The notes under the pieces were generated by a model, which saw only the letters and a program-made list of their open reading frames with translations, did no database searches and had not been told where the DNA came from. DNA of 64,000 nucleotides from the NCBI GenBank assembly GCA_946411695.1, contig CAMKEX010000001.1:23060-87059 (forward strand), read 5' to 3'. The stretch comes from an uncultured Lachnospiraceae bacterium. GTDB lineage: Bacteria; Bacillota; Clostridia; Lachnospirales; Lachnospiraceae. The position numbers were made by a program, and so were the translations under genes. Below, piece by piece: positions 1 to 64,000 of this stretch (positions are counted from its first letter, which is position 1; every line of letters begins with the position of its first letter).

Positions 1-1
1 A

Positions 2-1771
2 TCCGATGCCTCCTCTTTCCCTTCCGGCGGCCTTCGGGCAACCTTCGAGGCCCGCGGCTACACAGCATGGGATCCCACATCCTTCGCTTTTATTAAGGAA
101 AAGTCTCTGTGCATTCCCACAATCTTCTGTTCCTATTCGGGACATGCACTGGACAAAAAGATGCCCCTTCTGCGCTCCATGGACGCAGTCAGCAAAGAGG
201 CTGTCCGCATCCTGCGTCTGTTCGGAAACAACACTGCCAAGCGTGTCATCGCCCAGGTGGGTTCCGAGCAGGAATATTTCCTGATCGACAAAGAACTGTA
301 CAAGCAGAGGGAAGACCTGATCATGACCGGCCGGACCCTCATCGGCGCCAAACCGCCCCGCGGCCAGGAACTGGAGGACCACTACTACGGCGCGATCCGC
401 CCCCGCGTGCAGTCCTATATGCAGGACCTGGACAATGAACTCTGGAAACTCGGCGTCCTGTCCAAGACCAAGCACAATGAAGTGGCTCCCTCCCAGCATG
501 AGATGGCGCCTATTTTCACCGACGCCAACATGGCATGCGACCAGAACCAGATCACCATGGAGATGATGAAAAAGGTGGCCGACCGCCACGGTCTGGTCTG
601 CCTGCTGCACGAGAAGCCCTTCGCAGGCGTGAACGGCTCCGGCAAGCATGACAACTGGTCCCTCGGCACAGACACCGGCGAAAATCTCTTCAAGCCCGGA
701 TCCACTCCCCGTGAAAACGCCCAGTTCCTGCTGTTTCTGACCGCCTTCATCAAGGGCGTCGACGAATACCAGGATATGCTCCGCGCCACAGTCGCCACCC
801 CCGGCAATGACCACCGCCTGGGTGCTCAGGAGGCTCCGCCCGCTGTTGTTTCCATTTTCATGGGCGAGGAACTGAGCGCCGTCATCGAATCCATCATCGA
901 CGACACCGCCTACACCAATGCAGGCAAGCGCACCCTGGCCATCGGCGTCGACACCATGCCGCCCATTCCCATGGACAATACCGACCGCAACCGCACCTCG
1001 CCCATGGCTTTCACCGGCAACAAGTTTGAGTTCCGCATGGTAGGTTCCTCTCTCTCCATTTCCGGTCCCAACATCGTCCTCAACACCATGATGGCCGAGG
1101 AACTGGGCCGGTTCGCCGACGAGCTGGAAAAGTCCGATGACTTCCACCACGATCTCAATGCCCTGATCCGCCGGGAACTGACTGCCCACAAACGCATTAT
1201 TTTTGACGGCAACGGCTATGACGAGGCATGGATCGAGGAAGCCAAACGCCGCGGTCTCTGCAACAACATCTCCACTGTGGATGCTCTGCCGGCCTATATC
1301 ACCGACAAGAATATCGAACTCTTTACCAGCCACTCGATCTACACGCGCGATGAGGTCTATGCCCGCTACAACATCCACGTGGAGAACTATACCGCCACCA
1401 TCTCCATGGAGGCCAGGACCCTGATCGACATGCTGCGCAAAGAGATCCTTCCCGCCGTCTCACGATACGGCTCCACGCTCTGCCGCGGTGTCGAGAAGCG
1501 CAAAGCACTGGGCTTCCCCGCCAAATATGAAGAGATGAACGCCCTCAACAACTGCATGCTGACCGACTGTCTGAGCGATGCCTGCGACAAACTTGAAAAA
1601 GACCTCCGCATTGTTCCCTCGGATCCGGAAGAAGCCATGCGCTACTGCCACACCGTCATTGTACCGGACATGAACGAGTGCCGCAGCTTCGCCGATGAGC
1701 TTGAGTCCATCACCGCCCGCGATGCATGGCCGATCCCCGTCTACTCCGATCTCCTCTTCAGCGAGATCTGA
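2..1771 (+). CDS. glnN: Glutamine synthetase type III (GlnN), 5'-truncated by window start
   Basis: Frame is open from base 2 ([32 protein letters not shown]...) into the 536-aa ORF; GSIII motifs such as [14 protein letters not shown] and [16 protein letters not shown]. Confidence 0.95.
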
Positions 1772-1813
1772 CGGATCCCTAAAGGGATCAGCCCTTTCAA
1801 TCAGATCATATTC

Positions 1814-1857
1814 AAAAATCCCTGCTGCACCAGTCCGGCGCCGCAGGGATTTTTTTG
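1814..1857 (+). terminator. Intrinsic terminator after glnN
   Basis: AAAAATCCCTGC...GCAGGGATTTTTTT. Confidence 0.8.
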
Positions 1858-2138
1858 ATATTGTTTTTAAAAAAACAGGCATTTTATGCTGATTTTAGTG
1901 ATATTAGTGTGGATCCGGAGCTCTCCCCTGAGTTCCCCTAAGTTTCCCCTGAGTTTCGCCCGAGCCCTGCGCCATGAAGGATAAACACATGCAGGGGGAT
2001 TACAAATTGTATGGGGCCTGCAGAAGGCAAAGAAATGCAGGCGCAGGATTGATTATAGATGACGCAGGAATGCAAGACAGTACAGGATTCCGACATGCGA
2101 TGGAATACAGAAGGCGCGGGAATGCAGGCAGTGCAGGA

Positions 2139-2999
2139 TCACTGAGGGATCCTTTCAAGCTCAGAGGGGTCCGGCATCCCCGGAGCTGCCGCGCCCTGCA
2201 CCGGGACGCTTTCTGCGTTTTCGCCCGGCAGGGACCCCTTCTCTCCGGCTCTTCTCTTTTCCCGTCTGATGATCTCGGATTCGCTTTTCTCCAGGATCAT
2301 CAGGGCAAGGCCCTCCCGGACCGTCACTGACGCGCGGCCGGAAGCCGTGCCGCGCACCGTGTCCGCGTTCACTTCATTGCTCACGCCCACCGGGAATGTA
2401 TTGGTAACAGTAACCTCCGAGAGAGGATATTTCATTCCCTTCAGAGTGACGCCAGTCACCTCCCTGTCCAGGGCAAAGAAGGAAAAAGTTCCTTCATAAT
2501 CCGCCGGCAGCAGCACTGTCTCGCCGCCGATGACCGCAGCCAGCGTCGTTTTTCCGATCAGGTATCCTTCCGCGCCCTCTTCCTTCAGCCAGGAAAGGGT
2601 CTGCAGATTGGCGACAGTGTGATCGAGCCGCCCGCCCAGAGCGCCGTAGAACAGGATCTCTCTGCAGCCCCGCTCCAGACACATCCGCGCCGCGTAGATC
2701 GTGTCCGTATCGTCCTTCTCACAGGGAAGCCTGAGCAGACAGCCCGGATGCACGGCTTCGAATTCATCCAGATAGGGTCGGAACCTGTCTTCCAGTGAAT
2801 CAAAATCCCCCAGGACAAGATCGGGCATGATCCCCTGGGCCAGGAGTCTGGGCAGGCCGCCGTCCACGGCAACGACAAGGGGATCCTCCCTGCAATATTC
2901 AAAAGCCTTCGCAGAACGAAGGCTTTTGTGTTTTTCCCCGACCGGAATCGGGATCGGTTCATATTCACCGGCGCACATCAGGATTGCACGTCTCATCAT
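2139..2999 (-). CDS. thiN: Thiamine pyrophosphokinase
   Basis: MMRRAILMCAGEYEP...VAVDGGLPRLL...PDLVLGDFDSLE...EKDDTDTIYA...GALGGRLDHTVANLQTL; start overlaps the pgsA stop (ATGA). Confidence 0.88.
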   Translation of the reverse strand: MMRRAILMCAGEYEPIPIPVGEKHKSLRSAKAFEYCREDPLVVAVDGGLPRLLAQGIMPDLVLGDFDSLEDRFRPYLDEFEAVHPGCLLRLPCEKDDTDTIYAARMCLERGCREILFYGALGGRLDHTVANLQTLSWLKEEGAEGYLIGKTTLAAVIGGETVLLPADYEGTFSFFALDREVTGVTLKGMKYPLSEVTVTNTFPVGVSNEVNADTVRGTASGRASVTVREGLALMILEKSESEIIRREKRRAGEKGSLPGENAESVPVQGAAAPGMPDPSELERIPQ

Positions 3000-3538
3000 T
3001 TTGTCTCCATGGTACGGACTACATCCATATTCTGAGCGATATAGGTCACAAGGGAAACGATGGTCAGCACCAGAGCAACCCACATCACGATCGTGGTCAC
3101 CATCTGCAGCGCAGGGATATTCATGATCATGAGGATGATCATGATCATCTGGAAGGTTGTCTTCCATTTGCCCCAGTAATTTGCCGCAATGACGATCCCA
3201 TGCTCGGTAGCGATCAGCCTGAAGCCGCTGATGATAAATTCTCTCGCCACAATGATCACAACGATCCAGGAGGGAATCCTGCCCAGTTCGATCAGGCAGA
3301 TCATACCGGAAATGGTCAGGATCTTGTCGGCCAGAGGATCCATAAACTTTCCGAAGGTAGTCACCAGATTGCGGCTGCGGGCAATATAGCCGTCCAGCAG
3401 GTCTGTCAGCGACGCAACGATGAAAAGCACCAGAGCGATCCATTTCATTGTTTCCGTTGTCTTGGAAAGAAGCAGGAAGACGACAAAAAACGGAACCAGA
3501 ATAACTCGAAGCACAGTCAGTTTATTCGGCAGATTCAT
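2996..3538 (-). CDS. pgsA: CDP-diacylglycerol--glycerol-3-phosphate 3-phosphatidyltransferase
   Basis: CDP-alcohol phosphatidyltransferase motif DLLDGYIARSRNLVTTFGKFMDPLADK. Confidence 0.95.
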   Translation of the reverse strand: MNLPNKLTVLRVILVPFFVVFLLLSKTTETMKWIALVLFIVASLTDLLDGYIARSRNLVTTFGKFMDPLADKILTISGMICLIELGRIPSWIVVIIVAREFIISGFRLIATEHGIVIAANYWGKWKTTFQMIMIILMIMNIPALQMVTTIVMWVALVLTIVSLVTYIAQNMDVVRTMETK

Positions 3539-3652
3539 AATACCCTCCCATCGGTCCGGTGGATTCCCGGCCGTTTTGCTTTACAAAAAACATGAACTAC
3601 AGGGCGCATATCCGTACGATTACGACCAGATCCGGTTCTGCCTGCGGGAAAG

Positions 3653-5011
3653 TCATTCCGCAATGACGCCGATCAGATCATATTCGTCGGATCCCGTGAT
3701 CTTCACACGGACAAAGTCACCCGACATCAGTTCCCGCCTGGTCTCTATGAAAAGAGTTCCGTCTACACCCGGTGCATCCATATAGGTACGCGCCGTATAG
3801 ACATCCTCTCCCACGATCCTGCCCTCTACGATGGCCTCCACTGTCCTGCCCTTCATGCGGCGGGCCTTTTTGAAGGCGATCTCCTGCTGCAGGAGCATCA
3901 GTTCTTTCCGGCGCTTTTTCTTGACCGGTGCCGGGATCTGGGCAGGCATTTTGGCGGCGGGTGTCCCCTCTTCACGGGAATAGGCAAAAACGCCCAGCCG
4001 CTCAAATTTCATTCTGCGGACAAAAGACAGCAGCGTCTTGTGGTCCTTGTCCACTTCACCGGGAAAACCCGTGATCAGAGTCGTCCGGATGCAGATGTCC
4101 GGAATCTCTTTTCTCAGAAGAGAGATGATTTCCTCCAGCTCTTTTCTGTCGGTGCGCCGTCCCATCCTCTTCAGGATGCTGTCGGAGGCATGCTGGATCG
4201 GCATATCAATATAATGAAGGACTTTTGCCTCCTCCTTCATGGTCTGCACCAGTTCCGGAGTGATCTCTTCCGGATAGCAGTACAGAAGGCGGATCCAGCG
4301 GATCTGCTCAATCTGTGCCAGTTTATGAAGCAATTCCGGAAGCATTTTCCTGCCGTACAGGTCTGTGCCGTAAAGAGTAGTCTCCTGGGCAACCAGGATC
4401 AGTTCGCGGACTCCCTGTCCGGCGAGCTGCTTCGCTGTCTCAAGAACGCTCTCCATCGGAATGCTCCTGTAGGAGCCGCGGATGGACGGGATCACGCAAT
4501 AGGTGCAGTGCTTGTTACAGCCCTCCGCAATGCGCAGATATCCATAGCCGTTCGCCGTGGTCAAAACACGCTTTGCGTCAGTCCTGGGGAGCCTGCGGAG
4601 ATCATTTAAGCGCACCAGCGCCCGGTCCTTTTCCTGCCGGCCGCCGTCCGCCTCATCACGTCCGAGTACCTCCTCCAGCGTCTGCAGGAGTGTGTCCTGG
4701 GCAGTTGTACCGATGACCGCATCGACCTCAGGAATCTCGCGGAGGATATCCTGGCTGTAGCGCTGAGCGAGACATCCGGTCACGATCAGGGCACGGAGCT
4801 GTCCGTCTGTCCTTCGCCGGGCAAGTTCCAGAATGCTCTCAATGCTCTCCTTTTTGGCGTCATTGATAAAGCAGCAGGTATTGATGACGGCAGCCTCTGC
4901 CGCTTCCTCGTCATCGGTGATCTCATATCCCGCCTGCGTCAGGTCTCCCAGCATTTCCTCGGAATCAACGAGATTCTTGTCACATCCGAGGGATACAAAC
5001 AGGATTTTCAT
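3653..5011 (-). CDS. rimO: Ribosomal protein S12 methylthiotransferase RimO
   Basis: MKILFVSLGCDKNLVDSE; radical SAM CNKHCTYCVIPSIRG; TRAM-like C-terminus. Confidence 0.95.
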   Translation of the reverse strand: MKILFVSLGCDKNLVDSEEMLGDLTQAGYEITDDEEAAEAAVINTCCFINDAKKESIESILELARRRTDGQLRALIVTGCLAQRYSQDILREIPEVDAVIGTTAQDTLLQTLEEVLGRDEADGGRQEKDRALVRLNDLRRLPRTDAKRVLTTANGYGYLRIAEGCNKHCTYCVIPSIRGSYRSIPMESVLETAKQLAGQGVRELILVAQETTLYGTDLYGRKMLPELLHKLAQIEQIRWIRLLYCYPEEITPELVQTMKEEAKVLHYIDMPIQHASDSILKRMGRRTDRKELEEIISLLRKEIPDICIRTTLITGFPGEVDKDHKTLLSFVRRMKFERLGVFAYSREEGTPAAKMPAQIPAPVKKKRRKELMLLQQEIAFKKARRMKGRTVEAIVEGRIVGEDVYTARTYMDAPGVDGTLFIETRRELMSGDFVRVKITGSDEYDLIGVIAE

Positions 5012-5421
5012 TCCTCAGCTTCCTCATCTGCGATCAGTTCTTCGCCGTCAGCGGCCTCATCTTCCTCTTCCGCGTCTTCAGCATCGGCTTCCTCTGCAGA
5101 TGCCTCCTCAGTATCCCCGGATTCTTCTGCGGAGATCATATCAGCGGAACCTGTTTCCAGGACGGGCTCAGGGAACTCTTCCTCTGCCTCATCCTCAGCC
5201 AGGATCCGGATCTCTCCCTGGTTGAGCTCATCGACTGCGGTCGAGAGGGGCTTTTCGCCTCTGGAAACCTTGACAAGAGGCTCGTCGCCGTCCACGATCT
5301 GGCGCGCGCGCTTGGCAGTCGCCATAACGATGGAATAGCGGCTGTTGATGACGGGAGTCTCTCCCTCCTCAACTCCTTTATTGACAACTTTCATAAGATC
5401 CACATAAGACGGATGAATCAT
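5008..5421 (-). CDS. rpoZ: DNA-directed RNA polymerase subunit omega with acidic C-terminal extension
   Basis: MIHPSYVDLMKVVNKGV...NSRYSIVMATAKRARQIVDGD; position between gmk and rimO. Confidence 0.85.
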   Translation of the reverse strand: MIHPSYVDLMKVVNKGVEEGETPVINSRYSIVMATAKRARQIVDGDEPLVKVSRGEKPLSTAVDELNQGEIRILAEDEAEEEFPEPVLETGSADMISAEESGDTEEASAEEADAEDAEEEDEAADGEELIADEEAEE

Positions 5422-5534
5422 GTAGGTAAACCTTTCCTTTCTATTTAGATATATATCATTCCAAACCAGCTCTCTCCCGCCGGAGCCTGTTTGCTGCGGC
5501 ATGTATCCGGAAAGGGCTGTTCTGTTTTTTTCTG

Positions 5535-6197
5535 TTACAGGATTTTCTCCAGTCCCGCACTGAAAGCAGCGGCGAAGGCCTCTTTTGCAGCCCGGTCGGT
5601 GATGATCTGACCGCCTGAATGATCGCCGTCAGCTGCCTCAGGTGTCCATGTGCCGCTGATCACGGAATGCAGGGACTCTGCGCAGGCTTCTACGTCGTCA
5701 TTGATGATCAGATAAGGATACTCCCCAATGGAGTGTACTTCCGCGGCAGCTCTGCGAAGCCGCTTCATTGCCTTCTCCTCCGATTCTGTCTGACGGCCGA
5801 AAAGTCTGTTTCTGAGTTCCTCCGCGGTCGGGGGTGCAATAAAAACAAGCAGCGTCTCCGGGAACTTTTCCCTGATCTGCATGGCGCCCTGCACCTCGAT
5901 CTCCAGAAGTACATCGCGTCCGGCGCGCCTGTTTTCCTCTACAAAAGCGCTCGGTGTTCCGTAATAGTTGTCCACAAACCCCGCATGCTCGAGCAGTCCG
6001 TCTCTTCTGACCAGATCTTCAAAGACTTCATTTGTGACAAAGTGATATTCGACACCGTCGGTCTCTCCCTCACGGGGCTTGCGCGTAGTCATGGATACCG
6101 AGAGCGCATATCCGTCATGCTCCTGCATCATACGGCGGATGACGGTCCCTTTTCCCGCTCCGCTGAAGCCGGAGATCACGATCAACTTTCCTTCCAT
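5535..6197 (-). CDS. gmk: Guanylate kinase
   Basis: MEGKLIVISGFSGAGKGTVIRRM; TTRKPREGETDGVEYHFV. Confidence 0.95.
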   Translation of the reverse strand: MEGKLIVISGFSGAGKGTVIRRMMQEHDGYALSVSMTTRKPREGETDGVEYHFVTNEVFEDLVRRDGLLEHAGFVDNYYGTPSAFVEENRRAGRDVLLEIEVQGAMQIREKFPETLLVFIAPPTAEELRNRLFGRQTESEEKAMKRLRRAAAEVHSIGEYPYLIINDDVEACAESLHSVISGTWTPEAADGDHSGGQIITDRAAKEAFAAAFSAGLEKIL

Positions 6198-6258
6198 TTA
6201 TCTGCCCCCTTTCCACATATCCGGTAAAACGGAAATCTCTGTAAAATGAGTTCAGTTC

Positions 6259-6525
6259 CTATTCTTCCTGGTCGTTTTCGGACTCCGAGAGGGCGCGCCC
6301 CCGGATCGTTTCCGGAAGCAGAGCCGACAGGACGATCCTGTCGTTTTCCATGACGATCACTGACTTTGTCTTCCTGCCCTGGGTCGCATCGATTGTGCGG
6401 CCGTCGTTTTTGGCCTGGGAGACCAGCCTCCTTACCGGGGCCGAATCGGGGCTCACGATCGCTATGATTTTTCCCGCATTGACAATATTGCCGAATCCGA
6501 CATGTATCAGTTTATTAACTGCCAT
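6259..6525 (-). CDS. remA: Extracellular matrix regulator RemA-like protein (DUF370)
   Basis: MAVNKLIHVGFGNIVNAGKIIAIVSPDSAPVRRLVSQAKNDGRTIDATQGRKTKSVIVM. Confidence 0.92.
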   Translation of the reverse strand: MAVNKLIHVGFGNIVNAGKIIAIVSPDSAPVRRLVSQAKNDGRTIDATQGRKTKSVIVMENDRIVLSALLPETIRGRALSESENDQEE

Positions 6526-6558
6526 ATACTGCACCGCAAATCTGATCGGATCTACAGA

Positions 6559-7437
6559 TCATTCGATATTCTGCACCTGCTCGCGAATCTTCTCTACAGA
6601 GGTCTTGAGTTCGATCGCATGGTCGGAAATTTCACGGTCATCCGACTTTGAGAGGATCGTGTTGGATTCTCTGTTCATCTCCTGCGCGATAAAGTCGAGC
6701 TTGCGGCCGATACTTCCTCCCCGGGAGAGCTCCTGCCTGGTCGCCTCGATGTGGCTGTGCAGACGGACAAGTTCCTCGTCCACACAGACCTTGTCCGCGT
6801 AGATGGTCACTTCCTGGGCAATCCTGGACTCGTCGATGGAAGACGATTCCAGAAGCTCCGTCACCTTGTCCTGCAGATTCTTTCTGTAGGACTCGATCAG
6901 CCCGGGCGCGCGCAAAGAGATAAATTCCACATGGCCCAGCATCTCCTCAAGCTTGCCGTCCAGGTCATTTTTGAGGAACTCGCCCTCCCGGACCCTGGCT
7001 TCGTCGAACATCACGGCAGCGTCCCTGAGGACCTCCTGGAGATTCTCCCAGATTCCTTCGGGATCGACCGGCTCTTCCTCCATGGACAGGACGTCCGGAA
7101 AACGGGCCAGAGAAGAGACACGGACATCATTCTCGATTCCGAACTCCTCAGCCATCTGCTTCAGATACTTCCAGTACTCCCCGGCTATACGGGCGTTATA
7201 TTTGACCTCCATGTTGGATTCGGTAAGATCCTGGTAGGAGATAAAGACATCCACCTTGCCGCGCTGCATATATTTCTTCAGCTCCTTGCGGATCTGTGCC
7301 TCAAGAGGATTGAGAATCCTGGGCATTTTGATATTAATGTCAAGATACCGGTTGTTGACAGATTTGATCTCCACCGCGATCCTGAAAGAATCGTTCTGTA
7401 ATTCACTTCTGCCGTATCCTGTCATGCTTCTGATCAT
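6559..7437 (-). CDS. yicC: YicC family endoribonuclease-like protein
   Basis: MIRSMTGYGRSE...EIKSVNNRYLDINIKMPR...LDFIAQEMNRESNTILSKS. Confidence 0.92.
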   Translation of the reverse strand: MIRSMTGYGRSELQNDSFRIAVEIKSVNNRYLDINIKMPRILNPLEAQIRKELKKYMQRGKVDVFISYQDLTESNMEVKYNARIAGEYWKYLKQMAEEFGIENDVRVSSLARFPDVLSMEEEPVDPEGIWENLQEVLRDAAVMFDEARVREGEFLKNDLDGKLEEMLGHVEFISLRAPGLIESYRKNLQDKVTELLESSSIDESRIAQEVTIYADKVCVDEELVRLHSHIEATRQELSRGGSIGRKLDFIAQEMNRESNTILSKSDDREISDHAIELKTSVEKIREQVQNIE

Positions 7438-7644
7438 GAGCTGTCCTCCTGAGGGGCGCTGCGTGTTCACGCCCTGGTCAGTATGTGGCTGTGTAACGAA
7501 GAGCATATAAAATCAGTATCCATTATAACATTATACTTTCACCCGTCAAGAAAGAAGTGTATACTAAATTGACGTGAGCCCATGCAGAATATGGGCTCAG
7601 GACTTTTGTACAGGTCCCGAATAAAGATAAGGAGACTTTTTTTC

Positions 7645-9456
7645 ATGGCTTTTGACGGCATCACCGTCGCCGGTCTGTGCAGTGAGCTGCAGGAAACGGC
7701 CGCCGGCGGACGCATCTATAAAATCGCGCAGACTGATAAAAACGAACTGGTGATCACCATACGCCCTGCCGCCGAACGCGGCAAAGGGCAGATCCGCCTC
7801 TACCTTTGTGCCGATCCCTCTCTTCCCCTGGTCTACCTGACCCGCACCAGCCGCCAGGCTCCCCTGCAGGCACCGGCTTTCTGCATGCTTCTGAGAAAGC
7901 ACCTGCAGAACGGGCGGATCGTCTCGATCACCCAGCCCGGCCTCGAGAGGATCCTGCGCTTCGAAGTCGAGCACCGCAATGAAATGGGCGACCTCTGCAC
8001 ACACTGTCTGGTCGTCGAGATCATGGGCAAACACAGCAACATCATCTTCCTCGATGACAGCGATACGATCGTCGACAGCATCCGGCACGTCTCCTCCCTG
8101 GTCAGTTCCGTGCGCGAGGTCCTGCCCGGCAGGCCCTATTTCATCCCCGACACACAGTCCAAAAAAGACCCCCTGAGCGAGACCCGCGAGGGCTTTATGT
8201 CAGTTCTGGACAATGGCCACATGGATGTCGCAAAGCTCCTCCTCAGGAGTTACACGGGCTTTTCCACCGTTGCGGCACAGGAACTTGCCCACAGGGCACA
8301 GCTCACCCAGGACCGCAGCGCGGCACTGCTTGCCCCCGCGGAAAAAGAGGCGCTCTGGGAGCAGTTCCGGGACCTGATCCTCCAGATCAGAGAAAAAAGA
8401 TTCACCCCGGTCATGTACTGCCGCCGGGGCGAAGGACAGGCAGCCGGGGCCCCCGCGGAATTCTCCCTTGTCAGGCTCGGCCACTATGCGGACTGCATTG
8501 AGGTTCCTTATGAATCTCCCTCCGCTCTGCTGGAGGATTTCTATGCCCGTAAAAATCTCTACACCCGTATCCGTCAGCGCTCCGCGGACCTCCGCCACAT
8601 CGTGCAGACTATCCTTGAGCGCGATGTGCACAAGTACGACCTCCAGTGCCGCCAGATCCGGGATACGGAAAAGAGGGAAAAATACAAAATTTACGGAGAA
8701 CTCCTCAATGCCTACGGTTATTCCGTTCCCGCCGGCGCAGAGAGCTGCCAGGTCCTGAACTACTACACCGGCGAAAACATCCGGATCCCGCTGGATCCCA
8801 CTCTCACGCCCCAGCAGAATGCCCAGAAATACTTTGACCGCTATGCACGCATGAAGCGCACCAACGAAGCGCTCACCCGCCTCACCGCAGAAGTAAGCGC
8901 CGAGATCGACCATTTGCGGAGCATCCAGAATGCCCTCGAATTCTCCACGACTGACGGCGATCTCTCCCAGATCCGCCGCGAAATGGAGGAGAGCGGCTTC
9001 CTTCGCCGCAAATACACCGGCCGCAGGGACTCCCGCTCAGACAGCAGAAAAGGCCGCTCCCGCACACCTCAGAGCAAGCCTCTTCACTATATCAGCAGCG
9101 ACGGATACGATATCTTTGTCGGCAAAAACAACACGCAGAACGACGAGATCACCTTCCATATGGCTGACAGCCGCGACATCTGGTTCCATGCCAATGATAT
9201 GCCCGGTTCCCATGTCCTGCTCAAAAGCGGCGGACGTTCCATGGACGAACTGCCGGACCGCGTTTTTGAAGAAGCCGCTGCCCTTGCCGCCTACTACTCA
9301 AGCGGCCGTGAGCAGGGCAAGGTTGAGATCGATTACCTCGAGCGCCGCAATGTCAAAAAGCCCTCCGGCGCAGCTCCCGGCTTCGTTGTGTACTATACCA
9401 ATTACTCCATACTCGCCAGGACGGATATCAGTGCCCTGCGCGAAGTAGAGGATTAA
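7645..9456 (+). CDS. rqcH: Rqc2/NFACT family protein (RqcH; fibronectin-binding protein A homolog)
   Basis: MAFDGITVAGLCSELQETAAGGRIYKIAQ; NFACT-R DIWFHANDMPGSHVLL; C-terminus NVKKPSGAAPGFVVYYTNYS. Confidence 0.92.
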   Translation: MAFDGITVAGLCSELQETAAGGRIYKIAQTDKNELVITIRPAAERGKGQIRLYLCADPSLPLVYLTRTSRQAPLQAPAFCMLLRKHLQNGRIVSITQPGLERILRFEVEHRNEMGDLCTHCLVVEIMGKHSNIIFLDDSDTIVDSIRHVSSLVSSVREVLPGRPYFIPDTQSKKDPLSETREGFMSVLDNGHMDVAKLLLRSYTGFSTVAAQELAHRAQLTQDRSAALLAPAEKEALWEQFRDLILQIREKRFTPVMYCRRGEGQAAGAPAEFSLVRLGHYADCIEVPYESPSALLEDFYARKNLYTRIRQRSADLRHIVQTILERDVHKYDLQCRQIRDTEKREKYKIYGELLNAYGYSVPAGAESCQVLNYYTGENIRIPLDPTLTPQQNAQKYFDRYARMKRTNEALTRLTAEVSAEIDHLRSIQNALEFSTTDGDLSQIRREMEESGFLRRKYTGRRDSRSDSRKGRSRTPQSKPLHYISSDGYDIFVGKNNTQNDEITFHMADSRDIWFHANDMPGSHVLLKSGGRSMDELPDRVFEEAAALAAYYSSGREQGKVEIDYLERRNVKKPSGAAPGFVVYYTNYSILARTDISALREVED

Positions 9457-9494
9457 AGGCCGTCTCCCCAGATCTGCAGCTGAAAGCGCCCTGA

Positions 9495-11187
9495 TCACAT
9501 CCAGCGCAGCTTTTTCAGCAGACGCGCAATGGCCGCCCCCTTGGGAAGACCCAGGATATCCTCTTCGGTAAAGCTCCCCATCCTGATCAGAATGAAGAAG
9601 TAGACCGGTATGGCCGCCAGAATGGCCGGCACCAGAGCGACGAAGTTCGCGAAATATTCACCCCGCACATGGGAGGCGAGCGCGAAGATCACCCGGTAAA
9701 CCGCAAAAGCGGCGGCTCCCATGACGAGGGCGCTGAAGACAGGCTTCCAGTAGACCTTGACCGCATCAAAGCGCAGTCCCAGATAGTGCCGCAGGAACAT
9801 TTCATTGAGGGCAAAAATGATCGCCGCGTACAGGACGCTGACAAATACCATGGCATAAATGCCCCAGTCGGTAAACCGCAGGAAAAAGATCAGCGCAGCC
9901 GTCTGGATGATCAGGGAAATACCGGCGCTGACGATGGGCATATTCATCTTTCCGATCGCCTGCAGGACCGCGTTCGTGATGGTGCCCACAGACAAAAAGA
10001 TGACAGTGACGGACTGCAGGGCCAAAAGGACCGAGGCCAGTTCCAGCGTCTCCCACTGGGGGAACATCAGCATGGTGACCGGACGGGCCAGCACCAGCAG
10101 ACCCACTGCACAGGGAATGGAAATGATCAGTGCCATCCTGGAGGCGTTGAGGGAACGGCGCCTTGTCTCCAGAAGGTCCCCTGAGGCATAGGCCGTAGCA
10201 ATATTGGGAATGATCGCCGCAGACACTGCCGTCGCGACCGAGATCGGGATATTGGTGATAACTACAGCCTTGTTGGAAAACAGACCGAAAACCGTTGTGA
10301 CCGCGGCCTCGGGAAGGCCTCTTCCGTCGATCAGCATATTCAGATAGATCATCTGGTCCAGTGTTGTCGTCAGATTCAGAATAAAACTGCTCACAATAAA
10401 GGGCGTGACCACCAGGATCGTGCTCTTCATGATCCTGGCATAGGATTCCGTGCGCCCCGTGTCCAGAGCGATCCTGCCAAAGAATCCCTTCCTGTGTCTC
10501 AGATAAGCGATCACCATGAAAATGAGGGCTGTAGCAACACCGATGCCGGTACCCATTGCGCTTCCCATGGCGCCGCGGACAGCCTTTTCTGTCGGGTCTG
10601 CATGGATCGAAGCCGTGCGGATCAGGATCGAGGCCGCTCCGATACTGACCGCCGCATTGGCGATCTGCTCCAGGATCTGCGACACGGAAGTCTGCACCAT
10701 GGACTGGTTGGCCTGGAAATAGCCTCGCACCGCACCCAGAATGCCGAACAGAAAGACCGTCGGCGCGAAGACCCGCAGGACCGGGACCGCATTGTGTTTT
10801 ACCAGGACTCCCGCCCCGAGATACAGGAGCAGGCTTCCGGCTGTTCCTACGATGAGTGAATAGATCAGGGCACAATGAAATGTCCTCTGGGCGTTCCTGT
10901 ACTCTCCCACTGCGATCTTGGTCGACATCTGCCTTGAAATGGCCGCCGGGAGAGAGTTGGAGGAGAGGATCAGAATGATCATATAAATATTATAGGCCGC
11001 ACCGTAATAGCCGTTTCCCTCGTCTCCGATGATCGCAGTCAGCGGGGCGCGGTATAAAAGACCGATAATACGGACCACAATGGTCGCGATCGCCAGGATA
11101 CCTGCCTGCACGGCGATACTGCTGCCCGCAGACTTTCCTTTTCCGCTGTCCGCTTCCTCAATCTCTCGTCTCGCATTCTCACCCATG
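9495..11187 (-). CDS. SpoVB/Wzx-like polysaccharide biosynthesis flippase (MOP superfamily); start approximate (ORF open to 11240)
   Basis: SIAVQAGILAIATIVVRIIGLLYRAPLTAIIGDEGNGYYGAAYNIYMIILILSS; about 14 TM helices expected. Confidence 0.88.
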
Positions 11188-11308
11188 ATGTCCTCTTTCT
11201 TTACCTGATTCTTCTCATTTGCGCCTCCTGCAGAAGGCACAGGTCATCTTCCCTGGATTCTTCTATCCGTAAATCTCTACCACTATATCATAAGTCTGCA
11301 GAAAAACC

Positions 11309-11335
11309 AATCGAGCAGGATGCTCCTGCTCGATT
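11309..11335. repeat. Perfect 12-bp inverted repeat with 3-nt loop
   Basis: AATCGAGCAGGA-tgc-TCCTGCTCGATT. Confidence 0.8.
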
Positions 11336-11397
11336 GACCGTTGGCCGCCAAATGCATCTTCGTGCAAGCACGAGATGCGCCCGGCGGCTTATCGCAC

Positions 11398-11440
11398 AAA
11401 AAACTGCGGCAGGACAGCATATATGCCCTGCCGCAGTTTT
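11398..11440 (-). terminator. Intrinsic (bidirectional-looking) terminator downstream of glgA
   Basis: AAAAACTGCGGCAGG...CCTGCCGCAGTTTT. Confidence 0.85.
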
Positions 11441-11476
11441 CAAATTCAGATCATCAGATCATTTTGCAAATAATCC

Positions 11477-12931
11477 TCAGCCGATGAGCCAGTCATACAT
11501 CTCCTGATACTTGGCAGCGGACTGTGCCCAGGAGAAGTCTGCGCGCATAGCACGTTCAACCATCTTGTTCCACTCGAGGCGCTTGTCATAGTAGACCTGC
11601 TCGGCATAGCGGATGGAGTGCATCATCTCATGCGCATTGTAATTTGCAAATGTGAAGCCTGTACCGGTTCCCTCATATTCATTGTAAGGCTCAACGGTAT
11701 CTTTCAGGCCGCCGGTCTCGCGTACGATCGGAAGTGTGCCGTAGCGCAGGGACATCAGCTGGCTGAGTCCGCAGGGCTCAAACAGGGAAGGCATCAGGAA
11801 GGCATCGGAGGAAGCATAGATCTTGTGGGACAGTTCATCCGAATAGTAGATGTTCGCAGAGATCTTGTCATTGTACTTCCAGTCGAAGTAGCGGAACATG
11901 TTCTCATAGCGCTCTTCGCCGGTACCCAGAACGACCATCTGGATGGCGTCGAGGGAGAGGATCTCCTCGAGCACATAGGCGATCAGATCGAAGCCCTTCT
12001 GGTCTGTCAGACGGGAGACGATACCGATCATGAAGCACTTCTCGTCAACCTTGAGTCCCAGTTCCTTCTGAAGCGCAAGTTTATTCTTGACTTTCATCTT
12101 GCGGAAGTTGTCAACTGTATAAGGCTGCGGAATCTTCTTGTCATTGTCCGGTGAGAAATCAGTGTAGTCGATGCCGTTGATGATACCGCGCAGGTCGTTG
12201 CTCCTGGCATTCATCAGACCGTCAAGACCCTCGCCGTAGAACTGTGTCTTGATCTCTTCCGCATAGGTCGGAGAAACGGTAGTAATGGCATCTGCGTAGA
12301 CCAGACCGCCCTTGAGGAGGTTGGCATCCTTGTAAGCCTCGAGCTTATCCGGTGTGAAATAGTAGCCGGAAAGACCGGTGATATCTTCAACATCGCGGAC
12401 ATTCCACTTGCCCTGGAACTTCAGGTTGTGGATGGTCATGACGGACTTGATGCCCTGGAAGAACTCATTGCCGGCAAAACGCTCTTTGAGATAAACAGGG
12501 ACAAGACCTGTCTGCCAGTCATGGCAGTGGATCAGGTCGGGACGGAAATCGATTGCAGGAAGCGCGGACAGCACTGCCTTGGAGAAGAATGCGAAACGAG
12601 TGATCTCAAACAGAGGATCATCCGTATAAGGCTTGTCACTGGTAAAGAATCCTTCATTATCAATGAAGTAGAAGGTGATTCCCTCAACCTCTGCTTTCAG
12701 CACGCCTACATACTCGCTCTTCCAGTGGAAGTCCATGTAGAAGTGTGTGACATACTCCATCTTGTCCTTCATATCCTGCTTCATGCAGGAATACTTGGGC
12801 ATGATCACTCTGACGTCATAATACTCTTTGTCAAGTTCCTTCGGAAGAGAACCGACAACATCCGCCAGTCCGCCGGTCTTAATAAAAGGAACGCCCTCAG
12901 ATGCCACAAAAAGAATCTTCTTCATATTCAA
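11477..12931 (-). CDS. glgA: Glycogen synthase
   Basis: MKKILFVASEGVPFIKTGGLADVVGSLPKEL; GT5 motifs (SLFEPCGLSQLMSLRYGTLPIVRETGGLKDTV). Confidence 0.96.
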   Translation of the reverse strand: MNMKKILFVASEGVPFIKTGGLADVVGSLPKELDKEYYDVRVIMPKYSCMKQDMKDKMEYVTHFYMDFHWKSEYVGVLKAEVEGITFYFIDNEGFFTSDKPYTDDPLFEITRFAFFSKAVLSALPAIDFRPDLIHCHDWQTGLVPVYLKERFAGNEFFQGIKSVMTIHNLKFQGKWNVRDVEDITGLSGYYFTPDKLEAYKDANLLKGGLVYADAITTVSPTYAEEIKTQFYGEGLDGLMNARSNDLRGIINGIDYTDFSPDNDKKIPQPYTVDNFRKMKVKNKLALQKELGLKVDEKCFMIGIVSRLTDQKGFDLIAYVLEEILSLDAIQMVVLGTGEERYENMFRYFDWKYNDKISANIYYSDELSHKIYASSDAFLMPSLFEPCGLSQLMSLRYGTLPIVRETGGLKDTVEPYNEYEGTGTGFTFANYNAHEMMHSIRYAEQVYYDKRLEWNKMVERAMRADFSWAQSAAKYQEMYDWLIG

Positions 12932-13102
12932 TGACCCCCTGTTACAATAATGAAAATTGGGTATGCAGTCTATAGGTATTCTGATGATTGTTCCGGCAAA
13001 GAAGCGAAAATTCCCGAAATAATCAATCTTCCATCATTATACCTTATTCTCTGGCATTTTGCTTAATATTTTTGGAAAATATGAGCTTTTTTTGTCACAA
13101 AT

Positions 13103-13687
13103 TTAATCTCTGCAGCCCGCAATGTCATAATATTTCTGCATGGACGCCCTGCGTATACCCAGAAGTGACTGGACAGCTGCCGGGTCGGTCCCTCCTCTGA
13201 GCAAAGAAACCGCCAGTGAAGTCCTCAGGTCCTCAGGTGACACTCCCCTGTCGATCCCGGCAGACAGCGCATATTTTCTGACGATCTTCCACACAGCCTG
13301 CCTGGTCAGCTGCTCTCCTCCTCTGCCGGGAAAGAGTAAAGACCCGGGTCCCTGCACATCCCCGCGCACATCAAAGAGATACTTCATCAGGCTCTCCCTG
13401 GTCCGGCTTCCGAACGGGATCATCCTCTGAGCCCCTCCCGAGAGCAGGATACAGGAAATCTGCAGATCAACATTCTCAATCCGAAGCGCCGCAAGTTCAC
13501 GGACCTTCAGTCCGGCACCTCCCAGAAGCTCCAGGATCGCTCTGTCCCTGATCCCTGCATGGCTCTGCCGGTCCGGTGCATCCAAAATGCGCAGTCGTTC
13601 TTCTTTCGTCAGGATCATCTCCGATCCTCTTTGGCTTTCATTCATACTAACCTCTGATGGCGGAAGGCTTTTGTCCGGCGGCAGCAC
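13103..13687 (-). CDS. Tyrosine recombinase-like (XerD-like) catalytic-domain-only protein, degenerate active site
   Basis: GIRDRAILELLGGAGLKVRELAALRIENVDL...SPEDLRTSLAVSLLRGGTDPAAVQSLLGIRRASMQKYYDIA aligns by eye to the XerD catalytic domain. Confidence 0.75.
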   Translation of the reverse strand: MLPPDKSLPPSEVSMNESQRGSEMILTKEERLRILDAPDRQSHAGIRDRAILELLGGAGLKVRELAALRIENVDLQISCILLSGGAQRMIPFGSRTRESLMKYLFDVRGDVQGPGSLLFPGRGGEQLTRQAVWKIVRKYALSAGIDRGVSPEDLRTSLAVSLLRGGTDPAAVQSLLGIRRASMQKYYDIAGCRD

Positions 13688-13735
13688 TTGCTGCGTAAGC
13701 GGGCCAAGTGTTTTGCACGCACGAAGGTAAAAAAT

Positions 13736-13778
13736 GGTAAAGGATCATGCAATTTGGGCCGCTCCGGCGGCACAAATG
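13736..13778. repeat. Dispersed intergenic repeat (second copy at 40814-40855)
   Basis: GGTAAAGGATCATGCAATTTGGGCCGCTCCGGCGGCACAAATG. Confidence 0.75.
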
Positions 13779-13779
13779 A

Positions 13780-13817
13780 AAAGTGCTGCGGATTCCTTCC
13801 GGCCTTCCGCAGCACTA
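13780..13817 (-). terminator. Hairpin downstream of rny
   Basis: AGTGCTGCGG...CCGCAGCACT. Confidence 0.55.
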
Positions 13818-13858
13818 ACAATCATTTTCTCAATAAATAAAAATATTAATATATGGTA

Positions 13859-15409
13859 TTATTTCGCATAATCCGTAACTCTGGACTCACGGATTAAGTT
13901 TACTTTGATCTGACCGGGATATTCCATATCTGCTTCGATCTTCTTGGAAATATCTCTTGCCAGAATTACCATATCAGCATCACTGATCTGCTCAGGAACT
14001 ACCATTACGCGAACTTCTCTGCCTGCCTGTATGGCATAAGAATTACTGACCCCTTTAAAACTGTTGGTGATTTCTTCTAATTGTTTCAGTCTTGTCGTAT
14101 ATGCTTCAAGAGTTTCTCTCCTTGCACCCGGACGGGCTGCGGAGATCGTATCTGCCGCCTGTATGATACATGCGATCAGACTTGCCGGCTCTACGTCACC
14201 GTGGTGCGCTTCCACGGAATTAATGACTGTCTGTGATTCTTTATATTTCCTGCAGAGTTCGGCACCCAGCTGTACATGAGAACCTTCCATCTCATGATCG
14301 ACCGCCTTGCCGATATCATGCAGAAGTCCGGCGCGTTTAGCAAGACGGACATCAAGCCCGAGCTCACTCGCCAGAAGACCGGATAACTGTGCAACTTCGA
14401 TGGAATGCTTGAGTGCATTCTGTCCGTAACTTGTGCGGAAACGCATCTTGCCCAGGAGACGAACGAGTTCGGGATGAATCCCGTGTACGCCGACTTCCAA
14501 TGTGGCGGCTTCTCCTTCTTCTTTGATCCTGGCTTCCACTTCACGCTGTGCCTTGCCGACCATTTCCTCGATCCTGGCAGGATGGATTCTGCCATCGACG
14601 ATCAGCTTCTCCAGCGCTACACGTGCAACCTCGCGGCGAATCGGGTCAAATGCCGATATTACAACCGCTTCCGGTGTATCATCGATAATCAAGTCGACGC
14701 CTGTCATCGTCTCAAGAGTACGAATATTGCGTCCTTCACGTCCGATGATTCTGCCCTTCATTTCATCACCGGGCAGCTGGACAACAGAAATTGTAGCTTC
14801 GGAAACATGATCTGCCGCACAGCGCTGTATGGCATTGACCACATATTCCTTGGCCCGCTTATCTGCTTCTTCCTTGGCTTCCGCCTCGATCTCCTTGATC
14901 ATTCTGGCGGAATCCAGTTTCACTTCATCTTCAACAATCTTTAAAAGGTGTTCTTTTGCCTGTTCGGAGGTCAGGCCCGAAATACGCTCGAGTTCCTGTA
15001 TGCGCTGCTCATTAAGCATTGAAACTTCTTTCTGAAGTTTCTGCAGGTTTTCTTCCTTGGCTGCAAGACTCTGTTCCCTGCGCTCCAGCTGTTCGACTTT
15101 ATTATCGATCTGCTCTTCCTTCTGCTGAATCCTTCGCTCATTTTTCTGAACTTCATTGCGCCTGTTCTGGATCTCTTTCTCGAGTTCGTTCTTGGATTTG
15201 AACGTCTCCTCGCGGATCTCCAGCATAGCTTCGCGCTTCTTGGATTCGGCTTCGCGAAGGGCTTCGTCGATGATCGTTCTTGCCCTTGCATCTGCGCTGT
15301 CCACCTTGATCTCATCCTGCTTTCTGTGATTGCTGGATGTGATATACCAGGTGACGGGAACTGCCACTGCCATTGTAAGAATCACTGCAATAATGATTCC
15401 TATATTCAT
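13859..15409 (-). CDS. rny: Ribonuclease Y
   Basis: N-terminal TM plus coiled coil, KH domain ([36 protein letters not shown]), HD domain. Confidence 0.96.
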
Positions 15410-15538
15410 ACAGGAGCACCTCCATATTCAATTGAACTGTTTGCTTTATTGTATAGAACACAAATTCCTGCAAATTCTGTTTCCCAGACAACAACAGAAT
15501 ATTCATTGTATTCTATCGAACAAACTCACAACATATTG

Positions 15539-15567
15539 ATTCTAAACTTAATATGTTCGCATGTCAA
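15539..15567 (-). promoter_or_regulatory. Predicted SigA promoter for rny
   Basis: Minus strand TTGACA-N17-TAGAAT. Confidence 0.6.
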
Positions 15568-15654
15568 GTCATTCCTGAGTATGGGGTCCTGCCCGTAACG
15601 CCGTCCCCGGACCTCTTCAAATCCTGTCGGGACCGCTCCGGCAGGGTTTTGGTC

Positions 15655-16323
15655 TCAACTATAATCTCCTTCTGCCGAGCGCCGGATCAGGTCTGCCGGA
15701 TAACCTTTTCTGTGCAGAAAAGCCATGGTCTTCTGCCTCTCCTCGTAGGTCGCCCTGTCAGGATCAAATCCGCGCTTTCTCAGAAGACGGAGCACCTGTT
15801 CCTTCTGCGCCTCCTCAATGTCTTCCTCCAGGCCGACTTCCGCGAAAGCCTCTTCAATATCTGTCCCGGAGATCCCTCTTTCAGTCAGGTCCCGCGTGAT
15901 CCGAAGTCTGCTTCTGTCCTGCAGATGACTTCTCACATAGCTGCGGGCATAGCGGCGGTCATCCAGGTAACCTGCCCTGTGCAGTTTATCGACCGCATCC
16001 TCCACAAGGGAGGCGGGAAAGCCGGCATCGCACAGTTTCTCCCGGAGCCGCTGCTCGGAATAATCCCTGCTTCCCAGAAGTGTGCCGCAGCGCTGCATGC
16101 ATGCCGCGCGCAGAGATCTCATGATCTCTTCAAACGTCTCCTCTGCGATTTCTCCGCCTTCCTCAAGTCCCAGCCGGGACACCTTTGAAGAGGACAGGAC
16201 AAAACTCTCCCCGTCCTCCAAAGTCACCCGCACACGGCCCCGCGCCGGACGGGAAGCTGTGTCCCCGCCGCACCCCTGCCGGGTCCTGTTCCCAATCTGT
16301 TCGATCGAAAGAATTTCGTGCAA
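15655..16323 (-). CDS. recX: Regulatory protein RecX
   Basis: YLDDRRYARSYVRSHLQDRSRLRITRDLTERGIS; adjacent to recA. Confidence 0.85.
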   Translation of the reverse strand: MHEILSIEQIGNRTRQGCGGDTASRPARGRVRVTLEDGESFVLSSSKVSRLGLEEGGEIAEETFEEIMRSLRAACMQRCGTLLGSRDYSEQRLREKLCDAGFPASLVEDAVDKLHRAGYLDDRRYARSYVRSHLQDRSRLRITRDLTERGISGTDIEEAFAEVGLEEDIEEAQKEQVLRLLRKRGFDPDRATYEERQKTMAFLHRKGYPADLIRRSAEGDYS

Positions 16324-16364
16324 AGCCTGTCCCTCACTGCCTTTCTGTCACATCATTCGCAGGA

Positions 16365-17426
16365 TCATTCGCCGTCAGTTCCTTCCTCCCGGGCAGGAGC
16401 CGGCATCTTGGCTCCGTCCGGATCAAGATTGTAGTACTCCCGCACTTTGCGGTCGATCTCTGCGAGAAGGTCCGGATGATCCAGCAGGAACTGCTTGGAA
16501 TTTTCACGTCCCTGCCCCACGCGGCTGCCCTCGTAGTTGTACCAGGCGCCGCTCTTATTGACAATATCACACGCTGCGGCAAGGTCCAGAACATCGCCTA
16601 CATAGGAAATGCCTTTGCCGTACATGATATCAAACTCCGCCTCTTTGAAAGGAGGTGCGATCTTGTTCTTCACGATCCTGACTCTTGTGCGGTTACCGAT
16701 GCTCTCTCCGCTCTGCTTGAGGGTCTCGATCCTGCGAACGTCCATGCGGACAGAGGCATAGAATTTCAGCGCGCGTCCGCCGGTGGTCACCTCGGGATTG
16801 CCGAACATAACACCGACCTTCTCACGCAGCTGGTTGATAAAGACCACCGAGCAGTTGGATTTGCTGATCACTGCCGTGAGCTTGCGGAGCGCCTGTGACA
16901 TCAGGCGCGCATGAAGGCCGACATGGGAATCTCCCATATCGCCGTCGATCTCCGCCTTGGGCACCAGCGCCGCCACAGAGTCAACGACGACGATATCGAT
17001 CGCGCCGGAGCGGACCATGGTCTCGGTGATCTCCAGCGCCTGCTCGCCGCTGTCGGGCTGGGAGATATACAGATTGTCGATATCCACGCCGATATTCTTG
17101 GCATAAACCGGGTCAAGTGCGTGCTCGGCATCAATGAATCCCGCAATGCCGCCGCGCCGCTGGACTTCCGCGATCATATGCAGTGTGACGGTCGTCTTAC
17201 CGGAGGATTCAGGTCCGTAGATCTCAATGATCCTGCCCTTGGGAATTCCGCCCAGTCCCAGAGCGATATCCAGGCTGAGGGAACCCGTGGGGATCGTCTC
17301 CACACTCAGCTGCGCTGCGGGATCGCCCAGTTTCATCACGGCGCCCTTGCCGAACTGTTTCTCTATCTGTGAGAGCGCTGCATCCAGCGCCTTCTGTCTG
17401 TCATCTTTTGCAATAGCCATTTTCAC
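16365..17426 (-). CDS. recA: Recombinase RecA
   Basis: [31 protein letters not shown]; full RecA core. Confidence 0.98.
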
Positions 17427-17441
17427 GTCTCCTTTAGATTC

Positions 17442-17455
17442 AGAACATCTGTTCG
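17442..17455 (-). promoter_or_regulatory. LexA/DinR-like SOS box overlapping the recA transcription start
   Basis: Minus strand CGAACAGATGTTCT, immediately downstream of TTGCAG-N17-TATACT. Confidence 0.7.
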
Positions 17456-17462
17456 CTTTCTC

Positions 17463-17491
17463 AGTATAGCATTCCGTATTCCGGCCTGCAA
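17463..17491 (-). promoter_or_regulatory. Predicted recA promoter
   Basis: Minus strand TTGCAG-N17-TATACT (17463-17468 and 17486-17491). Confidence 0.65.
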
Positions 17492-17516
17492 GTGTTTTTT
17501 CCGGTGTTTTTTATGA

Positions 17517-17625
17517 CCCAAAAAGAGCCGCACGCAAAAAACCATCGATTTTCCGCGTCCGACTCCGTAAATAACAATTCTATATATGCAGACTGTTCCG
17601 CCCTGCTTTTGTACTGTCAGAATAG
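17517..17625 (-). ncRNA. Candidate ~110-nt small RNA upstream of recA (promoter plus terminator only)
   Basis: TTGACT-N17-TATACT at 17632-17660 (minus) followed by a GAGTCGGACGC...GCGTGCGGCTCTTTTT hairpin. Confidence 0.35.
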
Positions 17626-17732
17626 GTTTTCAGTATAATCCAAAGTCCGATGTCAGTCAATCCTGCGCCGCCCCCGCAAACAGTCGGCGGATGCACACAG
17701 GCCCCCGTCCGGGTCCTGTCGGGGAATGACAG

Positions 17733-18485
17733 TTACTGCGGAATATCCAGGTCCTCGATCCTGCCGCCTGTGAGACGGACAGCTTCCGCGATCTGTTCCG
17801 CGGACACATCTCCCTCTCCCGCAAGTTCCATGGGAGTCACCTTTCTGCCCAGTTCCTCAGCCAGTTCGTGCGCCTTGTCCGCGACCAGATTGACCATATC
17901 CTCCATCTGTCTGTCCATGGCGTGGTCATCCAGCATGGCAGAGATGAGGTCCTCCATACTGTCCATCACTCTTCTGCCCAGCTCTCCGTCCACCTCCTGC
18001 GGGCTGTCTAGGTGCCCCAGGAGTTTGACGCCTGTCACCAGCGCCTCATTGCCCGCACCGATCAGTTCCTCAATGCTGACGCCCTGACCGGAATAGAGTT
18101 TTGCGATATCCACAACAGAGGCCAGCATCTGCTCGGAGAGTTCCTTCTGGGCGGAGTGCTCTCCCGCCATGGCCGAGATCTTCACCGCCTCCAGAACTGG
18201 GTCGGAGAGCCGGGGAATCTCTTCGAGCATCTCCATATAGGATGCAAGGAAATTCTTCTCCTCATCCGGAAGGGCATCCGGATCGCCGGCCTGAGCGCCC
18301 ACGACGATCCTGTTGGCCTTCAGATAGTCCTCGACCTGCTGCAGCTGCTTATCCTCCAGTGACAGACCGCTGAAGATCTCCGAGATCTCTTCTCTGGAAA
18401 TCCTTCCTCCGTCACGCCTGGCCTGCTTCAGAGTGTCCTGCAGCAGGGCCATAAATTTCTGTTCTCTCTGAACACTGTTGTCCAT
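17733..18485 (-). CDS. Sigma-70-like protein lacking region 4 (unknown function)
   Basis: Region 1.1-like N-terminus, 1.2/2.1-2.2-like FLASYMEMLEEIPRLSDPVLEAVKISAMAGEHSAQKELSEQMLASVVDIAKLYSGQGVSIEELIGAGNEALVTGV, region 3-like HELAEELGRKVTPMELAGEGDVSAEQIAEAV. Confidence 0.75.
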   Translation of the reverse strand: MDNSVQREQKFMALLQDTLKQARRDGGRISREEISEIFSGLSLEDKQLQQVEDYLKANRIVVGAQAGDPDALPDEEKNFLASYMEMLEEIPRLSDPVLEAVKISAMAGEHSAQKELSEQMLASVVDIAKLYSGQGVSIEELIGAGNEALVTGVKLLGHLDSPQEVDGELGRRVMDSMEDLISAMLDDHAMDRQMEDMVNLVADKAHELAEELGRKVTPMELAGEGDVSAEQIAEAVRLTGGRIEDLDIPQ

Positions 18486-18576
18486 AAACAGTCATCCTCC
18501 CTGTCCGTCACACCCTTTCCGATCATGCCGGAACATGTCTGCTCCATGGCATCACCTGTAAAAAAATGCAGCGGCC

Positions 18577-19479
18577 CTACTTTTCGATCTTCATCATGTG
18601 CGGGGTCTCTCCCGCTTTTACATGCACATGGGAAAAGAGATGGTCCTGACAGTATTCAAGACCTCCCTCGCATTTACTGCAGTAGCGGAATTCCAGCTGA
18701 TCCGAATCTTTTTCCGTTCGTCCGCAGATGGCGCAGCGGTGAATGGCATCAGACCCCGGCGAGCTCTTTCTGCCCTCGGCGACCGAGCGCCGGAACTGCT
18801 GCCTGCGGCGCACCTGCCGGGGAGTATAGCTCATCCAGCTGCGGGAACGCATATACAGAAGGACCACATTCAGCAGGGCAGCCGCGATCACAAAGCGCTC
18901 CGCACTGTTGCCGCCGATCATGCTCATGACCAGGAAGCCCGCATCGATCCAGCCCAGATACTTGACCTTGATGGGAAGGACAAAAAACAGGTAGACCTGT
19001 GCCTCCGGGAATGTCAGCGCAAACGCCAGAAATATGGACATATTGATGTAATAAGTACTGAAGCAGCTGGCGTAATATCTGGTCTGCCCCGCCAGATCGA
19101 TGCCGCTCAGACCGCTGACCCGCAGAGAGACATACCACAGAAGGGCACTCAGGATAGTCAGGAGTATTCCCAGGAATATATAAACATTGTACTTGTAATC
19201 ACCCCAGACCCGCTCCAGCGCGGTGCCGATACTGTAGTAAAAATACAGCATGATAGCGACAAAGAAGAGATTTCCTCCTGCCGACGGGGGTACCAGGAGC
19301 CAGGAAATAATACGCCAGAACTGGCCGTGAAGCAGAGCCGTCACATCCAGGACAAGATAGGAAAAAACCCTGCCCGGCCAGGCAAAATAGAGCACATAGC
19401 CTAAAATATATAGAACCACGAGCTTCAGAGACAGATTGCTCAGGGCATATTTGCCGAATTTCTTTTCACAATTACTCAT
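18577..19479 (-). CDS. Rhomboid/Derlin-like membrane protein with C-terminal zinc-binding module
   Basis: MSNCEKKFGKYALSNLSLKLVVLYILGYVLYFAWPG; ~6 hydrophobic segments; CAICGRTEKDSDQLEFRYCSKCEGGLEYCQDHLFSHVHV. Confidence 0.65.
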   Translation of the reverse strand: MSNCEKKFGKYALSNLSLKLVVLYILGYVLYFAWPGRVFSYLVLDVTALLHGQFWRIISWLLVPPSAGGNLFFVAIMLYFYYSIGTALERVWGDYKYNVYIFLGILLTILSALLWYVSLRVSGLSGIDLAGQTRYYASCFSTYYINMSIFLAFALTFPEAQVYLFFVLPIKVKYLGWIDAGFLVMSMIGGNSAERFVIAAALLNVVLLYMRSRSWMSYTPRQVRRRQQFRRSVAEGRKSSPGSDAIHRCAICGRTEKDSDQLEFRYCSKCEGGLEYCQDHLFSHVHVKAGETPHMMKIEK

Positions 19480-19582
19480 CAGTTTCCTCCGGGAACGATT
19501 GATCACCGCCGTGCTTTTCGGACAGCTTTCTTTACTGCATTTTAACATCGGCCATTGCGATTGTAAATCCCGCTCTGCATCG

Positions 19583-19611
19583 TTGATTTTTGCCCTTCCT
19601 TCTATTATAAT
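19583..19611 (+). promoter_or_regulatory. Predicted promoter for the acyl-CoA dehydratase activase gene
   Basis: TTGATT-N17-TATAAT. Confidence 0.6.
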
Positions 19612-19672
19612 CATAGTTTCAGAATCGCATTACAGATACTTCTTAATTTTAATCTGAAAGGAATTATCACCC

Positions 19673-22600
19673 TTGATTTCAAAAGACTATACGCTGGGAA
19701 TAGATATCGGATCCACGACCGTCAAAATCGCCATCCTGGACCCGTCCTGTAATATCATGTTTGCCGACTACCGCAGACACCACGCAGACATCCAGGGAAC
19801 ACTCCGCGCCCTTGTTCAGGATGCCCACAAACAGCTGGGAGACATCACTGTGCACCCTGTCATCACGGGTTCCGGAGGCCTGACGCTTGCGACCCATCTT
19901 CAGGTCCCTTTTGTCCAGGAAGTTGTCTCCGTCTCCACTGCCCTTGAGAGGATCGCACCCAAGACTGACGTCGCGATCGAACTGGGCGGAGAGGATGCCA
20001 AGATCATCTACTTCGAAAACGGCAGTATCGAACAGCGGATGAACGGCATCTGCGCCGGCGGCACCGGTTCCTTTATCGATCAGATGGCCAGCCTTCTGCA
20101 GACTGATGCGGCAGGCCTGAACCGCTATGCCCGCGGATACCGCTCTCTTTATACCATCGCCGCCCGCTGCGGCGTTTTCGCCAAATCCGACATTCAGCCC
20201 CTGATCAATGAGGGCGCGACCAAGGAAGACCTGGCAGCTTCGATCTTCCAGGCGGTCGTCAACCAGACCATCAGCGGTCTGGCCTGCGGAAAGCCCATTC
20301 GGGGACATGTTGCCTTCCTGGGCGGTCCTCTGCATTTCCTTCCGGAGCTGAAGGCAGCCTTTGTGCGCACATTAAATCTCGATGACGAGCACACCATCGA
20401 TGTGGACAACTCCCACCTGTTCGCAGCCATGGGCAGTGCAATGAACGCACAGGAGGACAATTCCGCCCTCCTCTCCGAAATGGCAGACCGCCTGTCCGGA
20501 AAACTGCACATGGAATTTGAGATCGGCAGGATGGATCCGCTCTTCTCGTCACAGGAGGAATACGACGAGTTCTGCCACCGCCACGAAAAGGCCCGTGTGC
20601 AGCGCGCTGACCTGACCGAATACCGCGGAAACTGCTTCCTCGGTATCGATGCCGGTTCCACGACTACCAAGCTGGCCCTGGTCGGCGAGGACGGCTCTCT
20701 TCTCTACTCTTTTTACAGCAACAATAACGGCAGCCCTGTCAGGACTGCCATTTCGTCGATCGCGGAAATCCACCGCCTGCTTCCCGAAGGGGCAAAGATC
20801 GTGCGCAGCTGCTCCACCGGTTACGGCGAGGCCCTGCTCAAGGCGGCCTTCCTTCTGGATGAAGGTGAGGTGGAGACCATCGCCCATTACTATGCGGCGG
20901 CTTTCTTCGATCCCGAAGTCGACTGCATCCTCGATATCGGCGGACAGGACATGAAATGCATCCGCATCAAGAACCATGCGGTGGACAATGTCCTGCTCAA
21001 CGAGGCCTGCTCCTCGGGCTGCGGCTCCTTTATCGAGACATTTGCCAAATCGCTTGATTTTTCCGTACAGGATTTCGCAAAAGCCGCCCTGTTTGCAAAG
21101 CATCCCATCGATCTGGGAACGCGCTGCACCGTATTTATGAATTCCCGCGTCAAACAGGCGCAGAAGGAAGGAGCGGATGTCTCCGACATCTCCGCAGGCC
21201 TTGCATACTCGGTCATCAAAAATGCCCTCTTCAAGGTCATCAAGGTCTCCGATGCCTCCCAGCTGGGCAGAAATATCGTCGTCCAGGGCGGCACCTTCTA
21301 TAATGACGCCGTTCTGCGCAGTGTGGAGACCATCTCCGGCGGGCAGGTCACACGCCCTGACATCGCCGGCATTATGGGCGCCTTCGGCGCGGCTCTGATC
21401 GCCCGCGAGCGCTATACCGGCAGACAGAAGACGACCATGCTCTCCTTCGACGAAATCGAAAACCTCCGGTTTGAGACAACTCTGACCACCTGCGGGCGCT
21501 GCACCAACAACTGCCGCCTGACCATCAATCATTTCCTGCGCGGCGAGAGTGAGAATATGACGGACAATGCCTCTGTGTTTGAGGAATCCGTTCCCGTGAG
21601 CGGCGAAGGCAGTCACCGCAGAAAGGAATCCGGCCTTGCCGCCCGCGCCCTGGAGACAGGACGTGAAGTGGCGGACCGTGCCGCAAAAGCCATTGAGGAA
21701 AGCGCCATCGGAGAAGCCGCCGGACGCGCCAGAGATTCCGCCTTCGAGACCGCCGGGCGCGCGGCCAAAGCCATCGAGGAAAGCGCCATCGGCGGTGCCG
21801 CCGGACGCGCCAGAGATTCCGCTTTCGAGACCGCCGGACGCGCGGCCAAAGCCATCGAGGAAAGCGCCATCGGAGAGGCCGCTTCCAGAGCTCTTGAATC
21901 TGCAGGAAAGGCAAAGGACTCCGCCCTTGAGACTGCCGGACGCGCCAAAGATACCGCCCTCGACAGGGGGAACAAAAAGTCCAGGACCGGTAAAGAGGAG
22001 AAGGAAGACAGGAAACTCAGAGAGGACAAGAAGGATAAGGCCGCCTCCGCGAAACGCGGCCATGCCGCGCCGGCTCAGGAGCGCCTGTTTATCTCCGGCA
22101 ACCGCTGCGAGCGGGGTCTGGGCAAGGAAGCGGCACAGAACAATATGCCCAACCTCTATAAATATAAGCTGGGAAGGATATTCGGCTATCGTCCCCTCTC
22201 TGCCAGTGAGGCACACCGCGGAACGGTCGGAATCCCCCGTGTACTGAATATGTACGAGGACTACCCCTTCTGGGCGACCTTCTTCACAAAGCTCGGTTAC
22301 CGCGTGGTCCTCTCGCCTCTGTCCACACACAGGATCTACGAGATGGGAATTGAATCCATCCCCAGCGAGTCCGCGTGCTACCCTGCCAAGATTGCTCACG
22401 GTCATGTGATGTGGCTCATTGAAAAGGGCGTGGACTTCATCTTCTACCCCTCCCTGTTCTATGAGCGCCCGGAGTTTGCCTCCTCGGACAACCACTACAA
22501 CTGCCCGATCGTCACCTCCTATCCGGAGAACATCCGCAATAACGTCGAGGAGATCACGGAAGGAAAGATCAGGTTCCGCAACCCCTTCATGGCTTTCACC

Positions 22601-24679
22601 AGCGTGCGCACCATCACCGACGCCATGGAAAAGGAATTCGCCGGAGAGATTCCCGCCGAGGAAATCCGCCAGGCCTGCATCGCCGGCTGGCAGGAACTCG
22701 AACAGTCCCGCAGAGATATCCGCAAAAAGGGAGAGGAAGTCCTGAAATTCATGGAGGAAAACCATGTCAAGGGCATTGTCCTTGCAGGCCGTCCCTATCA
22801 TATTGACCCGGAGATCAACCACGGCATCCCGGAGATGATCACCTCCTACGGTATAGCTGTACTCTCCGAGGACTCCATCTCCCACCTGTCCACACCGGAT
22901 CGTCCGATCACCGTCCTGGACCAGTGGATGTATCACTCCCGCCTGTATGCAGCCGCCAACTACGTGCGCCTGCGCGACGATCTGGAAATGATCCAGCTCA
23001 ACTCCTTCGGCTGCGGTATTGACGCCGTCACGACAGATCAGGTCAATGACATCCTGGCAGGCTCTGACAAGATCTACACCTGCCTCAAGATCGATGAGGT
23101 CAACAACCTGGGCAGCGCCCGCATCCGCGTCCGCTCCCTGATCGCCGCCATCCGCATCCGCGACCAGAAAAACACCAGGCGCAATATCCGGTCCACGGCG
23201 ATCAAGAAGGTGCCGTTTACTGTGGAGATGCGCAAAAACTACACCATCCTGTGTCCGCAGATGTCGCCGATCCATTTCGACCTTCTCGAACCTGCTGTGC
23301 GCGCCTGCGGCTACAATCTCGTGATCCTGCCCAACGACAACCGCAGGGCAGTCGATTTCGGCCTCAAGTACGTCAATAACGACGCCTGCTATCCGTCCCT
23401 CTTCGTCGTGGGACAGATCATGGAGGCTCTTGACTCCGGCAAATACGATCTGGACAGGACAGCGGTCCTGATGACCCAGACCGGCGGCGGCTGCCGCGCC
23501 TCCAACTACGTCGGCTTTATCCGCCGGGCACTGACAAAGGCAGGCATGGGCCAGATCCCTGTTGTCTCGGTCAATATGTCCGGCCTTGAAGAGAATCCTG
23601 GCTTCAAGCTCGATCTCAGACTCATCACCCGCGCGGCATATGCCGTTGTCTTCGGCGATGTCATGATGCGCTGCGTCTACCGCATACGCCCCTATGAACT
23701 CAAAAAGGGCAATGTAGAGGCCAAGCATCAGAAGTGGATCCGGATCTGCACCGACTTCCTGACAAAGACCAACGGCCTGAATCTTCCCAAGGTCCAGCGT
23801 CTTGCCATACAGATGATCCGGGATTTCGATTCCATCCCGATCCGCGAGGAGAGAAAGCCCCGCGTCGGTATCGTCGGCGAAATCCTTGTCAAATACGCTC
23901 CTGCAGCCAACAACTACCTGGTCGACCTCCTCGAACAGGAGGGCGCGGAGGCCACTGTCCCCGACCTGATGGGCTTTATGCTCTACTGCTTCTACAACCA
24001 GGTCTACAAGGCTGAACACCTGGGCACGAGCAAAAAGACCGCCAGAAAGAGCACACTCGGCATCCGTGCCATCGAAGCCGCGCTCAAGCCCATTTACAGG
24101 GCATACGAAAAGAGTGTCCACTTCGAGGCACCCGCCAGCATTTATGATCTCGTCAAATTCGCCGAGCCCATCGTTTCCATCGGCAACGAGACAGGCGAAG
24201 GATGGTTCCTCACCGGGGAGATGATCGAACTGATCAATGACGGAGTTGAAAATATCGTCTGTATCCAGCCTTTCGGCTGCCTGCCCAACCACGTAGTCGG
24301 CAAGGGCGTCATCAAGGCTATCCGCAGGGAATACCCTCTGGCCAATATTGCCGCCATCGACTATGATCCCGGCGCCAGCGAAGTCAATCAGCTCAACCGG
24401 ATCAAGCTGATGCTGGCTACTGCCCAGAAAAATCTGGAGAAGAAAAAGGCAGGCCTGATCCCCGGCACCGCTGCAGCCGCGGAAAATACTGCTGATGAGC
24501 GTGCTGCCATGGAGACCGCCCCCGAGATCGACAGTGAAAATGCTTCCATCGGCTGTGTCCCCGACACCACTTCCTCAGAGGAAAAGGCAGGTCATGCAGC
24601 CCGCAGCGGCAAAGCTTCCGGTCCTCTCGATTCCGGCCGCAGAGGCCGCGGGCTTTCCCGCCTCTTCCGCAGAAAATAA
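19673..24679 (+). CDS. Acyl-CoA dehydratase activase / 2-hydroxyglutaryl-CoA dehydratase-type fusion protein (1668 aa), TTG start
   Basis: Two BcrAD/BadFG ATPase modules (LGIDIGSTTVKIAI; LGIDAGSTTTKLALV), CGRCTNNC, DUF2229/HgdB-like C-terminal region; internal repeat insertion. Confidence 0.9.
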   Translation: MISKDYTLGIDIGSTTVKIAILDPSCNIMFADYRRHHADIQGTLRALVQDAHKQLGDITVHPVITGSGGLTLATHLQVPFVQEVVSVSTALERIAPKTDVAIELGGEDAKIIYFENGSIEQRMNGICAGGTGSFIDQMASLLQTDAAGLNRYARGYRSLYTIAARCGVFAKSDIQPLINEGATKEDLAASIFQAVVNQTISGLACGKPIRGHVAFLGGPLHFLPELKAAFVRTLNLDDEHTIDVDNSHLFAAMGSAMNAQEDNSALLSEMADRLSGKLHMEFEIGRMDPLFSSQEEYDEFCHRHEKARVQRADLTEYRGNCFLGIDAGSTTTKLALVGEDGSLLYSFYSNNNGSPVRTAISSIAEIHRLLPEGAKIVRSCSTGYGEALLKAAFLLDEGEVETIAHYYAAAFFDPEVDCILDIGGQDMKCIRIKNHAVDNVLLNEACSSGCGSFIETFAKSLDFSVQDFAKAALFAKHPIDLGTRCTVFMNSRVKQAQKEGADVSDISAGLAYSVIKNALFKVIKVSDASQLGRNIVVQGGTFYNDAVLRSVETISGGQVTRPDIAGIMGAFGAALIARERYTGRQKTTMLSFDEIENLRFETTLTTCGRCTNNCRLTINHFLRGESENMTDNASVFEESVPVSGEGSHRRKESGLAARALETGREVADRAAKAIEESAIGEAAGRARDSAFETAGRAAKAIEESAIGGAAGRARDSAFETAGRAAKAIEESAIGEAASRALESAGKAKDSALETAGRAKDTALDRGNKKSRTGKEEKEDRKLREDKKDKAASAKRGHAAPAQERLFISGNRCERGLGKEAAQNNMPNLYKYKLGRIFGYRPLSASEAHRGTVGIPRVLNMYEDYPFWATFFTKLGYRVVLSPLSTHRIYEMGIESIPSESACYPAKIAHGHVMWLIEKGVDFIFYPSLFYERPEFASSDNHYNCPIVTSYPENIRNNVEEITEGKIRFRNPFMAFTSVRTITDAMEKEFAGEIPAEEIRQACIAGWQELEQSRRDIRKKGEEVLKFMEENHVKGIVLAGRPYHIDPEINHGIPEMITSYGIAVLSEDSISHLSTPDRPITVLDQWMYHSRLYAAANYVRLRDDLEMIQLNSFGCGIDAVTTDQVNDILAGSDKIYTCLKIDEVNNLGSARIRVRSLIAAIRIRDQKNTRRNIRSTAIKKVPFTVEMRKNYTILCPQMSPIHFDLLEPAVRACGYNLVILPNDNRRAVDFGLKYVNNDACYPSLFVVGQIMEALDSGKYDLDRTAVLMTQTGGGCRASNYVGFIRRALTKAGMGQIPVVSVNMSGLEENPGFKLDLRLITRAAYAVVFGDVMMRCVYRIRPYELKKGNVEAKHQKWIRICTDFLTKTNGLNLPKVQRLAIQMIRDFDSIPIREERKPRVGIVGEILVKYAPAANNYLVDLLEQEGAEATVPDLMGFMLYCFYNQVYKAEHLGTSKKTARKSTLGIRAIEAALKPIYRAYEKSVHFEAPASIYDLVKFAEPIVSIGNETGEGWFLTGEMIELINDGVENIVCIQPFGCLPNHVVGKGVIKAIRREYPLANIAAIDYDPGASEVNQLNRIKLMLATAQKNLEKKKAGLIPGTAAAAENTADERAAMETAPEIDSENASIGCVPDTTSSEEKAGHAARSGKASGPLDSGRRGRGLSRLFRRK
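21679..21903 (+). repeat. In-frame 81-bp tandem repeat (~2.7 copies) inside the activase gene
   Basis: 27-aa unit GRAAKAIEESAIGEAAGRARDSAFETA repeated. Confidence 0.9.
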
Positions 24680-24806
24680 AGATCTGAAAGGAAAACCCCT
24701 TAATGAAAACCGTTAACGCAACCAGATAATGAAATTCGATCATCATTCCAGATCATCAGGTCTTCATCCATCAGATCTTCATGCCACGTAAACAATAATC
24801 ACGCAC

Positions 24807-24846
24807 AAAAACTCCGGAATCAGTCATCTGAATCCGGAGTTTTTTA
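24807..24846 (+). terminator. Intrinsic terminator after the activase gene
   Basis: ACTCCGGA...TCCGGAGTTTTTT. Confidence 0.85.
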
Positions 24847-24903
24847 TATCATCTATATACAGATCTACGGCAAATATGGGATGTCCGGACTGTATTTTGC
24901 GCA

Positions 24904-24970
24904 GAAAAAAGGAAGAGTATTCATCTGCCGTCTTTTCCAACGGTCTTACTGCGACGAATACTCTTCCTTA
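24904..24970 (-). terminator. Intrinsic terminator of the orphan minus-strand transcript
   Basis: AAGGAAGAGTATTC...GAATACTCTTCCTT followed by TTTT on the minus strand. Confidence 0.85.
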
Positions 24971-25659
24971 GAAAACACCATCCAATGGACTTATCCTCCT
25001 TTTTGTCTGGCTTTCCGCTCTCTTTCCTCTTCATCTTTTGTACTGATTGTACTGTGATGTCCGCACTCAGATCTCCGCTGCACTCTCTGGTGCTTTCTCC
25101 GGATCTACAATCTGTTTCCTGAATTACTGGTCCCTTCGAAACTTACCTCTCAATCCCTTTCCTCTACTATCTGATCGATGCGATAATCCGAAAGAGGACT
25201 GTTCCATCCTGATTCCCATCCTGCATCTTTCCGGTTTCCGATTCCAGTTCCTGTCGGGTTTTTATTCGTCAGGTGAATTCATTCATCAGAGCTGTGATCT
25301 TTCAAAATATCCGATGCTGTGATTCATCACTTCTCTTTGTGTACTCAATTGCGGAACATATTCAATTGTAACTGATTGATGGAGCTTAGATTAAATGTTT
25401 CCGGTGGCATGTACCTACCTTTCTTCTTCTTTTTGTCCGTCCTCTGACTGCCTGTCGGGATGTCCGAAAAATATGGGAGAGACCGGCGGCTGTCTGCCTT
25501 CCTGATCTGATCCTGCGAAACTGCTCTTTGAAGCAGCCTCCTTACGGAAAGTCCTTTGAGACTGTCCGATCATTCGAAACTGTCTCCGCTGGCATCTGAA
25601 CTTATATAAAAGAAGATTGATCGGTGAGCTTCTCGTCACCTTTTCTTGAAGTACTTTAT
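24904..25659 (-). ncRNA. Candidate large (~755 nt) orphan non-coding transcript
   Basis: Perfect consensus promoter 25666-25694 (minus), terminator 24904-24970 (minus), no recognisable ORF between. Confidence 0.5.
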
Positions 25660-25665
25660 GTGATT

Positions 25666-25694
25666 ATTATAGCGACTAACCTTTATTTTGTCAA
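25666..25694 (-). promoter_or_regulatory. Perfect consensus housekeeping promoter
   Basis: Minus strand TTGACA-AAATAAAGGTTAGTCGC(17)-TATAAT, AT-rich upstream. Confidence 0.8.
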
Positions 25695-25840
25695 TTAATT
25701 AGCGTGAAAAATCTATTATTATCGGAATATTCAGTCATTTGTCTACAATTTCGATCCAATTCTCTGTAGGCGCGGAATCTCACAGACTGACATTCCCTGA
25801 CTCCACGATCCCTCTTTCAGAGGCTTAAACCAGTCAAAAA

Positions 25841-25869
25841 AACGGCACCGCCGTAAAGACGGTGCCGCT
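25841..25869 (-). terminator. Terminator downstream of glyA
   Basis: CGGCACCG...CGGTGCCG with T-run on the minus strand. Confidence 0.8.
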
Positions 25870-25903
25870 GTCGCTGCGGATTCTTTTGTTCTGATCTCTG
25901 TGA

Positions 25904-27142
25904 TCAGTCCAGGGGATACTTTGCCGTAATTCCGGCGATGATCGCCTTTGCGGGCTCGATGCCTGCTTCCCTGTCCCTGATGACAAGGGCAATGGCCTCT
26001 GCGACCTGGTCCATATCCTCTTCCTTGAGGCCGCGGGTTGTCGCAGCGGGAGATCCGAGACGGATACCGCTGGTAACAAAAGGAGAACGCTGCTCATTGG
26101 GGATGGTATTCTTGTTGGCTGTGATATGTGCCTCATCAAGCCACTTCTCGACTTCCTTACCGGTGAGATCCTGTTTTGTGAGGTCGATCAGCATCAGGTG
26201 GTTGTCTGTGCCGCCGGATACAATATCAACGCCTCTCTTCTTGAGGCCTTCGCAGAGTGCAGCCGCATTGTTGATGACCTGCTGCTGGTAAACCTTGAAG
26301 GAAGGATCGAGAGCTTCTTTGAAGCAGACAGCCTTGGCTGCGATCACATGTTCAAGAGGGCCGCCCTGGGTTCCGGGGAACACACACTTGTTGAAGTTGT
26401 ACTTCTTCGCTGTCTCTTCCATAGCCAGGATCAGTCCGCCTCTGGGGCCGCGCAGAGTCTTGTGGGTCGTAGTTGTCACAACATCTGCATAGGGGAAGGG
26501 ACTGGGATGAAGGCCGGCCACGACGAGACCTGCAATGTGGGCGATGTCAGCCATCAGGACTGCACCGCAGGCATCGGCTGCTTCGCGGAACTTCTTGAAA
26601 TCGATGGTTCTGCAGTAAGCGGAAGCGCCGGCGATGATCATCTTGGGCTTTGCTTCGATCGCGATCCGTTTGAGTTCGTCGTAATCGATAAAGCCGTTCT
26701 CATCTACGCCGTAAGGAACGATATTATAATAAGTACCGGAGATATTGGCAGCACTGCCGTGGGTAAGATGTCCGCCCTGATTGAGGTTCATGCCCATCAG
26801 AGTGTCGCCGGGCTTGAGAATGGCAAACTCTACCGCGAGATTGGCGGAAGCGCCGGAGTGAGGCTGTACGTTTGCATATGTGCACCCGAAAAGCTCTTTT
26901 GCGCGCTCGACTGCGATGGTCTCGACGACGTCGATCACCTGGCATCCGCCATAATAGCGCTTGCCGGAATAGCCTTCCGCATACTTGTTGGTAAGGGGAC
27001 TGCCCATGGCTGCCATAACGGCCTTGCTGGTCCAGTTTTCGGAGGCAATCAATTCTATATGATCGTTCTGGCGCTGAACTTCCTGCTCAATAGCTGCCGC
27101 AATATCGGGATCAACCTTTCTGACTTCCTCAATTGAATACAT
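25904..27142 (-). CDS. glyA: Serine hydroxymethyltransferase
   Basis: [58 protein letters not shown]. Confidence 0.97.
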
Positions 27143-27237
27143 CTAATTCTCCCTTCTGGTACGTTTGTAAGATGCTTATGTATAAAGATGCCGGCAAATA
27201 ACGCCGCAGTCATTACTTTAAGCTGTCACAGAATCAA

Positions 27238-27266
27238 AGTATAGCAAGAAGCTTCTCGTTGTGCAA
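27238..27266 (-). promoter_or_regulatory. Predicted glyA promoter
   Basis: Minus strand TTGCAC-N17-TATACT. Confidence 0.6.
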
Positions 27267-27494
27267 GCGAAAAATAATTCATAATCTATTCCGCAAAATG
27301 GTCATCTTTTATATGTTTTTACCAATATAAGTCTGTATATTCCCCTTTTCCGCCCCCTGTACGGCATGATTTTATGAACAATTCATAAATGATTGAAAAA
27401 AAATATTGCCAAGAAAACCATAAAGTTGTAACATGCCTGTAGCCAATGGAAAAAACAATTTTTTAACAATCAGTCACCAAAGAGGGTATTTTTC

Positions 27495-28247
27495 ATGAAT
27501 AAAAGAAAGGAATCTTTCGCAGGAGGTCGTTTTAGCGGAGCCTTTCCTTTAGAAAAGCTCAGGACAGTGAGGCCGATGATCGGCTATACGATCGCATATC
27601 TGTTGTCTTTCATGCTGATCGAGCATTGGAACCGCCTGCACTATACAGTAATCCATACCAATGTAGATGACATGATCCCCTTCTCACCGGTTTTTGTCAT
27701 CCCTTACTTGATCTGGTTTCCTTATGTAACCGTCTTCTGTGTTTTTCTCCTGATCAAAAATGAGGAGTTCTACCACAGGCTCTGCACGACACTGGTGATC
27801 GGAATGACAATCTTCATTGTTGTCTCCGTCATCTTTCCCAACATTCATCTGCTCAGACCCGAGACCATGCCGGTTGACAATGTGTTCACGCATATGATCT
27901 CAATGCTCTATCTCGCTGACACGCCGACAAATCTGACACCCAGCATTCATGTGTTCAACAGTCTCGCGATCATCGCAGCCGCGTGGGAGTGGAACTGGCA
28001 GACCGATGACGGTCATGTCTACGGGAATCAGGTGCGCGGAATCTGGCGCGCAGTCATCACTGTAATCGGCATTTTGATCTCACTCTCCACCATGCTGATC
28101 AAACAGCATTCTTTCTCCGATGTTGTGATCGCCGCAGGCCTCTTCCTGTTTACACACCTGCTTGTGTACCGCTTCGATTTTATGTTTATCGGCGGCAGGA
28201 GGCGCGTACGCCGTCCGGTCCTCCAGCCCAGATCGGCTCGTTCCTGA
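27495..28247 (+). CDS. PAP2-family phosphatase / inositolphosphotransferase-like membrane protein
   Basis: NLTPSIHVFNSLAI ... KQHSFSDVVIAAGLFL; 6 TM segments. Confidence 0.8.
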   Translation: MNKRKESFAGGRFSGAFPLEKLRTVRPMIGYTIAYLLSFMLIEHWNRLHYTVIHTNVDDMIPFSPVFVIPYLIWFPYVTVFCVFLLIKNEEFYHRLCTTLVIGMTIFIVVSVIFPNIHLLRPETMPVDNVFTHMISMLYLADTPTNLTPSIHVFNSLAIIAAAWEWNWQTDDGHVYGNQVRGIWRAVITVIGILISLSTMLIKQHSFSDVVIAAGLFLFTHLLVYRFDFMFIGGRRRVRRPVLQPRSARS

Positions 28248-28267
28248 GCATATACAAACCGAAACTG

Positions 28268-28302
28268 AAAAGCCCCCCGGCAAATCTGCCGGGGGGCTTT
28301 TT
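28268..28302 (+). terminator. Strong intrinsic terminator
   Basis: AAAAGCCCCCCGGCaaatctGCCGGGGGGCTTTTT. Confidence 0.9.
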
Positions 28303-28352
28303 GACTGTCTCTTCAGTTCTTACTTCTGTATCACGCCCTCTCCCGGGGCAAA

Positions 28353-28399
28353 ACATCCGGAGTAAAACAAAGATTGCATCGGCAGGATTATTTTACTCT
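28353..28399. repeat. Dispersed hairpin repeat, copy A
   Basis: ACATCCGGAGTAAAAC...GCATCGGCAGGATTATTTTACTCT. Confidence 0.75.
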
Positions 28400-28421
28400 T
28401 CCGCAGCATACCGGAGCACAA

Positions 28422-28465
28422 ACATCCGGAGTGAAAAATCCTGCATCGGCAGTATTTTTTACTCT
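28422..28465. repeat. Dispersed hairpin repeat, copy B (overlaps the LCP gene stop codon)
   Basis: ACATCCGGAGTGAAAAATCCTGCATCGGCAGTATTTTTTACTCT. Confidence 0.8.
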
Positions 28466-29982
28466 GCGGGTCTCTCATCCAGGACGATCCTCATGCGGGC
28501 GGTGTTCTTCTTGACACTGTACTCATCAGGCCATGTGACAGATGCGACGCCTCCGGAGTAGGTGTTTTCCATGCCTCCGCCGCCGCTCTCGGCTGCCTGG
28601 CGGAGAATGACCCAGTCAGTTCCCTCAGAGAGCTGCTGGTTGATGAGCTCCGCGATCTTGGTCTCGGGGAGGTCTGTCTGGAAAGAGCCGCTCATGCTGT
28701 CGAGCAGGGCACTCGCGTTGACGATCAGCGAGGGGGAAGTGACCTTCTCAATGATCGCCTTGAGCACTGCCTCCTGGTCCTTGCCTCGCTGGTTATCACC
28801 GTCCGGGAAGCTGTAGCGCTCACGGCAGAAAGCCAGGGCCTCGCGGCCGTTGAGGTGATTCCAGCCCTGGTTGATGTGGACCTTGTCGTCTGTGAAGCAG
28901 TCGAAGTCATAGTCGGACCAGACATCAACGCCGTCAATGGCATCGACGATGTCGATCAGGGTCGTGAAGTTGACGCGGACATAATAGCTGATATCAATTC
29001 CGTAGAGGTTTTCCAGGGTACGGATCGATGCGTCCTCGCCGTAGATTCCCGCATGGGTGAGCTTATCGCGCTGCCCGTAGGACACTTCGGGGATCTCCAC
29101 GTAGTAATCTCTGGGCGTCGTGGTCATGAGGATCTTCTTGGTCTTGGGATTGATCGTGACAATAATGTTGACATCACTTCGGCTGGCCTGTGAGATATCA
29201 CCCTTGACATCGATTCCGCTGATCAGCAGGTGGAAGGGCTCTCCGGGTTCGACCGACTCATATTCCATTTCCGTGCGAACCTCGTAATTCCAGACTGAGC
29301 GCACCTTGTCCTCATAAGAATCTATGACCTCTTCCAGGACAGAGCCGTAAGCCTCTCTGTAGACTGCGGCATCCACTTCCCCGTCCAGCAGAGCCTGCGC
29401 TGCTTCGAGGGCGGAGCTGTAGGTTTTGTACTCAATATCTTCTGTGCTTTTTTTCTTCGTTTCTCTGCGCAGGGTCTCCAGAAGCGCAGCCTTTTCATCC
29501 TTGCTGAGGTCGTCTACAATGCCGAGTTGATATCCTGCCGTGTCTGCAATCTCCTGGGCAGAATCATCGCTGCGCACAACAAGGTCCAGATAATCTGTCT
29601 TGTAGGAGCTTTCCGAATTCTTGAGAAGATTCATGGTCCGGTACAGGTAATTGCATCCGACCAGCTGGACAATGATCATGAGAATACTCAGGACGATACC
29701 TGCGATCCTGGCCCTGCGGTTTCGTATATTGATCAGCAGGATCACTGCCAGTACCATACACGCAAGTATGGCAAAAGCCGTCATGATGTATTTCCAGGGA
29801 ATCATCCCTGTTCCGTTGAGCAGATAGATCAGCAGAGCCGCAATGACTGCATGCAGCAGGGATAAGATCGCACCGGCTGAGCGGAGCTTTTTCATGGAAA
29901 CGGGCTTTTTCTCATTCGTACCGTAAGACCCTCTTCCCTTTTCTTTCTGCATTCTGGAGTTCTTTTTTTCGTTCGTGGACAT
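28459..29982 (-). CDS. LytR-CpsA-Psr (LCP) family cell-wall polymer transferase
   Basis: RSDVNIIVTINPKTKKILMTTTPRDYYVEI...DAIDGVDVWSDYDF...GREALAFCRERYSFPDGDNQRGKDQEAVLKAI. Confidence 0.92.
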   Translation of the reverse strand: MSTNEKKNSRMQKEKGRGSYGTNEKKPVSMKKLRSAGAILSLLHAVIAALLIYLLNGTGMIPWKYIMTAFAILACMVLAVILLINIRNRRARIAGIVLSILMIIVQLVGCNYLYRTMNLLKNSESSYKTDYLDLVVRSDDSAQEIADTAGYQLGIVDDLSKDEKAALLETLRRETKKKSTEDIEYKTYSSALEAAQALLDGEVDAAVYREAYGSVLEEVIDSYEDKVRSVWNYEVRTEMEYESVEPGEPFHLLISGIDVKGDISQASRSDVNIIVTINPKTKKILMTTTPRDYYVEIPEVSYGQRDKLTHAGIYGEDASIRTLENLYGIDISYYVRVNFTTLIDIVDAIDGVDVWSDYDFDCFTDDKVHINQGWNHLNGREALAFCRERYSFPDGDNQRGKDQEAVLKAIIEKVTSPSLIVNASALLDSMSGSFQTDLPETKIAELINQQLSEGTDWVILRQAAESGGGGMENTYSGGVASVTWPDEYSVKKNTARMRIVLDERPAE

Positions 29983-30100
29983 TCTTCCCTCTCTGATGTT
30001 CAATACCGAGTGCGTTTTTTTGTTATGACACATAAACAGCACCTGCCTCGCCGGGCTTTCCGCAGATTACACGGGAAACAGGTGATGGAATCCTGCTGTA

Positions 30101-30802
30101 TTATTTCTTCACTCCGGACTTGACGGAGGTGATGAAAAAGGTGCCGTCATCGCGCAGCACCATGCCTGTCAGGCGGTTGCCGTAGACACACCCCGTGTCC
30201 AGTGCTATCATACCCGTTTCGGGCAGGACTGTCCATACATCTTCTTTGATTTTTCCGTACTGTCCGCCCAGAAAATAGAGCGGAGCCTTGTAGGGCGTGT
30301 GGCCTGTCATGACTATTTTTCCTGAGTAATCCGTATCGCGGCCCCAGATCAGGGTCTCGATCGAATTGGCAGCCGGGTCGGGATCCGTCAGGGATGCATG
30401 AACACAGTTGAAGGTCTCTGCAGCATAGTAAAAGGGCATGGCCTCATACCAGTCGAGAAATTCCTGCACCCTGTGTTTATTATGAAGAAAAGAAAACACC
30501 GTTTTCTCGCCGCTGTTATAATACCACAGGTCCCTGCTTCTTCCGCCCTCCGCACATGCGTCGAGCATCATCTGTTCGTGGTTGCCCCGGATCAGGACAA
30601 GGCGTTCGCCCATCCTCTCCTTGAGATCCCGCAGGAACACAAAAGTCTCAAAGATTTTCGGTCCCCTGTCAATGGTATCTCCGAGATTGATCAGTGTGTC
30701 ATTTTCTTCGTCAAAGGCCATTTTGTCCAGGAGTTCTCTGCATTCATCATAGCAGCCATGCAGATCAGTAATGATAAGTGTCCTGTTTTCTCCCACTGAC
30801 AT
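30101..30802 (-). CDS. Metallophosphoesterase, bis(5'-nucleosyl)-tetraphosphatase / protein phosphatase-like
   Basis: ITDLHGCYDE...NLGDTIDRGP...LIRGNHEQM...GHTPYK. Confidence 0.88.
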   Translation of the reverse strand: MSVGENRTLIITDLHGCYDECRELLDKMAFDEENDTLINLGDTIDRGPKIFETFVFLRDLKERMGERLVLIRGNHEQMMLDACAEGGRSRDLWYYNSGEKTVFSFLHNKHRVQEFLDWYEAMPFYYAAETFNCVHASLTDPDPAANSIETLIWGRDTDYSGKIVMTGHTPYKAPLYFLGGQYGKIKEDVWTVLPETGMIALDTGCVYGNRLTGMVLRDDGTFFITSVKSGVKK

Positions 30803-30843
30803 CTCCTTTCGGGTAATCGCCGGTGACTTTTCAGGCGGCAGTT

Positions 30844-31311
30844 TCAGTCCTCCCCGGAATGCGGCCCGTAAGGGCCGGTATCCTCCGGAACAAAAATCTC
30901 CTCCGGAACAAAAAGCTCCTCCGCAGGAATGTCCCCCTCCGTGCTGTCCTGTTCAGCAAAAATATTCCCGGATTCGTAATCATCTTCCGGCGAAGCGGTT
31001 TTCTCCGCGGCATAAAAGTCTTCAGGTCTCTGTGCAAAGGCAAAGGTGCTTTCAGGAAGCACAGATTCCACATCCCGGAGGACACGGCAGAAGCGCTCAA
31101 AATAATCCGGCTCCGCCTCCTGCAGTTCCTCCCAGGAAGTAAAAAAGATCTTAAGGGGAGCCGGTTCGTCTGTCAGAACATCGTACAGAGCATCCAGATT
31201 TCTGCCGTACCATGAAGGCAGACCGAGCGAATCCTGAAGTCTTGCGTGAAGTGATGCCCGGTCACAGACACCGGACAGGTCAACCGTGTGATCTTGCGTT
31301 TTTCTATCCAT
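30844..31311 (-). CDS. Barstar-family ribonuclease inhibitor with acidic C-terminal extension
   Basis: DRASLHARLQDSLGLPSWYGRNLDALYDVLTD; start codon overlaps the barnase stop. Confidence 0.85.
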   Translation of the reverse strand: MDRKTQDHTVDLSGVCDRASLHARLQDSLGLPSWYGRNLDALYDVLTDEPAPLKIFFTSWEELQEAEPDYFERFCRVLRDVESVLPESTFAFAQRPEDFYAAEKTASPEDDYESGNIFAEQDSTEGDIPAEELFVPEEIFVPEDTGPYGPHSGED

Positions 31312-31934
31312 TATTCGCTGCTCCTGTACAGAAGTGTGAATGTCTCATAGTGGTCGTCCGTATAATAGATCCGGCCGTCATCAGAATAGATCAGACGTTC
31401 CGCACCTCTGCGCTTTGCGCCGAGTGTGTTGATATCACACTCGTGATATTTTCCTTCCGGAAGAATCCCCTCATAGTTTCCGAAGTAGTCGCCGCCTATG
31501 CACATGCCGGGAGCGTAATCTTCCAGGGAGCCTCCCGACCAGCCAAGAGCCCTCGCTTCTTTTTTGGTCATGAAGTTGAGCGGCAGTTTCCCGTAAGTGT
31601 GGAGATAGAGGGCAACATCATCCCTGGTGGTGTATACACCGTTCTCCACGATCTCTCCGCTTCCGGAATCCCGGCTGTCAGTCTCCTCTCCTCCGTAATC
31701 GGATTCCGGGTCGTAGGAATCTCCGCCCTCGTCCGCGTCGGTTTCCTGCAGGTCGTCAAATTCTCCCGATGCGAGGTTTTCTGCAGCGGCCTCAATTCTC
31801 TGCAGTTCCTGCCCGTCCTGTCTGTCCCCGCTGTCTGACGAACCGGTCCCGCCGCATCCTCCGGCCAGCGCCAGCAGGATACACAGGAAAGGAATCAGGA
31901 ACCATCTTTTCCAGTTATTGAATCGGGTTGTCAT
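31311..31934 (-). CDS. Barnase-type (guanyl-specific) ribonuclease, predicted lipoprotein
   Basis: VALYLHTYGKLPLNFMTKKEARALGWSGGSLEDYAPGMCIGGDYFGNYEGILP...HECDIN...RLIYSDDGRIYYTDDHYETF; lipobox-like LALAGGC. Confidence 0.88.
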   Translation of the reverse strand: MTTRFNNWKRWFLIPFLCILLALAGGCGGTGSSDSGDRQDGQELQRIEAAAENLASGEFDDLQETDADEGGDSYDPESDYGGEETDSRDSGSGEIVENGVYTTRDDVALYLHTYGKLPLNFMTKKEARALGWSGGSLEDYAPGMCIGGDYFGNYEGILPEGKYHECDINTLGAKRRGAERLIYSDDGRIYYTDDHYETFTLLYRSSE

Positions 31935-31943
31935 ATCTTCCAG

Positions 31944-34676
31944 CTACTCCTTTCCCGGGGGGCGTCCGGCAGCGTCCGGAACATAGGTCTTCTTATTCCT
32001 GGGTGCGATCCTGCCGTGTGCGTGCAGAACCGGCGTGAGCGTGCGGATCACCTTCTCCGACTCGATCGGTTTTGCAATAAAGGCATCCATCCCCGCCTCA
32101 AGGCATTTGCGCATGTCTTCCTCGAACACATTGGCAGTCATAGCCACAATGGGAATGCCGGCGTGATCGAGGTCCTGCATACTCCTGATCCTGGAGGTCG
32201 CCTCATAGCCGTCCATGACCGGCATCTGGACATCCATCAGGATCGCGTCATAATATTCCTTCTCGGAGACCGCCACCATACGGACTGCCTCCCGGCCGTT
32301 GCAGGCTTTCTCAACCTCGAATCCGGCCTCCCGGAGCAGTTCACAGGCAATCTCCATATTGAGTTCATTGTCCTCTACAATAAGGATCCTCTTCCCGTGG
32401 GGGTCAAGTTCCACAAAGAGCTCACTGGAGGAAAAGTCTCTGTCTGCGGCGGGACGTCCGGCCTGTCCGTCGGATCCTCCTTCGCCGGAGATACTCTGTC
32501 TGTTCTCCTGTGCCGCCCTCCTGTCGCGGGATTTGTCTTCCACAAGATTTCTCTGGGCGCTGTCCTCCGGATCTCTGTCCTTGTCCTGGAGGCGCAGAGA
32601 GAGATGGATGACAACTTCTGTTCCGACGCCCTGCTCGGTGTGGACATCAATGGTGCCGCCCATTGATTCGACAATTCCCTTGCAGATTGCCATACCCAGC
32701 CCGTTTCCGGGCACTTTGCTCAGAGTTGAGTTATATTCCCTCTCAAAGGGTTCAAAAATCCGATCTACGAACTCCTCGCTCATTCCGATCCCGTTATCGC
32801 GGACACTGATCCTGAGTGCCGCATATCCCCGGGGCGAGGGTTCTTCTTTTTCGATCGACAGGTGGATCCTGCCTCCGATGCCGGTAAACTTCACGGCATT
32901 ATTCAGAAGATTGAGCAGGAGCTGCCGCATGACCAGGGGGTCGTAGCGGAACTGGGCACCGGCGCCCGATCCCAACTCCACCGTTAAATTCTGCTGTTTA
33001 TTCCTGATCTGGGGGAGCAGGGCATCCTGTACATAATTGACTGTGTCCTCCAGGGCACAATCGGTCTCATGCAGTTCCATGCGTCCGCTCTCGATCCGGC
33101 TCATATCCAGGACATTGTTGATGAGTTCCAGCAGATGATCTCCGGAATCCAGAATCTTGTCGAGGCAGTCCTGCACCCGTTCTTCATCGCCGATATTTTT
33201 GAGTGCGATCCGCGTGAATCCCAGAATCGCGTTCATGGGTGTCCGGATATCGTGGGACATATTAGTCAGGAACAGGCTCTTGGCCCGGTCCGCGTTCCTG
33301 GCCCTCTCCAGAGCGTTTTCCAGAAGACGCCTCTGCTGCTGTTCTGCCTGCCGCTCGTCCTCGATACAGGCAAATCCGACAACCACTTCATTGAGGACAT
33401 CCGCGCTCTCGCCCACCCGAACGACCTTTGCCCTGTAATACATGGGCGCGCGCGTCCTGCCCGCGCGGAAAGTAAAGGTAAAGAGATCCTTATCCGTCAT
33501 ATTTCTGCGGAGTGTATCAGTTTCCAGAAAATAGACGAATTTTTCTCTGTCCTGTTCATAGATCACCTGTTCCGAGAAAAGCCTGGCCGTCTCCTGGAAA
33601 GAAGACACAAAGCAATCCGAATACGAGGTCATGATATGCTCATCGCGGCGGTAGATCTCATAGGAATCGTTATCAAGATTTACCAGATAGACTGTCGAAT
33701 AATCCAGGGAGAGCGCCGCGATCAGGTTCATACGCCTGCGGCTCTCCCTCTCTACGGTCTTCTGTTCTGTAATATCCCGCATTACAGCCAGTCCGGTCAC
33801 ATCTCCCGTGTGGACATCCTTTGTCATCAGAATGGTCTCACGCAGATAGATCTCCCTGCCCCGTCTGTCCCTGACCTGGTAGGTGAAGTCAATTTTCCCG
33901 TGCCCGTTCCCATAGGCCTCCAGCAATGCATCCCGGTTGAAGATCCGGTCATAGACCTCTCTTTCCTCAGGAATGACCAGCCTTTCCCGCCAGGATTCCG
34001 CGAGCTGTCTGAAAGGTCCCGGAACATCCACTCCCGGAACATAATAGAACAGATCCGGGTTGTCCATTTCTACAGAAAGCACAATTCCCTTGGTGATGTT
34101 GAGTTCAAAGACGGCCTCTGCTTCCTCCAGCATGGTGACCTTGTACCTCTGCTCCTGCTCCAGGCGGCGCCGAAGAACATCCAGATAATCCTCCAGCTCC
34201 TGCGAGTATGCAATATCATTGGACACTGCAATGGGAGAGCCGGCAGGGCCTCGCCCCGGCAAAGGCTGCCCGATCATGACAAGTTTAGGAAGGCCGTTCT
34301 TTTTTTCGAGCAGACGCACATCAATCCGCATCCATTTGCTGCGGTTGCGGAGGGGGAAAACAAAGCTGAAAAAATCCTTTTTCTCCAGCACTTTGCATAT
34401 ATTCTCCCTGCTTCCCGCGACTTCCCGCCAGGCAGTAAAAGAGGTGTCCGGCAGCAGCTGGCTGTTCAGCCGGTTAAAGACCGAGTAGGTTGAAGCATTG
34501 CGAACCAGTTCCGCAAGAACAGGATCCTCCTCTTTCTCATACAGCAGCCGATAACTGTCTGTTTCGAGATCGACCAGGAACATCCTGATATAATCAGACA
34601 TAAAGGACCGCAGAAGCATACCTTCCGAGACCGGAAGCGCCATATTCTCTTTCTGTTTTCCAATCCCGTTTTCCAT
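31944..34676 (-). CDS. Hybrid sensor histidine kinase with PAS domains and C-terminal receiver domain
   Basis: FLTNMSHDIRTPMNAILGFTRIAL; N/G boxes; REC domain ILIVEDNELN...DAILMDVQMPVMDGYEA. Confidence 0.93.
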   Translation of the reverse strand: MENGIGKQKENMALPVSEGMLLRSFMSDYIRMFLVDLETDSYRLLYEKEEDPVLAELVRNASTYSVFNRLNSQLLPDTSFTAWREVAGSRENICKVLEKKDFFSFVFPLRNRSKWMRIDVRLLEKKNGLPKLVMIGQPLPGRGPAGSPIAVSNDIAYSQELEDYLDVLRRRLEQEQRYKVTMLEEAEAVFELNITKGIVLSVEMDNPDLFYYVPGVDVPGPFRQLAESWRERLVIPEEREVYDRIFNRDALLEAYGNGHGKIDFTYQVRDRRGREIYLRETILMTKDVHTGDVTGLAVMRDITEQKTVERESRRRMNLIAALSLDYSTVYLVNLDNDSYEIYRRDEHIMTSYSDCFVSSFQETARLFSEQVIYEQDREKFVYFLETDTLRRNMTDKDLFTFTFRAGRTRAPMYYRAKVVRVGESADVLNEVVVGFACIEDERQAEQQQRRLLENALERARNADRAKSLFLTNMSHDIRTPMNAILGFTRIALKNIGDEERVQDCLDKILDSGDHLLELINNVLDMSRIESGRMELHETDCALEDTVNYVQDALLPQIRNKQQNLTVELGSGAGAQFRYDPLVMRQLLLNLLNNAVKFTGIGGRIHLSIEKEEPSPRGYAALRISVRDNGIGMSEEFVDRIFEPFEREYNSTLSKVPGNGLGMAICKGIVESMGGTIDVHTEQGVGTEVVIHLSLRLQDKDRDPEDSAQRNLVEDKSRDRRAAQENRQSISGEGGSDGQAGRPAADRDFSSSELFVELDPHGKRILIVEDNELNMEIACELLREAGFEVEKACNGREAVRMVAVSEKEYYDAILMDVQMPVMDGYEATSRIRSMQDLDHAGIPIVAMTANVFEEDMRKCLEAGMDAFIAKPIESEKVIRTLTPVLHAHGRIAPRNKKTYVPDAAGRPPGKE

Positions 34677-34867
34677 AAACCGCCAGCCTCCTGATCAAAT
34701 CACCCGCAGAGCGGGGCATCCGTCATATCCGGGGTAATAATGTACCGGTTCAGACACTCTTTTTCTTGACATCCGGCATTTCAGGCGATTATCTTAAATA
34801 GTGATCTACTTAGAAACACTGTATACCCGGACACAATCCGGCTCATGGCCGTACAACAGGACAAAAT

Positions 34868-35311
34868 ATGAATAAAATCACTATCGAAGGAACCTATACA
34901 ACCCCCAACGCTGTTTTCCAGGACTCCTGCGTCAAAATCGGACGAAAGAAATATGCCTATGAAGACATCACCGATGTCCGTTCTGTCTCAGCGCCTGCAC
35001 GTCTCGTGAACGGACTGGTACAGCTCTCCATGCGCGACGGTGAAGTCCTTCATGTAACCTATTTCCTCAAAGATACTGAAAAAATGCGTCAGGCCATGCA
35101 GCTCATCATGCCTTATGTCCGTAAAAACAGAGCGTCTGACGCGGAATCCGCTTTTCTTGAGGGAGACGTATTCGGCAGTCACGAAGCTCCCGAACCCGTG
35201 AAGACCAGCATTGCCGACGAGATCCTCAAACTCTCACGCCTTCGTGACAAGGGAGATATCTCTCAGGAGGAGTATGACCTCCTCAAGGCCCGCCTGATCG
35301 AAAAAGCATAA
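34868..35311 (+). CDS. Small protein with SHOCT-like C-terminus
   Basis: IADEILKLSRLRDKGDISQEEYDLLKARLI. Confidence 0.7.
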   Translation: MNKITIEGTYTTPNAVFQDSCVKIGRKKYAYEDITDVRSVSAPARLVNGLVQLSMRDGEVLHVTYFLKDTEKMRQAMQLIMPYVRKNRASDAESAFLEGDVFGSHEAPEPVKTSIADEILKLSRLRDKGDISQEEYDLLKARLIEKA

Positions 35312-35383
35312 AGGAACAGGATCTCTCCTGTGAATCCGGCCGCAGCAGGGCACAGCCCGGCTGCGGTTTTTTGCAGGCTGCAG

Positions 35384-35476
35384 TACACAAAACATTGCAC
35401 TGTAAACCGCACAATGCGCCGTATACTGCACAGTGCGCATATACCGCACAATGCGCTGTAAACTGCACAATGGCGG
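35384..35476. repeat. ~19-bp tandem repeat array (about 4 units plus partial)
   Basis: Units such as GTAAACCGCACAATGCGCC / GTATACTGCACAGTGCGCA / TATACCGCACAATGCGCT / GTAAACTGCACAATGGCGG. Confidence 0.8.
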
Positions 35477-35504
35477 CGGGGCAAAACATCCTGCTGTGTC
35501 CTCC

Positions 35505-35744
35505 TTATTCCTCCTGAAGCTTTTTGATCAGGGCAAGGATGGCATCCACGGAGTTAAAGTTCTCCGGCAGAAGGTCGTTTACATTGATACTGATATCAAA
35601 CGTATCGTTGATCTCACTGACGATGGAAATAATATCAAAGGAATCCAGAAGCTGATCGTCGATCAGTGCTGTCTCATTTTCAAAATCAAGTTCAGGTCTG
35701 GTATCTTCCAGAATCTCCATAAGTTCTTCTCTGTTTTCTTCCAT
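35505..35744 (-). CDS. Acyl/D-alanyl carrier protein (DltC-like)
   Basis: 79 aa; LIDDQLLDSFDIISIVSEINDTFDISINVNDLLPENFNSVDAI. Confidence 0.82.
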   Translation of the reverse strand: MEENREELMEILEDTRPELDFENETALIDDQLLDSFDIISIVSEINDTFDISINVNDLLPENFNSVDAILALIKKLQEE

Positions 35745-35938
35745 TTTTGCTGATTACCTCTTTTGCTGTATTTTGTGTTTATTAAATCTGTTAGTTTTTA
35801 TCCGACTTCCTGCCGGACATGCCGCTCCTGCGGGCTTCAGCACATGCCCGGCATGTGCAAGGAGCTTTATGCATGGAGTTTTTTGCAGGAAACTCTTCTG
35901 CAGGGATCCGCAGCGCATGGGCGCAATGCGGGAAGGGG

Positions 35939-37471
35939 TTACATGGCGGCCAGTTTCTTCCGGTCGATCTTGCCGTTCGCGTTGTGGGGCAGGGCATCGA
36001 GCAGGATATATTTTGAGGGAAACATGTATTTGGGGAGTTTCTCCCGGACCTGCTTTCCGATCTCCTTTTTCAGATCCCTCTCTGCCTGATAGTAGAAAAA
36101 GATCTTTTTCTTCTCTTCGTCGTAGACACAGCAGCACTCCCCGATCTCCGGGATCGCGCCCAGGGTGATCTCGATCTCACTCAGCTCGATCCTGTAGCCC
36201 ATATGTTTGATCTGGAAGTCTTTGCGTGAAGCCCAGACAATATTGCCGTCCTCGTCATAAGTCGCAAGGTCTCCGGTTTTGTACATGATCTCCCGATACG
36301 CCGAGAAGGGATTCTGCACGAAGACCTCTCCCGTCATCTCCGGCTTGCCGTAATAGCCCAGGGAGAGCGTATTGCTGACCACACAGATCTCGCCCATCTC
36401 CCCTGTATTCTGCACCAGGGTCCCGTCCTCTTTGAGGAGGAAGACCTTTGTGTCCGGGAAAGGGATGCCGGTGGGAAGGCGCCTGTCGTCCGGTAATATT
36501 TTATCATAAATGTAGTATAAAAAGTTGCCTGCAGTCTCGGTTGCGCCGTAAATATTGATAAATTCAACCTGCGGCATCAGATTTTTCCAGTAATTGAGCT
36601 GCTTGACCGGCATCTGCTCCCCGACGAAAAAGACCTTGGTGAGGGTCTCCGGAATCCCGAAATTCCGCAGGCTGTCCGTATTTGCCACCAGTGACAGCGC
36701 AGAGGGGACCCAGATGATCTTTGTGATCTTCTGGTCGATCAGATAATTGATCAGATACTGGGGGAAGGAAAAATACTTCTTGGGGATAATGTGGACCGTC
36801 AGTCCGCACTTGAGGCAGCAGAAGAGATCCTTGGTCGACGCATCGAAATAGAAGGGGAACTGATTTCCCAGAACATCTGATTCCTCAAAGCCGAACATCT
36901 CCGTAAACATGTCAATGAAGCCCGCAAGTGAGGAATGGCTCTTGACTACCAGCTTGGGATCGCCGGTCGTCCCGGAAGTAAAAATGCCGTAGAGGGGATC
37001 AAAGGAACAGCTTTTTGCAAGACGGTCGGCGACAAATCTGTCCACTTCCTCCTGTGTGCAGGCAACAGCCGCAGAGGAGCCCGCATCAGTCTCATAGACA
37101 TCCGAAAACAGAAGTCTGTCATTCTCATACCGCTCTTTGCTGCAGCTGACGGCGCCTATAAAATCGACCACTTCCAGCATCTTCTCAATGCGCGCCCTGG
37201 GGAGTGAAGAATCCACGAGCACATAAAAATTGCCGCTGTAGACACAGGCCAGCATGCAGACCAGGGCATTGATATCCCTCTCTCCGATCACACAGACGGG
37301 ACGTCTTGTCTGAAAGCCCGCATCCTTTGCGATCTGCATGCCGTAGGACGCCGCCCTCCGGCGCAGTTGGGAAAATGTGATCCTGTCCTCCTCGCAGACA
37401 AAAGCCACCTTGTCGGGGAGTCTGCGGGCAGTTTTTTCCAGGTATTCCAGAATATTTCTCGTATTACTCAT
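35939..37471 (-). CDS. AMP-forming amino acid adenylation enzyme (DltA-like)
   Basis: YGIFTSGTTGDPKLVVKSH; NIYGATETAGN; MYKTGDLATYDEDGNIVW; NGKIDRKKL. Confidence 0.87.
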   Translation of the reverse strand: MSNTRNILEYLEKTARRLPDKVAFVCEEDRITFSQLRRRAASYGMQIAKDAGFQTRRPVCVIGERDINALVCMLACVYSGNFYVLVDSSLPRARIEKMLEVVDFIGAVSCSKERYENDRLLFSDVYETDAGSSAAVACTQEEVDRFVADRLAKSCSFDPLYGIFTSGTTGDPKLVVKSHSSLAGFIDMFTEMFGFEESDVLGNQFPFYFDASTKDLFCCLKCGLTVHIIPKKYFSFPQYLINYLIDQKITKIIWVPSALSLVANTDSLRNFGIPETLTKVFFVGEQMPVKQLNYWKNLMPQVEFINIYGATETAGNFLYYIYDKILPDDRRLPTGIPFPDTKVFLLKEDGTLVQNTGEMGEICVVSNTLSLGYYGKPEMTGEVFVQNPFSAYREIMYKTGDLATYDEDGNIVWASRKDFQIKHMGYRIELSEIEITLGAIPEIGECCCVYDEEKKKIFFYYQAERDLKKEIGKQVREKLPKYMFPSKYILLDALPHNANGKIDRKKLAAM

Positions 37472-37537
37472 TTTTTTGCCTCTCTGCTCTGAAAACACAT
37501 ACAGCCCGGCCCCGCATCCGCGGGGCCAGGCATCTGA

Positions 37538-39160
37538 TCAGAACTGTGCATAAATAAAGGAAGACATATTGAAACCGGGGCCGTACATGCCGAAGACGAG
37601 CACAGCCGCAATAGCCGCAAGGTAGACCACCCAGCGGAAAGGGAACTGCTGTCTGGCAATGATGCCGCGCACTGTCTGTCCCCGCTCGTTGATGACATCC
37701 ACGGCGGCGATCAGCAGGATCATCAGGATCAGGATCCCGAAATTCCGTTCATCCACTCCAAGGGTATAGAGACTTCCGTCAAAGAAAATATACGGATTGA
37801 AAGTGGAGAAAGTCGCCTTCAGTGCGCGGATGACTGTGGGCATATCCGGCACCACATCGACGTAGCGGCCGATGGAAAGGATGGTCAGGGTGCGGATCAT
37901 CTGGAACAGCTTCCAGCCCGCAGCCTCCTCCCTGACACGGCAGATGCGGCGCAGGTCTGCATAGGGCTTCTCAAACAGGGTCTCCGTGGAGACGAAGGTC
38001 GCCTGATAGAGACCGTAGTAGACAAACTTCCAGTTGGCTCCGTGCCAGATACCGACCAGTACAAAGACCATAAAGGACGCCAGAAAAGAGGGAAATACCT
38101 TTCCGAAATAGGGATTGACGTTCTTTTTCAGAGTCTTCTGCATCTTTGCAAAAGGCTTGGACAGGGCGATGGGATAAAAGACATAGTCTTTCATCCAGTT
38201 GCCCAGAGAAATATGCCATCTCTGCCAGAATTCGGAGACGCTCCGCGCCATGTAGGGCTGACGGAAGTTTTCCCTGAGATGGATACCGAACATCTGGGAC
38301 GCGCCGAAGACAATGTCCATGCCGCCGGCGAAGTCGCAGTAGAGCTGAACACTGTACAGAAGGATTCCCACCACCAAGGTAAAACCAGCGTAGCGGCTTG
38401 CCTCGAAGTTGCCGAACACCTCGTTGACAATGATAGCGGCGCGCTCCGCGATGATCATCTTCTTGAAGATACCCCACAGCATGCGCAGAAGGCCTTCCCT
38501 GAACTGCAGATCATCAAAGGAGTGCGGCTCGTAGAGCTGCTTTGCCAGGTCGTCAAAGCGGTTGATCGGTCCCTGCAGGACTGACGGGAAATAGGTCGTG
38601 AACAGGCACAGACGCAGAATATTGCGCTCGGCGCTGTATTTTCCCCGGTAGACGTCGATCAGATAGCCCATGGTCTGGAAGGTATAGAAAGACAGACCCA
38701 GGGGGATCAGAAAGCTGACCTCCGGAAGGCGGCCGGAAGTGTGGAAGCGCTCCAGCAGACCGTTCAGATTGGTGCTGAGGAAAAAGCCGTATTTGAGCAC
38801 GATCAGGATTCCGAAGTTGATCAGAAGGACCAGGACCAGGACTCTTTTCTTTTTCTTCTGTCCCAGAGCCTTGAGCTGCTTTTTCTCCTCGCGGGAAAGC
38901 TTGACCGTGCCTGCCTCCGTGGACCTGCCCTTGAGCTGCTCGTCCACCTTCCTCTGCATATTGTCGATGATGACAGCGCCCAGATAGATCGTGATGACCG
39001 TGACCAGCACATAGACGCAGGATTTAAGGCCTCCGCCGACGACATAATACCAGGAACTGGAAGCCAGCAGGACCAGCCACCTGAATCTGCCGGGCACAAT
39101 ATAGTAGACAGCGAGTGACACTGTCAGAAACAGAATAAACTGCCATGAAAAAAATGCCAT
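37538..39160 (-). CDS. MBOAT family O-acyltransferase (AlgI-type)
   Basis: PLGLSFYTFQTMGYLIDVYRGK; SEFWQRWHISLGNWMKDYVFYPI; VLVGIWHGANWKFVYYGLYQA. Confidence 0.93.
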   Translation of the reverse strand: MAFFSWQFILFLTVSLAVYYIVPGRFRWLVLLASSSWYYVVGGGLKSCVYVLVTVITIYLGAVIIDNMQRKVDEQLKGRSTEAGTVKLSREEKKQLKALGQKKKKRVLVLVLLINFGILIVLKYGFFLSTNLNGLLERFHTSGRLPEVSFLIPLGLSFYTFQTMGYLIDVYRGKYSAERNILRLCLFTTYFPSVLQGPINRFDDLAKQLYEPHSFDDLQFREGLLRMLWGIFKKMIIAERAAIIVNEVFGNFEASRYAGFTLVVGILLYSVQLYCDFAGGMDIVFGASQMFGIHLRENFRQPYMARSVSEFWQRWHISLGNWMKDYVFYPIALSKPFAKMQKTLKKNVNPYFGKVFPSFLASFMVFVLVGIWHGANWKFVYYGLYQATFVSTETLFEKPYADLRRICRVREEAAGWKLFQMIRTLTILSIGRYVDVVPDMPTVIRALKATFSTFNPYIFFDGSLYTLGVDERNFGILILMILLIAAVDVINERGQTVRGIIARQQFPFRWVVYLAAIAAVLVFGMYGPGFNMSSFIYAQF

Positions 39161-39178
39161 GAAAACCTCCCGCCGTCG

Positions 39179-40726
39179 TCAGTGATTGTCGTGGTTACAG
39201 CTCAGCGCATAGCTGTTGATATCCAGCCAGCAGGCATCCAGCAATTCCCCTGTGGACTTTTCGAATACTGCAAAGTGAAGACCGCGGTTGTCTGAGGTGT
39301 ACTCCACATTGTTGACTGTAATGGAGGCATCGCTCCGGATCGCTCCGGTCTCTTCCTCCACTCTGCCGCTGGTCACCCTGTAATTCAGAAGACCTGCGGT
39401 CCCCTCATAGGCGTCGGTGGAATCCTCTTCTCCGGGAACAGTCTCATACACCAGCTTTCCTCCGTCGATCACTGCAATCCAGGAGTGGGTCTCGAGCTCG
39501 CTCAGATCCTGCTGAATGCCGAAGCCCTGGATCACTTTGGCCTGCTCCTCCGTGAGAATATCGTCGTTGACCATTCCGTTGAGAGTGATCAGTACAAGAG
39601 CGTCCTCGACAGGCGCCCCTTCCGCCTCGCTGGCGTCGCTCCTGAGAGCTGCGGCATAGTCCCGCAGAAACAGGGCTCTGCGCAGGGAATCGCGCATACG
39701 GCTGATCGGATATTTCTCCAGATCCGCATCGATCACTTTATAGGCGCCGCCGCTTCCTCTTCTGTCCGGCAGATCATAGTGCTCCTTCATGTAGCTGCCC
39801 AGGAAATTGGTAAAGCGGGCAGCTCCCCAGCGGTTGAGGTGCTCACCGTCCATGGCGTCCCTGTCAAGGTCAAATCCCAGTTCCTCCCATCCGGCGAAAT
39901 ACTCGAGATAGGGGACATTGTTCTCCTCCGCGATCTTGCCGATCTCCTGCGCCGCAGTCCAGCGCTGGTTAAAGCCGGACTGGTCAAAGAACTTGTTTTT
40001 GCCCAGAACCGGAATATTGATCAGCAGCAGTTCTGTGTCATTTTCCCTGCACAGATCGATGATCTTCTGCAGATACTTGACAGATGTCTTCGGCACGGTC
40101 ACGCCTTCCACGTACTTGGGTTCCTTAAAGGGATTGGAGATCTCGACACGGCTGGTCACCTTGCACCCGTAAACCATCTCCTTGGCCTGGGGAAGGGCAT
40201 CCTCATAGGTCAGCTCCTGCCATCTGCTGTGGTAGGCGATCAGAGGGAACATGATAGGCTTGAGATCCTCTCCCTCCTCGGCAAGATTTCTGATGATCTC
40301 AAGGCGGCTCTTGGAGAGATAGGGCATTGTATCCGTAATATAGTGGATATACTGGGATTTCATCGTCTCCTGATCGACCCATGCCATGTTGCAGTCCATG
40401 ACGATCAGAGAGGGATGGTCCTTTTCGATCGATTCTTTTGCCAGATAATAAGAGGCCTCGATGGACTGATTGCCCGTGGCCAGATTGTAGGAGGCGATCC
40501 CGAAATCGCGGTAGAGCTCCATGGGATAAATCCCGTACAGGGCAAACGAAGACCCGAGGAAGGTCACATCAAAGGTATCGTCCGGATAGTCATAAAACCG
40601 GCCGCACAGATTGTCCTCCTGAATCAGCTTCAGCGAGCTGTCCAGCCGAAGCACCATAACGGCCAGGATCGCGAGAAACAATACCGCGCCCAGAGCACGT
40701 TTCAGCCATTTTTTCAGATTCTCCAT
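39179..40726 (-). CDS. SGNH/DltD/AlgX-like membrane-anchored O-acylation partner protein
   Basis: N-terminal TM; VTFLGSSFALYGIYPMELYRDFGIASYNLATGNQSIEASYYLAKESI; adjacency to MBOAT. Confidence 0.72.
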   Translation of the reverse strand: MENLKKWLKRALGAVLFLAILAVMVLRLDSSLKLIQEDNLCGRFYDYPDDTFDVTFLGSSFALYGIYPMELYRDFGIASYNLATGNQSIEASYYLAKESIEKDHPSLIVMDCNMAWVDQETMKSQYIHYITDTMPYLSKSRLEIIRNLAEEGEDLKPIMFPLIAYHSRWQELTYEDALPQAKEMVYGCKVTSRVEISNPFKEPKYVEGVTVPKTSVKYLQKIIDLCRENDTELLLINIPVLGKNKFFDQSGFNQRWTAAQEIGKIAEENNVPYLEYFAGWEELGFDLDRDAMDGEHLNRWGAARFTNFLGSYMKEHYDLPDRRGSGGAYKVIDADLEKYPISRMRDSLRRALFLRDYAAALRSDASEAEGAPVEDALVLITLNGMVNDDILTEEQAKVIQGFGIQQDLSELETHSWIAVIDGGKLVYETVPGEEDSTDAYEGTAGLLNYRVTSGRVEEETGAIRSDASITVNNVEYTSDNRGLHFAVFEKSTGELLDACWLDINSYALSCNHDNH

Positions 40727-40813
40727 CAATTCTCCTTTTTTCGAACATGCCGCCCGCCGGAGTGTCAACACATGCTCCGCATGTGTATGTGGCATTTTCG
40801 CGGAGGCGGAAAC

Positions 40814-40855
40814 GGTGAAGGATCATGCAATTTAAGCCGCCATGCGGCACAAATG
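40814..40855. repeat. Dispersed intergenic repeat (second copy at 13736-13778)
   Basis: GGTGAAGGATCATGCAATTTAAGCCGCCATGCGGCACAAATG. Confidence 0.75.
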
Positions 40856-41209
40856 CGTGAGTAAAAAAACATGTAAGCGAACAGGTATGTGCAAAAAAGC
40901 GCCCGATATACGGTTGGCATCAGAGCACACAATCACACAAGAGTTTACCTTTTCAGGCCTTTCTTTTCAATCCTTTCTCCAGTATTTTATCAGTTTTTAT
41001 TGACAAATAACAGCGTGTTGAGTTGCTGCCGCTTCGTGCACGCCGCAAGGAACAGTGATCGGAGCTGCTTCGTTCGGGGGCACACTGCAATGAACATTTA
41101 CCGGAGCTGCTTCGTTCGGGGGCAGGACGCAAAGAGCCCCGGCTCAAGGCCGGAGCTCTGACTGAACCGGGAAGCCCGCATGGATTCCCGCTTCCTGTTT
41201 CCTATTTAA

Positions 41210-41256
41210 ACATGCGGAGTGAAAGACCCTGTATCGGCAATATTTTTCACTCTACG
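41210..41256. repeat. Dispersed hairpin repeat, copy C (overlaps the galE stop codon)
   Basis: ACATGCGGAGTGAAAGACCCTGTATCGGCAATATTTTTCACTCTACG. Confidence 0.75.
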
Positions 41257-42263
41257 TAACCATCGGGATTATTGGACTGCCAGCGCCATGCGTCTGCGCA
41301 CATGTCCTGAAGATTCTTTTCCGCAGACCATCCCAGGATTTCCTTTGCCTTTGCCGGATCGGAATAGCAGGTCGCGATATCGCCGGGGCGGCGGGGATCG
41401 ATGACATAGGGGAGTTCCTTGCCGCAGGCCTTGGAAAATGCCTTGATGATGTCGAGAACACTGTAGCCGATGCCGGTGCCGAGATTGAAGACATTGACGC
41501 CTTCCAGCTTCTCCATTCCCTCGATGGCTTTCACATGGCCCTTAGCCAGATCGACGACGTGGATGTAATCACGGACACCTGTGCCGTCGGGCGTATCGTA
41601 GTCGTTGCCGAATACGTGGACCATCTCCAGCTTGCCGGAAGCAACCTGGGCAACATAGGGGAGAAGGTTGTTGGGGATTCCCTTGGGATCTTCGCCGATG
41701 AGACCGCTCACATGGGCGCCGATCGGATTGAAATACCGCAGCAGCATGACGCGCCACTCATTGTCTGCACGCCAGATATCTGTCAGGATCCTCTCCTGCA
41801 TGGATTTGGTCTCACCGTAGGGATTGGTTGTGATCCCCTTGGGGCACTCCTCGGTGATCGGCACAAAGGCGGGATCGCCGTAGACTGTTGCAGACGAGGA
41901 AAAGACAAGCTTCTTGCAGCCGTGTTTTCTCATCACATCACAGAGTGTGAGCGTGGAATCCAGATTGTTGCGGTAATATTCGATGGGCATGCGGGTGGAT
42001 TCGCCGACAGCCTTATAGCCCGCAAAATGGATCACGGCATCAATCTTCTCTTTTTCAAAAATCTCTTCGAGGCCCTCGCGGTCACAAATATCCTGCTTAT
42101 AAAATTTCGGGCGTTTACCTGCGATCTTCTCGATGCGGTCAACCACCATCTCCTTGGCATTGTAGAGATTGTCAGCGATCACCACATCGTATCCTGCATC
42201 CAGAAGCTCCACAACCGTGTGGCTTCCGATAAATCCTGCTCCGCCTGTCACTAAAATAGCCAT
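41247..42263 (-). CDS. galE: UDP-glucose 4-epimerase
   Basis: MAILVTGGAGFIGSHTVVELLDAGYDVVIADNL; YGETKSMQE. Confidence 0.97.
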   Translation of the reverse strand: MAILVTGGAGFIGSHTVVELLDAGYDVVIADNLYNAKEMVVDRIEKIAGKRPKFYKQDICDREGLEEIFEKEKIDAVIHFAGYKAVGESTRMPIEYYRNNLDSTLTLCDVMRKHGCKKLVFSSSATVYGDPAFVPITEECPKGITTNPYGETKSMQERILTDIWRADNEWRVMLLRYFNPIGAHVSGLIGEDPKGIPNNLLPYVAQVASGKLEMVHVFGNDYDTPDGTGVRDYIHVVDLAKGHVKAIEGMEKLEGVNVFNLGTGIGYSVLDIIKAFSKACGKELPYVIDPRRPGDIATCYSDPAKAKEILGWSAEKNLQDMCADAWRWQSNNPDGYVE

Positions 42264-42406
42264 ACTATCCCTCCGGCACTTCTTCTGCGTCGTTTTTTCA
42301 GATTCAACTATTACAATGTGTTACTTGCAATGATTACTAATGATTACTATTACACTGTGTCACACAGGCAGGCTGCTGCCGGCATGCGTATGACCACATT
42401 CATAGT

Positions 42407-44173
42407 CTACACCGTTTCCGCGAAATGTTCAAATTGAAGATGTCCTTCCTCCGTATCCGCAAACACAGCGCAGTGTTCGAGGACCTTTGCGAAGACAAGA
42501 CCGATCTCCTCCTCGATGATGCGGTCCAGACCTGCGCGGAGACCATCCCGGTCTGCGGCAGAAGCCGTTTTTTCCGGCGCATAGGCAGGATATTTTTTCA
42601 AAAATGCCTCTGCCCAGTCCGCATGTGCCTCTGTCTGCGGATCCTCCCTCAGATCCTTTCCTTCCATGATCGCTGCGGCCAGGACATCCATCTCTGACAG
42701 AAGGCGTGCCGGCAGAACGGCCAGGCCCATGACCTCGATCAGACCGATGTTTTCCTTTTTAATATGGTGCAGCTCCTGGTGGGGATGGAAAATTCCAAGA
42801 GGGTATTCCTCCGAGGTGCGGTTATTGCGCAGGACCAGATCCAGCTCATAGACAAGATCTGCGCCGCCGCAGCCATTGGCTTCCCCTTCCTTTCCGCAGG
42901 CCTGTGAGGAAGTCTTTCCGGGAACATCGATGCCGCAGGCAGCAGCATCCCGCATCCTGGCAATGGGAGTGATCGTATTGTGGGGTGTACCTTCCGTGAA
43001 TGCGAAGACCCCTGCGGATTCATCCGTATATCCGCGCCATGCAGACAGGATCCTGTCCGCGAGCTCGACAAGTCTCCCGGGATCCCTGCCGTCCAGGCGG
43101 ATGACCGACATAGGCCAGTCCACGATCCCCGCCGCGATATCAGGGAAGTCTGCAAAGCGGATCTGCTCCCTGCAGGGAGCCTTTGCCATGGCGAAGGTAT
43201 AATTGCCTCCCTGATAATGCTCATGGGTCAGGATCGAGCCTCCCACGATCGGAAGGTCCGCATTGGATCCGATGGTGTAATGCGGGAACTTCTGCAGGAA
43301 CTGAAGCAGTCTCTCGAAAGTCTTGCGCTCGATCTTCATGGGGCGGTGTTCACCGGAGAGGACGATGCAGTGTTCGTTATAATAGACATAGGGAGAATAC
43401 TGCATGTACCACTGCTCTCCCGCCAGAGACAGGGGGATCAGACGGATATTCTGCCTGGCCGGATGGTCCAGACGCCCCGCGTAGCCGACATTCTGGCTGC
43501 AGAGCAGGCATCTGGGATACTTGTCGCCCTGTTTTGCGGTCAGAGCCGCGGCGATCGCCTTGGGGTCCTTCTCCGGCTTGGAGAGATTGATCGTGATATC
43601 GAGATCTCCGTAGCGGGTGGGGGCGATCCACTTTCTGTCTTTCACAATGCGGTAGCGGCGGATGTAGTCGACATCCTGACAGAGCCTGTAAAAATAGTCC
43701 GTCGCCAGGCGGGGGGACTTACTGTACCTGGATGCCATGACACGGACCACTTCCGAGGGACGGGGCGTGATGCAGCCCATGATCCTGGTGTCAAACAGAT
43801 CCCTGCTTGCGACTCCGCTGTCGATGATCCCGCGTGCCGCAGCATCGTCCAGGAGCACCTTCAGGATCGAAGCAAGTTCCGAGCCGTCGTCCGCGCTTCT
43901 GTCGGCATCCCCGGCGTCCTGACAGCCGCCTTTTGCTGAATCAGAGGCGTCTGAAAGAGCTGTGAAATCCTTCGGTGCGCCTTCTTCCAGAGGCATATAT
44001 TCGCCGGGGGGATCCATCTTCATGATATCGAAAATACTGTTTGCAGCAAAGACCGCATCATCTGCAGTGATCAGTCCCCTGTTTACTCCGTAACGGACCA
44101 GTGCGGTCACAGCCGCTGTGACGCTGCTCATGTTTTCCTTCATTTCCTTACCTGTGTCCCTGTTCTCAGCCAT
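42407..44173 (-). CDS. galT: UDP-glucose--hexose-1-phosphate uridylyltransferase (Firmicutes type)
   Basis: CLLCSQNVGYAGRLDHPARQNIRLIPL; GGSILTHEHYQGGNYTFAM. Confidence 0.95.
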   Translation of the reverse strand: MAENRDTGKEMKENMSSVTAAVTALVRYGVNRGLITADDAVFAANSIFDIMKMDPPGEYMPLEEGAPKDFTALSDASDSAKGGCQDAGDADRSADDGSELASILKVLLDDAAARGIIDSGVASRDLFDTRIMGCITPRPSEVVRVMASRYSKSPRLATDYFYRLCQDVDYIRRYRIVKDRKWIAPTRYGDLDITINLSKPEKDPKAIAAALTAKQGDKYPRCLLCSQNVGYAGRLDHPARQNIRLIPLSLAGEQWYMQYSPYVYYNEHCIVLSGEHRPMKIERKTFERLLQFLQKFPHYTIGSNADLPIVGGSILTHEHYQGGNYTFAMAKAPCREQIRFADFPDIAAGIVDWPMSVIRLDGRDPGRLVELADRILSAWRGYTDESAGVFAFTEGTPHNTITPIARMRDAAACGIDVPGKTSSQACGKEGEANGCGGADLVYELDLVLRNNRTSEEYPLGIFHPHQELHHIKKENIGLIEVMGLAVLPARLLSEMDVLAAAIMEGKDLREDPQTEAHADWAEAFLKKYPAYAPEKTASAADRDGLRAGLDRIIEEEIGLVFAKVLEHCAVFADTEEGHLQFEHFAETV

Positions 44174-44429
44174 TCCCTTCCTCCTGTTCTCTCCCGATCC
44201 GGCTTCCGCTGCCTGCTGTTAAACAGCCTGAAACTTCCGGTGCCAAAATGCATAATCGGATAAATCCTGTAGTCTGCGTTTACAGGCATAACTGCCTCCC
44301 GCTTTCTATTTAATTGTGCATTCAGCCTTTTCAAAAGACAATGAACAAAAGGTTCCTAAATATGTAGTTTTGTAACAACTTGTACTTCTGCCTGCCGGGC
44401 TGCCGCAAAACCTGTGCGCCGACCTGCGA

Positions 44430-44565
44430 AAAGACCCGGGCAGAAGCCTGCTTGCCGTCCCTGGCAAAGGCCTGGACAGGGGCCTGCGTGCCGTCCCTGG
44501 TAAAGGCCCGGGCAGAAGCCTGCTTGCCGTCCCTGGCAAAGTCACTGACAAAGGCCTGCGTACTG
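44430..44565. repeat. 36-bp minisatellite (3 full units plus a partial)
   Basis: AAAGACCCGGGCAGAAGCCTGCTTGCCGTCCCTGGC repeated; units 1 and 3 nearly identical. Confidence 0.9.
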
Positions 44566-44723
44566 AAAAAAACATGAAAAAAACACACATGATTCTGCGG
44601 AACAGCTTGACAAATCCGCATGCTTTACATATCATTTACATCGACGCGACAGCTGACAAGACAGCTATTATTACAGGCTGCCTACTCACTGTTTTTACCA
44701 CCGGAAAGGAAAAGGAAAAAGAA

Positions 44724-45785
44724 ATGGCAAAAGAAAAACAGGGTTTCCTGGCCCGCAAAAATATCGAGATCTCCGCGCGGCGCTATGGAATTGATGCGCT
44801 CGGTGCTATGGCACAGGGTCTCTTCGCATCTCTCCTGATCGGAACGATCCTCAACACAGCCGGCACACAGCTGGGAATCGAGGCGCTGGTCAAAGTCGGC
44901 GCCTATGCCTCCTCTATGAGCGGTCCGGCAATGGCAGTCGCGATCGGATTTGCCCTGCAGGCTCCCCCGCTGGTGCTCTTCTCTCTGGTTACTGTAGGTG
45001 CGGCAGCCAACGAGCTGGGCGGCGCAGGCGGCCCGCTCTCCGTTCTCATCATTGCAATCATAGCCGCAGAGCTGGGCAAAATCGTTTCCAAAGAGACCAA
45101 GATCGATATTCTGGTCACTCCCCTTGTGACTATTCTCTCCGGTGTCGGCCTCGCCTCGCTGATCGCTCCCGCCATCGGCAGGGCAGCCTCCAGCGTCGGT
45201 GCCCTCATCATGTGGGCTACCAACCAGCAGCCCTTCATCATGGGCATCCTGGTCTCCGTCATCGTCGGAATCGCACTGACACTGCCCATCTCCTCCGCAG
45301 CCATCTGCGCGGCCCTGAGCCTGACCGGCCTTGCCGGAGGCGCCGCTGTTGCCGGATGCTGTGCACAGATGATCGGCTTTGCCTTCATGTCCTTTAAGGA
45401 AAATAAGTGGGGCGGTCTTGTCTCCCAGGGTATCGGCACTTCCATGCTGCAGATGGGCAACATTGTCCGCAATCCCATGATCTGGCTTCCTCCCATCATC
45501 ACCTCCGCCATCACCGGCCCCATCGCCACCTGCCTTTTCAGGCTGCAGATGAACGGCGCACCCGTCGCTTCCGGCATGGGCACCTGCGGACTGGTCGGAC
45601 AGATCGGTGTCTACACCGGCTGGATCAATGACATGGCGGCAGGCACCAAAGCAGCCATCACTGCTGCCGACTGGATCGGACTGATCCTGATCTGCTTTGT
45701 CCTTCCTGCAGTCCTCACTCCCCTGATCGCCATCCCCTTCCGCAAAGCCGGAATGATCAAGGACGGCGACCTCAAACTTGACTGA
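44724..45785 (+). CDS. PTS transporter subunit IIC-like membrane protein (PfoR/PTS_EIIC_2 family)
   Basis: MAKEKQGFLARKNIEISARRYGIDALGAMAQGLFASLLIGTIL...GLAGGAAVAGCCAQMIGFA. Confidence 0.85.
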   Translation: MAKEKQGFLARKNIEISARRYGIDALGAMAQGLFASLLIGTILNTAGTQLGIEALVKVGAYASSMSGPAMAVAIGFALQAPPLVLFSLVTVGAAANELGGAGGPLSVLIIAIIAAELGKIVSKETKIDILVTPLVTILSGVGLASLIAPAIGRAASSVGALIMWATNQQPFIMGILVSVIVGIALTLPISSAAICAALSLTGLAGGAAVAGCCAQMIGFAFMSFKENKWGGLVSQGIGTSMLQMGNIVRNPMIWLPPIITSAITGPIATCLFRLQMNGAPVASGMGTCGLVGQIGVYTGWINDMAAGTKAAITAADWIGLILICFVLPAVLTPLIAIPFRKAGMIKDGDLKLD

Positions 45786-45848
45786 ATCATTGAGTCAGCA
45801 GCTGAGTCAGCAAGAAAACTCATCTGCATAATTCAAAGATCTGACCAA

Positions 45849-45886
45849 AAAACCACCTCCGCAGAGCAGCCTGCAGAGGTGGTTTT
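45849..45886. terminator. Bidirectional terminator between convergent genes
   Basis: AAAACCACCTC...GAGGTGGTTTT. Confidence 0.8.
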
Positions 45887-45973
45887 CTTATGCTGTTGTT
45901 TTATTCACTTTTCATATCCGGGATCAAAAGCTTTCCTGTACGGCCCAACTTCCCCGTCTTACCCGCGGCCGAT

Positions 45974-47098
45974 TTATTCCTCCAGGGTCCTCAGCTGGCC
46001 GGCGGCCTCTTCCAGGGACTGGCCGAAGCGGCCGTACTGCTGGACCAGTTCCTGCATGGTGCTGCGCACGCGCGCGGCCGCCTGCAGGCGTGTATTCTCC
46101 TGCTCCTGCAGAACAGTGAGGTCCTCCCGGGTCTTCTCGAGTTCATCGCGCGCATTCTGCGCCTCCCGGCGGTACTGTTCCGTGTCGGCAGCAAGTTTGT
46201 CCGCAAAGTTCTTTTCAAGAGCGGCAAGTTTCTTTTTGATATTCTCGCCGTTCAAAAGCGCTATATCGAGCTGCGATTTGAGTTTTTTGTTCTCCTCTTC
46301 AGCCGCACTAAGAGACTTGCGGAGATTCTCCGCCTCTGCCTTTGCGGCATCCAGCTGTCCGGAGAGCTTTTTCCTTGTATCGGCGAGTTCTCGCTGCAGA
46401 GAGCTTTCGCGGTCTTTCAGGGCCTTTGCGCTGTCCGCGTTCCGCGCGTTCATCTCCTGGCGGTGGGAGCTCTGAAGATCCTGGACTTCCCTTTTGCGCT
46501 GTGCCTCGGAGGCCGCAAGCTGCTGTTCGAGGCCTGTTTTGGTCCTGTTGAGTTCGCTCTGCATGTTCTCGCGGGTCTGGGCAAGTTCCCTGCGGAGACG
46601 CTCGACCGCCTTGTCTGACTCCGCCTTGCTCCTGCGGAGAGCATCCAGTTCCTCTGTCAGCTTATCAGCCCGGCTCTTTTCAGCGCCAAACCGCTTGTTT
46701 GCGGAATTTTCCGCCGCTGCCGCGCGCTGTGCCTTGTCCCGCAGCCCTGCCGTATCCGCCTCCAGTACACTGATCCTGGATGCCGACGCCTGGGCAGCTG
46801 CCTGCATCTCTTCCAGTTCCTGCAGGGCCTGGTCCCGATGCTCTCCCAGTTCCTGCACCCGGTCCTCGAGTTCCTGTGCCCGGCTGCGCTCCTTGAAATA
46901 ATCGTCTGCCAGGTTCAGCTGCAGCATCACATTGCGCATGTCATTGGGCAGCTTCCAATAAGCCGCATCATCAGAGAAATCTTTCAGCTTCGCATTCAGA
47001 TAAGAGGCGACTTCACGAAGATAGGCTTCGCTCTCCACACCGCTGAGCGTAAAGGTCTTGCCTCCGATTGTAATATCGATATCATTTTTTGCTGCCAT
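45974..47098 (-). CDS. zapA: ZapA-domain cell-division protein with long C-terminal coiled coil
   Basis: MAAKNDIDITIGGKTFTLSGVESEAYLREVASYLNAKLKDF...; ~280-aa coiled-coil tail. Confidence 0.82.
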   Translation of the reverse strand: MAAKNDIDITIGGKTFTLSGVESEAYLREVASYLNAKLKDFSDDAAYWKLPNDMRNVMLQLNLADDYFKERSRAQELEDRVQELGEHRDQALQELEEMQAAAQASASRISVLEADTAGLRDKAQRAAAAENSANKRFGAEKSRADKLTEELDALRRSKAESDKAVERLRRELAQTRENMQSELNRTKTGLEQQLAASEAQRKREVQDLQSSHRQEMNARNADSAKALKDRESSLQRELADTRKKLSGQLDAAKAEAENLRKSLSAAEEENKKLKSQLDIALLNGENIKKKLAALEKNFADKLAADTEQYRREAQNARDELEKTREDLTVLQEQENTRLQAAARVRSTMQELVQQYGRFGQSLEEAAGQLRTLEE

Positions 47099-47658
47099 AG
47101 AGCTTATCCTCCCGGAATCCATTCTGCAGTCGGCCGCCTTCAGCAGAGGCGTCTGTGCCGCAATTATTGTAACACACCTCGAATGACTTTCCCAGACTGT
47201 TTTCATCCGTCCGCAGCAGGCACAGCACACCATAAGCGCCTGGCGCATCGTAAACTGCAGCAGACCGCCGGAATCCGGAAAAATGATACACAGGTCCCGG
47301 CTGAAGCGCCTGTGACAGAAGACCAGAAGGTCCGGCCCTTGTTTTTTACCTTTCCTGCATCTTACCCGCGCATTACTATTCTCTTACTTATTTTTACAAT
47401 TCATAGTTTTCTTTTCCTGATTTTTTCTGTTTTCGTACAGAAAAAGCGTGCCGGTTTTATAAATTTAACATAAAGATAACATTCCTGCTTCTTTTTCCCA
47501 TTGACGCTTCCGTGCTCTTGCTGTTATTTTAAAGAATGATTTTTCATAAGCATCGATTATGAATACATTGGGACAGGTTCCATCATCATCATAAATACCG
47601 AAAACCGATCGGAATCTTTCCTCATTGGGCCTTATTGATTAAGGCAAAAGGAGAAATC

Positions 47659-49512
47659 ATGAATTTTTTTAGCGCATTGACGCTGCTGGGCGGTCTTGCC
47701 ATGTTCCTCTATGGCATGCGCCTGATGGGCGACGGACTCAAAGAGAGCTCTTCCGGCACGCTCAAGCAAATTATGGAGCGCGTGACCAACAACTCCTTCA
47801 AGGCATTCCTTCTGGGTGTTGCCGTCACAGCGATCATTCAGTCATCGACAGCAACCATTGTCATCACATCCGGCCTGGTAGGCGCCGGTCTTCTCACACT
47901 CCGGCAGTCCCTGGGCATCATCATCGGCGCCAACGTAGGTACAACCGTCACCGGCCAGATCATCCGACTGCTCGATATGGATGCAGGCGGCTCCTGGCTG
48001 CAGATCTTCCAGCCCTCCTCGCTGGCACCCATCGCCCTCATCATCGGCATCGTCATGATCATGGGCATGGACAAAAGGGTCCGCAATGCCCGCACGATCG
48101 GCAACATAGCCATCGGCTTCGGCATTCTCTTTTCCGGACTTCTCAACATGACTTCCGCAGTGAGTGCCCTTTCGGACTCACCTTTTATCCAGAACCTCTT
48201 TGCCAGCATCGGTGAGAATCCTCTCGCAGGCTATGCCGCCGGTACAGCCGTCGCTTTCGTTCTGCAGAGCTCCTCTGCCACGATCGGTATCCTGCAGGCC
48301 TTCTCATCCTCAGGCCTCCTGATCTGGCACGGCGTCTATCCCATCATTGTCGGTGTCTACCTGGGAGACTGCGTGACAACCGCCATCGTATGTTCCATCG
48401 GCGCCAGCCCGGATTCCCGCCGCGTCGGTATCATCAACATCGCCTACAACCTGATCAAGTCCGCCTATGTCCTGATCGGAGTCGCGATCGCGCATTATGC
48501 AGGATTTCTGGACGGTCTGTGGAATCAGGTGGTCAACTCCAGTCTGATCGCAAACACCAACACACTTTTCAACATTGTCTGCGCACTGCTCATTCTCCCC
48601 GTGATCCCGCTGCTGGAGAAGCTCAGCTACCGCCTGGTCAAGGAGGAGCCGGTAGAAGTCGACAGATATCAGGAGAAGTTCGAGGCCCTCAACCCCAATT
48701 TCTTCAATACGCCTGCGATCGCCCTGAACAGCTGCTATGACCTGCTTCTGACACAGTTCCAACTCGCCAAAAAGAATATCATCCTCGCTTACGGACTGCT
48801 CTCCGATTATGATGAAAAAATCTATAATGAGATCCAGGAGGACGAGGTTTATATCGACAGGTTTGCCGACCGGATCAGCGCCTATCTGGTCTCTCTGCTG
48901 CCCCACCTCAAGGATGACCAGCACACCGCCATCCTCGACGAGTATTACAGAGTCTTCACGGAATTTGAACGTCTGGGCGACCATGCCGTCAATATCTCTG
49001 ATAACGCACGGAGTCTGGCAGATAAAAACATGGCCTTTTCCGTGACCGCCATGGGCGATCTGGATGTCATGATGTCACTCCTGAAGCAGATCCTGGACGA
49101 GACCGAACTGGCCTTCAAAAAGCGCGATATCAATGCCGCCTACCGGATCCAGCCCCTGCGCAAGGTTGCCGCAGACATGGTCCTGGAGCTCAAGGAAAGC
49201 CACCTGGCCCGCATGGGACACGGCACCTGCAACGTTTTCCTCGACCCCAACTTCGAGAACCTGCTCTCCGATATGATCCGTATCGCGGATGTCAGTTCCA
49301 ACGTCGGTGAGGCCGTCATCGTCCGTGTCCGCCCCGAAGTCGCCAGCCGGGAACACACCTATTTCGCAGATCTGCGCCACGAGAATGAAGATTACAGCCG
49401 TATCTATCAGGAATCCCGCAAAAAGTACTTCGATATGCTTCCTGAAAATGCCTACGGCGAATCCGGTTCCGACCGCAAGAATAATGCCCTGCCCCAGTTC
49501 AATGATGCCTGA
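47659..49512 (+). CDS. Na/Pi-cotransporter family protein with C-terminal PhoU-like domain
   Basis: LGGLAMFLYGMRLMGDGLKESS...QSSTATIVITSGLV...GANVGTTVTGQI; PhoU helices. Confidence 0.95.
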   Translation: MNFFSALTLLGGLAMFLYGMRLMGDGLKESSSGTLKQIMERVTNNSFKAFLLGVAVTAIIQSSTATIVITSGLVGAGLLTLRQSLGIIIGANVGTTVTGQIIRLLDMDAGGSWLQIFQPSSLAPIALIIGIVMIMGMDKRVRNARTIGNIAIGFGILFSGLLNMTSAVSALSDSPFIQNLFASIGENPLAGYAAGTAVAFVLQSSSATIGILQAFSSSGLLIWHGVYPIIVGVYLGDCVTTAIVCSIGASPDSRRVGIINIAYNLIKSAYVLIGVAIAHYAGFLDGLWNQVVNSSLIANTNTLFNIVCALLILPVIPLLEKLSYRLVKEEPVEVDRYQEKFEALNPNFFNTPAIALNSCYDLLLTQFQLAKKNIILAYGLLSDYDEKIYNEIQEDEVYIDRFADRISAYLVSLLPHLKDDQHTAILDEYYRVFTEFERLGDHAVNISDNARSLADKNMAFSVTAMGDLDVMMSLLKQILDETELAFKKRDINAAYRIQPLRKVAADMVLELKESHLARMGHGTCNVFLDPNFENLLSDMIRIADVSSNVGEAVIVRVRPEVASREHTYFADLRHENEDYSRIYQESRKKYFDMLPENAYGESGSDRKNNALPQFNDA

Positions 49513-49531
49513 GGCAGTGAAAAGATAAACT

Positions 49532-49582
49532 TTATGCATCCGGTATAAATATGCATCCGGGATCAATATGCATCCGGGATAA
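49532..49582. repeat. 17-18-bp tandem repeat, 3 units
   Basis: TATGCATCCGGTATAAA TATGCATCCGGGATCAA TATGCATCCGGGATAAA. Confidence 0.8.
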
Positions 49583-49615
49583 AACCGCATCAGGTCAAAA
49601 AACTGCTGACTACAG

Positions 49616-49659
49616 CAAAAACGTCTCTTCTGCCGCAATGACAGAAGAGACGTTTTTTT
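49616..49659 (+). terminator. Intrinsic terminator after the Na/Pi transporter gene
   Basis: AACGTCTCTTCTG...CAGAAGAGACGTTTTTTT. Confidence 0.85.
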
Positions 49660-49780
49660 GTTTTGAAAACTCCTTTTGACGGTCAGGAGGACTTCAGGAA
49701 CCGGAACCTCCCCGTCGGAAGGGATCATCATCAGGATCTGACTTGTGGTCAGGAGGGCTGTCGAAAGCTGAGCCTCCCCG

Positions 49781-50350
49781 TCAGAACAGTTCCTCAGGTA
49801 CAGAAAACCTGCCCTCGGTGAGCTGCGCCCTATAGACCGCGCAGTTACCGATATGTTTGGACCAGTAGCCTCCGCCCGAGTCAGGTGTCAGATACTCCAG
49901 AAGCCCCTTCATCAAAAGGGCATGCGTAGAGATCAGTATATCGCCTTCCAGGTGCCGGATCTTATCCAGAAACCTCCCCGCTCTCTCCACGACAGCGGGC
50001 AGCTGTTCCATCCCCTCCGGGGCCGGATTGTGCACAAAATCACTGAAGAATGTGATGAGTTCTGCCGGAAGGCGGGTCAGATCCGTACCCTCAAAAGGCC
50101 CGTAGTCCATCTCGATCAGGAGCTCATCGACCACAGGCTTTACTGCCGGCACAACGATGGCAGCGGTCTGCAGGGCGCGGCCCAGAGGACTGCTGAACAC
50201 ATGATCAAAATGAACATCCCGCAGCAGCTCTGCCGCCTTTTGGGCCTGCCGGATTCCCTCTTCATTGAGAGGGTAATCGCTTCTCCCCTGCAGAAGATTG
50301 GCCTTATTCATCTCTGTTTTTCCGTGCCGGACTATATAAATCTTCCCCAT
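49781..50350 (-). CDS. Histidine phosphatase family protein
   Basis: MGKIYIVRHGKTEMNKANLLQGRSDYPLNEEG. Confidence 0.92.
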   Translation of the reverse strand: MGKIYIVRHGKTEMNKANLLQGRSDYPLNEEGIRQAQKAAELLRDVHFDHVFSSPLGRALQTAAIVVPAVKPVVDELLIEMDYGPFEGTDLTRLPAELITFFSDFVHNPAPEGMEQLPAVVERAGRFLDKIRHLEGDILISTHALLMKGLLEYLTPDSGGGYWSKHIGNCAVYRAQLTEGRFSVPEELF

Positions 50351-50521
50351 ACTCTTTCCCTGTTTTTCATTTCCCACGCCTTCCGAAACCTCAAGCAGCT
50401 GTTATGAAGTCACCAGAACGCGCCGGGTTTATGGAAATCTTCCCCGCTGACAGTCCTCTCCGGCATTCCCTGCAATCGTTCCCCGCATACCTTCCTCGCA
50501 GTCATGCCTGCCGGCTGACGC

Positions 50522-51853
50522 TCAAAACTCCCCCATGAGGAAAGCATGGACAGTCTCCTGTGCCTGCACGGTCTCTCCCGCCGGGATCTCCGCAAAAGCA
50601 TTGCTGCCCGCCACACTGCTGAGGACCTGGTTGCCCTGTCCGCCCGTGATCTCCATTTCCTGAACGACCGCCGTCAGATCCACCTTCCCCCGCAGCAGAC
50701 GGGCAGACTGGTTTTTGCGGCTGTAGTCCTTTGACAGACGGACACGGATCTGCGGAGGCAGGCATGCCCCGGGCGCAAAGCCCATCTGCCTGCGAAGAAC
50801 CGGCAGGACCACTGCGTAAAAAGCCGTCATGCAGGCGGCCGGATTGCCGGAAAGTCCGAAAACAGGGACCGCCCTGCTCCCGTCTCCGCTATAAGAGCTC
50901 TTGTCTCCGCTATAAGGGCCGTTTTCTCCGCTATAAGAGCTCTTGTCCCCGCTATAAGGACCGTTTTCATTGCTACTGTCATAAATACCATAGGCTCCCG
51001 CCATACCGGGCTTGAGGGCAAGGCCATGAGCCAGAAGCCGGACGCCGGACAGGACCATGGCCTCCGGCGTGCAGTCAAAATCACCTACAGACACACCGCC
51101 GGACAGGATCACCGCGTCGCAGGTCCGGAAAGCTTCCCCGATGAGTCCCGCGATCACATCCCGATCATCCCCGGCCGTGCCCATATAGACAGTTCTGCAC
51201 CCCGCCAGTTCACAGGCAGCCTGCAGGGAATAGCGGTTTGAATTATAGATATGTCCCGGTGAGGGCTCCTCGTTCTCTTCCAGGATCTCGGAGCCTGTTG
51301 AGATGACACCTACCAGGGGTTTTTTATAGACACAGGGGGTAAAAATGCCCTGGCCCGCCAGGGTACCGGCCAGTCCCGCATCAATGCGGACTCCGGGGCT
51401 GCACAGAATCGTCCCCTTCCGTACATCCTCCCCGGCATAGACCACGTTGGAACCGGACTTCACAGGGGTATCGATTGTCACCGCTTCCTCTGTAAAACGC
51501 GTCCTCTCAAAAGGCAGCACAGCATCCGCCCCCTCCGGAACAGGCGCGCCGGTCATCAGATGAGCCGCCTCTCCCGCCCTGATACAGGTATGCGGCACGT
51601 CTCCCGCCGCGATATAATCTACGATCCGCAGGGTCACCGGGGACTGTTCCGACGCATTTTCCACATCCTGAGACCGGAAGGCATAGCCGTCATAAGGGGA
51701 GCGGTCAAAAGGAGGAATATCCGCCCGGGCAACGACCTGCCGGGCAAGCACACGCCCCGCACAGGCACTGAGGGCAGCCGTCTCTGTTCCGACAGGTCCG
51801 ACCTGTTCCAGCATGGCATCTCTCGCTTTCCTGTAATCACATCCTTGCAGCAT
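50522..51853 (-). CDS. moeA: Molybdopterin molybdotransferase with internal 7-aa repeat insertion
   Basis: MLQGCDYRKARDAMLEQV...DIPPFDRSPYDGYAFRSQD; STGSEI; LSGGVSVGDFD; VFGLSGNPAACM. Confidence 0.93.
   Translation of the reverse strand: MLQGCDYRKARDAMLEQVGPVGTETAALSACAGRVLARQVVARADIPPFDRSPYDGYAFRSQDVENASEQSPVTLRIVDYIAAGDVPHTCIRAGEAAHLMTGAPVPEGADAVLPFERTRFTEEAVTIDTPVKSGSNVVYAGEDVRKGTILCSPGVRIDAGLAGTLAGQGIFTPCVYKKPLVGVISTGSEILEENEEPSPGHIYNSNRYSLQAACELAGCRTVYMGTAGDDRDVIAGLIGEAFRTCDAVILSGGVSVGDFDCTPEAMVLSGVRLLAHGLALKPGMAGAYGIYDSSNENGPYSGDKSSYSGENGPYSGDKSSYSGDGSRAVPVFGLSGNPAACMTAFYAVVLPVLRRQMGFAPGACLPPQIRVRLSKDYSRKNQSARLLRGKVDLTAVVQEMEITGGQGNQVLSSVAGSNAFAEIPAGETVQAQETVHAFLMGEF
50883..50966. repeat. 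21-bp in-frame tandem repeat (4 units) inside moeA
   Basis: TCTCCGCTATAAGAGCTCTTG / TCTCCGCTATAAGGGCCGTTT alternating. Confidence 0.92.
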
Positions 51854-51882
51854 CTTTTCTGTACCTTTCCGGTCAAACCCTT

Positions 51883-51957
51883 TTCCAGACAAAACCATTC
51901 CGGACAAAACCATTCCGGACAAAACTACTCCGGACAGAACCACTCCGGTCAAAACTC
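51883..51957. repeat. 15-bp tandem repeat (5 units) upstream of moeA
   Basis: TTCCGGACAAAACCA-type units. Confidence 0.92.
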
Positions 51958-52078
51958 AACAGTTTCTTTTTATATTATTTAACGGCTTCAGACAGCAGTC
52001 TGTATCTCCAGACAGCACTCCGCCAGCTCATTATGCACGGCCGTGGATCCGCAGGTCCCGGCAGGTCCTCCGTCACAT

Positions 52079-53479
52079 TCATTCCCCGAACTTCAGGGTA
52101 TATCTGCCGTCTCCTGTGCTATGAACAGAGCCGGAGAAGAGGACGCGGGCAGCTTCGATGAGGTAGGCAGTGTCCTTTGCGCCCGCTGTCTCGTAAGGGG
52201 AGTGCATGGCGAGCTGGGGCAGACCGATATCGACCGCATTGAGGGAGACCTGGCTCAGGGCGATCTGCCCCAGAGTGGATCCGCCTAACATATCCGAGCG
52301 GTTGGCAAAAGTCTGGAAGGGGACACCCGCTTTCCTGCAGATGGACCGGAAGATCGAGGCAGAGACCGCGTCGGTGACATAGCGCTGGCTGGCATTGTAC
52401 TTGATCACAATCCCCCTGTTCATATAGGGACGGTTGGTCGGATCCGACTTGTCCGGGTGGTTGGGATGAACGGCGTGGGCATTGTCTGCAGAGACCAGAA
52501 AACTGGAGGCGACTGCACGCATGTAGTCTTCCTCCGTCCGCCCGAAGGCCGCATTGATCCTGTGCAGGGTGTCATAGAGGAAAGTGCCGCCGGCACCCTG
52601 TTTTGAGCCGCTGCCGACCTCCTCATTGTCAAAAACACAGTGGACTGCCACGCTCTCAGCCGGTTCAGCCCGCAGAAATCCCTGCAGAGAGGCAAAAGCG
52701 CACTGCAGGTCATCCAGCCTGCCGCTGCAGATATATTCATTGTGAAGGCCCACATGGGCTGCCTTCATCCTGCAGTAGATGTAGAGATCCGCATCCAGAA
52801 TCTGCGCAGGCCTGACACCGGCCTCTTCGGCGATGAGGTCAAGGAAGCGGCTGCCCGGATCGACGGTCTCTCTCTCCCCGCCTCCTGCGGCAGCATGATC
52901 CGACATCTCCCCCAGAAGAGGAAGCAGGTCTTTCTGCAGGTTAAAGCGATATCCGTCATTTACCTCGCGGTTAAAATGGATGGCCAGATTGGGAATGATC
53001 AGAAGATCCCTGTCGATATTGACAAGTCTCGTCTCGATCCCGTCCTCCGTCTCCGCGATCACACGGCCCGCGACCGACAGAGGGCGGTCCAGCCAGGGGG
53101 CATACAGCGCTCCGCCGTATTTTTCCACATTGAGTTTGATATACTTTTTTTCAACGGTGATCTCCGAATTTGTCTTGATCTTGAAGACAGGGGAATCGCA
53201 GTGGCTGGCCATGATCTGGAAGCCCGTAAACTCCTTGCCGGGGATCCTGAACGCGATCAGAGCGGAATCATTGCGGGTTACGTAATAGGCGCAGCCGGCC
53301 CTCAGATCCCAGCGCTCACTCTCCAGCAGCTGCACAAAGCCCGCCGCCTCCAGAGCCTCTTTCATATTGCGCACCGCAAAAAAGGGGACGGGGCTGCGGT
53401 CCAGAAAGTCAAACAGAGCCGCATTTGTTGTTTCGAAATCCAGGTCTTTTATCATGCTCTGTTCTAAAGTCTTATCCAT
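52079..53479 (-). CDS. apeB: M18 family aminopeptidase
   Basis: ASHCDSPVFKIK; AIHFNREVNDGY; CVFDNEEVGSGSKQGAGGTFL; SADNAHAVHPNHPDKSDPTNRPYMNRGIVIK. Confidence 0.95.
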   Translation of the reverse strand: MDKTLEQSMIKDLDFETTNAALFDFLDRSPVPFFAVRNMKEALEAAGFVQLLESERWDLRAGCAYYVTRNDSALIAFRIPGKEFTGFQIMASHCDSPVFKIKTNSEITVEKKYIKLNVEKYGGALYAPWLDRPLSVAGRVIAETEDGIETRLVNIDRDLLIIPNLAIHFNREVNDGYRFNLQKDLLPLLGEMSDHAAAGGGERETVDPGSRFLDLIAEEAGVRPAQILDADLYIYCRMKAAHVGLHNEYICSGRLDDLQCAFASLQGFLRAEPAESVAVHCVFDNEEVGSGSKQGAGGTFLYDTLHRINAAFGRTEEDYMRAVASSFLVSADNAHAVHPNHPDKSDPTNRPYMNRGIVIKYNASQRYVTDAVSASIFRSICRKAGVPFQTFANRSDMLGGSTLGQIALSQVSLNAVDIGLPQLAMHSPYETAGAKDTAYLIEAARVLFSGSVHSTGDGRYTLKFGE

Positions 53480-53535
53480 ACGTATGTCCGTTTCCTTTCA
53501 AAACTCCATTCACGTTTCATGAAAGATAAATCCGA

Positions 53536-54090
53536 TCACCAGATTTTCAGAAGATATCCGCCCACGATATCTATGAGAAAGAGAACAGGCAGAAGGAGGG
53601 AGACCACACGGAAGAGGGTCGTCGGCAGCATCCGGGACAGCCCTCTGATGAGCGGCACCGCGATATAGACCAGAAAAAGGCCTCCGAAGGCAAACAGCAG
53701 GATCGACCGCAGACAGACATAGCCGCCGATATTGCCCCAGTTCCATATTTCCGTGTTGTAGTCCCACAGGCGCAGACCGTCGAGGAAAGTATACAGGACC
53801 CAGCCGGTCGCGTATTCGAGCACACCGCTGACCAGCGCGCTCACTAAAAAGACAGCGGCCTTGGACCTCTGAAAATGTACGGCAATCAGGCAGATGAACA
53901 CAGAGCCGAAGCCATAGATGGGAAGCCAGGGCCCCAGGCCCTGCCCGCGCTCCACAAACATGCCGTCGTTGATGCGGTAAAAAAGCATCTCATAAATCCA
54001 TCCCGCTATGCCTCCTCCCGCAAACAAAAGGCCCAGGCAGCAGAGATTGTCAATATCACGCAGATCACGTAAGTCCATGTAGTCATTCAT
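53536..54090 (-). CDS. Putative ABC-transporter type IV membrane protein (PF06541-like)
   Basis: GGIAGWIYEMLFYRINDGMFVERGQGLGPWLPIYGFGSV...GVLEYATGW. Confidence 0.8.
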   Translation of the reverse strand: MNDYMDLRDLRDIDNLCCLGLLFAGGGIAGWIYEMLFYRINDGMFVERGQGLGPWLPIYGFGSVFICLIAVHFQRSKAAVFLVSALVSGVLEYATGWVLYTFLDGLRLWDYNTEIWNWGNIGGYVCLRSILLFAFGGLFLVYIAVPLIRGLSRMLPTTLFRVVSLLLPVLFLIDIVGGYLLKIW

Positions 54091-54436
54091 CTTCCGGTAT
54101 CCTCACTTTTTGCTCATTTTTTTCTACATGCCGCCCGCACATACTTCCGCATGAGCGGCAGCCGCAGGGAGAATATGCGCAGCGTGAAAAGCACACCTTT
54201 CCTGTCGGCGATTTCTCCCATGCAATCACAGCATATCTGTGCACCGGCACTGATACTGCTGCTCTATTATAACCCAAATCGGTCAAAAACGGGAGACAGA
54301 GGACAGCAATGGTAATCAGATGGCAATCAGACTCTTATTGAATGAATTTCGGCCGGATGACTTTTTTTTGAAAGAACTGGATTTTCCCGGCTTTTGTGCT
54401 ACAATGTCATTTGCTGTGTACAGGAGGAAATACATT

Positions 54437-55354
54437 ATGAATAACAGCTCTGTTTTACAGGACAAACGCATGAAGGTCTTTTTGGCGGTTTTCGTCATGA
54501 TCGGCTGGTCACTGGCCTATCCCCTGATCAAGCTAGGCTATCAGGAGTTTCAGATTGACGGCACTGATCTGGGAGGAAAGATCCTGTTTGCCGGCGTCCG
54601 CTTTTTTATGGCCGGCACTGCCGTGACGCTCTACTGCCATTTCAAAAAAATAAAATCGGATATCACCGGCTCGGGCGACATCGCCTGGCTGGTCCTGCTG
54701 GGTATCGTAAACACCGCCCTGCATTACATGTTTGCCTATATAGGACTCGGATACAACAGCAGCGCCAGATCCACGATCCTGGATTCCATGGGAGGCTTTA
54801 TCCTGATCCTGCTCTCGACCCTGATCTTCCCGGATGACAGGATGAACTGGAGGAAGGCTCTCGGAATCATCCTGGGCGTAGCCGGAATCATCTCCATCAA
54901 TATCCAGCCGGGCGCGGACTTTTTTTCCGACGTCACATTTATGGGAGACGGCATGATCCTGCTCAATGCCTGCTGCACAGCCCTGGGCGGTCTGATCACC
55001 AGAGTCGTGTCCCGCAGAATGAACATCACCCGCGCGACAGGATACAGCATGCAGATCGGCGGTGCTCTGCTGCTTCTGACCGCTCTCGTGATCCGTCCCC
55101 GGACTGCATGGGTATTCACACCTGCGGGCGTCTTTATCCTGCTCTGTCTGATCACCATCTCCGCAGTGTGCTTCGCCATTTACAACGCACTGCTGTCCTG
55201 CCATCCGATCAGCGAGATTGCCATTTACAATGCCCTGATCCCCGTGCTGGGTGTCATTTTTGCGGCTCTGCTTCTGCATGAAAAGCTCAGACTCCAGTAT
55301 ATTATTGCGGTCATTCTGGTTGCGGTGGGTATACACGTCGTAAACAAAAGGTAG
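54437..55354 (+). CDS. EamA/DMT family transporter
   Basis: MKVFLAVFVMIGWSLAYPLIKLGY; 10-TM pattern with EamA repeat. Confidence 0.9.
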   Translation: MNNSSVLQDKRMKVFLAVFVMIGWSLAYPLIKLGYQEFQIDGTDLGGKILFAGVRFFMAGTAVTLYCHFKKIKSDITGSGDIAWLVLLGIVNTALHYMFAYIGLGYNSSARSTILDSMGGFILILLSTLIFPDDRMNWRKALGIILGVAGIISINIQPGADFFSDVTFMGDGMILLNACCTALGGLITRVVSRRMNITRATGYSMQIGGALLLLTALVIRPRTAWVFTPAGVFILLCLITISAVCFAIYNALLSCHPISEIAIYNALIPVLGVIFAALLLHEKLRLQYIIAVILVAVGIHVVNKR

Positions 55355-55578
55355 ATCCCCATGCCCGCGACATCGACGACAGAATGGGCGATGTACGCCG
55401 CGTCCTTGACTGGGATGCCCAGTTCGAGTGCGCGCTTGATCCCGTGACCGCAAAGGCGATCCGCGATTCACGCCGTCCGGAAGACGATCACAGCGACACC
55501 TGCAGCATGTGCGGCAAGTTCTGTGCTGTCCGCAGCATGAACAAAGCACTGGCAGGCGAATACATCGATATCCTGTAA
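55354..55578 (+). pseudogene. thiC: C-terminal remnant of phosphomethylpyrimidine synthase ThiC
   Basis: Frame from 55354: DPHARDIDDRMGDVRRVLDWDAQFECALDPVTAKAIRDSRRPEDDHSDTCSMCGKFCAVRSMNKAL; ThiC radical-SAM CxxCxxxxC tail. Confidence 0.85.
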
Positions 55579-55628
55579 AAGGCTTGAAGAAGCTGACCAG
55601 GCTGTAAACAGCGTAAATGCTTTCCTTA

Positions 55629-55940
55629 TCACATCCGGATGATCCTGCGCAGCTGCTCCACAGCTGCCGGCAGGTCCTCCGGAGATCCTATCCTGACACG
55701 CCGGTTTTCCGGAACAGCCAGGTTAAATTCACTGGTACAGGCATTCGGACATCCATGGACCACCAGCAGCGCGGCGTATCGGATGCCGCTCTGCGCAGTC
55801 ACAAACGATGCCTCAGGCAGAAGGCCGGGCAGCCGGCGCACCAGATCATCCCGGTCATAGGTCAGATTACAGGCTCCGCAGAGACGGAGTCCTATCTCAG
55901 GAAGCTTTTTTCCGGGGGCAGTACTTTCAGAGAGGCACAT
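55629..55940 (-). CDS. Small cysteine-containing protein of unknown function
   Basis: LRLCGACNLTYDRDDLVRRLPGLLPEASF...LLVVHGCPNACTSEFNLAVP; coherent ORF with SD-like GGAGGTGG upstream. Confidence 0.6.
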   Translation of the reverse strand: MCLSESTAPGKKLPEIGLRLCGACNLTYDRDDLVRRLPGLLPEASFVTAQSGIRYAALLVVHGCPNACTSEFNLAVPENRRVRIGSPEDLPAAVEQLRRIIRM

Positions 55941-56023
55941 CTTAATTCTTCCACCTCCTTGCAGCAGGTGAATCTGTATAGGCAGGTAAATTAATATAGG
56001 TATGTAAATCCGTATAGGTATAT

Positions 56024-56203
56024 AAATAAAGGTAACTATTCAGCTTTCCACGGCTCGCAATGACAGGCATTGCTCGCTGTGGAAAGTCCGGGGGGCTCCG
56101 CCCCCAGGCCTTCACCGGATTATGTCTCAAACCTGTCCGGTGAGCAAGCTTCCCGACCAGGTTTGATCCAAAATCCGGTGAAGCTGAATAGTTACAAATA
56201 AAG
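56024..56203. mobile_element. MITE-like element: 15-bp perfect TIRs and 8-bp flanking direct repeats
   Basis: AAATAAAG | GTAACTATTCAGCTT ... AAGCTGAATAGTTAC | AAATAAAG; internal hairpins. Confidence 0.75.
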
Positions 56204-56207
56204 TAAC

Positions 56208-56254
56208 AAAAAGGCACTTTGAAAGACCCTGAAGTCACTCAAAGCGCCTTTTTT
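56208..56254. terminator. Hairpin/terminator downstream of the DUF805 gene
   Basis: AAAAGGCaCTTTGA...TCAAAGcGCCTTTTTT. Confidence 0.7.
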
Positions 56255-56338
56255 CAGGCCATTTTATTATATGCCGGAAGAATCTTCTGCCAGTATCTTT
56301 TCAAAAGTCTCTTCTCCGGCAGGATCGGAAGATTCCGA

Positions 56339-57091
56339 TCAGATGACAGGATATTTGGGGCTCATGCCGAACTGATTCTCTCCGGGCTGGCTGTCTGTCA
56401 GTTCAAATACCAGCAGTACGATACTGCCGACGCAGGGGACCAGGTTGAGGAAAAACCATGCGCCCGATTTCCCGATATCATGCATGCGGCGCCAGAAGAC
56501 TGCAAGCGAAGGTATAAAGGTAGCCAGCGAGAAGATCGACATCAAAATATTGGGCCCATCTTCAGGCGATGCTCCCAGGATGATCTTTCCCAGAACAGCG
56601 AGGATTCCCTGCACTATACAAATAAACAATGTATAGAACCAGTACTCACTTCTTCTGGCACGGCCTTCGAAGGTTGCGTACTTTGAAAAACAGGTCTGGA
56701 TCGCTTCTACAAAACCTACACCGGGAGTCGGTCCTCCGATTTGTCCCGAAGTACCCGCTGAGTAAGCCGGACCATAGGATGCACCGGATCCATAAGCAGG
56801 ACCGGTCTGCTGCTGGCCGCCATAGGAGTAGGACTGCTGGGTCTGGGCCTGCTGGCCGTCGCCATAGCTGTATGTCTCCTGGGATTGCTGGCTACCGCTG
56901 TTTGCATTCTGCTGCTGAGATTCAGTATGCAGGTCGCCGGCTGAAAACAGATTTTGATGAACGGAATCACCGGCTGCACTCTGAAAATCCTGTGCAGCCT
57001 GGGAGACTGCCTGCATATGAGGTGCCCCGCAGTTCTCACAGAACTTTGCGTCGTCAGCAATTACCGATCCACAGTTTCCACAATATGCCAT
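56339..57091 (-). CDS. Zinc-ribbon plus DUF805 membrane protein
   Basis: MAYCGNCGSVIADDAKFCENCGAP; YATFEGRARRSEYWFYTLF...FWRRMHDIGKSGAWFFLNLVP. Confidence 0.9.
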   Translation of the reverse strand: MAYCGNCGSVIADDAKFCENCGAPHMQAVSQAAQDFQSAAGDSVHQNLFSAGDLHTESQQQNANSGSQQSQETYSYGDGQQAQTQQSYSYGGQQQTGPAYGSGASYGPAYSAGTSGQIGGPTPGVGFVEAIQTCFSKYATFEGRARRSEYWFYTLFICIVQGILAVLGKIILGASPEDGPNILMSIFSLATFIPSLAVFWRRMHDIGKSGAWFFLNLVPCVGSIVLLVFELTDSQPGENQFGMSPKYPVI

Positions 57092-57277
57092 AATAATAGT
57101 TCCTTTCCGTCTTTTTCATCATTCTGTCCATGCTCCGGATGAGCACGATCAATTCTTGTCAATATGGGATTGTACCACCATTCAGCGGATGTAAAAAGAT
57201 GTCCTCCCATAAAAATTTACAGTTTTGAAGAAATTTTGTCCATGAATCTCCCGGTCCCCTCCGAAAAAGCTGCCTCT

Positions 57278-58087
57278 CTACTGCTTTTTTTCCAGCCACC
57301 TGATCCGCTCTGCGGTGTATCTTTCAATCTCCTTCCACAGGCTGTGCAGCTGCTTCTTGTGAGCACATAGTTTTTCCGTACAGTTTTCACAGTGCAGATA
57401 CCCGTTTGTGACAGGGGAAAACCGTTCAGGGTGCAGATAGAATGTGATCTCCCACCGCAGCATCAGAATGACCGACATGACCAGCAGAGTCCATGAATAG
57501 GTTTTTCTGACGAAGAACAGGGGCGTGAAGATCATGGCATAGTCCCAGTTATAAATCCGGCAGGAGCTGCAGCACTTGTTTTTCATAAACCAGCTCTGAA
57601 AAGGGCAGAAAAACAGGATACAGATCATATCGCAGACGGAGTAGGCGCAGCTGATCAGGATCATGATACCGTCATCAAAAATGCCGGACATGTACAAGGC
57701 ACCGAAAACGGCATTGAAGCAGATCCAGATCAGAGCCACCAGCATGGTGCCGTTGTTGTCCTGAATCAGGATCCTCGTCTTGCCGGTACGTATATAGTTT
57801 CGGGCAAACTGCTTCTGACAGCCGGGGCTTTCCAGCCTGGAAGGGAAAAACCGCAGGATCATCTCTACCGTAAAGACGACCCACAGGACAATCAGGACAG
57901 CGGGTCTGCTCTCAAGAAGGTCTGTGATCTCACCCCCCGAACCGCCTTTGCCGAGTCTGAAACGGATATACAATATAAGGACTGCAAGCAAAAGCACCGA
58001 CCGGTAGACAAGCCGGAAATAGTGATACATACCCACAGGTGTGAGTTTCACACGCATGCTGCCTCTGCGTGCTCTTTTCTCTGTCAT
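57278..58087 (-). CDS. Cysteine-rich membrane protein of unknown function
   Basis: ~6 hydrophobic segments; KNKCCSSCRIYNWDYAMIFTPLF and YLHCENCTEKLCAHK motifs. Confidence 0.65.
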   Translation of the reverse strand: MTEKRARRGSMRVKLTPVGMYHYFRLVYRSVLLLAVLILYIRFRLGKGGSGGEITDLLESRPAVLIVLWVVFTVEMILRFFPSRLESPGCQKQFARNYIRTGKTRILIQDNNGTMLVALIWICFNAVFGALYMSGIFDDGIMILISCAYSVCDMICILFFCPFQSWFMKNKCCSSCRIYNWDYAMIFTPLFFVRKTYSWTLLVMSVILMLRWEITFYLHPERFSPVTNGYLHCENCTEKLCAHKKQLHSLWKEIERYTAERIRWLEKKQ

Positions 58088-58189
58088 TTTGCCATCCTCT
58101 TTAAAGTAAGAATTGAGACGCCGGGGACGGTTCTGACTGTCCCGCTCTTCCTGAGGACTCCTTGTTTACTTACATCTTCCGCAATCAGC

Positions 58190-59290
58190 TCACACCTGGT
58201 AGAGGGAGAGGAAGTCTCTGTCTGTCTTCCATTTTTCGATGTTTTCTTCCTCAATGCGGGCAAATGGATTATCCTTTCCGATCTTGATCAGATCCTCCAG
58301 ATAACCGACAGTGGCGGAGGCATTGATCAGTCTGTGCTCGACGAGGGAGGCCAGTATGGTCTGCCTCTGTTTGTCACTCAGATTTGCCAGGTCAAAAATC
58401 GTGTAGCCGTACTGCTCCATGAGGGCGCGGGGATTGGTCGAATAGGCGGGATTTTTAAACTCCTTCTCGTAATCTTTTTTGGCCAGCATTCTGCAGAGCG
58501 GAACGCCCTCTTTCTTCATGGACACTGCCTCTCTGAGCAATGTGTAGTAATGGCCGCACTCCTCACAGTATCCCACTCCGAATGTATGGAATTTTCGTCT
58601 GCCCTCCGCATCCATCAGGACAGCCAGTCCCTTTCCGGGAGTGATCGTGTGGCCTTCGTGCAGGCATTTGATCATCTGCACCTGGATCACCTTGTTCTCG
58701 TATCCGATCGGAAAGACGGGTTCGACAGGGGTATTCACTTCCGCCCTGATCTTGAGAACGTCCTCCATCAGGCTGAGAGCATTATCGTATACTTTCTTCT
58801 TCTCATCATTGGAAAGGATCCAAGTGATTCTGTCAAAAGCCTCCGGGTTCTCCTGCACAAAGGAGAAGACGGTGCGGACCGCGATCGCCGCCGCTTTTTC
58901 AACAGGGACTTTACGTTTGCCGGTCCCGATCGAAGAAAGACCTATGGAGCGGATCCCGCAGGAAGAAGCGATCTGCAGTACATTTTTATAGCAGGATTCC
59001 AGAACCTTTTGCTCGCCGTGACGTCCGTCTTTCCATACCGGCGCGACCGTGTGGATAATATATTTGCAGGGAAGAGCATAGGCATCTGTTATTCTGGCTT
59101 CTCCGGGCCTGCATCCGCCCAGTTTCTCACAGGCTGTCCGCAGCTGATCGCCGGCCGCTTTATGAACGGCACCATTCATGCCGCCATCTCCAAAGAGCTC
59201 CTCATTAGAAGAATTGACAATGGCATCTGCGAAATCTGCTTTTGTAATGTCGCCGGATAATGTATTGATCTCAGTGCGGTTCATTCTCAT
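58190..59290 (-). CDS. Macro-domain protein with uncharacterised C-terminal domain
   Basis: INTLSGDITKADFADAIVNSSNEELFGDGGMNGAVHKAAGDQL...GIRSIGLSSIGTGKRKVPVEKAA; C-terminal GVGYCEECGHYYTLLREAVSMKKEGVPLC. Confidence 0.82.
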   Translation of the reverse strand: MRMNRTEINTLSGDITKADFADAIVNSSNEELFGDGGMNGAVHKAAGDQLRTACEKLGGCRPGEARITDAYALPCKYIIHTVAPVWKDGRHGEQKVLESCYKNVLQIASSCGIRSIGLSSIGTGKRKVPVEKAAAIAVRTVFSFVQENPEAFDRITWILSNDEKKKVYDNALSLMEDVLKIRAEVNTPVEPVFPIGYENKVIQVQMIKCLHEGHTITPGKGLAVLMDAEGRRKFHTFGVGYCEECGHYYTLLREAVSMKKEGVPLCRMLAKKDYEKEFKNPAYSTNPRALMEQYGYTIFDLANLSDKQRQTILASLVEHRLINASATVGYLEDLIKIGKDNPFARIEEENIEKWKTDRDFLSLYQV

Positions 59291-59442
59291 ATTGCTCTTT
59301 AGCTCTCCTTTCAAATCCGGGTGTCCTGCCGTCACAGCGGTCTCCTGTCATGTTCGCGGAACTCAGCCTCTTGCCGGTCATAGGGTTATTGCGTCATAGT
59401 ATCGTGCGGTCACAGCAGTCCCCTGTTCCCGCCGCGGAATCC

Positions 59443-61122
59443 TCACACAATTATGTCATATTTCACGATATTGCGGAAGAAGGCTTTGCCGTTTTCCGCA
59501 AAGAACTGAACCCCTGTATCTGTATCAAGGTCAGGGTAGACATTTCCCGTCATGACATGACGGCCGCCGTCAATAAAGGCCTCGATCGAGCTGACATCCA
59601 GAAACACCTGCAGTTCCACGACATCAACCGCTCCGATGCTGCAGACCCTGCGGTGGACATCCTCTTCCTGGCCGGTAAAGGGAATACCCGACCTGGTGCG
59701 GTCAAATACGATCTCACCCGTTTCTCTGTCATAATACAGAAGCGTCTCGTGTTCACTGCCGCAGAACAGCTTCAGCCCCGCCCTTGCAGCTGTGCCCGGT
59801 TCAATGGTGACCGACAGTTCAATGGTGCTGCCGCCGATCCCATCTATGCAGACACTGGTTTCGTCTGCCTCAAGGGATGAGGCGGTGACCTTGTTGCAGC
59901 GATAGTTTTCTATCTCAGTGACCGGTCTCTGGATCAGAGTATCCCCCTCGACATACAGTTCGCGGGGCAGTGTATAGGTGCCCGCCCAGCCCTCTTCCCG
60001 GGTCGGGAAGTTGCGGTCCCACATCTCCTTCCATGCGATCATGATGACACGGTCATCCGGCATACGGAGTGTCTGGGCGGCATAAAAGTCAAATCCGCTG
60101 TCCACTTCACCGATTTTGTCGATTCTGAAACGCCCGGTCTCAAAATTCAGCTCGCCGATCAGATAGATACCGGAGTGGACATTCTGATAAAGGCTTCCCA
60201 TCCGGGGAAGGTTCTGAGGACTGGAAAGAATGACCTCCTTACCGTCCATACAGATATAATCAGGACATTCGTAGACACCGTTCAGTGTGAAATATTCCCC
60301 GGCCATGGGGATCTGTCCCTCGGTGTCCTCATCAATCAGATGACCGACATATTCCCAGTGAAACAGGTCTTTGCTCCTTGCAAGAATCAGGTTCCCATAT
60401 CCCTCCTTCTCCTTCTCCTCCTCTTCCGCACCGGAAAGAGAACCGGCAGAAACCGGATGTATTTGCAGTTCGGTGCTGCTGCCGGACACAAAATCCGTTT
60501 CTTGCAGAGATACCCCCGGATCATCCGGATCAACGCTGCTGCCGGAGACACTTCCTGAAGGTGCGTGGGATATCCCTGCAGTCCGCTCTGCCCCGGCTGC
60601 CTGTGCGGCTTTTGCAGCCGCCAGTTCTTCCCTGGTCAGGACACGCGCACCAGCGATAAAATAAAAATCATCGCCGATACGGAACAGCCTGGGATCCCGG
60701 CAGTCCGTCTCTGTGACCTCCAGATCCAACATACCTGACGTCAGGATCGGATTATCAGGATTTTTGTCAAAATGAACACCGCCGTCCGTGGAAACAGCAA
60801 GACATTGCCGCTGCCGTTCCGGCTGAGCTGCTGTATACATCAGCCACAGGTCACCGTCTTTTTCAATCGTACTGCCGGAACAGCACCCGCAGATCACTTC
60901 ATAATCCTGATCCGGCACCAGCACGACAGGAAGGTTCTCCCATTTTATGAAATCTTTGGTGGTAAAATGCCCCCAGTGCATCGTCCCCCACTCAGCCTTG
61001 TGCGGATAGTGCTGAAAAAACAGATGTGCTTTTCCGTCATAATAAATGGTTCCGTTCGGATCATTCGACCAGCCGGACTGAACACTTGCATGGTATGTCG
61101 GCCTGTAGCTACGCATCTTCAA
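59443..61122 (-). CDS. Glycoside hydrolase family 32 (sucrose-6-phosphate hydrolase/fructanase-type)
   Basis: MKMRSYRPTYHASVQSGWSNDPNGTIYYDGKAHLFFQHYPHKAEWGTMHWGH; ETDCRDPRLF; YECPDYI. Confidence 0.93.
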   Translation of the reverse strand: MKMRSYRPTYHASVQSGWSNDPNGTIYYDGKAHLFFQHYPHKAEWGTMHWGHFTTKDFIKWENLPVVLVPDQDYEVICGCCSGSTIEKDGDLWLMYTAAQPERQRQCLAVSTDGGVHFDKNPDNPILTSGMLDLEVTETDCRDPRLFRIGDDFYFIAGARVLTREELAAAKAAQAAGAERTAGISHAPSGSVSGSSVDPDDPGVSLQETDFVSGSSTELQIHPVSAGSLSGAEEEEKEKEGYGNLILARSKDLFHWEYVGHLIDEDTEGQIPMAGEYFTLNGVYECPDYICMDGKEVILSSPQNLPRMGSLYQNVHSGIYLIGELNFETGRFRIDKIGEVDSGFDFYAAQTLRMPDDRVIMIAWKEMWDRNFPTREEGWAGTYTLPRELYVEGDTLIQRPVTEIENYRCNKVTASSLEADETSVCIDGIGGSTIELSVTIEPGTAARAGLKLFCGSEHETLLYYDRETGEIVFDRTRSGIPFTGQEEDVHRRVCSIGAVDVVELQVFLDVSSIEAFIDGGRHVMTGNVYPDLDTDTGVQFFAENGKAFFRNIVKYDIIV

Positions 61123-61379
61123 TCTCCTTTTAACAAGAAAACCTCATACATCTTACAATAGTAACAAAAATCTATTTTTGAGAACCAATATATCCATTGG
61201 TAATTTACATTTTCCCTTGGTGACAAGTACCTTTCATGATAAAAGACGGGGCAGATACTTCTGCCCCGTGACTGTTTACTTTGTTTTCCCACCATGATGC
61301 AACTAATTATTCTTGGCGCCGGGACCCAGCCCGGCCCACCGGGAATGATTATCATTATTCTGTTCGTTTGAACTGCCGT

Positions 61380-61637
61380 TTATGCATCATCCCAGTTGTG
61401 GATCGCATCAGCGATTCTGCTGAAACGAGGATACTCAGTGCCATCAATTTCAACTGTCTCATTCCACATGGCTGCAGGCCTCACCCAGACTTCCTCATCT
61501 CCGTACAGGGCGCGATAGACCACCATCGGCTCTGAAGTCTCGCTGTGTTTGGCAATATAAAGAACCTCGTACTCTTTGCCCTTGAAATGCCTGTATTTAC
61601 CCGGAAGGATCGTGTTTAATGCCTGTTCAAAGTCCAT
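61380..61637 (-). CDS. DUF1653 family small protein
   Basis: LPGKYRHFKGKEYEVLYIAKHSETSEPMVVYRALYGDEEVWVRPAAMW. Confidence 0.9.
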   Translation of the reverse strand: MDFEQALNTILPGKYRHFKGKEYEVLYIAKHSETSEPMVVYRALYGDEEVWVRPAAMWNETVEIDGTEYPRFSRIADAIHNWDDA

Positions 61638-62013
61638 AACCTACCCCTTTCTATTTGTAAAATACCATCAAAAAGACGAATGAATACTGCTCCGGAACAG
61701 CTCGATCTGAAGACTGCACCGCTGTTTTTATTATACCCTAATCTTATCTATTTAGGGGTAAAAAATTAACAATTACCCGAAAGATACCCGAATACAGCCC
61801 GGCAAGTACCGGAATACAGCCCGGGGCACCGGGAAGGGACCTTTCTGCTTGTCCCAGGCGGGTAGAGACGGTTCCGGGACACGATCCGGGACACGTGACG
61901 GTTCCGGGACATGTAAAAGGGACGGTTCTGATTGTTCCGGAACCGCCCCTCAATGACACTCTCCTAATGAAAAGGTCCTTCTCTAATTAACAGTTAACAG
62001 TATATTTATCTTC

Positions 62014-64000
62014 TTATTTTATGATAAACGATCCGATGTTCGCACTGGCAGAAGGCATGGGCACAGTACAGAAGACGCCGTTGCGCTTTCTTCTTGTGAC
62101 AATGCGGACATAATACCTGGTGTTCTTTTTGAGCTTGGATCCTCTGTACTGAGTGATCACCGCGCCGGTGGCGTCCGCCTTTGTGGCAGTGGACTGGTTC
62201 CAGTACCAGGTTCCTTTCGGATTTGTTGTGAGGAATACATTATATCCGTTGCAGCCGTAGATGATGTTCCAGCTGATATTCATCTTCAGGCTGGTCCCTT
62301 TACTCGTGTTCCTGGTGGTAAGCTTTGCGGGTGAAGGTGTGATGTATTCAATATTTGACCAGGGTCCGAAAATGCGCTGACCGTTCAGCATGTAGAATGC
62401 TCTTACCTTCATCTGGCTGACATGCTGAGGATGGACTGTGCAGTTGCGGTAGAGGACATTTGCCTTCACGATCGTAGAGCTGGCATGACTGCCGTCTGTC
62501 CAGGACAGAAGGGTCTGGTATCCACCCGCACCGTCCACCTTCTTCCAGGCAATCTGGCAGCCGGTGTATTTGGAATTATTCCATTTGGCGAAGTGGCAGT
62601 TGCCGGGTTTCTTCAGCACCTTTTTGACAGTGATCTTTACACTTGCCGACCCAGCCTGGTAATTTTTCGTCTCAGAAAATGATACGGTGATGGTAACCGT
62701 TCCCACACCCTTGCCGGTCACAGTGCCGTTGGAAGAAACCGTGGCAATCGCGTTGTTGGAGGACCTATAGGTGTATGCGGGTGTCTCCTTCGCTCCCGTA
62801 AGGGTCACCTTCGTTGTCTTGCCGACTTCCAGAGTGGACGCTGCCTTAGCCGTGATCTGCTGCTTCGCCTTATTGATCTTCTGGATGGATCTCTGGCTGC
62901 CCTCTTTGATCTCATCACAGATTGCGCAGTGGATGGATTCGGATCCCTCTTCTGTTTCTGTGGGCTGTTTGTCGACTGTATATTCTGTCTTCCACTTGTG
63001 ACCTGCTGCGGCGATGGTCTCTGTCGCCTTGTCTCCGCAGACTGTGCAGATCTTTTCCCTGCTGCCGGCCTCGGTGCAGGTGGCCGCTTTGGTAATTGTC
63101 CAGTCGCAATATTTATGTGCTGTCTTGTGAATTGCCCTTTCAGAGCCTTCCTTAACTTCGTTACAGACTTCACAGTGAATGGACTCGATGCCCTCTTCCT
63201 TGCAGGTTGCTTCCTTATCTACCGTGTAATCTGTCTCCCACTTGTGGCCTGTTGCAGGGATGACCTCGGTGACCTTATCTCCGCAGTCTGCGCAAACCTT
63301 TTCCCTGCTTCCGTCTTCCGTGCAGGTAGCTTCCTTTGCGACTATCCAATCTCCATAATGGTGAGTTGTCTTCGGAATCGCCCTTTCGGAGCCCTCCTGA
63401 ACTGCGTCACAGACGGCGCAGTGGATGGATTCGGATCCCTCTTCTGTTTCTGTGGGTTCTTTGTCGACAGTATATGTGTCTTTCCACTGATGCGCCGCAG
63501 GGATTTCCTCAGTCACCTTGTTTCCACATTCTGTGCAGACTTTTTCCCTGCTGCCTGCTTCCGTGCAGGTAGCTTCTTTGGTAATCGTCCAATCACCATA
63601 GTGGTGGGATGTCTTGGGAATTACTCTTTCGGAGCCTTCCTTGACTGCGTCACAGACAGAGCAGTGGATGGACTCGGTGCCCTCTTCCTTGCAGGTTGCT
63701 TCCTTGTCTACCGTGTAGTCTGTCTCCCACTTGTGGCCAGTTGCGGCGATGGCCTCAGTCACCTTGTCTCCGCAGGCTGCGCAGACCTTTTCCCTGCTGC
63801 CGGCTTCTGTGCAGGTGGGCTCTTTGGCGGTTGTCCAGTCCCCATAGCTGTGACCCGTTGCAGCAATGGTCTCGATCACCTTGTCCCCGCAGTCGGCACA
63901 GACCTTCTCCCTGCTTCCTGCCTCGGTGCAGGTGGCTTCTTTGGTAGTCGTCCAATCACCATAGTGGTGGGACGTCTTGGGAATTGCCCTCTCGGATCCT
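62014..64000 (-). CDS. Surface protein: tandem CxxC repeat modules, Big_2-like domain and Fn3-like C-terminal domains; N-terminus beyond window
   Basis: Frame stays open to base 64000 (GSERAIPKTSHHYGDWTTTKEATCTEAGSREKVCADCGDKV...); repeats of ~80 aa; Ig-like TLEVGKTTKVTLTGAKETPAYTYRSSNNAIATVSSNGTVTGKGVGTVTITV. Confidence 0.88.
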   Translation of the reverse strand, partial: GSERAIPKTSHHYGDWTTTKEATCTEAGSREKVCADCGDKVIETIAATGHSYGDWTTAKEPTCTEAGSREKVCAACGDKVTEAIAATGHKWETDYTVDKEATCKEEGTESIHCSVCDAVKEGSERVIPKTSHHYGDWTITKEATCTEAGSREKVCTECGNKVTEEIPAAHQWKDTYTVDKEPTETEEGSESIHCAVCDAVQEGSERAIPKTTHHYGDWIVAKEATCTEDGSREKVCADCGDKVTEVIPATGHKWETDYTVDKEATCKEEGIESIHCEVCNEVKEGSERAIHKTAHKYCDWTITKAATCTEAGSREKICTVCGDKATETIAAAGHKWKTEYTVDKQPTETEEGSESIHCAICDEIKEGSQRSIQKINKAKQQITAKAASTLEVGKTTKVTLTGAKETPAYTYRSSNNAIATVSSNGTVTGKGVGTVTITVSFSETKNYQAGSASVKITVKKVLKKPGNCHFAKWNNSKYTGCQIAWKKVDGAGGYQTLLSWTDGSHASSTIVKANVLYRNCTVHPQHVSQMKVRAFYMLNGQRIFGPWSNIEYITPSPAKLTTRNTSKGTSLKMNISWNIIYGCNGYNVFLTTNPKGTWYWNQSTATKADATGAVITQYRGSKLKKNTRYYVRIVTRRKRNGVFCTVPMPSASANIGSFIIK

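Follow-up and report, generated by a model that had tools for sequence, protein, structure and literature searches.

A previously uncatalogued RNA family concentrated in Lachnospiraceae, with ribosome-binding-site-like modules and a putative micro-ORF at its terminator

The Locus and Its Transcription Unit

The window analyzed here, a stretch of 64,000 nt from an uncultured Lachnospiraceae bacterium, carries on its minus strand a promoter and a terminator stem separated by ~690 nt without any credible long ORF, between glyA and a convergent gene encoding 1668 aa (table 1). The landmarks given for this region by the first-pass annotation were all recovered: the exact consensus promoter, the terminator hairpin with its T-run, the small hairpins GGTGA-N8-TCACC (25640–25623), GCAC-N6-GTGC (25093–25080), and GTAC-N5-GTAC (25052–25040), and the short repeats CAGTTTCG and CCCGACAGG, each present twice. 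In the consensus of nine sequences, the terminator stem (24969–24953/24925–24909) comprises 17 bp with zero non-pairing cells. The neighbors end independently, as had been noted, glyA at its own terminator and the convergent gene at a hairpin near 24807–24846. The convergent gene also contains, between its domains (approximately residues 650–790), a repetitive alanine-rich insert of AGRAAKAIEESAIG-type units.

Table 1. Features of the RNA unit and of its two neighbors (window coordinates).
Feature	Position	Strand	Remarks
glyA, upstream neighbor	25904–27142	−	outside the RNA unit; own terminator at 25869–25841
Promoter TTGACA-N17-TATAAT	25666–25694	−	12/12 consensus; kept in same-genus copies and most relatives
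5′ hairpin GGUGA/UCACC, GACGAGAAG in loop	25623–25640	−	consensus helix, mean pair probability 0.99
Internal RBS-like module AGAAGAAGAAAGGTAGGTACATGCCACCGGAAACAT	25395–25430	−	core GGTACATGCC at 25415–25406; degenerate, without conserved start codon
Covarying helix, 5′ strand GUGAUG	25325–25330	−	pairs with 25059–25054
Clade-specific insert domain	25060–25324	−	inside the GUGAUG/CAUCAC helix; internal helices with compensatory changes
3′ strand CAUCAC and hairpin GUAC-AAUCA-GUAC	25040–25059	−	best conserved block
Shine–Dalgarno GGAGG of the micro-ORF	24995–24999	−	
Micro-ORF TTG-GAT-GGT-GTT-TTC-TAA (M-D-G-V-F)	24968–24985	−	start, acidic codon 2, and stop at terminator base kept in relatives
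Terminator hairpin and T-run	24904–24969	−	17-bp consensus stem; conservation ends here
Convergent neighbor	19673–24679	+	outside the RNA unit; probable 2-hydroxyacyl-CoA dehydratase activator fusion, named by eye

BLASTN searches of same-genus genomes identified nine long copies, the window's own included, with 76–100% identity, as well as shorter conserved islands in many more genomes, and most same-genus copies sit between glyA and the convergent gene. Of 25 same-genus copies examined, 23 have TTGACA and a −10-like box at a spacing of 17–18 nt; in the other two, the spacing is 16 nt. Most long alignments to the window end at 25700–25767 on one side and at 24884–24909 on the other (that of L009 ends with its contig). 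Among eight aligned close relatives, conservation is confined between promoter and terminator, column conservation dropping from 0.89 to 0.46 once the latter is passed, and the promoter-to-terminator length varies from ~310 to 800 nt among copies. The comparison thus supports the segment from 25694 to 24904 (minus strand) as a putative sigma-A transcription unit of its own, one of a class of structured RNAs that is concentrated in Lachnospiraceae and not in Rfam. Judging from the promoter, the RNA may be abundant. The 74-aa GTG ORF (25639–25415) had been rightly dismissed, its frame shifting or meeting stops in relatives, and we rejected a 21-aa ATG ORF (MPPETF..., 25410–25345) whose frame is broken or start lost in relatives.

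Rfam 15 gave no match at gathering score in the window, ROOL, GOLLD, OLE, raiA, and HEARO included; at relaxed E-values, the element region returned nothing credible, with chance-level scores only, and in 22 related loci the element matched no family either. These negative searches, together with the promoters in the genus, the sharp edges, and the covariation described below, give good support to a stand-alone structured RNA that is not in Rfam. A divergent tmRNA was rejected, as a tmRNA scores above cut-off elsewhere in the genome (G000:C42), and so was a divergent 6S RNA (a 6S-like partial match lies at G000:C253, E-value 3e-4, below cut-off, and most relatives have 6S-like matches). A phage or plasmid origin was likewise rejected, no DNA match being found. 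We found no description of such an RNA in the literature. Candidate structured RNAs from human microbiomes have been catalogued from HMP2 data (Fremin and Bhatt 2021; PMC8040213); the main text of this survey, to which the comparison applies, describes no such RNA, its supplementary tables being a possible home for a fragment.

A stand-alone promoter–terminator unit with conserved single-stranded blocks might suggest an ordinary small regulatory RNA that base pairs with mRNA targets. However, the conserved blocks contain no outstanding C-rich seed able to bind Shine–Dalgarno sequences, and we regard this explanation as very improbable.

Conserved Structure and a Reading Frame at the Terminator

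Folded as a single sequence, the RNA lies 2.5 SD below shuffles. The GUGAUG/CAUCAC helix, tested on 25 distinct rows that were joined by hand from the two strands, a procedure that favors structure, has 97.6% of cells paired and changes on both sides in 9 of 10 pairs; none of 500 shuffles was as good, and slid controls collapse. From nine whole long forms, RNAalifold recovered this helix along with others that show compensatory pairs. The insert domain enclosed by the GUGAUG/CAUCAC helix, long in the window's clade, measures only ~30 nt in short forms, among them L046 and L064. The core of the RNA spans ~150–400 nt, and its expansion to 755 nt is clade specific. Hairpins whose loop contains GACGAGAA are present in 20 of 68 representatives. 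We also considered a hairpin that would always display the Shine–Dalgarno sequence and the start codon, of which several single cases are convincing; it was rejected because own pairs were no better than cross pairs family-wide (892 of 5000 permutations as good).

The unit had been described as having no credible ORF, which has to be corrected. A five-codon ORF beside the terminator (24985–24968), missed by the first-pass annotation, is conserved, and its start and stop codons are interchangeable. In each complete copy examined, GGAGG and a short spacer are followed by TTG, ATG, or GTG, then GAN (AAC in L024), and a stop; this stop usually comes after five codons and usually falls at the terminator base, which the stop codon of the window overlaps. 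Among 65 distinct modules, picked by a pattern requiring [ATG]TGGA, which in part predetermines the start and the GA of codon 2 but neither the positions nor the types of the stops, starts are TTG (53), ATG (11), and GTG (1), and stops TAA (26), TAG (21), and TGA (18); codon 2 is GAT, GAC, GAA, or GAG in 65/65, and a stop is reached in frame within 27 nt in 61/65, compared with 25 and 33 for the other frames. Identical peptides, for example, MDSIV, are encoded by differing synonymous codons. Such codon-level variation is the pattern of a translated ORF, and we infer that the micro-ORF is translated.

A conserved small ORF with its ribosome-binding site, within a structured RNA, is also the arrangement of the dual-function small RNAs SgrS, RNAIII, and SR1. 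The present ORF differs from theirs in having only about five codons, in being fixed at the terminator base, and in being preceded by start-less copies of its ribosome-binding site. The peptide itself, M-[D/E]-x-x-[V/I/F], could be the product, which would make the RNA a nanopeptide mRNA whose long 5′ region is regulatory; the coding-like variation of starts, stops, and synonymous codons agrees with this proposal, as do recurring peptides such as MDSIV and, in one genus, longer related peptides ending in YSV. However, past the acidic residue 2, the peptide is poorly conserved between clades (MDKAH, MDGVF, MDNEQQ), and a peptide gene needs no long covarying RNA structure upstream, which makes a nanopeptide mRNA unlikely.

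The very short ORF and the position of its stop codon at the terminator hairpin also recall leader peptides and attenuators, in which case the position of the ribosome on the micro-ORF would control in cis the terminator and the downstream gene. Besides the overlap of stop codon and terminator base, a same-strand gene comes next in several other genera. On the other hand, where such a gene follows, a TGTGnTATAAT-like extended −10 is seen by eye just past the hairpin, and comparison of the genus with other lineages revealed no conserved same-strand downstream gene. Because the downstream gene is convergent in this genus and varies between lineages elsewhere, we hold a cis-acting leader to be highly improbable. 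The same features, a stand-alone unit and the lack of a conserved downstream gene, separate the RNA both from leaders and from minigenes such as the one with a very short ORF described in axe-txe (PMC8708949).

Members and Distribution of the Family

The element had been called an orphan, but it belongs to a family-wide RNA class and has a second copy in its own genome, the divergent paralog L104 (G000:C8:14136–14332). This paralog lies upstream of an asparagine-synthetase-like gene; its micro-ORF reads MDKNS, and its two start-less modules (GGTACGGACC) are located far upstream. A conserved 20-mer was found at 42 loci in 85,462 species genomes; L037, L049, and L066 are chance matches, and the remaining loci come from genomes labeled as Lachnospiraceae, as unclassified Eubacteriales or Bacillota MAGs, as Kineothrix sp. 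MSJ-39, which has the short form (L046), and as Sarcina sp. DSM 11001, a named isolate that has the long form. A custom covariance model built on the 3′ domain of the RNA (R1), whose E-values are rough, matched 57 of the 61 genus genomes, many of which have two copies. In the order, it matched 72 of 392 genomes, of which 58 belong to the same family; at an E-value of 1e-4, it matched only 9 of 392 genomes of the class, 7 of the 9 in the family and 2 of the 9 rejected as resembling coding or unrelated sequence. Here as in the other counts of this analysis, family members are not independent, so that the numbers overstate the evidence; most of the genomes are MAGs. Weak covariance-model matches outside the family (L134–L137, L163, and L164) were rejected, most of them having the appearance of coding or unrelated sequence, and L121, in another family of the order, is the only outside match that looks genuine. 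The RNA appears to form a previously uncatalogued family found across Lachnospiraceae.

Two copies of the RNA stand in tandem, ~0.9 kb apart, at L159 (G432:C27:3669–4692). In several other genera (L046, L041, L052, and L106), the next gene is membrane anchored and GH3/NagZ-like in appearance, and the gene that follows the RNA in L118 resembles a polysaccharide deacetylase, both judged by eye.

Repeated Motifs and Possible Functions

Many copies have ribosome-binding-site-like modules upstream of the micro-ORF (consensus AGAAAGGAGGUACRGWCCAMCGRAAACRUAA), usually without a start codon; the ATG at the internal module of the window is not kept in relatives, and some short forms (L130 and L131) have a start codon in their upstream modules (MGR* and MGK*). 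GGTACRGWCC has 60 occurrences, spread over 40 of 68 representatives, and is found at none of 224 sampled ordinary gene starts. In 48 representatives, GTAC is observed 178 times against 40 expected, a 4.5-fold excess over shuffles, the other 4-nt palindromes tested reaching at most 1.7-fold; the sites recur both within and beyond the Shine–Dalgarno-like modules, and some related RNAs (L092, L100, and L116) have zero GUAC. Pairing with the 16S tail at −14 kcal/mol or better is predicted for 135 sites, where 43 were expected. The Shine–Dalgarno sequence of the micro-ORF itself accounts for part of this excess, which was computed with a tail taken from three relatives, the own genome giving no 16S tail match. 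At the W of GGUACRGWCC, A and U are about equally frequent, and 16S pairing is therefore not continued at this position. The smallest copies (L151 and L153) are little more than two modules, the micro-ORF, and the terminator.

Because the Shine–Dalgarno-like modules, the micro-ORF, and the terminator persist as the RNA shrinks, we prefer a trans-acting RNA whose decoy sites and single true start would engage ribosomes, a reading to which we give a probability of roughly 0.4. Members of the class combine a strong promoter, covarying helices, and repeated GUAC tetramers with zero to several, mostly start-less, modules and with a last module endowed with a real start codon and an ORF of about five codons (M-[D/E]-x-x-x) ending at the terminator base. 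In the proposed role, the internal modules would pair with the 3′ tail of 16S rRNA while being unable to start translation; at the last module, translation would start and then stop at once. In this way, the RNA might decoy or buffer 30S subunits, the alternative target being a factor bound to the ribosomes that initiate. The conserved unit and promoter, its sharp boundaries, the covariation, the micro-ORF, the motif counts, and the excess of 16S pairing all lend support to such a role. Against it stand the enrichment of GUAC outside Shine–Dalgarno-like contexts, which 16S pairing does not explain, the degenerate internal module of the window's own RNA, the break of pairing at W, the share of the micro-ORF's Shine–Dalgarno sequence in the pairing excess, and the GUAC-less relatives.

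The excess of GUAC outside the Shine–Dalgarno-like modules speaks for another explanation, a sponge for an RNA-binding protein that recognizes GUAC/GGUACRGWCC. Many copies of one short motif, in and out of the modules, would be expected of it, and the last site overlaps the Shine–Dalgarno sequence of the micro-ORF, as the site of a translational repressor would. CsrB/RsmZ-type sponges are likewise stand-alone and strongly promoted, with a repeated short motif and a final site resembling a ribosome-binding site, but theirs are GGA loops instead of GUAC/GGUACRGWCC, and a conserved micro-ORF is found here. CsrA (PF02599) is excluded as the partner, since 14 of 15 genus genomes, the window's own among them, lack it, so that the RNA would have to be a CsrB analog with another partner. 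Moreover, no regulon carrying the motif emerged: matches to GGUACRGWCC in the own genome are the RNA paralog and mostly coding sequence. On balance, a protein sponge appears rather doubtful.

An oligomer-forming structural or scaffold RNA, with GUAC palindromes as kissing contacts, would account for the large expandable insert domain, the many helices, and the palindrome enrichment. The ornate large RNAs (ROOL, GOLLD, OLE, raiA, and HEARO) are likewise large, structured, intergenic, and without a long ORF. However, the short forms of ~150–200 nt retain the modules and the micro-ORF and not the large fold, and the RNA departs from the ornate RNAs by its lack of an Rfam match, a core that shrinks to 150–400 nt, and the micro-ORF, so that a scaffold seems quite unlikely. 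To our knowledge, no known RNA combines a repeated motif, a small ORF, and large size, these features being known only singly.

Taken further, the preferred ribosome-engaging role would imply a natural class of ribosome-decoy RNAs, in which tandem start-less sites capture 30S subunits and one five-codon ORF ends on its own terminator, tuning the translation capacity of Lachnospiraceae; in this full form, the proposal is possible but tentative. Lachnospiraceae are major gut and rumen bacteria, and the absence from Rfam of an RNA class that is strongly promoted, often multi-copy, and present in many genera would leave a large hole in the picture of their regulation. Engagement of ribosomes would make the RNA an unusual route to global translation control. 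Since the five-codon ORF is fixed at the terminator, existing ribosome-profiling and RNA-seq methods could be used to test this.

L165 (G428:C71:28041 region) has about seven GGTACRGWCC modules in one RNA, followed by a micro-ORF MDESM. L120 (G415:C1:1404167 region), a probable relative, has three micro-ORFs preceded by Shine–Dalgarno sequences, MGIT, MKKGRGP, and MKLTEPML, the last one at the terminator. Finally, genus g26 has a different RNA (L105, L107, L109, and L116), without GUAC and with repeated GCGACGG-like stretches, located 30–70 kb from the GUAC-bearing RNA and ending in a 3′ module of the same kind, made of a Shine–Dalgarno sequence, TTG-GAA...stop, and a terminator.
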